From assembly GCA_001648575.1 (NCBI GenBank), contig LQXN01000064.1, positions 124,001 to 188,000 on the forward strand: a DNA stretch of 64,000 nucleotides, in the 5' to 3' direction. Below the pieces are notes generated by a model. That model made no database searches. It saw only the letters and a list, made by a program, of their open reading frames with translations, and had not been told where the DNA came from. Shown here piece by piece: positions 1-64,000 of the stretch. This stretch comes from Sutcliffiella horikoshii DSM 8719 (GTDB lineage: Bacteria > Bacillota > Bacilli > Bacillales > Bacillaceae_I). The stretch's first letter is position 1, and each line of letters starts with the position of its first letter. Both the position numbers and the translations under genes were made by a program.

Positions 1-49
1 CCTGTTCAAAATCTCCTGACATCTTCTTCGTAGGTTTGTGCCAAGTCAA
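1..49 (-). CDS. possible 5' end of an unidentified gene (partial)
   Basis: A TTG codon (complement of 47-49) follows a strong ribosome-binding site (GGAGG, 8 bases upstream) and opens a frame that reads 16 codons to the window edge without a stop. The residues (M-T-W-H-K-P-T-K-K...) match no family I recognise. B. subtilis has yqgQ and glcK after gluP, and this does not look like either. The evidence is only the RBS plus a short open frame. Between here and 176 I see nothing else but AT-rich sequence. Confidence 0.2.
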   Translation of the reverse strand, partial: MTWHKPTKKMSGDFEQ

Positions 50-175
50 AGTCCCTTCCTCCTAAAATGTGCCCTGTCTGTCATTCAAAACCTTTCATCT
101 TTTCATTTTTTGCCAATCGCATAAAAATAATTCCATCTATTTAAAATTTAGGTCTAGCGCATACAAAAACAGCCT

Positions 176-229
176 ATAAAAAAGCAGCGATAACGCCCTT
201 CTTTTAATAGAAGAAGAGGTTGTCGCTGC
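176..229 (-). terminator. terminator of gluP
   Basis: A long hairpin pairs 184-194 (GCAGCGATAAC) with 219-229 (one G-U pair), with a further CTTCTT/AAGAAG inner stem. On the minus strand it is followed by six U residues (178-183). It lies 20 bases past the gluP stop codon. Confidence 0.85.
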
Positions 230-248
230 AATGGAATCGGGTAATATT

Positions 249-1769
249 TTAGTTATTTTCAAGCAGGTGATTGATCTCCGTTTGTAAATCAAGATAGTTT
301 TCTCCGGTAGAATCAATCTCTATAGCTTTATTAATAGAAGCGGAGGCTTTTTCGATTTCATCAAGTTCAAGATATACAATGGCCAGATTATAATGAGCTT
401 CATGGAATTCAGGGGCGATTGCTGTCAGCCTTTCCAATTGGTCCCTTGCTTCTTCCAGCCTGCCTTCCTTTATATTAATAAATGAAAGATAGAAAAGGAC
501 TTCAGGATATTCATTTTCCCTACCCTCCAACTTAGACAGCAGCTCTTTCGCCTCACCAATGTCTTCCTGTTGCAGCAATGTTTCCGCTTGAGACAGGAGA
601 AGGTTCGGGTTCTCACTATCATATCCTTGCAGGAGCAAAAAGTAGGTCAGACCTACAGCCGCCCCAAGTCCGAATATCCTAGTGAACAGCTTTTTATGCC
701 TAGGTAAATGCACGGCAGCGGATGCCAAGAATCCTCCGATCAATCCGCCAATATGGCCGGCATTATCTATTCCCGGAATGGTAAAGCCAATTGCAAGATT
801 AATCCCGATAAGCACAAGGATGTTCATACCCATCGTCCTGAAAAATAATTTAGGATGGGTGATACCCACTAACAGGAGGGCTCCAAAACATCCAAAAATG
901 GCACCGGATGCCCCCGCTGATAGAGATGATGTAAAAACAAAACTCGCTAGAGAACCTGCAAATCCAGCAAATAAGTAGATGATCAGGAAACGGGCATTGC
1001 CATAGATCCTCTCAACCGCAGTCCCCAGATAAAATAGGGCCATCGTGTTAAGTAAGAGATGCAATACACCAATATGGAGCACAACCGGTGTGAAAAAGCG
1101 CCACCATTCTCCTTCTAATATTGCGGGATTGTACTTGGCACCGTACTTTACAAGTGTTTCAGGATTTTGACTGCCTCCGTTCGTTTCCAATAGATAAAAC
1201 ATGACAAGATGCAAAAAGATGAAAAGATAAGTGAACAACGGTTTTCCATGCTGGAAGATGGATTGTTCCATTTTCACCCTTTGCGATGATGCATTCAGGA
1301 CTTGTTGCTTAAGGTGTTGCAAACCTTCATCATCCATTATCATGTCCTCATCTATTCGCACTTCATCTCCGGTAAGATTGGATATTTCACCCACAGCCTG
1401 ATGGATATTCCCCTCATGAATCACGACAGTACGAAGCTCAGCCTTATTATTTATGTAAGGTTCATGTACTCTGAACTCCCAATCATCAACAGGCGGATAG
1501 GAAGAAACGTATATATTCAACGCCTGCAAACTGCGCTTTCGCAACTGATTTTTAAAATTCACCACGTGATGGGAGGCGTTTTCTATATCCCGCTGAAGCC
1601 AGCTGCTCCAATCCAGGTCTTGCCTGTGCAACCGGATGATCGGTGCTTTTTTATGGTTCAACCCTTCCAGCCAGACCTCCATATGGTCGGGTGATATATG
1701 TAAAATCCGATATTCTCTTTTCATTACAAAGTATTGTATTAGCTCCCAAAAAACAATATCCTGCTTCAA
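249..1769 (-). CDS. gluP: rhomboid intramembrane serine protease with TPR tail (GluP/YqgP)
   Basis: Membrane protease that cleaves transmembrane substrates; the B. subtilis homologue YqgP also acts with FtsH in turnover of the magnesium transporter MgtE (family knowledge). The 506-residue protein has a soluble N-terminal region (1-175), a rhomboid core (about 176-370) with catalytic Ser288 in GASGAIFG and catalytic His339 in AGHIGG, the membrane motif HLLLN at about 237-241, and two or more TPR-like helical repeats at 390-500. Length is close to the B. subtilis protein (about 507). The start is TTG with AGGAGGTG about 7 bases upstream. It is the last gene before a strong terminator. The domain order is complete and both catalytic residues are present. 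Confidence 0.93.
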   Translation of the reverse strand: MKQDIVFWELIQYFVMKREYRILHISPDHMEVWLEGLNHKKAPIIRLHRQDLDWSSWLQRDIENASHHVVNFKNQLRKRSLQALNIYVSSYPPVDDWEFRVHEPYINNKAELRTVVIHEGNIHQAVGEISNLTGDEVRIDEDMIMDDEGLQHLKQQVLNASSQRVKMEQSIFQHGKPLFTYLFIFLHLVMFYLLETNGGSQNPETLVKYGAKYNPAILEGEWWRFFTPVVLHIGVLHLLLNTMALFYLGTAVERIYGNARFLIIYLFAGFAGSLASFVFTSSLSAGASGAIFGCFGALLLVGITHPKLFFRTMGMNILVLIGINLAIGFTIPGIDNAGHIGGLIGGFLASAAVHLPRHKKLFTRIFGLGAAVGLTYFLLLQGYDSENPNLLLSQAETLLQQEDIGEAKELLSKLEGRENEYPEVLFYLSFINIKEGRLEEARDQLERLTAIAPEFHEAHYNLAIVYLELDEIEKASASINKAIEIDSTGENYLDLQTEINHLLENN

Positions 1770-1883
1770 ATCCCCACCTCCTCGTTCCTTTATTTTATAT
1801 GGTAGGTAAGGAAAAGTAAAAATATAACTATAGCCCTATACTCAGAGGTGGTAGTATTTTGAAATCAGGATTTGTCTTTGAGA

Positions 1884-3599
1884 CTATTGAACATGAAAAC
1901 GGGAGGCAATTATTGACAACGATTTGGACAGCTCGCTTAATTTTTTCCCTATATCATTTGTGTATTCTATCTGTACTACCTGGTTCTCACTGGCTGAAAG
2001 CATCTCTTCGGAACTCGCGGAGGTTTCCTGAGACACCGAAAGCAAGCTGTCTGCAGCCGATTCCAAGTTAGGCAGAAACTCTTTCCATCCATATAAATCG
2101 GAATTTATTTTGGACAGTTTATCGCTAACGTTATCCATCTCTGACATAAGTTCATCGAACGTGATCTTTGAAAGGTTTGCGATTTTCAGATTGTCTTTTA
2201 TCTTTGTATGCATGTTCTCAAATTCATTAACAGCATGGGAAGTAACATATTCCATATGAGCTAAAGAGTTGGTGATTTCTTCTGCAGCGCTTGCAGATTG
2301 GTCGGCAAGATTCCTCACCTCATTTGCCACAACTGCAAACCCTCTTCCAGACTCTCCAGCCCGTGCAGCTTCGATCGTAGCATTCAGAGCCAAAAGCTTG
2401 GTTTGTTCTGCAATTCCTTTTATTAACCCTACGAGACCTGTTATCGAAACAGAGTAATCTTTTACATTTTTCACCGTGTTGGATAAACCATCAAAATCCT
2501 GTCCAAATTCAATGATGGTGGAGGTCAGTGTGTTCATTTGTTTTTTCCCTATAACTGCTGAAGCAGTCATAGTGTTAGAGGTGGAAGAAACATTATGTAC
2601 ATTGTTTTGCATATCCTCTATGATTTCTTTCATCTCTTTAAAGCTATGTACACTTACCTCTGAGCTGGTCGCAGTTTGTACCGCTCCTTCTTTAACCAGA
2701 TTGATGGATGAAATCAGCTGGTGAGTAGAAGCCATTGAACCTTCAGAAGATAAACCTAGTTGTACTCCAGTTTCTTCTAACTCTTTGGTTGTTTGTTTTA
2801 TTTCATTCAATACCTCTGTCATGCTGATAATCATTGAATTATAACTCTTATTTAAAGAAACGATTTCTGGTATGGTCGTGTTAATGCCACCGGAAAGCTT
2901 CAGATTACCATCTCTTCCTTCTTTCATTGTTTCACGCAATAAGGAAAGTGGTCTTGTAAGGGACCGGACAAATAATATTGTGATGACAGCAAAAATAAGA
3001 ACACTGCCTAGAATGACCAACAATGTGAAACGGCCCATTTCATGAACAGGATGTAAATAGGACCTGGTAGGAACGATCAAGGCATACATACCATTAACCT
3101 CTTTCATCTGTTGAAATGTAATCGTGTACTCCACACCATCAATAGATTTGTGTGTTACTCCACTTTGGTTTTGCATCATGATTTCTAAAATAGAAGTGTT
3201 CAATTCCGGCAGGCTCTCCCGACTTACATTAAATGGATGAACCCCGTCTTCATTAATATAAAAAAAGTCTGAGATGATCCCTTCTTCTTTTAATTTCTCT
3301 TTTTGAGAACGAATATTCACTTCCAGTTGTTGCATGAAATATGCATCATCACTAATATAGGTAAATTTCAAGTTCTCAGCTATATAGCCCATAAGTTCAA
3401 CTTCTCTGACTAATCTGTTTTCAATACTGTCAATTGTCATCTCTTTAGATTTACTATAGGAACTTACCCCAACGACAGTAATAGAAATCAAAAGAAGCGT
3501 TGTGAATAGTAGGAACAGCCTTGTTCCTAAGTTAATTTTTTCTGCCATTTTTCTGAAGCCCTTTATGTTGCGTATGTTGATTTTTTTTAATCGTCTCAT
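1884..3599 (-). CDS. methyl-accepting chemotaxis protein
   Basis: Transmembrane chemoreceptor that signals to CheA/CheW; the ligand is unknown. In order: short basic N-terminus, TM helix at about 26-48, an extracytoplasmic sensor of about 140 residues (too short for a full double-Cache domain), TM helix at about 191-213, HAMP (about 210-265), then the signalling coiled coil. The conserved tip is visible as [15 protein letters not shown] followed by [15 protein letters not shown]. The C-terminus lacks the pentapeptide methyltransferase tether of enteric receptors. ATG start with GGGGGAAG upstream. It is not part of the B. subtilis gene order here, so it is a lineage-specific insertion between gluP and ldh. 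I found no clear terminator after it. Confidence 0.9.
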
Positions 3600-3726
3600 C
3601 TTCTTCCCCCTGCTAGTACAAATTACTTAGTCAGGCTAAATTATAATGGAAGATTATTAATCTAATGTAAATTCTATGTAATAAAATATTCAGGAATGGC
3701 CAATGGTGCATTCACCGTTTACCCAA

Positions 3727-3756
3727 AAGAAAAACCACCGGTTAGTAACCGGCAGT
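3727..3756 (-). terminator. terminator after small membrane protein
   Basis: CCGGTT (3738-3743) pairs with AACCGG (3747-3752) over a 3-base loop; the minus-strand transcript then runs into GGUUUUUCUUUU. It begins at the stop codon of the 3757-3939 gene. Confidence 0.7.
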
Positions 3757-3939
3757 TTATCCTCGGAAAACGGTTTGCATGAAGCGGTCTCGGACAAATG
3801 GCAAATCCATGCCGAATGCCACCACAAACCTCCTGATGCTAGCGATACCTAGAATGTAATTCAGGATTTTATAGCGACTTTGGTAAATCGCATATGTACC
3901 GACTACAATAAGTAATATCCTTAATAAGAATCCCATCTT
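3757..3939 (-). CDS. small single-span membrane protein, unknown function
   Basis: Sixty residues from the chosen ATG: a hydrophobic N-terminal helix (residues 2-15) followed by a Tyr/Ile-rich and basic region ending in FRG. I do not recognise a named family. The open frame extends 14 codons further upstream, but the second ATG of the MKM stretch is preferred because GAGGAGGG lies 6 bases before it, while the first ATG touches the RBS. It sits between the chemoreceptor and ldh and has its own terminator, so it is probably transcribed alone or by read-through from ldh. Confidence 0.6.
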   Translation of the reverse strand, partial: KMGFLLRILLIVVGTYAIYQSRYKILNYILGIASIRRFVVAFGMDLPFVRDRFMQTVFRG

Positions 3940-3970
3940 CATCCCTCCTCTTCTTATTTTGTAACGAAAT

Positions 3971-4003
3971 GAAAAAAACATGCCCCCAATGAGACATGTT
4001 TTT
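3971..4003 (-). terminator. probable weak terminator of ldh
   Basis: AAAAACATG and CATGTTTTT form an inverted repeat around a 12-base loop, about 20 bases past the ldh stop. The A/T-rich stem gives a U tract in both directions. The stem has few GC pairs, so efficiency is uncertain. Confidence 0.45.
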
Positions 4004-4023
4004 ATATAAATTTTTGATTTCCT

Positions 4024-5837
<1,814 letters not shown>

Positions 5838-5860
<23 letters not shown>

Positions 5861-6413
5861 ATTCCGCCTCATTCGTAACGAGTTTATGTACCGGTATATC
5901 GAAAATATCTGTCGGTACTTTTTCAACCACCTGTTGAGCAAATGCGAGTGAAATCTTCACTCCTTGGAAATTTGTCAAGTAACGGTCATAGTATCCCCCA
6001 CCGAAACCGATCCGATAGCCCTCCTTGTCAAAAAGCAATCCTGGGACCAACATTAAGTCAATCGCGTTCTTATGACAGGCACTGACTTCTGACACTATCG
6101 GTTCCCTCAACCCGAAATAGACGGTTTCAAGCTGTTTAAAATCCTCAAGAAAATAGAATTGCATACTTTTATCTTTTGGAAAACATTTAGGCACGGCCAC
6201 CTTCTTTCCCTCGTGCCATGCACGCATGATGATTTGTTCTGTGTCCACTTCCGGGAAACGGGAAATGGTCACACCGATCGTTTTTGCCACTTTCCATTCC
6301 GCTGAATGAAACAGCTTGTCTTGGATATCTTTACACCACAATTCATAGCTTAACCGCTCTACCCCGCCTAATACTATTTTCATTTCATCCCTTAACATTC
6401 CTTTTTCCTTCAC
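5838..6413 (-). CDS. yqgN: 5-formyltetrahydrofolate cyclo-ligase (YqgN)
   Basis: ATP-dependent conversion of 5-formyl-THF to 5,10-methenyl-THF in one-carbon metabolism. 191 residues from the chosen start, normal for the family. The diagnostic C-terminal signature is present as LMLVPGLLFDKEGYRIGFGGGYYDRYL, given here in two parts: VPGLLFD and GFGGGYYDRYL. GTG at 6413 is chosen because GGAG lies 8 bases before it; the upstream GTG at 6422 has no spaced RBS. Its 3' end overlaps the DUF92 gene. Divergent from rpmG, as in B. subtilis. Confidence 0.92.
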
Positions 6414-6597
6414 TAGGCCCACTCCTATACATCAATCTCTACTATTACCATATCAAATATCAAATGGAAGACAACAGAGAGTTACCAAGCACTTTACATA
6501 ATTTTTTATAACTCGAAAAAAAACTGGCATTCTAAAAAAATAAGTGATATTATAGTAAGGTCTGAATTGAATGTAATATATGTTTGGAGGGATAACC

Positions 6598-6747
6598 ATG
6601 CGCGTAAACGTAACTTTAGCTTGTACTGAAACTGGTGATCGTAACTATATCACTACTAAAAATAAACGTAACAACCCAGATCGTCTTGAGCTTAAAAAAT
6701 ACAGCCCAAGATTGAAAAAAGTAACTGTACACCGTGAAACAAAATAA
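6598..6747 (+). CDS. rpmG: 50S ribosomal protein L33, zinc-free type
   Basis: Forty-nine residues, too short for a default ORF list. It reads [13 protein letters not shown]... and ends [17 protein letters not shown], typical of bacterial L33. The zinc-ribbon cysteines of the C+ paralogue (CTEC and KKYC...) are replaced: only Cys9 remains, with Thr and Ser at the others, so this is a C-minus form that should not need zinc. GGAGGG sits 6 bases before the ATG. Flanked by its own terminator. The locus corresponds to rpmGB of B. subtilis. Confidence 0.95.
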
Positions 6748-6780
6748 GCAGCAGGATTCTCCTGTCTGCTTATTTTTTTT
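6746..6780. terminator. bidirectional terminator between rpmG and nucleotidyltransferase
   Basis: AAGCAG (6746-6751) pairs with CTGCTT (6766-6771), with inner CAGGA/TCCTG. Followed by ATTTTTTTT on the plus strand for rpmG, and by AUUUUGUUU on the minus strand for the convergent gene ending at 6786. Confidence 0.85.
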
Positions 6781-6785
6781 GCCCA

Positions 6786-7847
6786 TCATCCAGCTTCCAC
6801 AGGGCTGATATTCTTTTTATTTTTCACTTTCATAGACGTTCCCGCCTTGTAACCTTCACCTATCTGATAGCGCGGTGCTATGGTCACATTTTTTATTGCT
6901 GACTTTGTTGTATGGTTTATCGTGACATCATCCCAAACAATGCTTCTTGTCAGTTCACAATCCTTATTGATATTGGAGCTTTTACCGATAATTGTATATT
7001 TACCTATCACGACATGATCACCCAGGTAAGTATCGTTTCCAATATAAGCCGGGCGATTGATGGTCACATTGCTTTCCATTTTCACATTGGAACCCACCCA
7101 TAAATTTGGGAGCACTTCTTCTCCTGGGATGTTTACCTGAACTTTTTTATCGAGCATATCATATTGTGCTTGCCGGTAATCTTCGTGGCTGCCGATATCC
7201 TTCCAATAGCCGCTTGCATGATAGCCATAGAGACTCATTCCATTCTTGATGAGCTTAGGAAAAATATCTTTGCTGAAATCATATTCTTTCTTTTTATCCA
7301 TCATACACAGAACAAACGGGTCCACTACATATATCCCAGTGTTAACTACCTTGCTGAATTCCTGTTCCTTCAAAGGCTTTTCGACGAAACGGCGAATATG
7401 CCCTTCTTCATCTGTCTCAATAATGCCGAATTTATTTGGTTTCTTTACTTCTTTCATGAAAATGGTAAAAAGGGCGTGCTTCTGAATATGGTAATCTACT
7501 CCGGCCATCAAATTAAAATCCGTCAACGCATCTCCGCTTATTACAAGAAACGGTTCATCAAGAAGATATTCCGCATTTTTCACACTTCCCGCTGTACCCA
7601 GTGGAACATTCTCCTGCAAATACGTGATTTGAACCCCCCACTGTGAACCATCACCGAAGTAGTTCCTTATTTTTTCGCTCAAGTATTGTAAGGTAATGAT
7701 GATCTCTGTTATCCCGTGTTTTTTGAGTAATTCAATACTGTATTCCATTACCGGTTTATTCAGGAGTGGCACTAATGGTTTTGGGAGCTTTTGGGTTAAT
7801 GGCATAAGGCGGGTACCTTTTCCACCTGCTAAAATGACCGCTTTCAT
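6786..7847 (-). CDS. sugar-nucleotide nucleotidyltransferase (hexose-1-phosphate type)
   Basis: Predicted to make an activated sugar (NDP-hexose) from a hexose-1-phosphate. 353 residues: N-terminal nucleotidyltransferase fold with the signature [11 protein letters not shown] (8-18) and substrate residues in EKPLKEQEF and GYWKDIG; C-terminal left-handed beta-helix of hexapeptide repeats (about 245-330), as in GlgC and mannose-1-phosphate guanylyltransferases of the GCD1-like group. Nucleotide and sugar specificity cannot be read from the sequence. It lies 14 bases downstream of a glycosyltransferase, so the two likely form one operon in which this enzyme supplies the donor. Confidence 0.88.
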
Positions 7848-7861
7848 ATTCTTTATCCCTC

Positions 7862-9610
7862 CTACTGGACGGAAGAAGTAGTTACCGATGATCTATAAAC
7901 CGCCTCTGTCTGCTCTCTTACATCTTCCCAGCTATATTTTCGCTTCACTTCATCCATAGCATTCCTGCCAAACTTGATACGCCATTCTGGGTTCTCTAGT
8001 AACAAGGTAATCTTTTCACTTAATTCCGTACTGTTTCCCGGTGAAAAAAGCAAGCCGGTTTTTCCATGTTCAATAATGTAAGCCATTCCACCGGTCCTTG
8101 CTGCAATTACAGGCTTACCTGCTGCCATTCCTTCAATGGCCACTATACCAAATGGCTCATAAAGACTTGGAACGATCATCATGTCCGCTAGTTGTAACAT
8201 CGTAGCTTTTTCAGCTTCATTCAAAAAGCCTATAAACAATACTCTTTTTTCCAATCCTAACCGAGAAACCTCCCGTTTAAGTTCTGGCAACAATGGACCT
8301 TTCCCAGCTATTATGAACAGGCAATCGGGGTAAGTTTCAAGTGTTTCTCGTGCAGCGGCAATCAAGGTATCGACACCTTTTTCCGGTACAAGCCTTCCCA
8401 TATAAAGGACAAGATGTGAATATGACTTTTTAGTGAAGAATTCCATCAAGCTTTCATTTTTATTGGGGGAAATGTGAACTCCATTAGGAATTATGTGAAT
8501 TGCTTTATTGTTTTTGGTTTTTCTTTTAACTTCTTTTTTCATATAATCACTGCAAACAATCAGAACATCCGAATCGTTAATCAACAACCCTTCCCATTGA
8601 TTCGTTCGTTGCTGCATCGGCTCTGAGAGGTTGCTCCTGCCATTTTCCAGTGCATGAATGGTGGAAATGACCGGAATTGCCGTTACCGCTTTAAGATACC
8701 TCGCAGCAAACCCAACCAGCCAATCATGAGCATGAATCAAGTCCACATTATATCTGTTTATCAAGATGAGTACTTGTTCCACCAACTTCATATTGGTTTG
8801 AGCTGCAAAAAGGTGAAAATCATCATAAAAGCAAGATACCTCTCTTGCACGGAAGACTTTGACTCCTTCCACTGTTTCCACAGGGGGAGCGCCAAGGGTA
8901 TGTGGTGTTACAACCAGCACTTGATGTCCTGCATGTGCTAGTTGTTTGGAAAGTTCCCAAACATGCTTGCCCAGTCCTCCCATAACTGCAGGAGGGAACT
9001 CCCATGAAAGCATGACAATAGTAAAAGTATGTTTTTTTTCTTCATGTAAGAAATGATTATGAGAATGATTTACAGAATAGAATACTTCAGGAGTCACAGA
9101 TTCCTGAAATATATCAGGATTTAAATCATATACCGTACGTTGCGAAGAATGAGCGCTGCGGCCATTGCCATAATAAGTGTAAGTAGCAGATAAAGATTCC
9201 CACTTTTGTTTATCAATAAGCTTTAGTGGAGACCATTCATCGGATGGTGATAAACTCTGCTTCCGGTTCCACTCCAAATCCAGATCTTCACTTACGAAGA
9301 ATGGAAAAAAGCCCCTTCCTTTCCCGACTCCTAATTCAACCCGAATAGTCTTAAACACGGAAACATCAGGCAATTCTAAGCTTCCTTGATTCTTATCTGT
9401 CAGTATATCTAAGAAGAATGACGGGTTTCCATCAGTTTGTAAGCTTCCTTTCCAGCCTATTAGTCTGACAATTAATCTTTGTGCAGAAGCTGGTTGATAT
9501 ACTTGAACGAAATCCTTCCTCCAATCTAAAAGGTTCCATTCGAACTGAATGTTTCCAGCCTCATTCACTGCCAAATGAATATACTCTTCGGCACTTTCCC
9601 TGTTGTTCAT
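7862..9610 (-). CDS. DUF4912-like domain fused to GT4 glycosyltransferase (glycogen-synthase-like)
   Basis: Cytoplasmic transferase of about 582 residues. Residues 1-190 form an N-terminal DUF4912-like region, possibly carbohydrate-binding. From about residue 195 a GT-B glycosyltransferase begins with [17 protein letters not shown], the donor-site entry loop of GT4/GT5 enzymes; later blocks are [31 protein letters not shown] and [21 protein letters not shown] with the conserved E-x7-E pair. The ATG at 9610 is preferred over one 12 codons upstream because GGGGGAG lies 7 bases before it. Pairing with the nucleotidyltransferase suggests synthesis of a glucan or exopolysaccharide; the product is unknown. 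Confidence 0.88.
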
Positions 9611-9841
9611 GTCCTGGCTCCCCCACGAATCTATCTTTGTCTCCATCTTATCACGTGAAAATTCCTTTCTACAACAGCCGGTTTTTGTCGTCTTTTGTGA
9701 AAAAGTGTTAATTTTTTATGTCCGTTGACAAAAAACGTTCACAAAACTGTCAAATCTTTCTGAGGAATTTGTCGAAAGACTATTTTTCCATCCCTGCACC
9801 TATGATATAAAAAGGAGAGAAACTAATTTTGAGGTGACAAG

Positions 9842-10222
9842 ATGTTAATTGCAAGTATCATTTTGATCGTTATTGCTGTTGCAGTAATTGTGATTTCCTT
9901 TTTTGCAAATGACAAGTTTTCCGATTTGGAAAAGGAAATGGAACAATTATCTTTTGATGTTGTTCAAGACAAGTATAAGCTGGAAAGAAAAATGAAAGTT
10001 TTAGAAGAAGAACTATTGGGCGGATCCACTCCTATACATAAGAGCAATACAAGAAAGGTATCCAACCATCAAAATGTCAGTGAGGAAGACGTAGCCATTT
10101 CCCTTTATCAAAAAGGATACACCGCTACTCAAATTTCTCAATTCACTTCCACTTCCATGGATAAAGTCGAACAGATCCTTCAGTCTGCAAACCTTAAAGG
10201 GAATGTAGCCAATGAGAACTAA
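9842..10222 (+). CDS. single-TM coiled-coil protein with C-terminal helix-turn-helix-like motif
   Basis: 126 residues: N-terminal transmembrane helix (2-22), charged coiled coil (about 25-60), Ser/Asn-rich linker, then a C-terminal motif (EDVAISLYQKGYTATQISQFTS region, about 82-120) resembling the tail of SwrB/DUF6115 proteins. No function can be assigned. GAGGTG lies 6 bases upstream of the ATG. Its last 11 bases overlap the next gene, so the two are translationally coupled. It diverges from the glycosyltransferase operon. Confidence 0.7.
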   Translation: MLIASIILIVIAVAVIVISFFANDKFSDLEKEMEQLSFDVVQDKYKLERKMKVLEEELLGGSTPIHKSNTRKVSNHQNVSEEDVAISLYQKGYTATQISQFTSTSMDKVEQILQSANLKGNVANEN

Positions 10223-10712
10223 TCTAAGAGCATTTGCAATCGGAATCCTTTTTGCTACTGGTGTTATGGGTCTTGCCTATTCTATCGTAAGCGCTGGAGC
10301 GACCACGTTGAATGATGAGTCCATAAGAGCTTATGCAGAGGAAAATGAACTGCATCTGTTGACGAAGACCGAATATAATGAGCTATTGCCTGCTATCGAT
10401 CCAGTAGAAGAAGTGAAAGAAGAACCTAAAGAAGAAGTGACGGAAGAGAAAAAAGATGATGAAGGCAAAAAGGAAGAGGAAGAAGTAGAGGAGAAAGAAG
10501 AGTCTAACGAACCTTTCGAAATTGTGATTCCTGATGGAATGGCAACCTACGAAATCACTGCCTTATTAGCAAGAGAAGGCATCATTGAGGATGACAAGGA
10601 ATTTGATGAGTATCTTGAAGACCGTGACATTGCAACCAAGGTCCGTTCTGGTACTTTTACCATGAAAAAAGGTATGAGTTATAAGGAAGCTGCAGAGGTA
10701 TTGATTAAATAA
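10212..10712 (+). CDS. membrane-anchored protein with MltG-like LysM subdomain only
   Basis: 166 residues: N-terminal signal-anchor (7-28), a Glu/Lys-rich spacer (about 60-100), and a C-terminal domain with the pattern IVIPDGMATYEITALLARE...FDEYLE...GTFTMKKGMSYKEAAEVL, matching the LysM-like N-terminal subdomain of endolytic transglycosylase MltG/YceG. The catalytic YceG domain (another 200 or so residues) is absent, so lytic activity is unlikely; binding to nascent peptidoglycan is an inference. Second gene of a two-gene operon ending in a strong terminator. Confidence 0.75.
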   Translation: MRTNLRAFAIGILFATGVMGLAYSIVSAGATTLNDESIRAYAEENELHLLTKTEYNELLPAIDPVEEVKEEPKEEVTEEKKDDEGKKEEEEVEEKEESNEPFEIVIPDGMATYEITALLAREGIIEDDKEFDEYLEDRDIATKVRSGTFTMKKGMSYKEAAEVLIK

Positions 10713-10726
10713 GTTGTTTGATTGCT

Positions 10727-10766
10727 AAAAGCACCTTCTGAGAGGAAGGTGCTTTTCTCTATTTTT
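10727..10766. terminator. bidirectional terminator
   Basis: AAAAGCACCTTC (10727-10738) pairs with GAAGGTGCTTTT (10744-10755) around a short loop. A/T ends give U tracts for both the plus-strand operon (stop at 10712) and cadA, which ends at 10759. Confidence 0.85.
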
Positions 10767-12885
10767 GCTTATCTTTAACTTTCAGGAGCCTCAAACTATT
10801 TAGTGTCACAAGCAATGTCGCTCCCATATCGGCGAAAATCGCGATCCATAAGGTTAGCCAGCCTGGAATGACAAGCAAAAGAGCAAGTACTTTCAGACCC
10901 AATGAGAAAGCTATGTTCTGTTTTATGATGGCAAGCGCTTTTCGGCTCAGTCTAATGGTGAAAGGCAGCTTCTTGAGGTCGTCTCCCATCAATGCCACAT
11001 CCGCTGTTTCAAGCGCCGTATCCGTACCCGCTCCGCCCATTGCAACTCCTACTGAGGAAGCAGCAAGTGCCGGGGCGTCATTAATGCCGTCCCCCACCAT
11101 CATCATACTGCCGTGCTTTTCCCTTAATTCCTTGATATAACGGAGCTTATCTTCAGGCAGGAGGCCAGATTTGACTTGGTCAATATCTACCTCATGTCCA
11201 ATTGCTTCGGCAGTTCGATCATTGTCCCCAGTCAGCATGTATAAATGTCGGATTCCCATCTCTTTTAAATCTTTTACGGTAGAGGCACTACTTTCTCTGA
11301 TTTCATCTCGGATGCCTAGAATTCCTATAATCTTATCAGGAGTACCGACTACAATAACTGTTTTCCCAGCATTTTGAAGTTGATGGATTCTTTCACCAAG
11401 CATCTCCACTTCTGGATGCTTTTCATTTAAGAACCAGTTGGGACTTCCGGCTTTATATACAATTCCTTCGATAGAGGCCATTATTCCCTTTCCGGCAACA
11501 GATTCAAAATTCTCCATGGTATGGGACGTGTCAGCTACTCCCATTTCCTTTGCCTTCTGGAGAATTGCCGAAGCTAACGGATGGGTGGATCCACCTTCTA
11601 GGGTCGCTAAGATTTGAAGCAGCTCTTCTTCTGAATGTTGGATAGTTTGAACATCCGTTACTTCTGGTGCCCCTCTGGTGAGCGTCCCCGTCTTATCAAA
11701 GGCAATTGCTTTAATTCGACCCCCTTCCTCCAGGAAGACCCCACCTTTAATTAAAACACCATTCCGTGCAGCATTTCCTATTGCCGTCACAATGGCAATA
11801 GGTGTGGAAATGACGAGTGCACACGGGCAACCGACAACAAGCACCGCAAGGCCCTGATAGATCCAAGTATTCCAGTCCATCCCCAGGAAAAGTGGAGGGA
11901 CAGTGGCTACTAAAAACGCAATGATGATAATTAGTGGTGTATAGTATTTTGCAAACTTATCCACAAATGCCTGAGAAGGGGCTCTTTCCGCCTGCGCTTC
12001 CTCGACAAGATGAATAATTTTGGAAATGGTGGTGTCTTCCACCCGCTTTGTGACTTCCACCTCAAGCAGTCCATCTTCATTAAAGGTCCCCGCAAACACC
12101 TCATCTTGGACACCCTTGGCAACGGGAATGCTTTCACCAGTTATCGCAGCTTCACTGATTGATGCGTATCCTTTTACAATCTTTCCGTCCATGGCGATCT
12201 TTTGGCCAGGTTTTACAAGCATCCTGTCGCCTATCCTGATATCCTTCACAGCTAATAGTTGTTCTTTTCCTTCTATTAATATAGTCGCTTGTTTAGGAGA
12301 TACATTCATTAGTGAACGTATGGAAGCACGCGCTTTTTCCATGGAATAGGTTTCGAGTGCTTCACTGATGGCAAAGAGAATTACAACAGTGGCCCCTTCC
12401 CCCCATTCCCCGATGATTGCTGCCCCAATAATCGCAATGGTCATCAATGTCTTCATATCAAATTGCAGACGGATGAGATTGTTCAACCCGGTGATAAACA
12501 GTCTGTATCCTCCTACCACAATGGAAATGGCGAAAAGGATCGTTGTGGTGGTATGTTCCTCACCTTGCTGAAAGAATGCTGCCCAACCTGCCACAAGGAA
12601 CAGGAAGGATACAAGAACGGTTCCATGCTTTTTATAAAATGGAATGCTGGGTTCTTCTGCTAGTTCATCTTGTTCGGCAGACACTTTTAATTTATCAAAT
12701 GCTCCCGCTTTTTCAAGTTCACTTATATCGGCAGCCCCGGTTACAGATACTTTAGAAGCACCGAAATTCACTCTCGCATCTGTAACTCCTTTAATGTTTT
12801 TTACATTGTTCTCAAATTTCTGCGCGCAATTTGCGCAAGTCAAGCCTTGGATCCGATATACTTGTTCATCTTGTTTGCTTTTCAC
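10759..12885 (-). CDS. cadA: heavy-metal (Cd/Zn) efflux P1B-type ATPase CadA
   Basis: Membrane pump exporting Cd2+, Zn2+ and often Pb2+ at the cost of ATP. 708 residues: one heavy-metal-associated domain with CANC (Cys17, Cys20), eight TM helices, transmembrane metal motif [11 protein letters not shown], phosphorylation site DKTGTLTRG, nucleotide-domain motif STHPLA, and hinge [13 protein letters not shown]. The CPC motif and length fit CadA/YvgW rather than copper ATPases. GTG start with AGAGGTG 7 bases upstream. It overlaps the 3' end of cadC by 20 bases, so both are made from the cadC promoter. Confidence 0.94.
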
Positions 12886-13255
12886 GGTACTTCACCTCTC
12901 GTTGGTGGGTAAAGGCTATATCTATCAATTGCTTCACATGATCGTCATCAAGAGAATAAAAAACAAGCTTCCCTTCTTTTCTGAACTTTGCAAGTCCCAG
13001 GTCCCTTAATAGCCTTAAATGATGGGAAGCTGTCGCTACCGTCGATTCGGTGATGGTGGCAACATCATGGACACATAGCTCTTCTGCAATATTTAAAGCC
13101 TGGGCGATTTTTAATCTGGTTGGATCGGACAGTGCGCGATATATTTTGGCTACACCGGTCGTCATCGTTTCATCTATCTGGTCTTTAACTTCATTCACCT
13201 TTAATTCGTCAGCACATTCATCCTGACATTGTACAGTCTTTATTTTTGATGACAT
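12866..13255 (-). CDS. cadC: ArsR/SmtB metal-responsive repressor CadC
   Basis: Winged-helix repressor that leaves its operator on binding Cd/Pb/Zn. 129 residues. Cysteines in the N-terminal arm (CQDEC) and in the alpha3/4 motif ELCVHD correspond to the four-sulfur CadC site, except that the second Cys of the usual ELCVCD is His here, which may shift metal preference. Recognition helix [18 protein letters not shown]. The ATG at 13255 has GGGGTG 6 bases upstream; a GTG three codons earlier lies inside that RBS. Transcribed from a promoter with a palindromic operator and coupled to cadA. Confidence 0.92.
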
Positions 13256-13272
13256 GGAAAGCACCCCTTTAC

Positions 13273-13325
13273 ATTCAAACGTTCATTTGAATATTAGTAT
13301 ATGCGATTCTTCCGGAAATAGTCAA
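13273..13325 (-). promoter_or_regulatory. cadC-cadA promoter and operator
   Basis: Minus strand: -35 TTGACT (13320-13325), 18-bp spacer, -10 TATACT (13296-13301). Just downstream lies ATTCAAA-N6-TTTGAAT (13273-13292), an inverted repeat like the known CadC operator half-sites TCAAATA. Binding there would occupy the transcription start region. Confidence 0.8.
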
Positions 13326-13343
13326 CCGTTTTATCCTAAAATA

Positions 13344-13366
13344 TAAAAAACTTGCAATATGCAAGT
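13344..13366 (-). terminator. terminator of the marR-type gene
   Basis: ACTTGCA and TGCAAGT pair around a 3-base loop and are followed by UUUUUUAU on the minus strand. It sits between the cad promoter and the MarR gene stop at 13401. Confidence 0.75.
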
Positions 13367-13400
13367 ATGAACTCTGTAAGAAGCAAGTTTTGACACTTGC

Positions 13401-13847
13401 TCAAAATAATGGCTTGCAGCACATACTGCTTTCACCCAGCGCTTTATTCAAAACCTTTAATGCCTCTAAAACATCTTCACTTTCTTTCTCACTTAAATTC
13501 GAAAAAATATTTGATAAGTATTGAAGCATCTGTTGATGAATTCCATCTTCTAAGTCCTGACCTTTATCAGTTAGATGTAAGTGATAAATTCTTTTGTCAT
13601 CTGTTGATTGTCTTTTTTCAACAAGTTCCAGTTTCACTAAATTCTGAATTTGCCTACTGAATGTGGTGATATCCATTCCAATTGTTTCAGCAACTTGTAG
13701 CATGGATGGGCCTTCCTTTCTGGCCAGTTCATAAAGAATATGACTTTGTACTTGAGAAATATCATGATTCTCTACCGAGCAGCAATTCTTGTTCAACATT
13801 CCAAATCTTCTCATGGTTACCTGGAGAATAGCTCTTACATCTTCCAT
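13401..13847 (-). CDS. MarR family regulator with paired cysteines
   Basis: 148 residues with a MarR winged helix: helix-turn-helix around SMLQVAETIGMDITTFSRQIQNL and wing residues DDKRIYHLHLTDKG. Cys-Cys pairs occur near the N-terminus (NKNCCS) and at the C-terminus (SSMCCKPLF), outside the DNA-binding core; such pairs could bind soft metals or respond to thiol stress, but that is inference from the cysteines and from the cad/ars setting. ATG at 13847 has GGGGTG 5 bases upstream; the open frame extends 10 codons further without support. Target genes are unknown. Confidence 0.82.
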   Translation of the reverse strand: MEDVRAILQVTMRRFGMLNKNCCSVENHDISQVQSHILYELARKEGPSMLQVAETIGMDITTFSRQIQNLVKLELVEKRQSTDDKRIYHLHLTDKGQDLEDGIHQQMLQYLSNIFSNLSEKESEDVLEALKVLNKALGESSMCCKPLF

Positions 13848-14002
13848 TTTTTCACCCCTTACAGATATTATATACATTTATTTGTATTGTGCAACTATTT
13901 GATAATATTAAGAGCAAGCATTGTTGCTCACTCTTTTCTTTTTCAAGTAGAATAATAGTAGAATCGCTCCCTGAAAGATTTCTTCAGCAACTTTTCCTTT
14001 TT

Positions 14003-14422
14003 TCATTTTCCTGTTTCAGCAAAGGTCTTAATTCTGTCACCAATCTCGTCACGTACACGTTGGAAGAACTTCCATTTCTCTTCTTCTGTTCCTTCTGCTT
14101 TGGCAGGGTCATCGAATCCCCAGTGAACTCTCTCTTTGTTTGGAGGAGTAGCCGGGCATACATCTGCCGCGTGACCGCAAAGTGTTACTACTAGATCTGC
14201 TTTTTTCAAGATTTCTTGATCGATTATATCAGAAGTTTGGTTGGAGATATCCACTTCCACTTCGTTCATTGCTTTTACTGCATTTGGGTTTACACCGTGT
14301 GCTTCGATTCCAGCGGAGTATACGTCCCATTCGTCACTTAGATATTTTTTTCCCCAGCCTTCTGCCATTTGGCTGCGGCAAGAGTTACCTGTGCATAGGA
14401 AGTAGATTGTTTTTTTAGTCAT
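14003..14422 (-). CDS. arsC: arsenate reductase, thioredoxin-coupled
   Basis: Reduces arsenate to arsenite, the form exported by ArsB, using thioredoxin. 139 residues, the same as B. subtilis ArsC. Low-molecular-weight phosphatase fold with P-loop CTGNSCRS (nucleophile Cys10, Cys15) and the redox pair in LCGHAADVC (Cys82, Cys89). Asp in the FDDPA segment is the general acid. ATG with GAGGAG upstream. Third gene of arsR-arsB-arsC, separated from arsB by a 133-bp repeat element. Confidence 0.95.
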
Positions 14423-14459
14423 GTTGAAAAACTCCTCTATTTTGTATTTTGCTTAAACT

Positions 14460-14592
14460 CCTGTTGATTTCCGTTCCGGGTATTCGCTTATCCTTAGGGC
14501 GATGCTTGAGCCTCCTCGGCTTTCGCCTGCGGGGTCTCAAGTCTACCGCTACCTCCCGCTGGAGTCTCATACCCTGCACTTCAATCAACAGG
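14460..14592. repeat. GC-rich intergenic element, subtype C, copy 1
   Basis: Bounded by CCTGTTGATT and its complement AATCAACAGG. Internal hairpin arms include CTTGAG/CTCAAG around the constant block GCCTCCTC and the later GCGGGGTCTC. It resembles 58374-58502. It fills the arsB-arsC gap, so it is part of the ars transcript and cannot act as a strong terminator in that direction. Confidence 0.8.
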
Positions 14593-14610
14593 AATACAAC
14601 ATTAATATTT

Positions 14611-15909
14611 TTAACCAATTATTAAAAGCCAGAAGTATAGGCCGATTAGTGTGATGAATAGGGTTGGGATGGTTAAGATGATACCTACTTTGAAGTAGTA
14701 TCCCCAACTGATTTTCACACCTTTTAATCTTAGTACATGTAGCCATAGTAATGTTGCCAAGGATCCGATTGGCGTGATTTTTGGTCCAAGGTCGGATCCG
14801 ATGATATTGGCATAGATTAGCGCTTCGCGTATTACTCCATCGGTATTGGTATCTTTAATTGCTAGCGCATCAATCATTACAGTCGGCATATTGTTCATAA
14901 AGGATGAAAGGATTGCTGCAATGAAGCCCATAGAAATGGTTGCAACGAAAAGCCCTTCATCAGCCGCCATTTGGATGATATCTGTTAAAACACTCGTTAA
15001 ACCTACGTTTCGGAGACCATAAACCACCACATACATTCCAATGGAGAAGAATACGATTGCCCATGGTGCACCTTTTAATATTTGTTTTGTATGAATAACA
15101 GGGCTGTTTCTGCTTATTAATAGAAAAATAATTGCTACTGATGCTGCTACGAAAGAAACAGGAATCCCAGCAAATTCACTTGCAAAGTATCCGACAAGAA
15201 GGACCGCAAGTACAATCCATGATAAGTTGAAAAGTTTCACTTCTTTAATCGCTTCTCTTGGAGCCTTCAATACGGACATATCATAATTATCCGGGATGCT
15301 TTTACGGAAAAACAAGTATAGTACCACAATACTTGCACCTAGCGCAAAGAAGTTCGGAACAATCATCCGTGAAGCATATTCCACAAACCCTATCTCGAAA
15401 AAGTCTGCTGAAACGATGTTCACTAGGTTACTTACCACCAATGGCAAGGATGTCGTATCGGCAATAAATCCACTAGCCATGATAAATGGCAAGATCATTT
15501 TCTCTTTAAACTGCAAGTTCCTTACCATCGCCAGCACAATAGGTGTGAGAATAAGTGCCGCTCCGTCATTCGCAAAGAATGCAGCTACTACTGCTCCTAG
15601 CAAAGTTATATAGATGAACATCCTCACACCGCTTCCTTTGGCGAATCGTGCCATATGAAGCGCAGACCATTCAAAGAAACCTACTTCATCTAAAATGAGG
15701 GAAATAATGATTAAAGCTACAAACGTCAATGTTGCATTCCAAACAATGCCAGTTACATCAATTACGTCTGTAAAAGTGACTACTCCAAAGAGCAATGCTA
15801 ATAGCGCTCCGCCACAAGCTGACCAACCAATGGAAAGTCCCTTAGGCTGCCAGATAACAAATACTAATGTTAGTAAAAAAATCACAGATGCCAAAATTAT
15901 ATCCAGCAA
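14611..15909 (-). CDS. arsB: arsenite efflux transporter ArsB
   Basis: Integral membrane exporter of arsenite/antimonite. 432 residues with about 11-12 hydrophobic helices and conserved ion-transporter-superfamily motifs: [33 protein letters not shown] and the second-half repeat [17 protein letters not shown]. Length matches ArsB (about 430). TTG start with AAGGGGGG 6 bases upstream. It begins 13 bases after arsR. No arsA ATPase is present, so it would work by proton-motive force alone. Confidence 0.93.
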
Positions 15910-15921
15910 TTAAATCCCCCC

Positions 15922-16263
15922 TTAACAACAAGTAATTCTAAGTCCTTTTTCCTCTAGCTCTTTCAACTTCTCTTCAAGTGAAGGAACATGCACAAGAATC
16001 GATGTGATTAGTCCATAATGTGGATGGTCCTTATTAATGGAATACATAATCCACTGGCCATTTCTTGATTCCTTTACAAGGCCCACATCCTTTAGCTTCT
16101 TCACATGCTGGCTGATGGAGGGTTGGCTCATTTGAAATATCTCAACAAACTCACATACACAGCAATCGTGATCTAGTAGGAGTGCTAACATAGAAAGCCT
16201 GGTTTTGTCCCCTAATATTTTCAACGTCACTGCTGCTTCTTCCATTTCTAAAACATGTTGCAT
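15922..16263 (-). CDS. arsR: arsenical resistance repressor ArsR
   Basis: SmtB/ArsR winged-helix repressor of 113 residues. The metalloid site is visible as DCCVCEF (three cysteines, as in ELCVCDL), followed by recognition helix SQPSISQHVKKLKDVGLV. The C-terminus adds ITCC, a further possible thiol ligand. ATG with GGGTG 7 bases upstream. First gene of arsR-arsB-arsC. The promoter region carries four equally spaced AT-rich boxes that are candidate operators. Confidence 0.92.
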   Translation of the reverse strand: MQHVLEMEEAAVTLKILGDKTRLSMLALLLDHDCCVCEFVEIFQMSQPSISQHVKKLKDVGLVKESRNGQWIMYSINKDHPHYGLITSILVHVPSLEEKLKELEEKGLRITCC

Positions 16264-16291
16264 ACATTCACCCGCTTTCGGAAAAGGTTAT

Positions 16292-16348
16292 CTTATATAA
16301 ACAATTACTTATATAACAATATGCTTATATAATAAAACACTTATATAT
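16292..16348 (-). promoter_or_regulatory. arsR operator region: four 16-bp-phased boxes
   Basis: CTTATATAA occurs at 16292, 16308 and 16324, and CTTATATAT at 16340, so starts are exactly 16 bp apart. The core TTATATAA is self-complementary. The array lies 29-85 bases upstream of arsR. ArsR operators are usually one imperfect palindrome; this iterated form suggests several dimers side by side. Regulatory role is inferred. Confidence 0.65.
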
Positions 16349-16389
16349 CGGTGGCAACCACTTTTTTGTAAAGTATTTGTAAAGATTAA

Positions 16390-16438
16390 TTGCGGAATTA
16401 TCTGTTAATTGATATACTAATTAAAGAAAGCGCTTCCA
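16390..16438 (+). promoter_or_regulatory. promoter with cre-like site upstream of the 50-residue ORF
   Basis: -35 TTGCGG (16390-16395), 17-bp spacer, -10 TATACT (16413-16418). Overlapping the start region is AAGAAAGCGCTTCCA (16424-16438), which fits the CcpA cre consensus WTGNAANCGNWNNCW at all fixed positions but one. Confidence 0.6.
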
Positions 16439-16471
16439 ATATCATATGAGTGGGAAAGGTGATGCTGTGTT

Positions 16472-16624
16472 ATGATGGATTATCAATACAGACGTCGAGC
16501 TTTTCAGAACCTACATGTGGAACAAGAAGAAGCAAAAATTGAGCTAATACAAAAAGTTAAGAAATCCAAATCGATGATGGCTTCTATAGCCGCGTTTTTT
16601 TCTTTCTTTCATCACACTTCTTAA
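16472..16624 (+). CDS. 50-residue small protein, unknown
   Basis: Frame of 50 codons starting MMDYQYRRRAF and ending FFSFFHHTS. The N-terminal 35 residues are charged and helix-prone (EQEEAKIELIQKVKK); the last 15 are hydrophobic and aromatic. A GGTG-type RBS lies about 10 bases upstream, a good promoter 54 bases upstream and a terminator immediately after the stop, so the whole transcription unit is visible. It diverges from arsR. I recognise no family. It could also be a regulatory RNA with incidental coding. Confidence 0.55.
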   Translation: MMDYQYRRRAFQNLHVEQEEAKIELIQKVKKSKSMMASIAAFFSFFHHTS

Positions 16625-16648
16625 GGGGCTTATAGGCTCCTTTTTATT
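16624..16648 (+). terminator. terminator of the 50-residue ORF
   Basis: GGGGC and GCTCC pair (one G-U) around a 6-base loop, directly followed by TTTTTATT. Confidence 0.7.
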
Positions 16649-16663
16649 ATGTCTTTTTTCATT

Positions 16664-16693
16664 AAAAAACCCGGGACAAATTGTCCCGGGTTT
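16664..16693 (-). terminator. terminator of sulP
   Basis: Perfect 11-bp stem AAACCCGGGAC/GTCCCGGGTTT (16667-16677 with 16683-16693) with a U-rich tail on the minus strand; one base past the sulP stop codon. Confidence 0.9.
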
Positions 16694-16694
16694 C

Positions 16695-18158
16695 TTAATG
16701 GCCTGAAGTGGCCGATAGACCTACTCTATTTAAAAGTGCTTTACTCTCATCATTTAATCCGACTATGTTAACTCTTTTACCTAATCTTTGATACTTTTGC
16801 ACCGTTTTTGAAATCGCGGTTACAGCAGATTGATCCCAAATATGTGTATTGCTGAAGTCGATGACAACATCTGTTGGATCATTAATATAATCGAACAAAT
16901 CAACAAAATGACTCATTGTTCCAAAAAACATTTGACCGGAAATTTTGTAGTGCATGGCATCTTCTTTCAATCTCATAGTGGCTTTGATTTTGGCCATCTT
17001 CCAGCCGAAAATCAATGCGCTTAATACAACCCCTGCTGCCACACCTTTTGCAAGATCGTGCGTGTAGACGACAATGGCAACTGTTACAATCATGACAACC
17101 GCATCGGCGCGTGGAATTTTGTGTAGCTCACGGATGGATTGCCAGTCGAATGTACCAATAGAAACCATAATCATCACTCCAACAAGTGCCGCCATTGGAA
17201 TTTGTACGACTACATCACCAAGTACCATGATTAAAAATAATAGGAATGTACCAGCGACTAAAGCAGAAAGTCTGCCACGCCCACCAGATTTAACGTTGAT
17301 TACTGATTGTCCAATCATGGCACAACCAGCCATACCACCGAAGAAACCAGTAATGACGTTTGCAATACCCTGTCCCTTCATTTCGCGGTTTTTATTACTC
17401 TTTGTATCTGTCATTTCATCAACGATTGTTGCAGTTAAAAGGGACTCTAGATTACCTACAATAGCCAGTGTAAATGCATAAGGCAGTATAATCATGAAGG
17501 TTTCCCAAGATAAACCCACCATTGGGATATGGAAAAAAGGTAAGGTTCTGGATATTTCTCCTTGATCCCCTACTGTACTCAATCCAAATCCTCCACCAAA
17601 AAGAGTGATGGCAGTAATTACGACAATTGCCACTAAAGCGGAAGGCAAAGCTTTGGTCACTCGTGGTAGCAAGTATATGATTGCCAATGTGGCAATCACA
17701 AATCCGACCATCATCCAAGAACCACCTTTTTCAGGGGTAAAGTGCACCAATTGTGCTGTGAATATTAAGATTGCTAACGCATTGACGAAACCGATAATAA
17801 CAGCCTGTGGTAAAAACGAAATGTATTTTCCCAGCTTAAATACACCCATCAAAATTTGGATGATACCTGTTAAAACAGTTGCAGCGAAAAGGTACTCAAT
17901 TCCATGATCTGCTACCAATGTAATCATTAGTAAAGCCATGGCTCCTGTTGCAGCCGAAATCATTCCAGGTCTTCCACCCGTGAAGGCGATAACCACAGCA
18001 ATACAGAAGGACGCATATAAACCTACCATCGGGTCTACACCCGCAATGATAGAGAATGCGATAGCTTCTGGAATGAGGGCTAATGCTACGGTCATACCGG
18101 CAAGTACGTCACCACGCACATTACCAAACCATTCATGTTTTAAGTTTGCTACGTTCAT
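16695..18158 (-). CDS. SulP family anion transporter with STAS domain
   Basis: Membrane transporter for sulfate or bicarbonate-type anions (SLC26/SulP). 487 residues: the first membrane motif [24 protein letters not shown], given as [14 protein letters not shown], is the family signature; about 12-14 membrane segments follow; then a C-terminal STAS domain (about 390-485), with [13 protein letters not shown] at the nucleotide-binding-like loop. B. subtilis YbaR is a similar protein. AGAGGTG lies 4 bases before ATG. Substrate cannot be told. A -10 TATGAT about 80 bases upstream may be its promoter. Confidence 0.9.
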
Positions 18159-18354
18159 AGCACACCTCTTTCTTTATTATTTAGTTTTGTGACTCTCTAC
18201 TCTCAAGAAAGTCGGGTCCGTTTGCAACAGAAAACATCATATCATAAATGATTTAAGCTGAAAATCAGAGTGAAAACGGAAACATGTGAGATTAGCTCTT
18301 ACGTTCTTCCTATTTCTTTGTTTTTCTCTTGTTTTGGTATGCATGTAAAAAAAT

Positions 18355-18392
18355 AGACAAAAAGAAAGCTCTGTTCTTTAAGAACAAAGCTC
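18355..18392 (-). terminator. terminator of the pst-phoU operon
   Basis: AGCTCTGTTCTT and AAGAACAAAGCT pair with one mismatch (18367-18391); on the minus strand the stem is followed by UUCUUUUUGUC. Confidence 0.8.
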
Positions 18393-18398
18393 AACAAA

Positions 18399-19058
18399 TT
18401 AATCATTTAATTCATAATGGCTACCCTTTACAAGGTAGAAGATGTTTTCAGAAATATTTGTCGTGTGATCGGCCATACGCTCGATATAACGACAGATGAA
18501 GCTCAGTTGAGTAATTTCTGGTATCATTTCCGGGTTGTCCTTCGTAAGTTGCAACAGTTCCCGTATATTCTTACCATAGAGCTCGTCCACCTGATCATCC
18601 ATATCGGCAACCTTTTTTGCCAATACGATGTCCTCATCGTAATACGCTTTTAGCGACAGGGATAGCATCTCTGTTGCAATGCTGTGCATTTTCTCTATTT
18701 TCTCTAAAGGTAACAGAGATTTTTCGCTTTTTCCAATACGTATGGTGGACTTGGCGATATTTACTGCAAAATCAGCTATTCTCTCTACATCTGTGGAGAT
18801 TTTTATGGCAACAAATATTCTTCTTAAGTCAATCGCAACCGGTTGTTGTTTTGCGATTAAAAGGATTGCAAAGTCATTGATTTCCTCATCCAATCTATCA
18901 GCTTTATTGTCCTCTTCAATAATCTGAAGCGCTAGGTCAATATTCTTGTTTGTTAAAGCTGTAATGGATTTGCCCATTGCCACTTCCGCCAAGCTGCCCA
19001 GCTCTAATAATTTATCTCGTAACGTCTCCAAGTCGACATGAAATTGACGTAATACCAT
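18399..19058 (-). CDS. phoU: phosphate uptake regulator PhoU
   Basis: Cytoplasmic all-helical protein that links the Pst transporter to phosphate signalling and restrains uptake. 219 residues made of two PhoU repeats, each with the metal-binding E/D-x3-D pattern: RLDEEINDFAI and, in the second repeat, RYIERMADHTTNISENI near the C-terminus. Last gene of pstS-pstC-pstA-pstB-phoU, 24 bases after pstB. B. subtilis has a second pstB instead of phoU at this locus, so the operon here is the enterobacteria-like arrangement. Confidence 0.93.
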   Translation of the reverse strand: MVLRQFHVDLETLRDKLLELGSLAEVAMGKSITALTNKNIDLALQIIEEDNKADRLDEEINDFAILLIAKQQPVAIDLRRIFVAIKISTDVERIADFAVNIAKSTIRIGKSEKSLLPLEKIEKMHSIATEMLSLSLKAYYDEDIVLAKKVADMDDQVDELYGKNIRELLQLTKDNPEMIPEITQLSFICRYIERMADHTTNISENIFYLVKGSHYELND

Positions 19059-19082
19059 CTTATTCTTCCTCTCTGATTTTGA

Positions 19083-19907
19083 TTATCCGAAACGTCCAGT
19101 AATGTAGTCTTCTGTACGCTTGTCTGAAGGATTGGAGAATAGCTTATCTGTTTCGGAGTATTCCACCACTTCTCCGTTAAGGAAAAAGGCTGTTCTATCA
19201 GAGATACGAGCAGCTTGTTGCATATTATGTGTAACAATGACGATACTGTAGTCTTTTTTCAATTCTTGAACAAGCTCTTCCACTTTAAGTGTTGAAATTG
19301 GGTCAAGTGCAGATGTTGGCTCATCCATTAGGATAACGTCCGGCTCGATTGCCAAACAACGTGCAATACATAAACGCTGCTGTTGCCCACCAGATAGACC
19401 ATATGCATTTTCCTTTAAGCGATCCTTTACTTCATCCCAGATTGCTGCTCCGCGCAAGCTTTTCTCTACGATTTCATCAAGGATTTTTTTGTTACGGATA
19501 CCATGAATTCGTGGTCCGTAGGCAATATTGTCATAGATGGTTTTTGGGAACGGATTCGGCTTTTGGAAAACCATCCCTACACTTGTTCTTAATTCTTCTA
19601 CTTTAAAGGATTTTGCCAATATGTTCTTTTCACGGTAAAGGATATCACCAGAAACCTTCACACTTGGTACAAGCTCCACCATTCGGTTCAATGTTTTGAT
19701 ATAAGTGGATTTACCACATCCGGATGGACCAATGATAGCTGTCACTTCATTTTCATAAATTGGCAGGTTGATATTTTTCAATGCAAGATTTTCACCATAC
19801 CATAGGTTTAGATCTTTAGTATTGTAAATAATTTTCTTATCTTTTGGAGTGTTTGTTTTAGAAGAAGGATTGTTCTTCGTTTCACGTTCAGGTACCGCAA
19901 TTTGCAT
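19083..19907 (-). CDS. pstB: phosphate ABC transporter ATPase PstB
   Basis: Energises phosphate import. 274 residues with an N-terminal extension of about 25 polar residues before the ABC domain. Walker [11 protein letters not shown]-loop [17 protein letters not shown] (the PstB-specific sequence), signature LSGGQQQRL, Walker [14 protein letters not shown], and switch His in VTHNM. Start ATG has AGGAGGAAA upstream. It follows pstA by 18 bases. Confidence 0.96.
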
Positions 19908-19925
19908 AGATGTTTCCTCCTATGA

Positions 19926-20810
19926 TTAAAATCTTCTTTGAAATTTATTTCGAATGACAACTGCAATGGAATTCATGACTAATAGTATAATAAGTAGTAC
20001 CACGATAGTTGCTGCTGCAAGGTTTGCATATTCTGCTACAAGAGCTGCGTCAATGGTCCAATAGTAAATTTGCATTGGAAGAACGGTGAACTTATCGAAT
20101 ATTCCTTCAGGAAGAGGAATCAATAGTGCCGGTATACCCAAAACAACTAATGGAGCGGTTTCCCCGATTGCACGGGATAACGCTAATATTACTCCTGTAG
20201 AAATCCCTGGTAATGATGCTGGCAAAACGATATTCTTGATTGTTTGCCATTTTGTCGCACCCATTCCATAGGATGCCTCTCTCAAATAACCAGGTACAGA
20301 CCGAATAGCTTCTTGACTTGCTACAACTACGATAGGAAGAACCAAAAGTGCCATTGTAAGACCACCGGCCAACACGATGTTTCCGAGACCCGCCGCCCTT
20401 ACAAATATAGTTAATCCCAAGATACCAAATACAATAGAAGGAACACCCGCCAGATTAGAAATATTCGTCTGTAAGAAGCGTTGAAGGCGTCCTTTTTTTG
20501 CATACTCTTCCAGATAGATAGCCGTTCCGACTCCAAGGAACATGGTGATTGGTGCGACCACCAGCATCAGCCAAACAGTTCCCATAATGGCCCCCATGAT
20601 TCCTGCTCTATCTGCCATGGTAGACAGTTTACTCGTAATAAATTGAAGATCAATCCATCCCATACTTTGGGCGATAACACGGTAGAACAAGATTACTAAA
20701 ACGACAAGACCGATCAATGTAGCTACCAAAAATAATGACTTTGCCAAGTTATTAATCGACAATCTTGTGTTCATTTTCTTTTGTACTTGCGCTGCATCAA
20801 CATACTTCAT
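19926..20810 (-). CDS. pstA: phosphate ABC transporter permease PstA
   Basis: Membrane subunit of the Pst importer. 294 residues, six TM helices, ABC-permease motif EAIRSVPGYLREASYGMGATKWQTI (EAA loop: EASYGMGATKWQT) near residues 175-200. One base separates its ATG from the pstC stop codon, so translation is coupled. GGAGGAA overlaps the end of pstC. Confidence 0.95.
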   Translation of the reverse strand: MKYVDAAQVQKKMNTRLSINNLAKSLFLVATLIGLVVLVILFYRVIAQSMGWIDLQFITSKLSTMADRAGIMGAIMGTVWLMLVVAPITMFLGVGTAIYLEEYAKKGRLQRFLQTNISNLAGVPSIVFGILGLTIFVRAAGLGNIVLAGGLTMALLVLPIVVVASQEAIRSVPGYLREASYGMGATKWQTIKNIVLPASLPGISTGVILALSRAIGETAPLVVLGIPALLIPLPEGIFDKFTVLPMQIYYWTIDAALVAEYANLAAATIVVLLIILLVMNSIAVVIRNKFQRRF

Positions 20811-20811
20811 C

Positions 20812-21771
20812 TTAATATTCCTCCCTGTACTTGCGAGAGATATACTGGGCGATCAGGTTCATGATGAGTGTAAACACGAACAACGTCATCGCAACAGCAT
20901 ACAAACTGTAATATAAAGTTGAACCAGCTGGTGCATCTCCACCGGTTACTTCCACAATGTATGCAGTCATCGTTTGCATAGATTGCGTTACATCAAACGT
21001 AAAATTCTTCGTACTTCCACTTGCAATGGTTACAATCATCGTTTCACCAATTGCACGGGAAATAGCAAGAACAAAGGAAGCGATAATTCCGGACATAGCC
21101 GCGGGGACAACAACCTTCCAAGCCACCTCTAATTTAGTAGAACCAAGCGCCAAAGCCCCTTCTCTCATTGCATTAGGGACTGAGCTCATCGCATCTTCCG
21201 ATAAAGAGGCAACCATTGGGATGATCATGATTCCCATCACGATTCCGGGACTGAGGATATTGGTTGATTGCAATCCTGGAATGATTGCTTGTAAAATTGG
21301 AGTGACGAAAGTGAATGCAAAGAATCCATAAACAATGGTAGGAATTCCTGCAAGAACTTCTAATATTGGTTTCAATACTCTTCGCACTTTATCTGTTGCA
21401 TATTCACTTAAGAAGATGGCTGACATCAGTCCGATTGGAATAGCCACAACCATTGCTATCAACGAGGAAATCAATGTTCCTGTAAGTAATGGAAGTACCC
21501 CGAATTGAGCATTTTGCCCCAATGGTTTTAATACTGTACCTGTAAAAAATTCGACGAAAGGTACTCTTCTGAAGAATTCTACCGTTTCAAATAATAATGT
21601 GAACACGATACCAAGCGTAGTGAAAATAGAAATCGTCGCGATTACTAATAAAAATTTCGGCACAAACGCTTCAATAAATCTGTTTATGTTAAGAGTTGTC
21701 TTTTTTTCATTGATTAACTCTCTTACATTTAAGCCATCCTTCTGAGAAGCCAATTTGAAATCCCCTTTCAT
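20812..21771 (-). CDS. pstC: phosphate ABC transporter permease PstC
   Basis: Partner permease of PstA. 319 residues, about six TM helices after a polar N-terminus of 40 residues; EAA loop SSVPNAMREGALALGSTK around 215-235 and PIGLMSAIFLSEYA earlier. The annotated ATG (21771) has only GGGTG nearby; a TTG six codons in (after AAAGGGG) is an alternative start and would not remove any conserved residue. It lies about 95 bases after pstS, with a stem-loop in between. Confidence 0.94.
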   Translation of the reverse strand: MKGDFKLASQKDGLNVRELINEKKTTLNINRFIEAFVPKFLLVIATISIFTTLGIVFTLLFETVEFFRRVPFVEFFTGTVLKPLGQNAQFGVLPLLTGTLISSLIAMVVAIPIGLMSAIFLSEYATDKVRRVLKPILEVLAGIPTIVYGFFAFTFVTPILQAIIPGLQSTNILSPGIVMGIMIIPMVASLSEDAMSSVPNAMREGALALGSTKLEVAWKVVVPAAMSGIIASFVLAISRAIGETMIVTIASGSTKNFTFDVTQSMQTMTAYIVEVTGGDAPAGSTLYYSLYAVAMTLFVFTLIMNLIAQYISRKYREEY

Positions 21772-21827
21772 CCTTCACCCTGTAACAAGGACCATCCAAG
21801 GTCTGATTATCATCATACATAGAGGAA

Positions 21828-21852
21828 GATGAGCAGCGCTATGCTCCTCATC
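21828..21852 (-). other. stem-loop in the pstS-pstC gap
   Basis: GATGAG-C-AGC pairs with GCT-C-CTCATC, leaving a C-C bulge and a small loop. No U run follows, so it is more likely an mRNA-stabilising or processing hairpin that keeps pstS mRNA more abundant than the rest of the operon than a terminator. This role is inferred. Confidence 0.5.
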
Positions 21853-21865
21853 TCCACCACCTAAC

Positions 21866-22861
21866 TTACTTTAAACCTTCAAGCTCTTCTACAGCTGCTT
21901 TGATCTCATCATCTGTCAATGGAGCAAATCCTGTTTCACTTGAAATAGTTTGTGCATTTTGCATCGTGAAGATTGCGAAATCTAACACTTGTGGTTTTTC
22001 TTTTGCCAAGTTTGTGTTCAAGTAAGTGAATACTGGACGAGTGAAGTCAGCATAATCGCCATCTTCAGCAATCGTGTCTAGAGATGGTTCAACAGGTCCG
22101 TTACCAAAGTCAACCTTTACAGCAGTTAATTTATCTGTGTTGCTTGCATAGTAACCGTAACCGAAGAATCCAATTGCATTTTTATCTTTAGAAACAAGAT
22201 CTACAAGAGTAGAATATTCTTGTTGTAAGTTTGTACCTTCAGCTAAATCTTTTTCTTCAAGGATTTTTTCCCAGAAGAACTCATATGTTCCATGGTTTTC
22301 GTTTGGCCCGTAAGTTTTGATTTCTTCATCTGGGAAATCAGAACGTACATCAGACCATTTTTGTTTATTTCCTTCTGCTAAGAAGATATCAATGATCTCT
22401 TCTTTCGTTAATTCTTGAGCCCAATCGTTTTCTGGGTTGATTACGATAGTCAATCCATCAAGCGCTACTTTCATTTCATGGACATCTAAGCCTAAATTGT
22501 CAGCTTCTGCTTTCTCTTCGTCCTTGATAGTACGGGAAGCATTATTGAAATCAGTACCGTTTTCTACTAGGAACTTTTTGAATCCTGCAGATGTACCAGC
22601 ACGACTTACTTCAACTGAAACGCCCTCTTGAGCTTCTGTCATGTATTTCTCCGCCATAACGGACATGAAAGGATATACTGTACCAGATCCATCAATTACT
22701 ACACTACCTTCAAGTTCTTCTCCGTCTGCTGCTGCAGTTCCTTCAGCAGAAGCTCCTTCTGAAGTTCCGTTACCGTTGTTGTTTGAATTGCCACATGCTG
22801 CAGCGAATACCGCTAAAGATGCAACGATTGCCAGTAATAAAAAACGTTTGAAGCTTTTCAT
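21866..22861 (-). CDS. pstS: phosphate-binding lipoprotein PstS
   Basis: Extracytoplasmic receptor delivering phosphate to PstCA. 331 residues: lipoprotein signal with lipobox FAAACG (Cys23 after cleavage), a low-complexity Asn/Gly/Glu/Ala linker (24-50), then the binding domain starting VVIDGSGTVYPF; phosphate-contacting stretches GSGT, SRAGTSAGFKKF and the NASRTIK segment are all present. First gene of the operon, under a Pho box. Confidence 0.96.
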   Translation of the reverse strand: MKSFKRFLLLAIVASLAVFAAACGNSNNNGNGTSEGASAEGTAAADGEELEGSVVIDGSGTVYPFMSVMAEKYMTEAQEGVSVEVSRAGTSAGFKKFLVENGTDFNNASRTIKDEEKAEADNLGLDVHEMKVALDGLTIVINPENDWAQELTKEEIIDIFLAEGNKQKWSDVRSDFPDEEIKTYGPNENHGTYEFFWEKILEEKDLAEGTNLQQEYSTLVDLVSKDKNAIGFFGYGYYASNTDKLTAVKVDFGNGPVEPSLDTIAEDGDYADFTRPVFTYLNTNLAKEKPQVLDFAIFTMQNAQTISSETGFAPLTDDEIKAAVEELEGLK

Positions 22862-22920
22862 TTCTTAATTCCCCCTAAGGTTTCTGTTTTATTGATGTTT
22901 CTGTTTGTCTTGCCCTACGA

Positions 22921-22979
22921 GTATTAGAATATAACTTGTGTGTTAACTGGGTATGAATCATGTGTAAAGGTTTTGTAAA
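22921..22979 (-). promoter_or_regulatory. Pho box and promoter of the pst operon
   Basis: On the minus strand five hexamers TTTACA, TTTACA, TTCATA, TTAACA, GTTATA start exactly 11 bp apart (plus-strand starts 22974, 22963, 22952, 22941, 22930). This is the PhoP-P direct repeat of Bacillus (TTAACA-like, 5-bp spacers). A -10-like TAATAC lies at 22921-22926, just downstream, as in PhoP-activated promoters lacking a -35. Confidence 0.88.
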
Positions 22980-23068
22980 TGTCGTATTTTACGGAGAAAT
23001 ATGGGGAAAAATAGCGTGATTTAGGGGTTTCTTCCTATTGCAAATTGCATAAATCATGATTTAGACAT

Positions 23069-23096
23069 AAAAAAACACCCCATTGCGGGGTGCTTT
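23069..23096 (-). terminator. left copy of a duplicated terminator
   Basis: CACCCC-ATTG-CGGGGTG hairpin with an A run on its left (U run on the minus strand). Over 25 bases (23072-23096) it matches 23537-23561 at 23 positions. It is separated from the pbpA-proximal copy by the element at 23097-23536. Confidence 0.8.
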
Positions 23097-23536
23097 CAGA
23101 CTGTTGACAAACTATAGATTAGTTAGGTAATTTGTTGGAACAGTTAATCTTCGTTGCAGGAGCTTCGCTTTCCAGCGGGCGGTCCGTAAGCCTCCTCACT
23201 CCGTTGAAGGCCACTGAAAAGGTACAAAATTCTAGTTATCTGTTTCATCCCGCTGTTGATTTACGCAAACGGCTGCGCTTTCCGCGGGGCGACCTTGAGC
23301 CTCCTCGGGCTACGCCCTGCGGGGTCTCAAGAATGTCGCTATCCCCCCGCTGGAGTCTTCGCCTATTGCTCCAATCAACAGCTAGAGATTCAAAATAAGA
23401 TTAGTTATTGGGTTTGTCAGTGGCCTCCTCCGTTGCGGGATCTTACCTGTCCCTTTATTGTCCCGCTGGAGTCTACGCTCCCTCCACTGCGATCAACTAG
23501 GGAATGTCATTATTATAAAGCTTTGTCTACACACTG
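23097..23536. repeat. GC-rich element, subtype A, copy 1 (interrupted)
   Basis: Begins CAGACTGTTGACAAAC and ends with the complement of CAGTGTGTAGACAAAGC, the same ends as 40272-40478 in inverted orientation. Without the 221-bp insertion and its 8-bp duplication, it would be 211 bp, against 207 bp for the other copy. Both sides carry near-identical terminator hairpins. Short frames inside it (with GASLSxGRSVSLLT) are probably not genes. Confidence 0.85.
23207..23427. mobile_element. 221-bp MITE-like insertion carrying a subtype B element
   Basis: Left end AAGGCCACTGA and right end TCAGTGGCCTC are terminal inverted repeats (10 of 11). The 8 bases CTCCGTTG occur directly on both sides (23199-23206 and 23428-23435). 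Removing the segment and one CTCCGTTG restores a sequence that matches the uninterrupted subtype A copy at 40272-40478. It contains a subtype B repeat at about 23252-23382 (GCTGTTGATT...AATCAACAGC). There is no room for a transposase. Confidence 0.8.
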
Positions 23537-23562
23537 AAAGCACCCCATTGAGGGGTGCTTTT
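23537..23562 (-). terminator. terminator of pbpA (right copy of duplicated pair)
   Basis: AAAGCACCCC-ATTG-AGGGGTGCTTT hairpin just past the pbpA stop; near-identical to 23072-23096. In the minus-strand direction its U run (GCUUUCAGUG) is poor because the element follows directly; the left copy has the better U run. Confidence 0.8.
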
Positions 23563-23568
23563 CTACTA

Positions 23569-25740
23569 TTATTCTGTTTCTTCTTCGTTTTCTTGTTGGT
23601 TTTCCTCTTCTTCCTTCTGCTCTTCAAGTGATGGTTGTCCTTGAGCACGCTTTTGCTTTAAGTCAAAATAAGCTTCCATTACCGCGTCTCCAATTTCTGT
23701 TGTTACACCACCTGTAACACTGAAGTTCGTAGAGGCCTTCGGTACGACGATTGCAAAAGCCATCTCCGGATTATCATACGGTGCATAACCTACAAGGTTG
23801 AAGTTTAGGGTTTCAATCATTTCATATTTAGGATTACCATCAGCATCTTCCCCGACCACATTGAAGATTGGTGATTCTGCTGTACCTGATTTACCGGCTG
23901 GTTTGTATTTTTTAGCTGTTGATCTACTAGCAGTTCCTTGAGCACCATGGTATACACGAATGAATCCTTCTTGAACCCTTCTAAGTTGATCTTCTGTAAC
24001 CTCCAAGCGGTTCAATACTTCCGGCTGGAATCCTCTTGCAACAGTACCCATTCCTTCTGCCTGAGAAGGATCTCGTATCTCTCTCACCAGCTGAGGTTTC
24101 ATACGGTATCCCCCATTTGCTATGGTGGATACATACTGTGCCAATTGCAGGGTAGTATAGTTATCATACTGACCAATGGATAAATCTAGATATTTACCTG
24201 GCAAGCTTCTGTCCATTCCTATTACCCCGGTTGATTCTCTAGGCAGGTCAATTCCTGTCTCTACACCAAGTCCGAATTGAGCCAATGATTTTCTAAACAC
24301 GTCATACGCACTTGGGTCAATAAACAATGGGTTATATGGTCTATAATTTGCTTTTGCAATGTCTAATGCAATATTGAACATATAAACGTTAGAAGATCTC
24401 TCAAGTGCAGTTAGTTCATTGATTGTTCCCATGTTCACATAAGACGCTTTTCTTGTCGGGTTTTCCCTTGAACCAATATACACTGGAGCATCATGATAGT
24501 ATTTATTGTTATGCACCACTCCATGTTCCATCCCTGCCAGTACGCTTGCTCCCTTGACAGTAGAACCAGGTTCATAAGCCTCCTGGAACGTTCCAAGTGC
24601 ATTATCAAGCACCTCATACTTTCCATCTTCCAGAACGATTTGCTTTCCTGCAAGAGATAGAACTTCTCCTGTTTTGGGATCCATGACGACAACAAATGCC
24701 CGGTCTAAATATCTAGCTTCGGCTTTGGGTTTCGTCCTTAACAAAGCTTCAGTCAAAATTTCCTCGACCTGTTGTTGAAATTCCATATCGATGGATAAAA
24801 TCAGATCTTTCCCTCTTGCTCCATCAAATACCTTTTCCTGGTGAAGCAGGTTTCCGGCGGTGTCTGTGACGTTTCGGACACGTGCTTTTTGTCCCTGCAA
24901 TACATTTTCATATTGTGCTTCAATCTGACTAATCCCGATACGGTCATTCCGACTATAGCCCCTGGCAAGAAACTCATCTATCCTCTCACTTGGAATACCG
25001 GTTTCCGATGTGGATACTTTTCCAAAGATGGAGCGCAATGTATTATCATATACATAATCCCTGACAAAATCTGTAGTGATGTCCACACCAGGGAGGTCTC
25101 CAAGCATTTCACTTACCATCGCAAATTCCTTGGCAGTTACATCTTGGTTTTTGACAATTTGCGGAGTAAGTGAATAACCTTTATTGAATTCGCGGAAGAT
25201 GGCAAGCACCTCTTCCTCTTCAGGAGTTATTTCAGCAATTTGGCTATCGGTGATACGTTCTAACTGAAGTTTATAGAGTTCACTTTCTTCCATTTCACCG
25301 TCTGCAACCTTATCACGATCCTCATCGGTGATTAAAGCTGCCGCTTCTTCTGGCCGTGTAAGGATCCAATAATCTTGTCGGTCACGCGGTTGGATTTTTT
25401 TTGTATCCATCGTGATGACTTCAGATAGTTTCTTTGCAACTTCCAGCTGTTCTTTTGCCGTAGTTGATTGCATGCGTGTGTATGTAATTGCATTCAGAGG
25501 CGTATTATCCACCACAACATTTTCGTAACGATCAAAAATCTTCCCTCTTGGTGCCAGCGTATTGACCGTGACATTTTCCGTCCGGTCCACTTCTTTGCGA
25601 TAATCCTCACCGAATACGATCTGCACAAAGCCCAACCTTAGTATCAAGGCAGAGAAGAGTAAGAATACCGCAAAAAACAAAAGGTTCAAGCGAGATGGGA
25701 CATAATTCTTTTTTTTCTTTTTTTGTTTTTGATTGGTCAT
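23569..25740 (-). CDS. pbpA: class B penicillin-binding protein PbpA (PBP2A type)
   Basis: Transpeptidase of lateral-wall peptidoglycan synthesis, anchored in the membrane. 723 residues (B. subtilis PbpA about 716): lysine-rich cytoplasmic N-terminus, TM helix about 17-40, dimerisation domain starting TLAPRGKIFDR, transpeptidase with active-site EPGSTVKGA (Ser-x-x-Lys), ERSSNVYM (Ser-x-Asn) and KPAGKSGTAE (Lys-Ser/Gly-Thr). The C-terminus is an acidic Glu/Gln tail. Located between yqgE and pstS as in B. subtilis. Confidence 0.95.
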   Translation of the reverse strand: MTNQKQKKKKKNYVPSRLNLLFFAVFLLFSALILRLGFVQIVFGEDYRKEVDRTENVTVNTLAPRGKIFDRYENVVVDNTPLNAITYTRMQSTTAKEQLEVAKKLSEVITMDTKKIQPRDRQDYWILTRPEEAAALITDEDRDKVADGEMEESELYKLQLERITDSQIAEITPEEEEVLAIFREFNKGYSLTPQIVKNQDVTAKEFAMVSEMLGDLPGVDITTDFVRDYVYDNTLRSIFGKVSTSETGIPSERIDEFLARGYSRNDRIGISQIEAQYENVLQGQKARVRNVTDTAGNLLHQEKVFDGARGKDLILSIDMEFQQQVEEILTEALLRTKPKAEARYLDRAFVVVMDPKTGEVLSLAGKQIVLEDGKYEVLDNALGTFQEAYEPGSTVKGASVLAGMEHGVVHNNKYYHDAPVYIGSRENPTRKASYVNMGTINELTALERSSNVYMFNIALDIAKANYRPYNPLFIDPSAYDVFRKSLAQFGLGVETGIDLPRESTGVIGMDRSLPGKYLDLSIGQYDNYTTLQLAQYVSTIANGGYRMKPQLVREIRDPSQAEGMGTVARGFQPEVLNRLEVTEDQLRRVQEGFIRVYHGAQGTASRSTAKKYKPAGKSGTAESPIFNVVGEDADGNPKYEMIETLNFNLVGYAPYDNPEMAFAIVVPKASTNFSVTGGVTTEIGDAVMEAYFDLKQKRAQGQPSLEEQKEEEENQQENEEETE

Positions 25741-25825
25741 TCTCTACACCTTTTCATTTTATTTTTAGGACGTTTTGGAATACTTTATTGTTTTGTTCGT
25801 ATCTATACGGCCGGTCAGGCCCTTT

Positions 25826-25872
25826 GAATAAAAAATCAAGAGACACCTAATGGTTGCTTTACTAGGTGTCTG
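25826..25872 (-). terminator. terminator of yqgE
   Basis: AGACACCTA (25841-25849) pairs with TAGGTGTCT (25863-25871); the minus strand continues CUUGAUUUUUUAUU. Confidence 0.75.
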
Positions 25873-25925
25873 TGTCTCTTCTTATTGTATAGGAAAGTGC
25901 AGGAAATTTCTATTAATAAATCTAT

Positions 25926-27212
25926 TTAAGGTGTGGATTCTCCTTCTCCATCTCGCAAAGTTGTCACAATTGGATGAGGCTCTTCATCATGGGGTCGCGC
26001 ATCAAGTTCCACTTTACGGACGAAAGGATATATAAGAGCATGTCCCGCTCCAATGATACTCAAAAGTACAGGGAGACTTTTTGCTGAATCGAAAAAAATG
26101 ACGGCAATCAAAAAAAGGATGATGGAGGCGGCACGCCCTATGTTCAGGAAGATTTCCCTGACGACAATATACTCGATTCGCATTTCCGCGGCTTTCCATC
26201 CCCTGCCTATCACATCATATGTCAATGACACATATGGCACCAATAATAGCGGATAGGCGATTGCAATCGTCACTGCATAAAAAAGCAGCTTGGTATATGT
26301 TAAATCAAAGATGAGGAAAAAGATGGACCCATAAAGAATCAGCCCCCCAATTAAAATCGCTTTCTTCCTATATGCTTTCTTTATCAGCCTTGTTGCAAGA
26401 TAGTAGCACACAAATGCAACAGCAGAGTTAAGGAGGCCAAATGTCCCAAGCGCCATTTCACTGTTTGTCGTGATAAAAACCAGAACTGAAATCGCAAATA
26501 GAAACGTCCCTTCTCTTAGTCCCTGGAAGAAATGGGCATTCGTTATGTACCGCCAATTATCATTGTTTTTTCTTTCATGAAAAATACGACGGAGTTCATA
26601 TCTTCCTTCCGCCCCCCGCCTTTTTAAAAACATACTCAAAATCACTGCGGCGAAGAACAAAATGAGAGAAATAGTGAATATCACTGTGTACCCGGTGAAC
26701 TTTTCTAAGGTGGAAATGATATACCCAGCTGCAAACGGGCCGATCATCCCTCCAACTGAGGTTAAAATACCTAGAAAACCATTGAAGAAGTCGCGCGTTT
26801 CCGGCTCTGTAATTTCAAAAGTCAATACATTGAAGGCGAGCCAGTAAAAACCGTAACCAATGCCGAGAAGTGCTCCAAGCATCAATAGATAGGTTGAAGC
26901 CTTGTCTCCGATAAACAAAACAAACAAATAAAAAAGTGCTAAGAATATGACTCCTAAACGTAGCACAATGACTCGATCGATTTTTTTAGCCCACCTTCCA
27001 GCCAAGATAAATGTCAAAGGCTGAAAAACGACTATCGCCAAATTGTAAAAGCCCAGGTCACTGAATTCGCCCGACTGCTTCCACAGGTATACATTTACGA
27101 ATGTATTGGATAAGGCGATGCTCAGTGAGTAAAGTCCGCCTATTATTAACAGTAGCATTAGGTCTTTGTTGATTTCAACGTCGCCAATTAGTTTTTTTAA
27201 AGCTGCCATCAT
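25926..27212 (-). CDS. yqgE: MFS transporter YqgE
   Basis: Twelve-helix major facilitator protein of 428 residues, length and position (between pbpA and sodA) as B. subtilis YqgE. The A-loop-like GRWAKKIDRVIVLRLG follows helix 2 (about 72-88). Substrate unknown. Start at the first of two ATGs, with AAGGAGCGGGG upstream. The C-terminus (DARPHDEEPHP) is polar and cytoplasmic. Confidence 0.88.
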   Translation of the reverse strand: MMAALKKLIGDVEINKDLMLLLIIGGLYSLSIALSNTFVNVYLWKQSGEFSDLGFYNLAIVVFQPLTFILAGRWAKKIDRVIVLRLGVIFLALFYLFVLFIGDKASTYLLMLGALLGIGYGFYWLAFNVLTFEITEPETRDFFNGFLGILTSVGGMIGPFAAGYIISTLEKFTGYTVIFTISLILFFAAVILSMFLKRRGAEGRYELRRIFHERKNNDNWRYITNAHFFQGLREGTFLFAISVLVFITTNSEMALGTFGLLNSAVAFVCYYLATRLIKKAYRKKAILIGGLILYGSIFFLIFDLTYTKLLFYAVTIAIAYPLLLVPYVSLTYDVIGRGWKAAEMRIEYIVVREIFLNIGRAASIILFLIAVIFFDSAKSLPVLLSIIGAGHALIYPFVRKVELDARPHDEEPHPIVTTLRDGEGESTP

Positions 27213-27299
27213 TACCCCGCTCCTTTATCTACGTTTATTGTGGCTTAAAGGAGTGGGAGTTATGTACTTTGATTTTGAACATCTTGGGAAGGTTCTGTT

Positions 27300-27435
27300 A
27301 AACTGCGCCGTTCCTTTCCGCTGCAGGCACTCGCTTTCCGCGGGGCGGTAGGTTGAGCTTCCTCACAACGCTTCAGGGGTCTCAACCTACCGCTACCTAC
27401 CGCCGGAGTCGAGTGCCTTCCGCTCCAATCCACTA
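27300..27435. repeat. GC-rich intergenic element, subtype D
   Basis: Single copy of this subtype. The central hairpin is perfect over 13 bp: GCGGTAGGTTGAG with CTCAACCTACCGC, around the CTTCCTC and CAGGGGT blocks. It shares CGCTTTCCGCGGGGCG with the other subtypes, and its outer parts TTCCGCT/CTCCAATCC also recur. It lies between yqgE and the sodA terminator. Confidence 0.75.
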
Positions 27436-27446
27436 ATCACTTTCAA

Positions 27447-27483
27447 CATAAAAAACTCCCATCCAATTAAGGATGAGAGTTTT
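27447..27483 (-). terminator. terminator of sodA
   Basis: AAACTCCCATCC (27453-27464) pairs with GGATGAGAGTTT (27471-27482, one mismatch); minus strand then reads UUUUUUAUG. Confidence 0.85.
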
Positions 27484-27489
27484 GGGTAA

Positions 27490-28098
27490 TTATTTTGCTT
27501 CGTTGTAAAGTTTTCCTACTACATCCCAGTTGATTACGTTGAAGAATGCGTTGATGTAGTCAGGGCGACGGTTTTGGTAGTTAAGGTAGTAAGCATGCTC
27601 CCAAACGTCAAGGCCAAGAACCGGAGTTTTGCCTTCCATTAATGGAGAGTCTTGGTTTGGTGTGCTAGTGATTTCCAACTCACCGTTGTTCACTACTAAC
27701 CATGCCCAACCAGAACCGAAACGAGTCGCTGCAGCTTTTGCAAACTCGTCTTTGAAGTTGTCAAAGCTTCCGAATTTGCTTGTTAAAGCGTCAGCCAATT
27801 CGCCGTTTGGAGAAGTAGCGCCACCTGGAGTCAAGATGTTCCAGAATAGGCTGTGGTTCGCGTGGCCACCACCGTGGTTGCGAACAGGAGTTTTAATGTT
27901 TTCAGGAACTGCGTCCATGTTGGAGATTAACTCTTCAACACTTTTGCCTTGAAGCTCAGTTTGACCTTCCAATGCTGCGTTGATCCCTGTAACGTAAGTA
28001 TTGTGGTGCTTAGTGTGGTGAATGTTCATTGTTTCTTTGTCGATGTGAGGCTCCAATGCGTCGTATGCATAAGGTAATTGTGGTAGTTCGTATGCCAT
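27490..28098 (-). CDS. sodA: manganese superoxide dismutase
   Basis: Cytoplasmic enzyme dismutating superoxide. 202 residues, as B. subtilis SodA. Metal ligands are visible: His27 in NIHHTKHH, His in [10 protein letters not shown], and Asp/His in [11 protein letters not shown]. The [15 protein letters not shown] insert region is typical of Mn-preferring Bacillus enzymes. ATG with AGGAGGAG upstream. Single-gene transcript with its own terminator. Confidence 0.97.
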
Positions 28099-28258
28099 AA
28101 TTATCTCCTCCTAATTAATATGTATTTATAACTCTGAATCAAAAAGTATCACCTTTTCAATCCGTTAGTTTCAGATTACCAAAACTTGTACAATCTTTCA
28201 ATTAATCTGCTTTGAGTAAATGGAATATTTTAAAAGGCATCATATTAACAGGAGCCTA

Positions 28259-29233
<975 letters not shown>

Positions 29234-29340
29234 TTATGTACCTATCATTGCTATTACACTAAAGTACCCATTTCAAACACTTTTAGTATAACCTTATTAA
29301 ACCATTCCATAATGTTTTGAATCCACTTATATGCTATTCA

Positions 29341-29820
29341 TCATATGAAAATAAAGAAAATAATGATCATCACAGCTTGTATGATACCCTTGACAAACGC
29401 ACTGCTGAAAAGGCCCACCACTGAACCGAAGCCGGCTTTTATGGATGCTTTTAAACTGTTTCGTTTTACAAGGAGCTCACCTAAAATGGCTCCAAGGAAC
29501 GGACCGAGAATAATACCGACTACCGGAATGATAAAGGGTCCTATTAATAATCCAATCGTGCTCCCCCAGATTGATGCATTACTGCCACCGAACTTTTTCA
29601 CCCCTAAAAGATTGGAGAAATAATCTGCCACAAAAAGCAAGATAACAAATAGGATGGTAATTATCCAAAAAAGAAATGTGAGTTCTTCAAAAGAAAACAA
29701 TAAGCCATAAAGTAAAAATCCCCCTACTAAAAATAGGACACTTGGGATGATCGGATAGATGAGACCTATAAATGAAATGACGAATAATGCTATGATAATG
29801 ATCCAATATACCACTTCCAT
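29341..29820 (-). CDS. yqgC: DUF456 membrane protein YqgC
   Basis: Hydrophobic protein of 159 residues with four to five TM segments and glycine-rich loops (GLLIGPFIIPVVGIILGPF, GSVVGLFSSAFVKG). Matches DUF456 and the B. subtilis YqgC length and position. No biochemical role is established for the family. Frames on the opposite strand over this gene are shadows. Confidence 0.82.
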   Translation of the reverse strand: MEVVYWIIIIALFVISFIGLIYPIIPSVLFLVGGFLLYGLLFSFEELTFLFWIITILFVILLFVADYFSNLLGVKKFGGSNASIWGSTIGLLIGPFIIPVVGIILGPFLGAILGELLVKRNSLKASIKAGFGSVVGLFSSAFVKGIIQAVMIIIFFIFI

Positions 29821-29837
29821 GAGAAAACCTCCTTATT

Positions 29838-29874
29838 CTGAAAAGAACCAGACCCTAATTTGAGTCTGGTTCTT
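29838..29874 (-). terminator. terminator of the Na/Pi cotransporter gene
   Basis: AAGAACCAGAC (29843-29853) and GTCTGGTTCTT (29864-29874) pair perfectly; UUUUC follows on the minus strand. Confidence 0.85.
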
Positions 29875-29892
29875 GATATACGATATTGGCTA

Positions 29893-31533
29893 TTATAAAG
29901 TTTCGTGGTCTTCTCCAAGAACTGCTTCGGCAATATTAACAGCATGATCACCGATTCGCTCCAGGTTACTGATGATGTCTACAAACACGATTCCCGCTTG
30001 ACCGGAACAAAGTCCTTCGTTCATACGCATAATATGTTTCTTACGAAGGGAGCGCTCCATTTTATCAATTTGGTCTTCTTTTAGCCTAACATCATTTGCT
30101 AATGCTTTATCGTTCGTTCTTAACGCCTCAACCGCTTCTTTTACGGTTGAAATAGTCAGTGTGAACATTTCCTCGTGGTCTTTCTCTGCAGCTTCTGTCA
30201 GTTCCACCTTGTTCCGAATCTGATAGTCGACCAGCTCAACAATATTCTCAAAGTGATCCCCTATTCTTTCGATATCGCGAACAGTATCCATTAAAATGGA
30301 GTGTTCTTCTGATTCATTATCAGTTAACGACGCAGAAGAGAGTTTAACCAAGTAATCAGTGATTTTTCTATCCAGGTTGTTGATGGCATCTTCTAATGAA
30401 TAAGCCTGTTCTGAATATTTGGATGTACCTGTTTTTAAATAGTTATGTGTTGACTCTAATCCCACTATGGAGAATTCACCCATTCTTAACACTTCTTCCT
30501 TAGCTTGTCCCAGTGCTAATGATGGTGATTGTTCAATGAAAATAGGATCCAAATGTTTTGCTTTATATTCTACAATGGCATCATCACCAGGGATGATCTT
30601 GGTCGCAATCAAAGCCAACAGGCCGATAAACGGAAATTGGATGATTACATTGGCTATATTAAATGAACCATGTGCAAATGCAATTGTCATTTCAGGATTT
30701 AAGTTCAAAGCATTTTGTAAAAATAAAATGAACTTCTCAAATGGTACCAATAGCAATAAGACTATGGCCGTTCCTAATAGATTGAATATTACATGTGATA
30801 ATGCAGCACGCCTTGCAGCAACTGACGCACCAATCGCAGCCAACACTGCAGTGATAGTGGTTCCGATATTATCACCGAAAAGGACAGGCAGGGCAGCATC
30901 TAAGCCTATTGCGCCTTGTCCATATAGGCCTTGTAATATCCCGATGGTAGCACTCGAGCTTTGGACAAGAATAGTAAAGACAGTACCGACCACAACCCCT
31001 AAAATGGGATTATCACTCATGGATACAGTTAGATCAATGAATGCTTGGATCTCACGCAAAGGTTTAAGCCCTTCTCCCATTGTTTTCAAACCATAAAACA
31101 ATGCTCCAAAACCAAAAACAATTTGACCGAAGTATTGTATTTTTTGATTTTTAAAGAAGAATAGTAAAATTGCACCCGCAGCAATAATAGGCAACGCATA
31201 TTCATCGATCTTAATTCCGATAATAAATGCCGTTACTGTGGTACCGACATTGGCACCCATTATTACTCCAATCGCCTGACGCAAAGACATGAATCCAGCA
31301 CTAACCAATCCTACTGTTAAGGCTGTCGTCCCTGAACTGGATTGAATAAGAACCGTTACTAGAATACCCGCTAGTACACCCATAAACGGATTTGTCGTAA
31401 AACGATCCAAAATATCCCTCAGCTTATCTCCAGCAGACTTTTGCAGTCCGTCACCCATGTATTTAATCCCGAAAAGGAAAATACCCAGACCACCAATAAA
31501 TTCAAATATTAACTTCTGCACATCCAATTCCAA
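29893..31533 (-). CDS. Na+/phosphate cotransporter family protein with PhoU domain
   Basis: Secondary phosphate transporter, low-affinity complement to Pst. About 546 residues: two inverted Na/Pi repeats, each with the QSSS motif (VLIQSSSGTTALTVG near residue 65 and ILVQSSSATIGIL near 190), TM region to about 310, then a C-terminal PhoU-like helical domain (340-540) with DTVRDIERIGDHFENI and SNLERIGDHAVNIAE. The open frame begins TTG directly on the AAGGGG RBS; the TTG three codons later (31533) has the better 9-base spacing. Confidence 0.9.
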   Translation of the reverse strand: MELDVQKLIFEFIGGLGIFLFGIKYMGDGLQKSAGDKLRDILDRFTTNPFMGVLAGILVTVLIQSSSGTTALTVGLVSAGFMSLRQAIGVIMGANVGTTVTAFIIGIKIDEYALPIIAAGAILLFFFKNQKIQYFGQIVFGFGALFYGLKTMGEGLKPLREIQAFIDLTVSMSDNPILGVVVGTVFTILVQSSSATIGILQGLYGQGAIGLDAALPVLFGDNIGTTITAVLAAIGASVAARRAALSHVIFNLLGTAIVLLLLVPFEKFILFLQNALNLNPEMTIAFAHGSFNIANVIIQFPFIGLLALIATKIIPGDDAIVEYKAKHLDPIFIEQSPSLALGQAKEEVLRMGEFSIVGLESTHNYLKTGTSKYSEQAYSLEDAINNLDRKITDYLVKLSSASLTDNESEEHSILMDTVRDIERIGDHFENIVELVDYQIRNKVELTEAAEKDHEEMFTLTISTVKEAVEALRTNDKALANDVRLKEDQIDKMERSLRKKHIMRMNEGLCSGQAGIVFVDIISNLERIGDHAVNIAEAVLGEDHETL

Positions 31534-31563
31534 TACATTCAACCCCTTATTCCAAAAAGACTA

Positions 31564-31592
31564 ATTATATCGACAAAAATCTACAAAACCAA
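31564..31592 (-). promoter_or_regulatory. promoter of the Na/Pi cotransporter gene
   Basis: Minus strand: -35 TTGGTT (31587-31592), 17-bp spacer, -10 TATAAT (31564-31569), about 30 bases upstream of the start codon. Confidence 0.7.
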
Positions 31593-31643
31593 GTACAATT
31601 ATTAACCTAAATACACCACATTGTAAATAGACTTTCTGATAAA

Positions 31644-31682
31644 TTTACATTATCTTTACAAACAGTAACTTGAAATTTACAT
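31644..31682 (+). promoter_or_regulatory. Pho-box-like 11-bp repeats
   Basis: Plus strand hexamers TTTACA (31644), TTTACA (31655), TAACTT (31666), TTACAT (31677) start 11 bp apart, like the PhoP direct repeats of the pst promoter. It lies in the divergent gap between the Na/Pi cotransporter and yqgB. Orientation points towards yqgB, and the region is AT-rich, so the assignment is tentative. Confidence 0.35.
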
Positions 31683-31771
31683 TAGCTTTTGTCTAACAAT
31701 TAAATATTGTTCATATAACCAAATTAAGGTAACATTAAAGTGGTATATTACTTTAAAAGGACTGATAGGAA

Positions 31772-32563
31772 TTGAATATTTTCGCTCAATTTGTTAAAAG
31801 CCTATATTCCCCGAAAGCAATGGCCTCTTTCCGCTTTCAAGGAATTGGAAAAACCATTCTGTACGTATTTTTGCTCGTTCTCATTACTTCTATTCCCATG
31901 TTCATCACTTTTGGAACCAGTGCAATGAATTTAGTTAAGAGCACGGATCAATTTTTAGTAAATGAAACACCGGATTTTTATATTCAAGACGGGCAATTCC
32001 ATGCGGATGTAGAGGAACCTTTCATTGCTGATGAAGGTGGCTTCACCATCATTTTAGATCCTGATAACGAACTGACTTTAAATCAAATACGTTCCTATCA
32101 GGAAGTCGTGGCAATCCAATCTCATGAAATCATTTTTCAGGGAAAAGGCACTACCGATTTTGTCCCCCTAAGTGATTTTCAAGGAGCGGAAATAACGAAG
32201 GGTGATTTGATTTCCTTCATGAATTCTGTCGGCAGTTCTTTTCCTATCATCATCACCATCCTATTGCTCGTTGGTTACGTATTCTTCAGTGCTACCAAGT
32301 TTATTCAGGTAACCATACTGGCACTCTTCGGCTTGATTGTTAAAAACAGCCTTAAACGGAACAATTTACGGTATCGCCACACATGGATTCTATCGGCTTA
32401 TGCCGTTACGCTGCCAACCTTGATTTTCTCTTTATTACAGGCTTTGCGCATTACTTTGCCATACTCTACATTATTGAGTTTTGCTGTCAGCCTCTTCATC
32501 TTGTTCCTGATTATAAAGGAAGTAAAAGTAAAAAAAACTGTCACGAATAAAACAATTGAATAA
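31772..32563 (+). CDS. yqgB: DUF1189 membrane protein (YqgB-like)
   Basis: 263 residues: an N-terminal amphipathic stretch (SLYSPKAMASFRFQGIGKTI) typical of DUF1189, TM helix about 28-50, an extracytoplasmic domain of about 110 residues, and three C-terminal TM helices. Length and synteny fit YqgB. Function unknown. TTG start with ATAGGA close upstream, a weak RBS. Followed by a strong terminator. Confidence 0.78.
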   Translation: MNIFAQFVKSLYSPKAMASFRFQGIGKTILYVFLLVLITSIPMFITFGTSAMNLVKSTDQFLVNETPDFYIQDGQFHADVEEPFIADEGGFTIILDPDNELTLNQIRSYQEVVAIQSHEIIFQGKGTTDFVPLSDFQGAEITKGDLISFMNSVGSSFPIIITILLLVGYVFFSATKFIQVTILALFGLIVKNSLKRNNLRYRHTWILSAYAVTLPTLIFSLLQALRITLPYSTLLSFAVSLFILFLIIKEVKVKKTVTNKTIE

Positions 32564-32573
32564 TTTTCCAGTG

Positions 32574-32614
32574 GCACCGACAATTTGCTTGGCAAATCTT
32601 GTCGGTGTTTTTTT
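32574..32614 (+). terminator. terminator of yqgB
   Basis: CACCGACAA and TTGTCGGTG pair around a loop containing a second small stem (TTTGC/GCAAA), followed by TTTTTTT. Confidence 0.9.
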
Positions 32615-32680
32615 GTCATATCCTCTCCTGTCGGTCATATAGTGGTAGAAAGCTTGTACATAACAAGGAGGAATAAATCT

Positions 32681-33031
32681 ATGATCCGACTATTCATTGG
32701 AGCATTAATTCTCATTACTATATACAGCATCTATTACGATTTATCCGCTGGCACCATACCAGAGCCGACAGCTCCTGCAGCAGCCCTAGTCCCTACCACT
32801 ACCGGACCTGAAACGGTGGCAGAAACTTCTCCTCAGCATCAAGGTGAGAAAATGTACATAGAAGTAGAAGTCAAAGCGGGCGATACTGTGTTGACGATCG
32901 CAGAAAGGGTGGCTAATAAGCCTGTTCCCGTATCCATCACTCAGCTTGTAGAAGATTTTGCCGAAATGAATGAAGGAACCACTCCAGAAAAAATCCAAAT
33001 AGGAAGAACCTACAAGTTTCCTGTCTACTGA
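32681..33031 (+). CDS. yqfZ: LysM-domain membrane-anchored protein YqfZ
   Basis: 116 residues: N-terminal TM anchor (3-18), a Pro/Thr/Ala-rich spacer (25-55), and a C-terminal LysM-like domain beginning VEVKAGDTVLTIAERV and ending IQIGRTYKFPVY, with a slightly longer middle loop than standard LysM. Predicted to face the cell wall. The frame is open 32 codons upstream through the previous terminator; the ATG with AAGGAGGA 7 bases upstream is clearly the start. Position next to ispG matches B. subtilis. Confidence 0.85.
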   Translation: MIRLFIGALILITIYSIYYDLSAGTIPEPTAPAAALVPTTTGPETVAETSPQHQGEKMYIEVEVKAGDTVLTIAERVANKPVPVSITQLVEDFAEMNEGTTPEKIQIGRTYKFPVY

Positions 33032-33187
33032 GCATCAGGAAACTTTTTCACTTGTCAGATGTGGCGTCGATTGTTAAAATATGTTGGGAGTTAGTGGATA
33101 ATACTAGCTTTTTCTCTTATTTATAGGTAATCTGATGAAAGAAAGATGTTTTGATCAATAGATCATTCCTAAAGGAGCGATTCACTC

Positions 33188-34300
33188 GTGAATGAAATTA
33201 TACATCGTACTAAAACCCGGCCTGTTAAGGTTGGAGACATAACAATTGGCGGAAGCAACGAACTTTTCATCCAAAGCATGACCACTACAAAAACACATGA
33301 TGTAGAAGCCACTGTTGCAGAAATAAAACGTCTTGAAGAAGCCGGATGCCAGGTCGTCCGTGTCGCATGTCCGGACGAACGCGCTGCAAATGCCATCGCT
33401 GATATAAAAAAACAAATAAATATCCCACTTGTTGTGGACATTCATTTTGACTATAAGCTAGCCTTGAAAGCAATTGAAGGCGGCGCTGACAAAATACGCA
33501 TCAATCCAGGCAATATCGGCCGCCGTGAGAAAGTGGAAGCGGTAGTGAAGGCTTGTAAGGCCAAAGGGATCCCGATTCGTATCGGCGTTAACGCAGGTTC
33601 ACTTGAGAAACGTATCATCGAGAAATATGGCTACCCTACTGCTGACGGTATGGTGGAAAGCGCCCTTCATCACATCAAGATATTGGAGGACCTCGATTTC
33701 CACGATATCATCGTATCGATGAAGGCTTCAGATGTTAACCTTGCGATTGAAGCGTATGAAAAAGCCGCAAAAGCCTTTGATTACCCATTACACTTAGGAA
33801 TTACCGAATCAGGTACTCTTTTTGCTGGAACGGTTAAAAGTGCGGCAGGCCTTGGTGCCATTTTAAGCAAAGGTATCGGAAACACACTGCGTATTTCTTT
33901 AAGTGCCGACCCTGTCGAGGAAGTTAAAGTCGCTCGTGAATTGTTAAAGTCATTCGGTCTATCGTCTAATGCAGCGACATTGATTTCTTGCCCTACATGC
34001 GGACGCATCGAAATTGATCTGATCAGTATTGCAAATGAAGTGGAAGAATACATTTCCACCATTAAAGCACCAATCAAGGTTGCAGTCCTTGGTTGTGCCG
34101 TGAACGGTCCTGGTGAAGCCCGTGAAGCAGATATCGGTATCGCCGGAGCCCGCAATGAAGGACTGTTATTCCGCAAAGGGGAAATCGTCCGTAAAGTACC
34201 GGAAGCAACCATGGTGGACGAACTGAAAAAAGAAATTGATAAAATTGCCGAAGAATACTTCGCAAACCAGGCAGTAGAAGCCGAAAAAGCAAAAGCTTGA
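33188..34300 (+). CDS. ispG: 4-hydroxy-3-methylbut-2-en-1-yl diphosphate synthase (IspG/GcpE)
   Basis: Penultimate step of the MEP isoprenoid pathway, converting MEcPP to HMBPP with a [4Fe-4S] cluster. 370 residues: TIM-barrel start [13 protein letters not shown], substrate motifs [10 protein letters not shown] and RINPGNIG, and C-terminal cluster ligands CPTCGR and [13 protein letters not shown] start with AAAGGAG about 10 bases upstream. The pathway's last enzyme, ispH, lies about 9.6 kb downstream on the same strand. Confidence 0.96.
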
Positions 34301-34326
34301 CACCAATTGGTGCCAAGCTTTTTTCT
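34293..34326 (+). terminator. terminator of ispG
   Basis: AAGCTTGACACC and GGTGCCAAGCTT pair with one mismatch, then TTTTTTC. The ispG stop codon is inside the stem. Confidence 0.85.
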
Positions 34327-34374
34327 TTTCACTTGGTTTTGTTAAAGTTTGTTTTTACTTATGACTAGTTTCTA

Positions 34375-34502
34375 GCTGCTGATTGGAGCAAAAGGCGTAG
34401 ACTCCAGCGGGGGAGTAGCGACAATCTTGAGACCCCCTAGCGTAGCAAGGAGGCTTTAAGGTCGCCCCGCGGAAAGCGAAGCCTTTTGCGGAAATCAGCA
34501 GC
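34375..34502. repeat. GC-rich intergenic element, subtype B, copy at 34 kb
   Basis: Reverse orientation relative to 47638-47766; ends GCTGCTGATT and AATCAGCAGC. Shares GGAGTAGCGACAATCTTGAG and the CCCCGCGGAAAGCGAAG block with the other subtype B copies. Located between the convergent ispG and yqfX terminators. Confidence 0.8.
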
Positions 34503-34517
34503 GGTGTTTAACAGATT

Positions 34518-34558
34518 CTTTTAAAACAATAAGACTGATGAGGTTGCCCTCACCAGTC
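34518..34558 (-). terminator. terminator of yqfX
   Basis: GACTGATGAGG (34533-34543) pairs with CCTCACCAGTC (34548-34558, one mismatch); minus strand continues UUAUUGUUUUAAAA. Confidence 0.7.
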
Positions 34559-34568
34559 CATGGTGGTG

Positions 34569-34982
34569 TTAAAACAATGGTAAAACAAAGATACCAACAA
34601 CGATGGAAACGATACCGATTCCGATCGCCCATGCTCCTAATCCTGCTGCCCCACGTTTACGGGCAATAAAGCCGACGATAATACCGGCAGCCCCCATGAT
34701 GATCGGAAGAAAGAACAGAGAAAGGATAGATAAAGCTAACCCCAATATCCCAAGTCCTCGTCCACTCATCCCCATCACGTCACTGCGCTCTTCTTCAAAA
34801 ATCGCTTCTCTTTCCCTGCTTCTATCAGGTTCCACAACAGGAGGCACTGCTGCCACTTCAGCAGCATGCTCTTCTAAAAAGTCCCGGTGTCCCTTCGCTC
34901 TCGAAACATGAGGTTCTTCATAAGCCAAGTCTGAATCAAAACGGTCAAGTTTCTCTTCGTTATTCTCAAATTCACTTGCCAT
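34569..34982 (-). CDS. yqfX: YqfX-like membrane protein
   Basis: 137 residues: an acidic/basic hydrophilic N-terminal half (1-75) and two C-terminal TM helices with glycine-rich packing (LGILGLALSILSLFFLPIIMG and GAWAIGIGIVSIVVGIFVL regions), ending LPLF. Function unknown; position beside ispG matches yqfX. The ATG at 34982 has GCGAGGG upstream; the open frame continues 17 codons further without RBS. Confidence 0.78.
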   Translation of the reverse strand: MASEFENNEEKLDRFDSDLAYEEPHVSRAKGHRDFLEEHAAEVAAVPPVVEPDRSREREAIFEEERSDVMGMSGRGLGILGLALSILSLFFLPIIMGAAGIIVGFIARKRGAAGLGAWAIGIGIVSIVVGIFVLPLF

Positions 34983-35166
34983 TCGTATCCCTCGCTTTCT
35001 TAGGAAGTTAGGAGCATTTATTAGTATGAACAAGCGGACCCAAAATAATGGGTGTCAAACTTTGTTAAGTTTTGTTACTTCTTTTATGCAAATCATTCAA
35101 CATAATGACAGATAAAAGGACAAAATATGATAAACTATATGGATAGAAATAGGACTGGAGGCAACT

Positions 35167-35748
35167 ATGAGAAAACGATTCGGAATAGACATTGACGGGA
35201 CATTGACTTGCCCCACCACATTTGTACCCTTTATTAATCAGACATTAAATAAAAACATTACTTTTGATGATATAACTCAATATGACCTTACCCCTTTAAT
35301 GGGTTTGGATGAAGAAGGATTTTGGAAGTGGATGGACGAAATGGAGCCAATTATCTACAAGGATGCCCCACTTGCTAAAGGCGCAAAGGGCATAGTGCAG
35401 AAATGGAAAAATCAATTTGACCTTTTTTTCATCAGCGCCCGCCGAAATCACCTTTACGAAGTAACAAACAATTGGTTTTCCAAACAAGAAATCAATTATG
35501 ACCATCTTGAACTTATTGGTACCCATAATAAAATTGCAGCAGTTAAAAAGCATGGCATTGACCTGTTTTTTGAAGACAAACATGATAATGCATGTGATAT
35601 CAGTGAAGAATGCGGGATTCCTGTCATATTATTTGATACTCCTTACAACCGCGAACCCGTCCCTTCCAATGTCTACAGGGTGTCAGACTGGTTAGAGGCA
35701 GATCATAAAGTACAATCCATCCTAGAAAATATGAGCGTCACACGATAG
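35167..35748 (+). CDS. yqfW: HAD-superfamily putative nucleotidase YqfW
   Basis: 193 residues of the 5'-nucleotidase-like HAD group. Motif I is FGIDIDGTLT (nucleophile Asp in DIDGT), motif II FFISARR, motif III Lys in KIAAVKKHGID, and motif IV FFEDKHDNACDI with metal-binding Asp residues. All catalytic groups are intact. Substrate not known, although nucleoside monophosphates are the inferred class. ACTGGAGG upstream of ATG. Own terminator. Confidence 0.85.
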   Translation: MRKRFGIDIDGTLTCPTTFVPFINQTLNKNITFDDITQYDLTPLMGLDEEGFWKWMDEMEPIIYKDAPLAKGAKGIVQKWKNQFDLFFISARRNHLYEVTNNWFSKQEINYDHLELIGTHNKIAAVKKHGIDLFFEDKHDNACDISEECGIPVILFDTPYNREPVPSNVYRVSDWLEADHKVQSILENMSVTR

Positions 35749-35761
35749 TAACTGATAAATC

Positions 35762-35800
35762 AAAAAACTGCGGTCTCCAATGAGGAGATCGCAGTTTTTT
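35762..35800. terminator. bidirectional terminator between yqfW and the 54-residue gene
   Basis: AAAAAACTGCGGTCTCC and GGAGATCGCAGTTTTTT pair with one mismatch around a 5-base loop; U tracts in both directions serve the convergent genes. Confidence 0.88.
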
Positions 35801-35963
35801 ATTTTGGTCTGGACATAGCATTTAATAGTTGCCCTTCTATCGCTTTCACACAGTCCTCTGTGCTGACATCTGTTCTAGATGATCCCATATCCTTGACCAT
35901 TTTCATGATGTTTACAAGATCTTCTCTTCTTAAAGAGGAAAACTGTTCACTCTCTGCAGTCAT
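35799..35963 (-). CDS. 54-residue soluble protein, unknown
   Basis: Small, charged, helical protein: MTAESEQFSSLRREDL then a segment ending QLLNAMSRPK. No TM segment or recognised domain. ATG at 35963 is preceded by GGGTG at 6-8 bases; the frame runs 16 codons further upstream. Convergent with yqfW and upstream of the zur 3' end. I cannot name it; B. subtilis has several small yqz genes in this stretch that could correspond. Confidence 0.55.
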   Translation of the reverse strand: MTAESEQFSSLRREDLVNIMKMVKDMGSSRTDVSTEDCVKAIEGQLLNAMSRPK

Positions 35964-36082
35964 TTCATACACCCTTACGTTTCTTTTAAAACATTGTTCG
36001 TGTACAACCATCCGTTTTCAGAGGGCGAACAATGAAAATAGGTGGTAATAACTATATATGGGATAAACTAAAAAGTGTTACT

Positions 36083-36493
36083 TTAGACACATTCGGGACA
36101 TTTACCGTATATTTCAAACTTATGCCCTGTAATATCATAGCCCTTCAAATTATCTTCGAGTTCCTGCATTGGACAGGTTTCAATTTCCTTTGTTTTCCCG
36201 CAATCCATGCAGATGAAATGATGATGATGGTGTTTGGTTGAACACGTAAAACGGAAATGCTTTTCACCAGATAATTCTGTGGTTTCCAAGATCCCAAGAT
36301 CCACAAACACGGCAAGGTTGCGATAGATCGTATCGAAACTTAATCCCGGATAATTGTCCTTCATGGAATCGAGCACATCTTTTGCGGTCAAGTATTTATC
36401 CTCTGTTGCAAACAACTCCAGCATTTCCTGCCTTTTCCCCGTATATTTAAACCCTTTATCCTTCATTAATTTCAACGCTTGCGTTACATTCAC
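36083..36493 (-). CDS. zur: zinc uptake repressor Zur (Fur family)
   Basis: Zinc-loaded repressor of znu-type uptake genes. 136 residues: winged helix with [18 protein letters not shown] (recognition helix), then the dimerisation domain with His-rich loop [10 protein letters not shown] and structural zinc ligands CMDCG and CPECV. The His cluster and two CxxC pairs fit Zur/YqfV rather than Fur or PerR. It starts immediately next to the znuB stop, so znuC-znuB-zur are read as one operon and Zur would control its own synthesis. Confidence 0.92.
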
Positions 36494-37329
36494 TATTTTC
36501 CACCCCTTATTTTATTCCAAAGAATGGTGATGATCAAAATAAGTACAGAAATGATTACAATCGTTCCACCTGGAGCAAGATCCAGATAGAATGAGGATAT
36601 CAGCCCACCGATCACCGCAATCTCGCCAAAAAATATCGCAATCAGGATGGTTTGTTTAAACCCTCTGCTCAACCTCATGCTAGCAGCAACAGGCAAGGTC
36701 ATAAGAGAAGAAACAAGCAGAATTCCCACAATGCGCATAGATGCGGCGATGACGAGCGCTACCATGACTATGAATATCAGATGAAACACTCGAGCATTCA
36801 CACCTGATACTTTTGCATGTTCTTCATCGAATGAAAGAACAAACAACTCTTTGTAAAATGCCACAATCGTGATGATCACACCGATTGAGACAACCAACAC
36901 TGTCCAAAAATCAGCTCTTGTTACAGCACTGACACTTCCAAAGAGGAAATTGAATAAATCTGTATTAAAACCATCGGCCAATGAAATGAAGATTACCCCT
37001 AAACCGATCCCTGAGGAAAGAATTATCGGTATCGCCAATTCTTGATAGTGTTTATAGACTGCGCGCAATTTTTCAATAAAAAGAGCTCCCGTAACAGAGA
37101 AAGCCATTCCAAAGTAAATCGGGCTCACACCCACCATTAAGCCGAATCTTTTTTCCACAAGTAAACTTGCAGCAATTCCCGCCAATGTTACATGGCTAAG
37201 AGCATCCGCAATCAGGGACAACCTTCTTACCACCACAAATACACCTAACAGCGGTGCTAGAAAACCAATTAGTATCCCTGTATAAAAAGCATTCCTTAAA
37301 AACTCAAATTGCATAAAAGCTGATATCAT
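36493..37329 (-). CDS. znuB: zinc ABC transporter permease ZnuB
   Basis: Membrane subunit of a zinc (or manganese) importer of the ABC-3 family. 278 residues, about eight TM helices; conserved [19 protein letters not shown] near the N-terminus and [24 protein letters not shown] overlaps the znuC stop as TAATG, and GGAGGG lies 8 bases upstream inside znuC. The binding protein ZnuA is not adjacent and must be elsewhere. Confidence 0.92.
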
Positions 37330-38111
37330 TACATATGCCCTCCATCATGGTGATGGTGATCATGACTTAAAACATGCACATCATGACCATAAAACTGGGA
37401 AAGGTCATTTGTGCGTAATTTTTCAAACTCATCTGTCACACCGTGAAAATGTAAATTTTTATTCAAGCAGGCCACATGTGTCACCTTTTCCGTAATAGTC
37501 CCAACATCATGGGTAACAAGAATCAAGGTGATGCCGAGCTTTTTGTTCAAATGAGCCAGCATGGAATAGAAATTTTGAACATTTTTGATGTCCACTCCGA
37601 CTGTAGGCTCATCCAAAATAAGAAGCTCTGGTTCACTGACTAAGGCACGTGCAATAAAAATCCGTTGTTGTTGCCCACCCGATAGGTCCCCGATGTTTCT
37701 GTTGGTGAAGTCTTCCATCCCTACCGCTCTAATAGCTTCCACTACCTGTGTTTTATGCTGTTTATTAAAGAATCGGAACAGACCTATTTTTGAAACGAGA
37801 CCAGTTGATACCACTTCGAAAACGGTCGCAGGAAAACCCGAATTAAAGCTGTTCGCCTTTTGGGAAACGAAGCCGATTTTACTCCAATCCTTGAACTTTC
37901 GGATATCTTTGCCGAAAAGTTCAATGGTCCCTTTTTGAGGGCGCAAAAGCCCGAGGATACACTTTAAAAGCGTCGATTTACCGGAACCATTCGGCCCGAC
38001 CAACCCAAGAAAAGCACCTTTTGGTATCGTCAAATTTATATTTTCTATTACATTTTGTTTATCATACTTATAGGAAAGTCCTTTGATTTCGAGTACTTTT
38101 TCCAAGTTCAT
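37329..38111 (-). CDS. znuC: zinc ABC transporter ATPase ZnuC
   Basis: ATPase of the importer, about 260 residues. Walker A GPNGSGKST, Q-loop GFVSQKANSFN, signature LSGGQQQR, Walker B LLILDEPTVGVD, switch His VTHDVGTI. The C-terminal tail is a His-rich run (HVLSHDHHHHDGGHM) that could sense or buffer zinc. Three start candidates lie within 10 bases (GTG 38114, ATG 38111, TTG 38105); TTG has the best RBS spacing (AAGGTG, 8 bases), ATG is kept by default. A Zur-like box lies upstream. Confidence 0.92.
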   Translation of the reverse strand: MNLEKVLEIKGLSYKYDKQNVIENINLTIPKGAFLGLVGPNGSGKSTLLKCILGLLRPQKGTIELFGKDIRKFKDWSKIGFVSQKANSFNSGFPATVFEVVSTGLVSKIGLFRFFNKQHKTQVVEAIRAVGMEDFTNRNIGDLSGGQQQRIFIARALVSEPELLILDEPTVGVDIKNVQNFYSMLAHLNKKLGITLILVTHDVGTITEKVTHVACLNKNLHFHGVTDEFEKLRTNDLSQFYGHDVHVLSHDHHHHDGGHM

Positions 38112-38129
38112 CACACCTTAAAGGATAAG

Positions 38130-38144
38130 AATCATTACGATTTT
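38130..38144 (-). promoter_or_regulatory. Zur-box-like site upstream of znuC
   Basis: The minus strand reads AAAATCGTAATGATT, matching one arm and the centre of the Bacillus Zur operator (AAATCGTAAT-N-ATTACGATTT); the other arm diverges (CTTATCC). About 20 bases upstream of znuC. Autoregulation by the operon's own zur is inferred. Confidence 0.6.
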
Positions 38145-38285
38145 ATAACAATAGATTAGTATACATTACCCTTGAGTAAAAGTAAATATATGTGTCTTTG
38201 ACTTTGTTGATATTGTTCAGATGTTTGGTTTTACTTAATCAGATTGTTGTTATCCCCTTCGATTAAAAATAATCCCAAAGCATAA

Positions 38286-38309
38286 CAAAAAAGCCCTATT
38301 CGGGCTTTA
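38286..38309 (-). terminator. terminator of the histidine kinase gene
   Basis: AAAGCCC (38290-38296) and GGGCTTT (38302-38308) pair; minus strand continues UUUUUUGUUAUG. The kinase stop codon is in the loop. Confidence 0.8.
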
Positions 38310-39705
38310 TGTTGAGTAGGGGTAATCGATAACAAAACGTTGAGCCTTCCCCTGATTTGCTATCAATAAATAACTCCCCATCGTGGTCTTCGATAATTTT
38401 TTTGCACAGAGGAATTCCGAGACCATTCCCCTTTTCCTTGGTCGTAAAGAACGGTTTCCCTATACGCTCCAATACATCCTCTGCCATCCCTTTTCCGTTA
38501 TCAATGACAGTTATTTCATAAAATGAGTCCACTTTTTTGGCTCTTAACAGAAAAAGTTTATTTCTCTGATCCGTTGAATATGCTTCAATGGCATTTCGTA
38601 GGAAGTTCAGCATAACCTGTTTGATCATGGCTTCATTAACATGAACATGTTCTTCCACTTCATCAATCTCAAAGTCAAAGTCAATATTATGTAAAAGACA
38701 TTCGGATTGGAATATATATACCAATGATTGAAAGATACTTTGTGGCTGGATGAGTTGCTTTTTGACTTTCTTTCTGGAAACGGATAAAAAATCTTCAATG
38801 ATTGAATTCATTCTGTTTATTTCAGCCATGATTGTATCGTAGTATTTACTCCAGTTGTTCGTGATTTGTGACAGCTGGATAAATCCTTTTATGACGGACA
38901 AAGGATTCCTTAATTCATGAGCCATACCTGCAGAAATCTGAGATACAGATTCCATCTGCTGTTTATAAATTAGCAGGTTCTCAAATTTTTGTTGGTAGGA
39001 ACGGTCATGAATGATGAAGAATACCTTTTCTGATCGTTCAAAAAGAATCCCTTGAATCTGATAAAGCATTTCATCATCGTAACAGACTCGTTCTTTGAAT
39101 TTTTTATTTTCCAAGACTTCTTCATATATCTCGAACAATTTATCCTTCAAAGATACAGGTGTCATTATTTCATCAAATTCTAAGTTTATGTAGTTCTCAT
39201 CGACATCCAACTCCAATAATGTCAGACAACGCTTATTGATATATTCTATTTTTCCACCCTTAGTGAGCACCAATATGGCAATATCCAGTGAGTGGGTCAT
39301 AAATTCATTTACTTTTAAGGACTGTTCGATGGTTCCAAAATGGACCGGCAGGACAGCTGAATTGTTACCGTTCTCAATGACATGACCAGATAAATAAATG
39401 CGCTCACCTGACAGCAGGCCAGTATATACTACTTCAAAGTAGCTTCCATTTATCCTATGAAAGAGAATTCTTTTTAATGGTTTACCTTCCGCTTCGATAA
39501 TTTCTTGTAGATATGTATGTACTTCATGGCGATAACTTGATGGAAAACTGAGAAAAAAAGAACGGTCTTCATCCAAGGTGGTTAAAAAAGTACTGGCCCT
39601 CTCATTCCACTCCTTTATAAATCCATTCGGGTTAATTATTATTCTTAGGTCTGAACTTAAATGGTGAAAGATGTCTTGTTCTTTCTCATCTAATATAAAC
39701 GACAA
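38296..39705 (-). CDS. soluble PAS-containing sensor histidine kinase
   Basis: 469 residues with no TM segment. Two PAS-like regions (about 10-110 and 125-235) precede HisKA with phosphoacceptor GMAHELRNPLSVIKGF (His about 262) and HATPase_c with N box NFLRNAIEAY, G1 DNGKGM, F box FFTTKEKGNG and G2 GLGIPL. There is no response-regulator gene nearby. Orphan, PAS-rich cytoplasmic kinases of this layout in Bacillus (KinA, KinE type) feed the Spo0F/Spo0A phosphorelay, so a sporulation kinase is the best inference. TTG start with GGGGGAG 6 bases upstream. Confidence 0.88.
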   Translation of the reverse strand: MSFILDEKEQDIFHHLSSDLRIIINPNGFIKEWNERASTFLTTLDEDRSFFLSFPSSYRHEVHTYLQEIIEAEGKPLKRILFHRINGSYFEVVYTGLLSGERIYLSGHVIENGNNSAVLPVHFGTIEQSLKVNEFMTHSLDIAILVLTKGGKIEYINKRCLTLLELDVDENYINLEFDEIMTPVSLKDKLFEIYEEVLENKKFKERVCYDDEMLYQIQGILFERSEKVFFIIHDRSYQQKFENLLIYKQQMESVSQISAGMAHELRNPLSVIKGFIQLSQITNNWSKYYDTIMAEINRMNSIIEDFLSVSRKKVKKQLIQPQSIFQSLVYIFQSECLLHNIDFDFEIDEVEEHVHVNEAMIKQVMLNFLRNAIEAYSTDQRNKLFLLRAKKVDSFYEITVIDNGKGMAEDVLERIGKPFFTTKEKGNGLGIPLCKKIIEDHDGELFIDSKSGEGSTFCYRLPLLNIKPE

Positions 39706-39850
39706 GGTGACTCCCCCTTGTTTACCCCTTTGTTGTTCGTTCGTTTATGGAATATTTTAATTATACAATAATTTCCCAACAGTTGTCATATTATTTCGTA
39801 AAGGTAGCCTTTTTGTTTTTTTATCATAGGCTACAAATGGGAGGGATAGT

Positions 39851-40108
39851 ATGATGAATATCTATCAGCAAATTGTCAATAAAAAGCTTCATAACATCAC
39901 GGCAGAAGAGTTGATGAAGTATAGCGGCGAATATAATATTTCTTTGACACCTGATCAGGCTAAAAAAGTTTCAGCCCTATTACAGTCTAAAAAGGTGAAT
40001 GTATTCAACGTCTCGGAAAGAATCCAACTGATGAAGGAAGTCGCAAAGATTACCGGACATGAAACAGCCAAAAAAGTGAATCAGCTATTTTTGGAATTCA
40101 CCAAGTAA
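39851..40108 (+). CDS. yqfT: DUF2624 protein YqfT
   Basis: 85-residue soluble helical protein: MNIYQQIVNKKLHNITAEEL at the start (shown 20), then YNISLTPDQAKKVSALLQSK and NVFNVSERIQLMKEVAKITG. This matches DUF2624/YqfT, which sits beside nfo in B. subtilis. Function unknown. GGGAGGGA lies 5 bases before the first of two ATGs. Confidence 0.82.
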   Translation: MMNIYQQIVNKKLHNITAEELMKYSGEYNISLTPDQAKKVSALLQSKKVNVFNVSERIQLMKEVAKITGHETAKKVNQLFLEFTK

Positions 40109-40127
40109 TTTGTTTTTCAATGAAATT

Positions 40128-40231
40128 TTCTGGTGGTTCCATCGGTCCTCTATGACGACTGACTTTCTCTTTTTGGGGGTTCTGGTGGTTCCATACGGCC
40201 TCTACGACAATATAACTTTCTCTTTTTGGCC
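40128..40231. repeat. tandem direct repeat, 2 copies of 52 bp
   Basis: Both units start TTCTGGTGGTTCCAT and contain CTTTCTCTTTTTGG near the end (40128-40179 and 40180-40231), with scattered differences between. It sits between yqfT and its terminator, so it is transcribed as the yqfT 3' untranslated region. Confidence 0.75.
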
Positions 40232-40240
40232 GAATGATAA

Positions 40241-40271
40241 AAGAAGCCAGGAACTTGGTTCCTGGCTTCTG
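40241..40271 (+). terminator. left copy of duplicated terminator (yqfT side)
   Basis: AGAAGCCAGGAAC and GTTCCTGGCTTCT form a near-perfect hairpin with a small TTG loop. Over 31 bases it differs from 40479-40509 at one position. Its plus-strand U run is interrupted by the element that follows; UUUUAUC is present on the minus strand. Confidence 0.8.
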
Positions 40272-40478
40272 CAGTGTATAGACAAAGCTTAAAATAATGA
40301 AATTCCTTAGTTGATCGTAGTGGAAGGCGCGTAGACTCCCGCGGGAGGAAGGGACAGGTAAGACCCCGCAACGAAGTGAGGAGGCTTACGGACCGCCCGC
40401 AGGAAAGCGAAGCGCCTGTAACGAAGAGTAACTGTTCCAACAAATAACCTAGCTAATTTATAGTTTGTCAACAGTCTG
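40272..40478. repeat. GC-rich element, subtype A, copy 2 (intact, 207 bp)
   Basis: Starts CAGTGTATAGACAAAGC and ends with the complement of CAGACTGTTGACAAACT, imperfect terminal inverted repeats. The interior has GTAAG/CTTAC arms flanking GCCTCCTC and CGGGGT blocks. It lies exactly between the two copies of the yqfT/nfo terminator. Same sequence family as 23097-23536, in opposite orientation. Confidence 0.88.
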
Positions 40479-40509
40479 AAGAAGCCAAGAACTTGGTTCC
40501 TGGCTTCTG
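40479..40509 (-). terminator. terminator of nfo (right copy of duplicated pair)
   Basis: Same hairpin as 40241-40271 with one base different (AAGAAC for GGAAC context); it ends 5 bases before the nfo stop codon. Confidence 0.8.
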
Positions 40510-40513
40510 ACTT

Positions 40514-41413
40514 TTAGTCGTTGATGATCTTGTGTAACAGTTCTTCATCAAACTGCTTATTTTTAAGCATGGCAATTTCATGCTTATATGGTGGTTTACG
40601 GTCTTTTTTATCTTCCCCAACATACGGAGTTTCCAATATCTTAGGAATATGCATCAACTGCTCATGATGCACGATGTATTGAATCGCATCATATCCGATT
40701 TGACCGAAGCCGATGTTCTCGTGTCGGTCTTTTGCCGCTCCGCAAATATTCTTACTATCGTTAATATGAAGTACCTTCAGACGGTCCAATCCGATGATGT
40801 CATCAAACTGTTTTAAAACTCCATCAAAATCATTTACGATATCATATCCTGCGTCATGAACATGACAAGTATCCAAACAAACGGAGAGCTTCTCGTTTAG
40901 GTGTACCCCATCAAAGATGGCAGCCAGTTCTTCAAAAGTACGACCGCATTCGGAGCCTTTCCCTGCCATCGTTTCCAATGCAATCTGAACGTTTTGCTCT
41001 TTCGTCAGCGCTTCATTCAGACCTTTTATGATTTGAGATATGCCGACTTCCGCCCCTGCGCCCACATGAGCCCCAGGATGCAAGACAATCTGCTTTGCCC
41101 CTATCGCATCTGTCCTTCTTACTTCTTCTGCGAGGAAGTTCACACCAAGCTCGAATGTCTCAGGTTTTTGTGAGTTACCAATATTGATGATATATGGTGC
41201 GTGGACGATAATCTCCTTTAGTCCATGCTCTTTCATATGTGCAAGACCTGCTTCAATGTTCAGGTCTTCAATTTTTTTTCTTCGTGTATTCTGGGGAGCA
41301 CCTGTATAGATCATAAAAACGTTAGATCCATAGGATGCAGCCTCTTCACTCGCAGCAAGCAGCATTTTTTTTCCGCTCATGGATACATGAGAACCAATAA
41401 GTAAGTTTTCCAC
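40514..41413 (-). CDS. nfo: endonuclease IV (Nfo/YqfS)
   Basis: AP endonuclease of base-excision repair with a trinuclear zinc site. 299 residues from the chosen start (B. subtilis 297). Signatures: [38 protein letters not shown] (metal Glu), [21 protein letters not shown] and [13 protein letters not shown] at 41413 has AGAGGTG 5 bases upstream and gives the family's usual N-terminus; the frame runs 21 codons further upstream without homology. Confidence 0.95.
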
Positions 41414-41484
41414 AACATCACCTCTTTTAAAATCAGTCTTTATTTTAACATAAGGATGCCGTGAAAGGTTATCCAAGTGCTTGT

Positions 41485-42792
41485 TTATCTCTTTTTAAGG
41501 CGGCGTTGTCTTTTCTTGTATTGCTCTACCTCGTATTTATGTTTCTTTTTATACCCTGGCTTGACTTTGCTTGATTTTTTTACAGCTGTTTTTGCTGCTA
41601 CATCAATCTCATTGATCTGTTTCTTACGGTTTTGTCGTTTGTTACGTTGACCTATTTCAACGAGTTCGCCATTTTTTAGATCCATTTGAGTGAATTCAAT
41701 GTCAAACTTTTCTATCTGTGCCAATGCATTTTCATCAGATGGTTCATAAAGAGTGATGGCATTACCTGAATAATCAGCACGTGCTGTACGTCCTACACGG
41801 TGTATATAGAAATCCAGGTCTGAAGGGAGTTCATAGTTGATGACATGACTTACACCTTCAATATCGATTCCTCTAGCCGCTAGATCGGTCGCCACTACAT
41901 ATTGATATTCAAGTTCGTTGATCTGCTTCATCATCTTCTTACGCTCACGAGGGTTAAGATCCCCATGAATTCTTCCGACTTTTAGCCCCTGTTCCAATAA
42001 GCTGTCTGCCACTTCATCCGCTTTCTTTTTCGTGTTTGTAAACACAATCGCCAAATAGGGATTATACTGAACAAGTACATCATGGAGAAGCTTTGTCTTG
42101 TTTTTGGATTTGACAGGAATCAATAGGTGTTTGATTTTAGCTGCTGTTACTTGCTTAGGGGCAACATGTGTATATCTTGGATTTTCCATATATTTGCGCA
42201 AGAAAGGCTTCAACTTTTCCGGGATTGTTGCTGAGAATACCATGATTTGCAGATTCTTTGGCATTGCCGCAGCAACCTTATCAATATCCTCGATGAATCC
42301 CATATCAAGCATCAAGTCTGCTTCATCCACGACAATTGATTTTGCTGTATGGACCAAAAGTGCATTTTCTACCATTAGGTCTTTAATACGGCCAGGTGTC
42401 CCGACTACGATGTGGGGTTGTTGCTTCAAGCGGTCAATGGTTCGTTGCTTGTCCGTCCCACCGATATAACAGCGAGCAGTGATCATTTCTTCCTCTGAAC
42501 AGAATTTGGTGATCTTAAGGACTTCTTGATATATCTGATTCGCCAGTTCTCTTGTAGGAGCTGTAATGACAGCCTGTACTTCTTGGACCGTCGGATCGAT
42601 CTTGCTTATTATCGGGATAAGGTATGCATGGGTCTTCCCTGTCCCTGTTTGAGATTGGCCAATGGCGCTTTCCCCGTTCAATAATGATGGGATCATTCTT
42701 TCTTGGACTTCTGTTGGTTTCTGGAAACGAAGTTCTTTTACCGCTTCCAAAATAAACGGTTTTACATTGAATTTTTCAAACGATGTGTTCAT
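41485..42792 (-). CDS. cshB: DEAD-box RNA helicase CshB
   Basis: ATP-dependent RNA helicase of cold-shock and RNA turnover. 435 residues: Q motif [23 protein letters not shown] region, Walker [29 protein letters not shown] as [14 protein letters not shown] as VFSATIP, then [20 protein letters not shown] and HRVGRTARA. The C-terminus (about 375-435) is Lys/Arg-rich, for RNA binding. Matches CshB in length and position. ATG with GGAGG 7 bases upstream. Confidence 0.95.
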
Positions 42793-43087
42793 CTATTTAC
42801 CTCCACTTTTAAAATCATGCATGAATATGTATCTATGTCATTCTTTTAAAGGTTATTTTATATCCTGATTTAATTAAATGTTTCTTTTTCGGTTACTCGT
42901 ACTTTTTACCCCAAACCACTATTATAAAGCAGTTTCGCCTTTTTGGCTACATTACGGTTGTGCCCATTCTTGTTAGACAATAAACATGCCAAGCACTATT
43001 CGCATAAATTATAGGAGACTAGAAAAGATTAGGCTCTATTCCACTTATGGAAAGGAAGCCGAAGTTGAATCAGAAAGGAGGATTACC

Positions 43088-43813
43088 ATGTTTTTTGGAC
43101 CAAATCGATCTATGCCACCTATACAGCAATCTCCTATTCGCATGGGTCAGTCTCCATTTATGCAACAACCGCCGAATAACATGTTCAACATGTTTAATAT
43201 GCCCAATCCTGCCATGAGAAATATGCCTAACATGTCAAATCAAATGATGATGAGAAACCCTTCTTCATTCATGGGCGGGGCAGGAAGAGGAATGGGCATG
43301 GGAGGAATGGGTGGAAGCAATGGAGGAAGTGGAGGCGGTGGCCTGCTTGCCAGACTTCTTGGAAGGTCCGGTGCCAGAAGCATTGGAAATATGAGCGGGC
43401 TTGGACAAATGGCAGCCAATACAGGTGCCAGGGGAGGAATCAGTCAACTTGCCAATGCGGGAACCTTGCAACAGCTAATCAACCCAAATAATCTAACAGG
43501 TATGCTTGGGAATGTTCAAAAAGCTTTAAAAATGGCTGAAGGTGTCATGCCGATGGTTCAGCAATATGGACCTCTTGTAAGAAATGTTCCGGCCATGATT
43601 AAACTTTATAGTGAGTTGAAAAATGTGGATGACACAGATGATGAATCAGAAGATACTGCCACAGAGGATACTTCAAGTGAAGATACAGAAGTAAAGGCCG
43701 CCCAAGGCGATAAGGGAGCCAAGAAGAAAAAAGCACAGCAAAAATCTAAACCAGACACTGATGAAGCTGAAGAAAAACCTAAAGGTGGATCTGCACCAAA
43801 ACTCTATATCTAA
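43088..43813 (+). CDS. yqfQ: VrrA/YqfQ-like low-complexity protein
   Basis: 241 residues: N-terminal Met/Asn/Pro/Gln-rich region (1-60), a Gly/Met/Ser-rich segment (60-95, GMGMGGMGGSNGG-like), a more ordered middle (100-185) with GGISQLANAGTLQQLINPNN, and an acidic then basic tail (DDTDDESEDTATEDTSSEDT-like; KKKKAQQKSK). VrrA of B. anthracis/cereus and YqfQ occupy this locus beside ispH; no function is known. ATG has AAAGGAGG 7 bases upstream; the frame is open 34 codons earlier without support. Confidence 0.82.
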   Translation: MFFGPNRSMPPIQQSPIRMGQSPFMQQPPNNMFNMFNMPNPAMRNMPNMSNQMMMRNPSSFMGGAGRGMGMGGMGGSNGGSGGGGLLARLLGRSGARSIGNMSGLGQMAANTGARGGISQLANAGTLQQLINPNNLTGMLGNVQKALKMAEGVMPMVQQYGPLVRNVPAMIKLYSELKNVDDTDDESEDTATEDTSSEDTEVKAAQGDKGAKKKKAQQKSKPDTDEAEEKPKGGSAPKLYI

Positions 43814-43822
43814 TATCTTCTT

Positions 43823-43852
43823 TTGTACTAACCCCTCATTTTATACTATAAT
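43823..43852 (+). promoter_or_regulatory. promoter upstream of ispH
   Basis: -35 TTGTAC (43823-43828), 18-bp spacer, -10 TATAAT (43847-43852). The start would fall near 43859, giving an 80-base leader before ispH. Confidence 0.65.
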
Positions 43853-43866
43853 AGATTGTAAGTAGC

Positions 43867-43918
43867 GAGAGAGTGTTCGTCACTCTCTTTATTTTGGCTC
43901 TTTTCTTGAGCCTTTATT
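43867..43918 (+). terminator. tandem hairpins before ispH (yqfQ terminator or ispH leader)
   Basis: AGAGAGTG/CACTCTCT with loop TTCGT, followed by TTATTTT, then GGCTC/GAGCC followed by TTTATT. They can end yqfQ transcripts. They also lie downstream of the TATAAT promoter, so part of ispH transcription would have to pass them, which would fit attenuation. Confidence 0.6.
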
Positions 43919-43941
43919 GATGTAAGGAGGGTTAACCCTAT

Positions 43942-44892
43942 ATGGAGATTATTAAAATCGCCCCTCGCGGTTATTGCTATGGTGTAGTAGACGCTATGGT
44001 CATCGCGAGAAATGCAGCATTAGATAAGACATTGCCACGCCCAATCTACATTTTAGGTATGATTGTTCATAATAAACATGTTACAGACGCTTTTGAAGAA
44101 GAAGGAATCATCACATTGGACGGTGCAAACCGGCTTGATATTCTAGATCAGATCGAGAAAGGCACCGTCATCTTCACTGCTCATGGTGTCTCACCGGAAG
44201 TAAAGGTCCGCGCCAAGGAAAAAGGGCTGACCACAATTGATGCTACTTGCCCGGATGTAACACGCACACATGACCTGATCCGCATGAAAGAGGCGCAAGG
44301 TTACGAAGTGATTTATGTCGGTAAGAAAGGCCACCCTGAGCCAGAAGGTGCAGTCGGTGTCGCCCCTTCTATCGTGCATCTTGTGGAAACAGCTGAAGAT
44401 GTGGAGTCCCTTTCCATTGATAGTGAAAAAATCATTGTCACAAACCAGACGACCATGAGTCAATGGGATGTTGCCGACATCATGATCAAGGTCCAGGAAA
44501 AATACCCACATGTGGAGCAGCACAAGGAAATCTGCCTTGCTACCCAAGTCAGACAGGAAGCAGTGGCGGAACAGGCAGGACAAGCGGATGTGACAATAGT
44601 TGTCGGTGACCCTAAGAGTAATAACTCGAATCGTTTGGCACAGGTATCACTGGAAATCGCAGGAACTCCTGCATTTCGCATTTCCGATATCAGCGAGTTG
44701 AATGTCGAGTGGTTGATGGGTGCGAGCACGGTAGCCGTTACAGCTGGCGCATCCACTCCAACCCCAATTACAAAAGAAGTCATTCGTTTTGTGGAACAGT
44801 TCGATCCTCTGAATAAGGATACTTGGAACACCACGAAAAATGTTCCATTGCAAAAGATCCTGCCAAAAGTGAAGAAAGCGAAAACTTCATGA
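43942..44892 (+). CDS. ispH: 4-hydroxy-3-methylbut-2-enyl diphosphate reductase (IspH/LytB)
   Basis: Last step of the MEP pathway, reducing HMBPP to IPP and DMAPP with a [4Fe-4S] cluster. 316 residues; the three cluster cysteines are in PRGYCYGV (Cys12-13 region), DATCPDV and [10 protein letters not shown]. Active-site TFTAHGVSP-type motif (FTAHGVSP) and TMSQWD are present, as is GASTPTPI near the end. TAAGGAGGG lies upstream of ATG. Strong terminator follows. Confidence 0.96.
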
Positions 44893-44899
44893 TATTGAC

Positions 44900-44928
44900 T
44901 GCACCCTCCTTTTTGGAGGGTGTTTTTA
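44900..44928 (+). terminator. terminator of ispH
   Basis: CACCCTCC and GGAGGGTG pair around TTTTT, followed by TTTTTATT. Confidence 0.92.
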
Positions 44929-45018
44929 TTTCTGCCTTGTGACGCTCGTTCTGATACTTTTCTGGATTTGCTGATGCTTAATACATCGAGATGGATTTTT
45001 CCGGATTTCACACCCCCC

Positions 45019-45057
45019 ACAAAAAAAGAAACAACCCAATAATGGATCGCTTCTTTC
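45019..45057 (-). terminator. terminator of yqfO
   Basis: On the minus strand AAGAAGCGATCC pairs (several G-U) with GGGTTGTTTCTT around a 6-base loop and is followed by UUUUU. Confidence 0.7.
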
Positions 45058-45063
45058 ATTTCA

Positions 45064-46185
45064 TCACATAAACGTAAAAGGATCTGTGTTCGTTTCCGAA
45101 ACCAGGACATCAAGCTCCCAATTCTTCTCCCGCATTTCTTTCTCCAGTCTCTGTGCCACACCTTTTTTCATGATCTTCTCTGCATAATGTCCTGGGTCGA
45201 CTACATTCAATCCGATTGCCATGGCATCATGAGCGGTATGAAAGTATAGATCACCTGTCACATACACATCGGCACCTGCGAATTTAGCAGCATGAATATA
45301 TTTATTACCGTCACCGCCCAATACGGCCACTTTTTTAATTTCTCTGTTTAGATCTCCGACCACTCTGACATTGCCAACATCCAATCCCTTTTTAACATGA
45401 GACGCAAAATCAGATAAACTCATGGGTGCCTTCAATCTTCCTACCCTCCCCAACCCAAGGGAGTCTGTAGCATTTTCAAGTTTATAGATATCGTAGGCTG
45501 CTTCTTCATATGGGTGGGCTTTTACCAGCGCATTCAATACACGCCTTTCAGAACTAACAGGATAAACAGTTTCTACCCGCACTTCCTCTACTTTTTCAAG
45601 CTGGCCCTTTTTACCGATAAAAGGATCTGTCCCCTCTAAAGGAAGGAAACGTCCTTCCCCTTCCACACTAAAAGAACAATGGCTATAGTTCCCGATATGA
45701 CCCGCTCCTGCCCCACCAAGTGCTTCCCTCACCTCATCTGCATGAGAAATCGGAACAAATACACTCAGTTTTCGCAGGTCTTCTGAATATGTCGGTACTA
45801 GAACTTTCACATCTTCTAACTCCAAAGCTTCTGCAAGCAGGTCATTCACCCCACCTACTGCCACATCCAGATTCGTATGTGCTACATATACACTGATGTC
45901 ATGTTTGATGCATTTGGTGACAATCTTTCCTGCTGCAGAGTTGTCGGTTACATTAGGGAGGGCCTTGAAGATCGGCGGATGATGTGCGATAAGTAAATCC
46001 ACATCTTTGGCAATGGCTTCATCTACGACCTGTTCAAGAACGTCCAATGTCACCATCACCTTTTTAACAGGTTTGTTCAAGGATCCAATCTGAAGGCCTA
46101 TTTTATCCCCTTCCATTGCATACCTCTTAGGGGAAAACTGTTCAAACCATTCTATTACTTGTAAACCATTAACTGTTTTCAACAC
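45064..46185 (-). CDS. yqfO: Nif3-like dinuclear metal-centre protein YqfO
   Basis: 373 residues of the Nif3/YbgI family (also annotated GTP cyclohydrolase I type 2 homologue, not demonstrated here). N-terminal metal ligands in DLLIAHHPPIF and AHTNLDVA, C-terminal ligands in VTGDLYFHTAHDA and DPGHYAE; the long middle insert (about 130-235) is the PII-like domain seen in Bacillus/Staphylococcus members. GTG start with GGAGGT 5-6 bases upstream; it overlaps the trmK 3' end by 17 bases. Confidence 0.92.
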   Translation of the reverse strand: MLKTVNGLQVIEWFEQFSPKRYAMEGDKIGLQIGSLNKPVKKVMVTLDVLEQVVDEAIAKDVDLLIAHHPPIFKALPNVTDNSAAGKIVTKCIKHDISVYVAHTNLDVAVGGVNDLLAEALELEDVKVLVPTYSEDLRKLSVFVPISHADEVREALGGAGAGHIGNYSHCSFSVEGEGRFLPLEGTDPFIGKKGQLEKVEEVRVETVYPVSSERRVLNALVKAHPYEEAAYDIYKLENATDSLGLGRVGRLKAPMSLSDFASHVKKGLDVGNVRVVGDLNREIKKVAVLGGDGNKYIHAAKFAGADVYVTGDLYFHTAHDAMAIGLNVVDPGHYAEKIMKKGVAQRLEKEMREKNWELDVLVSETNTDPFTFM

Positions 46186-46888
46186 CTAATACCTCCTCGA
46201 CGAAACGAATATTCTCACCTAATTCTTTCATTTTCGCTTCATTCGCCTCTGTTTTTGCCGCTACTTCCAGCTGTGCAACGATTTTTTTCCAATGCGCAAG
46301 CTCATGTGTCCATTTTTGTACAAACACATCATTTTTTTCTTTTGCGAGAAAAGGACCTACAAGTAAATAAGCACCTTTATTAAAAGCATAAGGTTTTTGG
46401 CTTTCGCCACGCTCAGCCACTAGAATTTCATAAATCCGGCCATCTTCCAATAAAATCTGTTCCGCTATGAGTTCCCATCCATTTTCAAGTAGCCATTCTC
46501 TGATTTTTTTCGCACCGATATTCGGTTGAAGAATAAGGGTTTGAACTCCTGCCAGCTTTTCTTTCCCTTTTTCTAGGATGGATTGAATAAGGGTCCCCCC
46601 AATTCCGGCAATTGTTATACAAGTGACCTCATTTGGTGAGATTACCTCCAGACCATCGCCTTTTCTCACTTCAATTGCATGGTCGAGCTCTGTCTTGCGT
46701 ACCTGTTGTACAGCAGATTGAAAGGGACCTTCCACCACTTCACCAGCTATCCCCTTCTCGATCATCCCTTGCAAATAGGCATAACACGGTAAATACCCAT
46801 GGTCTGACCCGATATCTGCCAAAATGCTGCCTTTAGGTATATATGAAGCTACCGCTTCTAATCGTTTTGAGAGTTTCAATTCATTCAT
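46169..46888 (-). CDS. trmK: tRNA (adenine(22)-N1)-methyltransferase TrmK
   Basis: SAM-dependent methylation of A22 in tRNA. 239 residues: N-terminal Rossmann domain with KGSILADIGSDHGYLPCYA (SAM motif I), motif QPNIGAKKIREWL, and a C-terminal coiled-coil (about 180-239), the layout known for YqfN. Overlaps yqfO by 17 bases, so the two are co-translated as in B. subtilis. Confidence 0.93.
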   Translation of the reverse strand: MNELKLSKRLEAVASYIPKGSILADIGSDHGYLPCYAYLQGMIEKGIAGEVVEGPFQSAVQQVRKTELDHAIEVRKGDGLEVISPNEVTCITIAGIGGTLIQSILEKGKEKLAGVQTLILQPNIGAKKIREWLLENGWELIAEQILLEDGRIYEILVAERGESQKPYAFNKGAYLLVGPFLAKEKNDVFVQKWTHELAHWKKIVAQLEVAAKTEANEAKMKELGENIRFVEEVLGVENS

Positions 46889-46938
46889 GTCTTTATCCTT
46901 CTTTGCATATGTATTTTGAACTTCTTATCACCAAGTAT

Positions 46939-46972
46939 AAAAAAAAACCCTTCACAAATGCAAAGGATCTTT
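46939..46972 (-). terminator. terminator of cccA
   Basis: The minus strand reads ATCCTTT and AAGGGTT around an 8-10 base loop, followed by a run of U. Imperfect stem but strong U tract. Confidence 0.6.
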
Positions 46973-47004
46973 TATATGTGTAACATTTTGCTAGTAAAGC
47001 AATC

Positions 47005-47388
47005 TTACTCTTCGCCTTCTTCTTGCCCTTCTTCACTTTCAGCACCATTTGCTAGCCACTCAGCAAGAACTTCAGCTTCTTTTGGTGTAGCCAGGTTAGC
47101 TGGCATTGATCCTTGTCCATTAACGATGACGTCTTGGATCTCTTCTTGGGAAAGTCGCTCGCCAACATCAGATAATGCCGGTGCATTTCCTGCCCCTTCC
47201 AAGTTGCCGCCGTGACAGCCGATACAAGAGTTTTGTTGGTAAAGTTCTTCCGCAGTTAATTCTACTGTTTCATCTTCACCTGATGCGATCTTTTCTGCTT
47301 GATCAAGTCCTACGAAAGATAGTAAGAACATTAGTCCGAGACCTAATACCGCGATAAATGCAAAAGGAATAAGCGGATTACGATTCAT
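47005..47388 (-). CDS. cccA: membrane-anchored cytochrome c-550 CccA
   Basis: Electron carrier on the outer face of the membrane. 127 residues: uncleaved N-terminal TM anchor (7-25), haem-attachment motif CIGCH (about 55-59), distal axial Met in GSMPAN (about 94), and an acidic Glu-rich tail. Slightly longer than B. subtilis CccA (120). ATG at 47388 has AAGGAGG 10 bases upstream; a TTG three codons earlier touches the RBS. Located upstream of sigA in the conserved order. Confidence 0.93.
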   Translation of the reverse strand: MNRNPLIPFAFIAVLGLGLMFLLSFVGLDQAEKIASGEDETVELTAEELYQQNSCIGCHGGNLEGAGNAPALSDVGERLSQEEIQDVIVNGQGSMPANLATPKEAEVLAEWLANGAESEEGQEEGEE

Positions 47389-47515
47389 GCTATTCAAACC
47401 TCCTTATGTACATGTACGTGAGTCTTATCTTATACAAGCACTCTCTATTTTACTTTATATTTTACTATAGGAAAAGACTTAAATGTCAACTTCTAAAGTA
47501 AATTCACAGTTTAGA

Positions 47516-47548
47516 CAAAAACCTTCATCGTATATGGATGAAGGTTTA
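47516..47548 (-). terminator. terminator of the acyl-CoA dehydrogenase gene
   Basis: AAACCTTCATC and GATGAAGGTTT pair around a 5-6 base loop, then UUUGUC on the minus strand. The subtype B element at 47638-47766 lies between it and the gene stop, so it would be in the 3' untranslated region. Confidence 0.75.
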
Positions 47549-47637
47549 TATGTCTCTTGACTATATTGTACCTCAAAAGAAGGTAACTGATGTGTTATTA
47601 GGAATTTTTTTTAGTAAAGTAGTTCTGTTCTAATTCC

Positions 47638-47766
47638 GCTGTTGATTTGCGCAAACGGCTTCGCTTTCCGCGGGGCGACCTTGAGCCTCCTCGGCTTCGC
47701 CTGTGGGGTCTCAAGATTGTCGCTACTCCCCCGCTGGAGTCTACGCCTTTTGCTCCAATCAACAGC
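47638..47766. repeat. GC-rich intergenic element, subtype B, copy at 47 kb
   Basis: Ends GCTGTTGATT and AATCAACAGC. Arms GCGACCTTGAG and CTCAAGATTGTCGC pair, around GCCTCCTC and GGGGTCTC. More than four fifths of positions match the copy within 23207-23427 by eye. Intergenic between cccA and the acyl-CoA dehydrogenase gene. Confidence 0.85.
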
Positions 47767-47800
47767 TAGAAATCCTTAGAAATTATTTGCTAATTATTTA

Positions 47801-48940
47801 TCAAATTCCAAGGGATCTCGCGATTACCATTCTTTGTACTTCGGATGTACCTTCCCCGATTTCCAGGAGTTTACCATCCCTCATGAAACGCTCAACATGA
47901 TATTCTTTCATATAGCCATAACCGCCATGAAGCTGTACAGCCTGGTCGGCGATTTCCATGCATACTTCTGATGCATAAAGTTTACACATTGATGCTTCTT
48001 TTGAGAATGGTCTACCCTGATCTTTCAGCCATGCAGCTTTGTATACCATATTTCTTGCAAGTTCTAATTTCATGGCCATATCTGCAAGCTTGAATTGATT
48101 AATTTGGAAGCTTGAGAGGGAACGACCGAATTGTTTTCTTTCGGTAGAGTAAGCGAGCGCTCGCTCAAAAGCAGCCTGTGCAATACCAACTGCCATCGCA
48201 CCAATTCCAATACGCCCTCCATCAAGGGTGATAAGGAATTGCCTGAAACCTTCCCCCCGCTTACCTAACAGGTTTTCTTGCGGCACGCGAACATCCTCTA
48301 GCACCAATTCCGTTGTATTGGAAGCATTCAGACCCATTTTTTCATAGTTATCAATTATCTGGAATCCTTTAGCATCTGTCGGAACAATAACCGCTGATAT
48401 TTCTTTTTCGGTCCCTTTTTTTTCGGTAATTGCAGTCAAAGCTAAGTGCTTGGCGTATGTGGCATTTGTAATGAAGCATTTGTTCCCGTTAATGATGAAG
48501 TCGTCTCCATCTACCACAGCAGTAGTCTGAGTCCCGCCAGCATCCGAACCGGCATTAGGTTCAGTCAATCCGAACGCACCAAGTGATTCACCTGTACAAA
48601 TAGGCACCAGGTACTTGCGCTTTTGGTCCTCAGTACCGAATAGATTCAATGGTGCTCCTCCAAGTGAAACATGTGCAGAATATGTAATACCGGTGGACCC
48701 ACAAGCACGGCTCAGCTCTTCTACCACTATCGCAAAGCTTACTGTGTCTGCCCCTGCCCCTTCATATTCCTCGGGAAAAGGTAAGCCCATCATCCCCAAT
48801 TGTGATAACTGTTGAAATACTTCTACAGGAAATTTCTTATCACGATCTCTTTGTAGCGCTCCAGGAGCTACCACTTCATCCGAAAATTCTCTAATTGTTT
48901 TTTTAATCATCGTTTGTTCTGACGTTAAATCAAAGTTCAA
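47801..48940 (-). CDS. acyl-CoA dehydrogenase (short-chain type)
   Basis: FAD enzyme oxidising acyl-CoA to enoyl-CoA. 379 residues, usual length. FAD/substrate motifs: GAFGLTEPNAGSDAGG, CFITNATYAKH, RKQFGRSLSSFQINQFKLADM, and C-terminal LHGGYGYMKEYHVERFMRD with the catalytic Glu region LLEIGEGTSEVQRMVI (Glu in YEGTS-like IGEGTSE). TTG start with GGGGGGAAAG upstream. Not part of this locus in B. subtilis. No partner beta-oxidation genes are adjacent; butyryl-CoA dehydrogenase-like by motif. Confidence 0.9.
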   Translation of the reverse strand: MNFDLTSEQTMIKKTIREFSDEVVAPGALQRDRDKKFPVEVFQQLSQLGMMGLPFPEEYEGAGADTVSFAIVVEELSRACGSTGITYSAHVSLGGAPLNLFGTEDQKRKYLVPICTGESLGAFGLTEPNAGSDAGGTQTTAVVDGDDFIINGNKCFITNATYAKHLALTAITEKKGTEKEISAVIVPTDAKGFQIIDNYEKMGLNASNTTELVLEDVRVPQENLLGKRGEGFRQFLITLDGGRIGIGAMAVGIAQAAFERALAYSTERKQFGRSLSSFQINQFKLADMAMKLELARNMVYKAAWLKDQGRPFSKEASMCKLYASEVCMEIADQAVQLHGGYGYMKEYHVERFMRDGKLLEIGEGTSEVQRMVIARSLGI

Positions 48941-49083
48941 AATCTTTCCCCCCCTGTTGTTTTAAAAACATTAGCAGTTAATTGCTCTACCATCCTACAT
49001 AAAGTTGAATGCGCTTTCATTTGTATTATAATAGATATGAGGGAATTTTCACAACTTTTTAAAATAATTTAATTGTATGTAAA

Positions 49084-49611
49084 TTACATTGCTATAATGT
49101 TTATCACAAGCAAAACCATTATGATAATTGCTGCAATATTTAAATAGTACCACTTCTTCAGATACCCGAGAATAAACCAAGTCAATGCTTGAAAAGTAAT
49201 GACAGTAAAGGTTGTGGGTAGTTTGAAGTTGGTCGCTTCAAGCAGTTTGATGGATAGGATCAAAATGAGAAATGCACTTATAACGACTGGAATATGTATG
49301 AAAAATTGTTCTTTTCGAAAAGTAAAATAACCGATAAAAGAAAGCAAAATAAAAAAAGTTACCAGGACCATTTGCAAATGAACTGGCATTTCAGTAAAAT
49401 AAATGACATGAAATGTTATTGGAATAAGCGAGAGTATCAAGCAAGAAAAAAAGAGGTGGAACATTTTTTTCTTTTGTCCTCTCTGCCCTTGAACCGCTTC
49501 TCCCTCTGTATATAGTGCCAATAAGTAATTACAATATTGGTCTGGGAGCATTCGATTCTTCTTCCAATATTCGATTTCTTGGACGATTGTTTGTTTCCTA
49601 TGTATGTTCAC
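49084..49611 (-). CDS. four-to-five-TM membrane protein, unknown
   Basis: 175 residues from the chosen GTG: a soluble N-terminal helix pair (EIEYWKKNRMLPDQYCNYLL at about 12-32, ending LYTEGE) followed by about five hydrophobic segments up to the C-terminus NIIAM. The N-terminal YW-K-LPxxYCxxLLxLY pattern looks conserved-domain-like but I cannot name it. GTG at 49611 follows GGAG by 8 bases; GTG at 49620 is an alternative. It lies between the acyl-CoA dehydrogenase and sigA. Confidence 0.65.
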   Translation of the reverse strand: MNIHRKQTIVQEIEYWKKNRMLPDQYCNYLLALYTEGEAVQGQRGQKKKMFHLFFSCLILSLIPITFHVIYFTEMPVHLQMVLVTFFILLSFIGYFTFRKEQFFIHIPVVISAFLILILSIKLLEATNFKLPTTFTVITFQALTWFILGYLKKWYYLNIAAIIIMVLLVINIIAM

Positions 49612-49673
49612 AGCTAACACTCCAATGACAGGTCCAGCTATAGATAACTGAATATTGTAAAAGTAATGAATTG

Positions 49674-49722
49674 CAAAAAAAGAGAAATAGCTTACTCTTT
49701 TTTGAAAAGCAAACTATTTCCG
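49674..49722 (-). terminator. terminator of sigA
   Basis: GAAATAG and CTATTTC pair at the base of a long hairpin with inner TTTTC/GAGT-type pairing; minus strand continues UCUUUUUUUG. It starts about 15 bases past the sigA stop. Confidence 0.75.
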
Positions 49723-49736
49723 TATTGAATTTCATT

Positions 49737-50861
49737 CTATTCCAAGAAATCCTTAAGGCGCTTACTGCGGCTTGGATGTCTAAGTTTACGAAGGGCTTTG
49801 GCTTCGATTTGTCGGATTCGCTCTCTTGTGACTCCGAAGACCTTACCTACCTCTTCTAATGTACGTGTACGGCCGTCGTCCAATCCAAAACGCAGTCGCA
49901 ATACATTTTCTTCACGGTCTGTAAGTGTATCCAGGACATCTTCCAATTGTTCTTTCAGCAGTTCATATGCTGCATGATCGGAAGGCGATGTTGCGTCTTG
50001 GTCTTCGATGAAGTCTCCAAGGTGGGAATCATCCTCTTCCCCGATCGGTGTTTCAAGAGATACCGGTTCCTGAGCGATCTTAAGGATTTCACGCACTTTA
50101 TCAGGCGTCAGATCCATATCTTCCGCTATTTCTTCAGGACTTGGTTCTCTGCCTAAGTCTTGTAACAATTGGCGTTGAACTCTTATCAACTTGTTGATTG
50201 TTTCCACCATATGAACAGGGATACGGATAGTTCTTGCCTGGTCAGCGATTGCACGCGTGATCGCTTGGCGGATCCACCATGTTGCATATGTAGAAAATTT
50301 GAACCCTTTACGATAGTCAAATTTTTCTACGGCTTTAATCAGACCCATGTTACCTTCTTGGATAAGATCCAGGAACAACATTCCTCGTCCCACATACCGT
50401 TTGGCGATACTTACAACAAGACGCAGGTTCGCTTCGGCAAGTCGACGTTTTGCTTCTTCGTCGCCTTCCTCAATACGATTTGCAAGGCTTATCTCTTCCT
50501 CAGCAGATAAAAGATCGACACGGCCTATTTCTTTCAGATACATTCTAACCGGGTCATTGATTTTCACTCCTGGAGGTACTGTAAGATCGTTCAGATCAAA
50601 CTCTTCCTCTTTTGCAAGCTGTTGGGTGTTTGGGTCATCATCGGATTCTGCTTCACCAATGATTTCTACACCTTGTTCACCAAGGTACTCGTAGTATTCA
50701 TCCATTTGATCAGACTCTATCTCAAATCCAGCCATTTTTTCGGCTATCTCTTCATAGGTTAGGACACCACGTTTTTTACCCACTTCCGTTAGTTGCTCTT
50801 TTACTTGTTCGATGGTCAATTCTGTTTCCATCTCTTTTGATTGCGCTGATTTTTCAGCCAT
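49737..50861 (-). CDS. sigA: RNA polymerase housekeeping sigma factor SigA
   Basis: Directs core RNA polymerase to vegetative promoters. 374 residues: region 1.1 at the N-terminus, region 1.2 [14 protein letters not shown], region 2 with [20 protein letters not shown] and [17 protein letters not shown] (-10 recognition), region 3, and region 4.2 [23 protein letters not shown] at 50861 has GGAGGGG 7 bases upstream; a TTG one codon earlier is possible. Downstream of dnaG as in all Bacillus. Confidence 0.98.
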
Positions 50862-50907
50862 CAATTGTCCCCTCCTTCCAACATATGAACGCGATAAAGA
50901 GGTATAT

Positions 50908-52722
50908 TTATTGTTTTAACTCTTTTCTCATTTGGATTATTTCCATCGCGATTTTTGCAGCACCCAGAAAGTCACTTTGTGCTTCTGCTTGTTTCTTTTC
51001 TTGCTCTTTTTCTTTTATTGTTAACAATTTTGGATAATTAAACACCTGTTTCATGTAATCATGTAATACTGCATCACTTAATTCTTCCTCAAGAGTCAGC
51101 ATTCCGAGTTCGGAAATGATTTTCTTGAGCGCTTGTTCAGGGATGCGTTCCATGAAAATACTGATGTTCGGTTCATAGCCTTCTTCATAAAAGGCATATA
51201 GATAAGCGGCGATTGCCCGATGCTCCTCCACTATAAAGGAGCCCTCGATGGACGCCTGTACTTTTTCCGAAACATTACTATCCTTTAACATATGTGCCAG
51301 CAAATAGCGTTCTGCATTCAAATAAGCCGGCTTTAGCGCTTGTGTGAAGACTTTAGGCTTATTAGGTATATTTATTCTCTTCTGCTCGTTATAATCCTTT
51401 TTTTGAATCAAAGATTTATATACTTGGAACTGTTGCTGCTTTAAAGCGTCCAACGAGATTGAAAATTCATCTGATAATTGACGGAGGTAATGATCCCGCT
51501 CCACCGCTTTGGTCAGCATGCTGATTTCCTTCAGAACATCTTCCACATACCGCATCCGTTCGCCTTCATCTTTCATGTTTCTGCCTCTACGTAAATACCT
51601 GAGCTTAAATGCCATGAACGTTAAACTTGCCCCTATTACATCCTGCTTGAATGAATCTGATCCTTTTTTACGGATATAGTCATCAGGGTCCATTTTATCC
51701 GGCAACATTGCAATCCTTACATAGCAGCCTTGTTGCATCAATATACCAGCTGCCCTGTAAGCAGCTTCTATCCCGGCATTATCTCCATCGTAGCAGATGA
51801 TGACACTTTCCACATGCCTGCGGATGATCCGGGCTTGTTCCTCAGTTAAGGATGTACCCATTGTCGCAATGGCATTTGGAAAACCGGCTCCATCTGCAGC
51901 GATTACGTCTGCAAACCCCTCAAATAATAAGACTTGTTCTTGCTTTCTTATATGAGGGCGTGCTTGGTGGAAATTATAGAGAATCTTACTTTTATTAAAA
52001 AGCGGTGTCTCAGGTGAGTTTAAGTATTTCGGTTCTCCCTCTCCGAGTACCCGCCCGGAAAATGCGATAACATTTCCCTTATGATCATGAATCGGAAACA
52101 TAATCCGATTCCTGAAACGATCATAGTACTCTGCCGTATGTTCTTTCTCAATGAGAAGGCCCGCCTTTTCCAGGAGCTGTTGATTATAGCCTCTTTTTGT
52201 AAGGAATTTCAAGGCAAAGTCCCAGCTGTTAAGGGCATAACCGACACCGAATCTCTTTAAGGTCTCATCGGTGAATCCCCTGCCTGTCACATAATCATAA
52301 GCCTCTTGACCCTCTTTTGTGTTTAAAAGTAAATGATGGTAAAATTTATGCAAAAGCAAGTGCGCATCCATCATCCATTTTGTTTCTTTTGGTTGTCCGG
52401 CTTGCTCAGCGTTGGGGTAGTCTGGCACTTCCACATCCACATTGGAGGACTTGGCGAGCTTTTGTGCAGCTTCAACAAAACTTACCCCATCTATCTCCAT
52501 AATAAAGTTGAAGGCATTCCCGCCAGCTCCACAACCGAAGCAGTGGTAGATTTGTTTGTCCGGCGAAACTGAAAACGACGGAGTGCTTTCCCCGTGGAAT
52601 GGACATAGTCCAAAATAGTTGCGACCTTGTTTCTTCAGTTGAACGTATTCACTTATTACATCAACTATGTCGGTAGACTGTCTTATCTGGTCAATTGTTT
52701 GCTCAGGAATTCGATAATTCAT
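50908..52722 (-). CDS. dnaG: DNA primase
   Basis: Synthesises RNA primers at the replication fork. 604 residues: N-terminal CHC2 zinc finger (CPFH...CFGC at about 40-64), TOPRIM core with [12 protein letters not shown] and [11 protein letters not shown] (metal-binding Asp pairs), and C-terminal helicase-binding domain (about 450-604). Length equals B. subtilis DnaG (603). ATG with GGAG 7 bases upstream. It is followed by sigA, as in the classic macromolecular synthesis operon; rpsU is not present at its 5' side here. Confidence 0.97.
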
Positions 52723-52753
52723 AACAACACTCCGTGATTAACTATTTCTATCT

Positions 52754-53224
52754 CTACTCGAGAATTCCTGCAATTTTCGACAAAGTTTTTTTAAGTGATT
52801 GGACAAATCTTTCCCTGTCCTTTGCGGAGAAAGCTTTGGGACCCTTAGAGTAGTTCCCTTTACGGCGTTCTTTCGCGGATAAAAATCTCATATGAAGGCT
52901 CATTTCCATTTCACTGTCTTCGTATTGTTTTCCACGAGGAGTGAGAACGTAAACGTTTCGAGACACCAACATACTTGCTAGGCCAATATCTTGAGTGACT
53001 ACTACATCATTCTTTTTGGCATGATTTAATATATAGAGATCTGCGGACTCCTTTTCATCATCTACATAGATCCAGTTACCTTCTGTTTTATTGGTCATGA
53101 CATGGGAATAAGAAGCAACGTAGCAGACATCTATTTCATATGTATGACTGATCCTACTTATTTCTTCTTTAACAGGACAAGCATCAGCGTCCACCAAAAT
53201 AATAGGTTTGCGATTATTTTGCAT
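52754..53224 (-). CDS. yqxD: UPF0178/DUF188 protein YqxD
   Basis: 156-residue cytoplasmic protein with a PIN-like fold start: ILVDADACPVKEEI, then VTQDIGLASMLV and LTPRGKQY, all family signatures of YaiI/YqxD. Conserved acidic residues suggest a nuclease-like metal site, but no activity is established. It lies 31 bases upstream of dnaG, so it is probably co-transcribed. Confidence 0.9.
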   Translation of the reverse strand: MQNNRKPIILVDADACPVKEEISRISHTYEIDVCYVASYSHVMTNKTEGNWIYVDDEKESADLYILNHAKKNDVVVTQDIGLASMLVSRNVYVLTPRGKQYEDSEMEMSLHMRFLSAKERRKGNYSKGPKAFSAKDRERFVQSLKKTLSKIAGILE

Positions 53225-53559
53225 GTTAAATGGTTTCTACATCCCTTCCCAAAAACCTTCTTTTTTCGCTATGTTTTTTTAATTTGTCGAACGAAACTAT
53301 AATATTGCCCTTGACTTATCGCTAATTTTAGTTTATTCGAATATCCATCACTCTAAACCTTATCAAGTAATTTTTATCACAATTTTTTATTATAGTATAA
53401 AGTTAATGAATTGACTACCGTTTTGCTTGGATAAATAGATGGGGATTAGTACATGAAAAAGAGCACTCCGAAAAGCGCTCACATCCTGTTGACAAATAAT
53501 CATTCTTTTAGGGCTGATTTAAACATTTATTTCTCATTCTTGGCACTTCGTCCAATAGG
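53225..53559. other. 335-bp intergenic region between yqfL and yqxD
   Basis: AT-rich, without a credible gene. It should hold the promoter(s) for yqxD-dnaG-sigA, but I see no hexamer pair with good spacing. At 53455-53480 it contains the terminator-like hairpin listed separately. The short plus-strand frame at 53453 lacks an RBS. Confidence 0.6.
53455..53480 (-). terminator. terminator of the ccpN-yqfL transcript
   Basis: GAGCACT and AGCGCTC pair with one mismatch around CCGAAA; minus strand continues UUUUUCAUG. About 80 bases past the yqfL stop. Confidence 0.65.
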
Positions 53560-54369
53560 TCATTTCAATCGTTTATTGTATATATTTGCTATCATGTTGG
53601 CGGTTTCTTCGACTGCCTTATTGGTTACGTCGATAACCTCACAACCTATTTTATTTACGACAGAATCGAAAAATGACAACTCTTCTTTAATTCTTTCCAA
53701 GTTAGCATAAGCAGCTTTGTCATTAAGTCCCAATGCCTTCAATCTTTCTTTCCGGATATCATTGAGTTTCTCCGGACTTATTTTTAAGCCGAAGCATTTC
53801 TCCGGATTGACTTTGAACAGCTCTTCAGGTGGATCGACCTCAGGCACAATCGGTACATTTGCCACTTTAAGTCGTTTGTGGGCAAGATATTGGGAAAGAG
53901 GTGTTTTAGATGTTCTCGATACCCCTACTAGAACGATATCCGCTTTGATAATCCCTCGGGGGTCTCTTCCATCATCGTATTTAACAGCAAATTCGACCGC
54001 TTCGATTTTCTTGAAATAGTCATCATCCAGTTGACGAACGAGACCTGGTTGGTATTTTGGCTTTACTCCGTATTCTTGCTCCATCAAATCGACAAGAGGT
54101 CCAATGATGTCATAGACCGGGACCCCTTCTTTTAGGGCCAAAGATACAAGATGCTTTCTCATTTCTGGAACCACCAACGTGAATGCAATCAAGGCATGAT
54201 TGAGTTTAGCGATAGAAACCACTTCCGTCAAGGTAGCGATATCTTCTACATATGGTATTCTTTTCAGATGGAAGTTTGCTCCATTAAATTGGCTTATCGC
54301 CGCTTTTACTGCCAGTTCTGCTGTTTCCCCAACAGAATCGGATACAATGTATACCGTACGCTTTTCCAT
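53560..54369 (-). CDS. yqfL: pyruvate,phosphate dikinase regulatory protein (DUF299, YqfL)
   Basis: Bifunctional ADP-dependent kinase / Pi-dependent phosphorylase family that controls PPDK or PEP synthase. 269 residues: start [13 protein letters not shown] and P-loop [11 protein letters not shown] at about 148-158, then [22 protein letters not shown]. In B. subtilis YqfL is needed for full CcpN-linked gluconeogenic control. It follows ccpN by 14 bases, so the two form an operon. GGAGGAG before ATG. Confidence 0.92.
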
Positions 54370-54383
54370 GATTCTCCTCCAAT

Positions 54384-55013
54384 CTAGATAATTTCATCGC
54401 GTGCCAAGGCCACCAGCACTTTTGTAATGTTTGTTTTTGTGATTCTACCGATTACTTCATATCCTTTGTCAGTTTTCTTGACGACCGGAAGAGCATCAAT
54501 TTGCTTTTCAATCAGCTTTTGGGCCACATCAATAATAAGATCATCTTTGAAGCAAAACGTAACGTTCGGCATCCTCGTCATAATGATATTAACAGGAATG
54601 GATGTAAGCTCCTGCTTGCCGATGCTTGCCCGCAACAGGTCTTTTCTAGAAAGCACCCCTACAATGATGGAGAAGTTGTCCACAACAAAAAGTGTCCCCA
54701 CGTCTTCAAGGAACATGGTACAGATTGCATCATAAACCGATACACTTTCATGTACGACGACAGGAATGGATTGGTGATCATTCACCTGAATTTTATTGAT
54801 TTTATCAGATAAAAGCTGTGAACCCGTTTTGCCGGTATAGAAATAACCAACCCGTGGCCTTGCATCCAAATATCCGGCCATCGTCAATATGGCAAGGTCT
54901 GGACGCAGTGTCGCTCTAGTCAAATTTAGTTGATCTGCTATCGCTTCACCGGTAATCGGGCCTTGATCTTTTACAATTTGTAAAATGGTTTCTTGCCGTT
55001 TATTCAGTTCGAT
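54384..55013 (-). CDS. ccpN: CcpN-type repressor (HTH plus two CBS domains), start codon abnormal
   Basis: Repressor of gluconeogenic genes (gapB, pckA) in glucose, about 209 residues if read from the ATC at 55011-55013. Residues 1-60 form a helix-turn-helix ([18 protein letters not shown], then [20 protein letters not shown]), followed by two CBS domains with [20 protein letters not shown] and KQIDALPV. The frame opens right after a TGA and has no ATG, GTG or TTG before the TTG at 54921-54923, which would cut off half of the HTH. AGGTGGTGA lies just upstream. Options: non-canonical ATC start, a 1-base insertion (GTGAAC-G-ACAATC), or a shortened protein. Confidence 0.8.
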
Positions 55014-55070
55014 TGTCGTTCACCACCTATTCGGTTATGGAGAGGCTCGAGCCTCCCTCCGTTTTTCTAT

Positions 55071-55222
55071 TGTCTAGCTCCGGGCACCCAGCGTCTCTCA
55101 AACTTCCCTCGCCTTACGATAAGCTCAACATCGAATCGCTAGCGCTCTTCGTGTTTCCTTTATCTCATACGGCTCAGTCCGGTTTGTACGCCGCTGAACG
55201 GGTGCCCTCCGCTTTTCTATTT
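55071..55222. repeat. intergenic repeat element, subtype E
   Basis: TGTCTAGCTCC at the left and GCTTTTCTATT at the right, with inverted arms GGGCACCC (55082-55089) and GGGTGCCC (55200-55207). The pattern, TGTCTAGCTCC followed by complementary GC-rich arms, is one I associate with repeats in other Bacillaceae genomes; only one copy is in the window. It sits between glyS and ccpN. A perfect 14-bp palindrome (GAGGCTCGAGCCTC, 55042-55055) lies beside it in the ccpN leader. Confidence 0.6.
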
Positions 55223-55280
55223 GTGACATACTGTATATGTAATTATTATATACTAATTATACTGATAAACAGAAGAATTG

Positions 55281-55332
55281 GAAAGAGGCTGACTAAATAA
55301 TGTGAGGTAATGCCTTTAGTCAGCCTCTTTTG
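55281..55332 (-). terminator. terminator of glyQS
   Basis: AAAGAGGCTGACTA (55282-55295) pairs perfectly with TAGTCAGCCTCTTT (55317-55330). Stem is very strong; the U run on the minus strand is short (UUUCC). Confidence 0.75.
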
Positions 55333-55378
55333 GATGTTTCACTATTTTACCATAGGGTTATGGCTTTGTCTTTTTTTA

Positions 55379-57460
55379 TCACTTGACGATGATACCATTT
55401 ACATTACCGAAAATGGAAATGACTTTCGAAAGTTTCTCCATCAATGCCAGACGGTTAGTTTTAATCGCCTCATCATCCGTCATTACCATGATATTATCAA
55501 AGAATGCATCAATGGCGGGCTTCAAAGAGGCAAGTTCGTCATAGGCAGTTTGGAAGTCCTGTGTTGCCGCCGCTTGCAATACACGTTCTTTCTTATCATT
55601 ATATTGTCTATAAAGTTCTTGCTCTTCTGATTGTTGCAGCAATCGTGCCTGAACTTCAACTGAGTCTGTCGCTTTTTTGGCAATATTACAAACCCTGCTT
55701 AAGGATTCCATCGTTTCTTTAAAGTTTGTTTCATTCTTCTTCGCTTCAAGTGTTTCTGCCTTCTTCACAGTGGAACAAATATTTTCCAATGGAAGCTCAA
55801 GGATCGCGTCCACTATATCGTACCTTACACCACGTTCTGAGAGATTGTTCTTAAGACGTAATCTAAAGAAAGTCAGTAGATCCTCAAGAATTGCTTTTGA
55901 ATCGTTCTTTGCGATCCCTTTCTCTCCGTAGCGCTCCACTACTGAAAGAATGAACTTTTCTAATGAGAAACCCCACTGTTTGTTGATGATTGTCTGAATG
56001 ATTCCAGATGCCTGTCGTCTTAAAGCGTACGGGTCTTGTGAGCCTGTTGGAATGACACCGATGGCAAAGAAGCCGACAATGGTATCCATTTTTTCTGCGA
56101 TGCTCAGAATTGCACCAACGTCAGATCCTGGTGTGTTATCTTCTGCTGATCGCGGCATATAATGCTCATTGATCGCCTTTGCGACTACAGGGCTTTCCCC
56201 TTTGGCCACTGCATATTTCTCCCCCATGATTCCTTGCAATTCCGGGAATTCATAGACCATATGGGAGACAAGGTCAAATTTATAAATAGAGGCTGCACGA
56301 TGCACATGTTTCCTTGTTTCATCGTCCGCATTTACAAGAGCTGCAAGATCAGTCGCTATCATCTGTACTCGCCTGACTTTATCGCCCGTTGTTCCAATTT
56401 CTTCATGGAATACGATTTTATCTAACTTTTTAACAGCTTCCTCGGTCACTAGCTTTTCATCTTCTTTGGCGAAGAAAGCGGCATCTGAAAGTCTTGCTCG
56501 CAATACTTTTTCATTTCCTCTTGCAACCGTATCAAGGTTTTCATGGTTTCCGTTACGCACAGTTACAAAATAAGGGAGCAAAGAACCCTCTTCACTTTTC
56601 ACCGGAAAATAGCGCTGATGTTCCTTCATGGAAGTAATCAATACTTCTTCAGGCAGGGACAAATATTCTGACTCGAAGGTTCCGAATAAAGCAGTTGGAT
56701 ATTCCACAAGATTGTTTACTTCTTCAAGAAGATCTTCATCTACAGGGATATTCCATCCGTTTTCTTCGCCGACGATAGAAAGTTGTTTTCTGATCGCTTC
56801 TTTTCTTTCTGCAGCATCTACAATTACATAGTTGGTAAGCATTTCTTCCACATAGCTTCCTGCATCCTTCAGCTCCACCTGGCCTCCAAGAAAACGATGA
56901 CCGCTAGAAACTCTATCTGATGTCACCTTTGCAATCTCAACAGGTATGATTTCCTCTCCAAATAACGAAACAAGCCATTTTATCGGACGTACATATCTTA
57001 AATCCCCATCCGCCCATCGCATATTTTTGGGAAAGTGCAGGCTAGTTGCAACAGAACCAATAGAACTAAGGATCTCTTTGGTTTCCTTGCCTTGCACATG
57101 TTTCTGGACATGTGCATATTCCACGCCGTTGATCTCTTTGAAATAGATATCTTCCACTGTAAGCCCTTGGCCCCTTGTAAATCCTTGAGCGGCTTTTGAC
57201 CATTCCCCTTCAGCTGTCAAAGCAACCTTTTTAGCAGGACCTTTTGCTTCTAGCGTAACATCCTCTTGTTTTTCCTGAAGACCTTCCACTAAAACTGCAA
57301 GTCTTCTTGGAGTTGAATACGCATGAATATTTGCATATGCAAGCTGGTTCGTATCAAGCCATCCCTTCACTTTTTCCTGAAGCTGGTTCATCAAATCTGT
57401 CACGAACCGAGCCGGCATCTCTTCTAATCCAATTTCAAATAAAAAGTCTCTCTTATTCAT
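55379..57460 (-). CDS. glyS: glycyl-tRNA synthetase beta subunit
   Basis: tRNA-binding subunit of the alpha2-beta2 glycyl-tRNA synthetase. 693 residues, beginning [17 protein letters not shown], with [26 protein letters not shown] and the HD-like [11 protein letters not shown] segment; C-terminal anticodon-binding (DALR-like) region 550-693 with [12 protein letters not shown]. Its start overlaps the glyQ end by 8 bases. Confidence 0.96.
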
Positions 57461-58340
57461 GGCTGTTCTCCTCCTTTTTCAAAATTGGAAAACCAAGCTT
57501 TTCTCTTTCCTCGTAAAAAGTTCTAGCCACTTTACGCGCAAGATTTCTGACACGCCCTATATAGCCTGTTCTTTCTGTAACGGAAATGGCACCTCGCGCA
57601 TCAAGCTGGTTAAACGTATGAGAACATTTAAGAACATAATCATATGCAGGGTGAACAAGTCCATAATCCATTTGACGGTGTGCTTCCTTTTCATAAATAT
57701 CAAATAAGGAGAACAGCATATCTGGGTCAGATGTTTCAAACGTATATTTTGAATGCTCATATTCCGGTTGTAAGAAAATATCGCGAACCGTGAATCCTTC
57801 TGTCCATTCTAGATCAAATACATTTTCTTTGTCCTGGATGTAGGAAGCAAGCCGCTCAATCCCGTATGTGATCTCAACGGAAACTGGTTTGCATTCAAGA
57901 CCGCCAACCTGTTGGAAGTATGTGAATTGGGTGATTTCCATCCCGTCAAGCCAAACTTCCCAACCAAGCCCTGCGGCTCCAAGCGTCGGTGCTTCCCAGT
58001 TGTCTTCTACAAATCGGATATCATGTTTAAGTGGGTCGATTCCAAGCTTTTTCAGAGATTCAAGATAAAGCTCCTGGATGTTATCCGGTGAAGGCTTCAT
58101 GATGACTTGGAATTGATGATGTTGGTAAAGGCGGTTCGGATTCTCCCCGTAACGGCCGTCCACAGGTCTTCTGGATGGTTCCACGTATGCAACATTCCAT
58201 GGTTCTGGACCGATGCTTCTTAGGAATGTATAGGGGCTCATTGTTCCGGCACCTTTTTCTACGTCATAGGCTTGCATGAGGATACAGCCTTGTTCTGACC
58301 AGTGATTTTGCAGGGTCAGGATCATGTTTTGGATGTTCAT
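57453..58340 (-). CDS. glyQ: glycyl-tRNA synthetase alpha subunit
   Basis: Catalytic class II subunit activating glycine. 295 residues with [20 protein letters not shown] at the start, motif 2-like [20 protein letters not shown] (20 shown) and motif 3 [14 protein letters not shown]. Controlled by a T-box leader; the gap between the leader and this ATG holds a subtype C repeat. GGAAGGTG lies 6 bases upstream of the ATG. Confidence 0.97.
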
Positions 58341-58373
58341 TTTGACACCTTCCTTTTTTTATTGCTTGTGACT

Positions 58374-58502
58374 CCTGTAGATTTCCGTTCCAGGTGTTCG
58401 CTTTCCGCGGGACGGTGCTTGAGCCTCCTCACTTTGTTACGGGGTCTCAATCAACCGTTACTCCCCCACAGGAGTCTCACACCTTGCACTCCAACCTACA
58501 GG
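58374..58502. repeat. GC-rich intergenic element, subtype C, copy 2
   Basis: Bounded by CCTGTAGATT and AACCTACAGG. Arms ACGGTGCTTGAG and CTCAATCAACCGT pair around GCCTCCTC and GGGGTCTC. Resembles 14460-14592. It is in the transcribed leader of glyQS, after the T-box terminator and before glyQ. Confidence 0.8.
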
Positions 58503-58560
58503 GAAACTTATTCTTCGTTAAAGCTACCACTAATTCTGATTTTCAAATGTTGGCTGTAAG

Positions 58561-58790
58561 ACAAAAAGGGAGAACCTCTTGTCTCTATGCCAACTGTTTT
58601 GTCAGCATAGGGACGAGAGGTTCTCCCGCGGTTCCACCCTATTTGTAAAAAGGAATGCCCTTTTACCACTTTATCCGTATCGCTCCAGAACGCCTTCCTT
58701 ACCGCTTGATTCCCTAGCTCACACCGTCCTAGGTTCGCTTTAATCGAGTTTGATAAGTACTACTTTCCTTCAACGCAATCTTTATGAATG
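58561..58790 (-). ncRNA. T-box riboswitch of glyQS
   Basis: Leader that reads uncharged tRNA-Gly. The 14-base T-box core is intact (GGGTGGAACCGCG on the minus strand, 58627-58639). It is followed by a very long terminator hairpin (GGGAGAACCTCTCGTCCCTATG arm pairing to 58568, then UUUUUGU), which the antiterminator would displace. The 5' part (58650-58790) forms Stem I; GGC in GGAAGGCGTTC is the candidate glycine specifier, position inferred. Confidence 0.92.
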
Positions 58791-58797
58791 TACTTGG

Positions 58798-58826
58798 ATA
58801 ATAAATGATTTCTTTTGCAAAGTCAA
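58798..58826 (-). promoter_or_regulatory. promoter of the glyQS T-box transcript
   Basis: Minus strand -35 TTGACT (58821-58826), 17-bp spacer, -10 TATTAT (58798-58803). The -35 overlaps the recO stop codon. Confidence 0.75.
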
Positions 58827-59599
58827 TCAGGTTTTTCTTTTTTTTCAGGCAGACTTGCTTTCAATGAGCCTATTTGTTTCAGAAAGCGTTTGGATTTTAA
58901 CATTATACCTGAATAGGCTTCGTAATATTCATCTATGATGAAGCGAAGTTCTTTTCTTGTCTCTTCTTTTAAGGAAAGATTGCCGATCCGATTCAAGTCA
59001 TAATAGTAAAACGTACGTAACAACCTCAATGTGGATGGGGAAACTTTGATAAGATACGGATCCTTATGGAAGCATCTGTTACAAAGAAAACCGCCCTCTT
59101 TTATGGAAAATGCAAATGTTCCCTCCGTCGCTCCACAAGATGCACAGCGATTCAACTCCGGTGTGATGCCGATGACATCACACATCTTCATTTCGAAGAT
59201 GAAGGTCAATATTTCCGCATCAAAGCCTTCGTCAATATAATGCAGAACTTGATATAACAGGTCATATAGTGCCGGATTCCGTTTTCCTTCGTCGGTTGTC
59301 CTGTCCAACAGTTCCACGATGAATGATGCGTAGGCAGTAAGGAAGATATCCCCCCGGATTGACCTCATGGAATCCATTATTTCGCCTTGTTGAAGGCTTC
59401 CAAGACCTGTCCCCCGTTGAAACACGAAGGTTCCATGGGAAAACAATTGAGAGACAGCGGTAAATCTGCTGCTCGGTTTGTTCGCACCCCTTGCCATCAC
59501 TCCTACTTTTCCAAGTTCTTTGGAATAGATGGTAACAATTTTATTATTTTCTCCATAGGCATTCGTTCGAATGACAATACCTTCACATTTATGCAGCAA
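58823..59599 (-). CDS. recO: DNA repair protein RecO
   Basis: Recombination mediator that loads RecA with RecR. 258 residues from the chosen TTG: N-terminal OB fold starting LLHKCEGIVIRTNAYGENN, then GVMARGANKPSSRF, and a zinc finger CASC...CNRCF (about 150-178). The open frame extends 21 codons upstream, but that stretch runs into a terminator hairpin and has no homology; TTG at 59599 has GGACGGTG 6 bases upstream and matches the B. subtilis N-terminus. Confidence 0.93.
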   Translation of the reverse strand: MLHKCEGIVIRTNAYGENNKIVTIYSKELGKVGVMARGANKPSSRFTAVSQLFSHGTFVFQRGTGLGSLQQGEIMDSMRSIRGDIFLTAYASFIVELLDRTTDEGKRNPALYDLLYQVLHYIDEGFDAEILTFIFEMKMCDVIGITPELNRCASCGATEGTFAFSIKEGGFLCNRCFHKDPYLIKVSPSTLRLLRTFYYYDLNRIGNLSLKEETRKELRFIIDEYYEAYSGIMLKSKRFLKQIGSLKASLPEKKEKPD

Positions 59600-59649
59600 A
59601 TCGTACACCGTCCATTTTTTCAGGCTTATTATCATTGTAAAGTTTGCAA

Positions 59650-59694
59650 AATAAAAAGGCAATCCACAACACTTTAGTGTGTAAATCGCCTTAA
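59650..59694 (-). terminator. terminator after yqzL
   Basis: AAGGCAATCCAC...ACACT and AGTGT...ATCGCCTT pair with a few mismatches; minus strand continues UUUUUAUUUU. It separates era-yqzL from recO. Confidence 0.75.
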
Positions 59695-59712
59695 TAAGTT
59701 AATCATCAGCCA

Positions 59713-59853
59713 TTATGAAATTGGTAAGTCACTATTCGCTAGCTCTTCAGATTGCTCGGGTAAATCGCCATTCTCTTTCTCAAGCTCTTTAAAAAGAAGA
59801 TAGGTATCAATATTACCTGTTTCCTTAAAGACCTTCCAGGTAAAATCCAACAT
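59713..59853 (-). CDS. yqzL: small protein YqzL
   Basis: 46 residues starting MLDFTWKVFKETGNIDTYLL followed by FKELEKENGDLPEQ, the characteristic YqzL sequence, located between era and recO as in B. subtilis. Too short for default ORF lists. GGGTGGGG lies 6 bases before the ATG. Function unknown. Confidence 0.9.
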   Translation of the reverse strand: MLDFTWKVFKETGNIDTYLLFKELEKENGDLPEQSEELANSDLPIS

Positions 59854-60001
59854 TGTAAACCCCACCCTTTCTTGTAGTAAAGACCAGCATACTTATTCCA
59901 ATTCCTATATGACTATGATGACCGTAGAAGGGTCAAAACATGTTAGATAAATATTGTAAATTTCTTATTGTGATTTAACTGTGTTTTGCTCGTCTTCCCG
60001 A

Positions 60002-61349
<1,348 letters not shown>

Positions 61350-61420
61350 TTACTTATATTTTACCTTAATTCCGATCGTAAATCACCCTTGAATTAAATA
61401 AAAAATTTCAAATTTTCAAT

Positions 61421-61819
61421 TTATTTAAAGGCTACCATAAAATATGGGCCAAATAAGATTACCCCAATTATAACTGAGATACAAGCAAAAACTAAGGCAG
61501 CAGAGGCCGCCACATCTTTTGCTATTTTTGCAAGTGGATGGTATTCCTCTGTCACAAGATCCACTACATTCTCAATTGCTGTATTGATGATTTCAATGAC
61601 AAACATTCCACCTATAACCAGAATTACGACCAACCATTCCACTTTAGTAATCTGAACGTATAAAGACATAGAAATCACTATAGCAGCGAAGAATAAGTGA
61701 AATTTAATATTTCTTTCAGTGCGAAGAACGAACAGCAGTCCTTCAAACGCATAAAAAAAACTGCGAGTGAAGGAACCCCGGTATCCCTTCCTATTACGAT
61801 CTTGTGAGTCCATACGCAT
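61421..61819 (-). CDS. dgkA: undecaprenol/diacylglycerol kinase
   Basis: Membrane kinase that in Bacillus phosphorylates undecaprenol for cell-wall lipid recycling. About 132 residues: three TM helices and the family signature [13 protein letters not shown] with the following [19 protein letters not shown] at 61819 has AAGGA 8 bases upstream; ATG at 61813 matches the B. subtilis N-terminus (MDS) and is equally possible. It overlaps the end of ybeY. Confidence 0.93.
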
Positions 61820-62264
61820 CCAAAATTTCCTTCTGTTTATCAAACATCACTTTCTCATCTACTTCGTTTTCATGGTCATACCCAAGCAGGTGTAAAAGTC
61901 CGTGAAGGGCAAGGAATCCAAGCTCCCGCTTTACAGAATGACCGTATTCTTCCGCTTGTTCCTCCGCCTTTTGGATGGAAATGATGATATCCCCAAGAAT
62001 CCTTGGGGCATCACCACCATAATTAATCTCTATCTCACCCTCACCCATTTCCTCCATGGCAAAAGAAATGACATCTGTCGGGCGGTCCTTATCTCGGTAT
62101 TCACGGTTGATTTCCTGTATTTTTTCATTTTCTACAAAGGTAACTGAGAGTTCTGCCCCGACCTGAATGCCTTCTTTGCCTGCAGTGAAAATCAACAAAT
62201 CTTTGATTTCTTCCCATTGTTCATCAGTCAATCTTGAAGTTTCGTCTATCATATCAATTTCCAT
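61794..62264 (-). CDS. ybeY: endoribonuclease YbeY
   Basis: Metal-dependent RNase of rRNA maturation and ribosome quality control. 156 residues; zinc site [11 protein letters not shown] (three His) near 117-127 and [18 protein letters not shown] upstream. ATG at 62264 lies one base after the pgpH stop with GGAGAGG inside pgpH; the longer open frame (to 62327) lies within pgpH. Confidence 0.95.
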
Positions 62265-62265
62265 C

Positions 62266-64000
62266 TTACTCATCCTCTCCTTTCGGATACTCGATCCTAG
62301 AGTGAAAAATACCTTGTAACGTTTCACAGAAGGAGCGACCGATTTCCTCGAGTTCTTTGAATGTCAGGGAACAGTCACTATACTGCCCATCCTGAAGTCG
62401 GTCTTTAATAATAGCTTTTACAATACTCTCAATTTTATCGGGAGTCGGATTGTTCAATGATCTTACCGCCGCTTCAATGCTATCGGCAGTCCCGACTATT
62501 GCCGCTTCCTTGGAGGAGGCTTTCGGTCCAGGATAACGGTATTCCTCTTCTGGAGTCGCTTCATTCTTTTCTTTCGCTTTAAAATAAAAGAACTTTAACA
62601 AAGTTGTTCCATGATGCTGAGCTGCTATATCCACAATTTCTTTCGGCATATTGTGTTCACGGAGGATCTGTGCCCCATCTGTTGCATGTGCAACAATGAT
62701 ATTCCTGCTCGTTTGTGGAGGAAGCTTATCATGTGGGTTGGACCTTCCCATCTGGTTTTCGATAAAGTAGTGCGGCCTTTTTGTTTTCCCGATGTCATGG
62801 TAATAGGAAGCTACCCTTGCTAGCAATCCGTTCGCCCCTACAGCTTCACATGCTGATTCAGACAGGTTTGCAACCATGACACTATGATGGTACGTACCAG
62901 GTGTTTCCATCAGGATCTTTCTGAGTAAAGGATGATTCGGGTTGGAAAGCTCCAATAATTTCATGGTGGAAAGCATTCCGAAGCCCACCTCGAAGAATGG
63001 TAAAATCCCAATGGTCAGAACTGCGGAAACCACCCCAGAACCGATGGCCATTGTCCCATTGATGCCAAGCTCCAATAGCTCAGTCATTCCAGACAGATCA
63101 CGATTTGTGAGCAATACCATCGCAATAACCGTTATCACATTAATGAACGATACAAAAAGACCTGTCTGCAGGATGGTGAGACGCCTGTTATGCTGATTCA
63201 AAAACAGTACAGAGGCTACAGCAGAGATGATTAAGTAAGAACCAACCGTATAGTTCATCGCGCCTGGAACCATATTAAAAATAAAGCTGCCGCATATACC
63301 GAAAATGATACTGGAAAGAATGGCAATACGGTCATTTATCAACATTTTTATCAGCATTGCCCCCATTGCCACCGGGGCGATATAGCCAATTTCCGTTGTA
63401 TTCAATGTTTGAAAGAAACTGAATATCTTCAACAATATCAACGTGATGGAAAAAATCAGAAGGTACATCGTCAAATACGTATTTTTACTATGAATGGTTG
63501 TGTCTATGTTTTTAAACAGATAAATCAATGCAAATATCATCAACCCTATAATAATCAGCAAGCCCACAAATGGGGCTATGCTATTCGATTGATCGACAAA
63601 TCCCGCAACAGAAAGAAGTCTGTAGATATCGCGATCAATGAATTGCCCCGCTTTTACTAACGTATCCCCTTGTGATATCCTCACCGGCTCAACAGAATCT
63701 ATTGCTTGCTGCCTCTTCTCTTGTGTTTGGGCAGAATCATAGATGACATTGGGAACGACAGAAAGACTGGAAAGATTGATAATCACACTCGGGACATTCC
63801 CCGTTAGTGATAGTTCCGTCCTGAGGCCGTTTCTCGCTTCGGTCAGGTTTTCAGGTGTATGGATATCCCTTGACATGGCATTATTGATAGCAGTAACGGA
63901 GGCATTTTTATATCTGATAAGATCTGTTTCTTTTGAAGAGAGTAAGAACAAAAGGTCTTCCTCGTCTAGTTCATCATTCCATTGCTCAGGAACCTGACCA
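62266..64000 (-). CDS. pgpH: 7TM-HD cyclic-di-AMP phosphodiesterase PgpH/YqfF (partial)
   Basis: Hydrolyses c-di-AMP at the membrane. The frame is open to the window edge, so the N-terminus (about 130 of an expected 710 residues) is missing; about 577 are here. Visible in order: end of the extracytoplasmic 7TMR-HDED domain ([20 protein letters not shown]), seven TM helices, then the HD domain with [27 protein letters not shown] (metal His-Asp) and [12 protein letters not shown]. Precedes ybeY as in B. subtilis. Confidence 0.95.

Follow-up and report, generated by a model that had tools for sequence, protein, structure and literature searches.

Repeat elements at two terminator loci

The window, that is, the whole 64,000-nucleotide stretch analyzed here, belongs to a host genome of 4.68 Mb in 67 contigs. 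It contains an ORF that the initial annotation named pbpA (23569–25740, minus strand), whose terminator is the target of the insertion described below, and a downstream ORF for a putative PstS-like phosphate-binding lipoprotein, named by eye (21866–22861, minus strand). Between the two lies a subtype A element of 440 bp (23097–23536, plus strand) with the ends CAGACTGTTGACAAA / CAGTGTGTAGACAAA and terminal inverted repeats at 23097–23111 (plus strand) and 23522–23536 (minus strand). It is flanked by two copies of the pbpA terminator hairpin, neither assigned to a strand (left, 23072–23096; right, 23537–23561), which form a 25-bp target duplication with 23 of 25 positions identical. The 10-bp outer stem is perfect in the right copy and has one mismatch in the left; the left copy keeps the A-tract, which is the U-tract for pbpA transcription on the minus strand.

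The 440 bp had been described as a single element, and while its outer coordinates stand, its unity does not: it is a composite of an A element of about 220 bp and a second element, B, of 221 bp nested within it (23207–23427, plus strand; start AAGGCCACTGAAAA, end TCAGTGGCCTC). B is bordered by its own 8-bp duplication, CTCCGTTG (23199–23206 on the left and 23428–23435 on the right, both unstranded), and is missing in the orthologous 210-bp A copy of a relative (L136, 1263–1472). At 47624–47773 lies a decayed, partial copy of the B core (150 bp at 90% identity), with a terminator-like hairpin about 100 bp away and no B ends visible by eye. An Rfam scan of the window at gathering scores returned no match.

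The second locus, at 40 kb, carries a plain A element of 207 bp without nested B (40272–40478, plus strand). Its flanks are two unstranded copies of a 31-bp hairpin (40241–40271 and 40479–40509; 30 of 31 positions identical), and this hairpin differs from the one duplicated at pbpA. The flank identity and the paired hairpins of the initial annotation were thereby confirmed at both loci.

Searching the genus for the pbpA locus gave a match in 15 of 16 genomes. In 13 of these 15, the element is absent and the hairpin is single, and no A end (up to two mismatches) or B end (up to one mismatch) was present in the stretch checked at these empty sites. They include the closely related G008, whose flanks are almost the same; some more distant genomes have a single pbpA hairpin of different sequence. 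In yet another genome, G014, a plain 210-bp A lies between two hairpins. The pbpA locus therefore exists across the genus in three states: an empty terminator, A, and A with nested B. At the 40-kb locus, all 14 other matching genomes have a single hairpin and lack paired A ends; in seven of these relatives (L235–L241), other GC-rich repeats (GAGGAGGCT and the like) adjoin the single terminator. The proposal that the duplicated hairpin is a property of the target agrees with both sets of orthologous sites, since relatives without the element have one terminator at each locus, and two terminators without the element occurred at neither.

Subtype A copies and their probable IS1182-family partner

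With up to one mismatch allowed, the genome contains 353 occurrences of the A end motif, compared with 20 of a reversed control, implying roughly 170 A copies. We sampled contigs C3 and C4 as a whole, positions 1–400,000 of C5, and the window, and paired the ends; after overlapping or weaker pairings were dropped, 38 candidates were left, one of which is a broken IS. In 36 of the 38, the similarity between left and right flanks exceeded the 99th percentile of 1406 cross-pairings between different elements, and the two failures (C4:70801 and C4:80561) look like wrongly paired ends. The top cross-pair score, 26, was beaten by 8 of 38 candidates and the third-highest score, 14, by 35 of 38; the cross-pairs scoring 26 and 16 come from two tandem copies with a common hairpin. 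At C5:353707–354163, two elements stand in tandem and one and the same hairpin is present three times, the pattern that a further insertion into an already duplicated target would leave. Nearly every sampled A copy has a different hairpin. Ungapped duplications of 21–33 bp are present in 29 of the 38 candidates, and seven more duplications needed gaps and were judged by eye. Paired, matching flanks are thus the rule among the sampled copies, in support of the earlier suggestion that the element inserts at intrinsic terminators and duplicates the whole stem-loop.

The duplications are in register with the hairpins. When each empty site was rebuilt with a single copy of the duplication, the outer 6 bp of the A sites were self-complementary at 0.86 in register versus 0.20–0.35 when shifted by 1–5 bp. 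The first and last bases of the duplication are A and T in 21 of 29 sites, and an A- or T-tract (at least 5 of 8 positions) adjoins 24 of 29. None of the 28 scored sites lies wholly inside an ORF of at least 120 aa (one touches such an ORF), compared with 452 of 600 random positions, a distribution that fits the "nearly harmless" insertion of the initial annotation. Short and non-coding, subtype A resembles a MITE and has the ends CAGnnTGTnGACAAA of an IS1182-family lineage.

A search with the Pfam domain DUF772 revealed a decayed IS with A ends in the host genome (C4:393188–394685); the hairpin around it is duplicated and has partly eroded. An intact A-type IS, L127, was found in genome G007 through a genus search with a transposase fragment, and the same IS is present on plasmid NZ_CP082921.1 of Sutcliffiella horikoshii. 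L127 encodes a 448-aa transposase, has the ends CAGCTTGTAGACAAA / CAGACCGTAGACAAA and carries the same 30-bp hairpin on both sides. A transposase with matching terminal repeats, as called for by the initial annotation, therefore exists: CAGnnTGTnGACAAA is common to the MITEs and L127 (left end exact, right end with one mismatch) and occurs in the broken IS of the host genome as well, and the end CAGACTGTTGACAAA of another IS locus (L128) equals the window A end over 15 bp. Matches to the IS1182-family model NF033551 (cut-off 270 bits) reach 477.4 bits for L127, 492.4 for L320 and 444.1 for L335, and L127 also scores above cut-off for PF05598, PF01609 and PF13751 (DUF772 and DDE domains). By these profile matches, the L127 transposase is assigned to the IS1182 family, and the mover of A is likely an IS of this family, as judged from the shared ends. 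In the genus search, this genome yielded only broken A transposases and no intact one. Truncated A-type transposase fragments also lie at C58:23749–26946 (L061) of this genome with its roughly 170 A copies.

Two other affiliations were rejected. The initial annotation had considered a kinship with IS1549/IS1634, which does not agree with the family of the partner: L127 has no IS1634 match at E 0.001, and L335 reaches only 23.5 bits against a cut-off of 100. The second candidate, L063 (C67:27068–30286; gene at C67:28568), is an intact 451-aa IS1182-like transposase of the host genome scoring 262.8 bits, just below the 270-bit family cut-off, but its ends differ (approximately TGAATGAATTTCATAA), and no hairpin duplication was seen at its candidate ends. 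L063-like sequences in L064 and L065 are cut by contig ends.

We used the best 80 of the 461 relatives that a protein scan with L127 gave across the contigs of 84,980 species; they span Bacillaceae and related families to Thermoactinomycetaceae. Together with L127, L129, L132 and L133 they form a set of 84 IS loci (L134, L128 and L130 were not entered), 71 of which could be scored, the other 13 being without an end or flank. In this set of the best 80 of 461 plus four, the hairpin is duplicated in 65 of the 71 scorable copies; 63 duplications are perfect, and all 65 are distinct in sequence. They measure 19–42 bp and are centred on the dyad axis of the hairpin, with an outer-base pairing of 0.93 in register versus 0.21–0.33 when shifted by 1–4 bp. 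The six copies without a duplication are L188 (which has a run of N), L167, L168, L220, L221 and L224; the last has two different hairpins at its ends, which could have arisen by recombination between copies. Only 3 of 57 IS copies lie inside an ORF of at least 100 aa (7 touch one). Of the 65 IS sites, 49 have a duplication that begins with A and ends with T, and 59 have an A- or T-tract (at least 5 of 8) alongside; together with the tracts at the MITE sites, this marks most of the targets as likely intrinsic terminators. As the lengths vary between 19 and 42 bp at a fixed symmetry, the limits of the duplication follow the hairpin. The length of the A duplication is set by the structure of the target and not by a fixed number of bases.

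Copies within single genomes point in the same direction. Genome G011 carries a relative 50% identical to L127, four copies of which are identical over 1563 bp, while the duplicated hairpin around them (20–27 bp) differs from copy to copy; in Bacillus sp. OV166, 12 copies have 12 different duplications. Hence, the element does not include the hairpin. The G011 copies (L129, L132, L133 and L134) have in common an in-frame TAA, which leaves the transposase as two ORFs of 193 and 254 aa, and the presence of these split-gene copies in four different hairpins suggests recent movement despite the split. L320, from a Rhizobium plasmid (45% identity), and L335, from Macrococcoides canis, show the same arrangement. 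In the ISCfr1-type relatives L321 and L322, the junction is itself palindromic, so that target and inverted repeat are not separable; the relatives from Sulfurimonas, Priestia NCT-2 and Thermaerobacter (L323, L333 and L334) allowed no clear call either way.

Element B and the transposase tree

The 221-bp B core represents a second family, with the ends GAGGCCACTGAAAAA. B ends bound IS in G005, G008 and G009, which encode transposases of 484–493 aa; G005 has five such copies with 1862 bp between AGGCC ends. The B transposase L252 scores 355.6 bits against NF033551 (cut-off 270), which places it in the IS1182 family, and B transposases are found in 23 of 199 genomes of the order at E 1e-80. Using end patterns widened to fit ends already seen, we detected an 8- or 9-bp duplication at 65 of 73 B places (57 perfect); the remaining 8 have no duplication of 7–10 bp. 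The six flanking bases pair at 0.47 in register versus 0.19–0.38 when shifted, and at 0.53 versus 0.21–0.38 in the 39 sites outside repeat hairpins. In the 22 B MITE sites, the value in register (0.44) is no better than that one base off (0.48), and the register of B is weaker than that of A.

By a motif test, at least 26 of the 65 B sites are hairpins within repeat elements of the window kind, so B often inserts in A-like elements. The short A and B elements (window 23097–23536; L254–L266 and L271) differ in their ends and are alike in their GC-rich interiors (GCTTTCCGCGGGCGG...GCCTCCTC), whose hairpin is a frequent B landing site. In a tree of 39 transposases (L161, L162 and L187, which contain internal stops, are not among them), A and B fall on opposite sides of a branch with a support of 100/100. 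B is a separate IS1182 clade that duplicates 8–9 bp near the hairpin centre. A constant stagger of 8–9 bp is ordinary for a DDE transposase; what is unusual in B is the choice of hairpin centres, whereas in A it is the stagger itself, which scales with the hairpin.

Target recognition, termination and known systems

We consider it very probable that A and its IS relatives insert exactly at the stem-loop foot, in most cases that of an intrinsic terminator, and duplicate the stem-loop whole, with a cruciform as the presumed target and read-through to the far hairpin copy as the presumed outcome. The initial annotation expected termination to work on both sides, which does not fit the limits of the duplication: it ends at the foot of the stem, and the U-tract is not copied. 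Among the 65 IS copies, the 8 nt after the hairpin contain on average 5.1 T on the outer side (130 sides) versus 2.5 on the element side, where the count never exceeds 4. A scan with a consensus terminator likewise flagged only the far copy at pbpA as terminator-like (the left copy, minus strand). As the U-tract is not duplicated, termination is expected at the far copy, and probably works there only. A transcript from either side would then pass the near hairpin, which has lost its U-tract, and the element, and end at the distal hairpin, and the element would become part of the 3' UTR. No clear bias in element orientation relative to the tract was seen.

As the likely mechanism, we propose attack on a cruciform at two opposite corners. 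An A-type transposase, which we infer to have moved the copies in this genome, would read its target as an extruded cruciform, a four-way junction. The two 3' ends of the element would attack the two 5' feet, which lie on opposite strands at diagonal corners of the junction and would stay close together at any arm length; gap repair after this joining would then copy the whole hairpin. If the other diagonal, with the 3' feet, were attacked, the hairpins would end up as flaps and be lost, the outcome published for IS1272. Two possible alternatives to the cruciform stand beside this scheme: a palindromic duplex cut at its ends, and action at replication forks.

The first of these is the main rival, although we regard it as rather unlikely. 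Here, a transposase dimer would bind both half-stems of a palindromic linear duplex and cut with a long stagger at its ends, with no cruciform involved. The two-fold symmetry of target and duplication suits a dimer, terminators presumably exist as duplex DNA as well, and the B clade with its constant 8–9-bp centre is better explained in this way; yet all 65 IS targets are distinct and their cuts are separated by anything from 19 to 42 bp, which is hard to reconcile with a dimer on B-form DNA. Selection offers another route to the observed sites, if insertion were random with a variable stagger and only landings in terminators were kept. The absence of sampled MITE sites wholly within ORFs would agree with such a filter, but selection cannot set the exact dyad register of the duplication, and the identical, probably recent IS copies show this register too, making the explanation very improbable.

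The remaining two readings have even less in their favour. That A is a non-autonomous IS1634-type relative, which lands at terminators by chance, would account for the long and variable duplications; we judge it extremely improbable, as the partner is of the IS1182 family and a structure-blind stagger would not lock to the hairpin dyad as closely as the 0.93 in register against 0.21–0.33 out of register. Alternatively, the hairpins might belong to the element as terminal structures homogenized by gene conversion. Two alike hairpins do flank the element nearly always, but identical copies within one genome have different hairpins, and relatives without the element keep a single hairpin, of nearly the same sequence in the closest ones, so that we give this idea practically no credence. 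Returning to the cruciform reading, each insertion leaves two hairpins and tandem re-insertion is seen, which makes terminators candidates for renewable landing sites. The wider generalization is that in IS1182 transposases, as DDE enzymes, the secondary structure of the DNA determines the target stagger, with terminators as renewable landing sites; it seems to us about evenly balanced between true and false.

Normally, the length of a target duplication reflects how far apart the two sites of strand transfer lie on duplex DNA, a distance that does not vary. Because the A duplication tracks the hairpin in length, the attack of a DDE transposase on extruded cruciforms in living cells becomes testable, and if terminators do extrude in vivo, this would bear on the natural existence of cruciforms, which has long been doubted. 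Such targeting may likewise explain how roughly 170 copies of an element can accumulate in one genome while genes are largely missed. Moreover, each element lies with one half of a gene's termination signal on either side, a position in which it could shape 3' UTRs.

Among known systems, elements of the IS1549 / IS1634 family have long and variable target duplications, a feature they share with A; their transposase family differs, and we know of no description of these duplications as locked to hairpins. Bacterial MITEs are short and non-coding, have terminal inverted repeats, duplicate their target and reach high copy numbers. A differs from MITEs in general in that the duplicated target is a structure of variable length and not a fixed few bases. 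Closer in sequence is ISEfa7 of E. faecium (named after the annotation of CP063563.1), which has a transposase 58–59% identical to the A type and the ends CAGACTGTAGACAAA, and groups with A in the tree. Of eight places in E. faecium plasmids, six adjoin the same ABC transporter permease gene and add little; four of the eight (L317, L318, L319 and L325) were scanned for ISEfa7 ends, which were not clear in L319 and L325. Two distinct sites could be resolved in these plasmids, and at neither do the two flanks of ISEfa7 share a duplication, unlike those of A, possibly as a result of later rearrangement.

A close published counterpart is IS1272 / TnSha1 of the IS1182 family in staphylococci, which targets stem-loops, often terminators, without a sequence consensus, and removes the stem-loop completely or in part with no duplication (PMC4923244; PMC5678879). 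IS1272 and A thus have in common an IS1182 transposase, a stem-loop target and an insertion point at the hairpin; they differ in that IS1272 deletes the hairpin, whereas A duplicates it whole (36 of 38 MITE candidates and 65 of 71 IS copies from the best 80 of 461 plus four). A general remark on hairpin targeting by IS1182 members goes back to a 2015 review, as quoted in both papers (PMC4923244; PMC5678879). Duplication of the whole stem-loop (pathway b) and of the loop (pathway c) was drawn as hypothetical in 2017, in passages that give no examples (PMC5678879). In the open-licence literature searched, we found no whole-hairpin duplication by IS1182 elements, and the direct-repeat entries of ISfinder may list some. 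As far as these sources go, hairpin targeting by IS1182 members is known, and what appears to be new is the duplication of the whole hairpin, in a family that copies, splits or deletes its target. Set against the two pathways drawn in 2017, A looks like a natural case of pathway b, and B approximately like pathway c.
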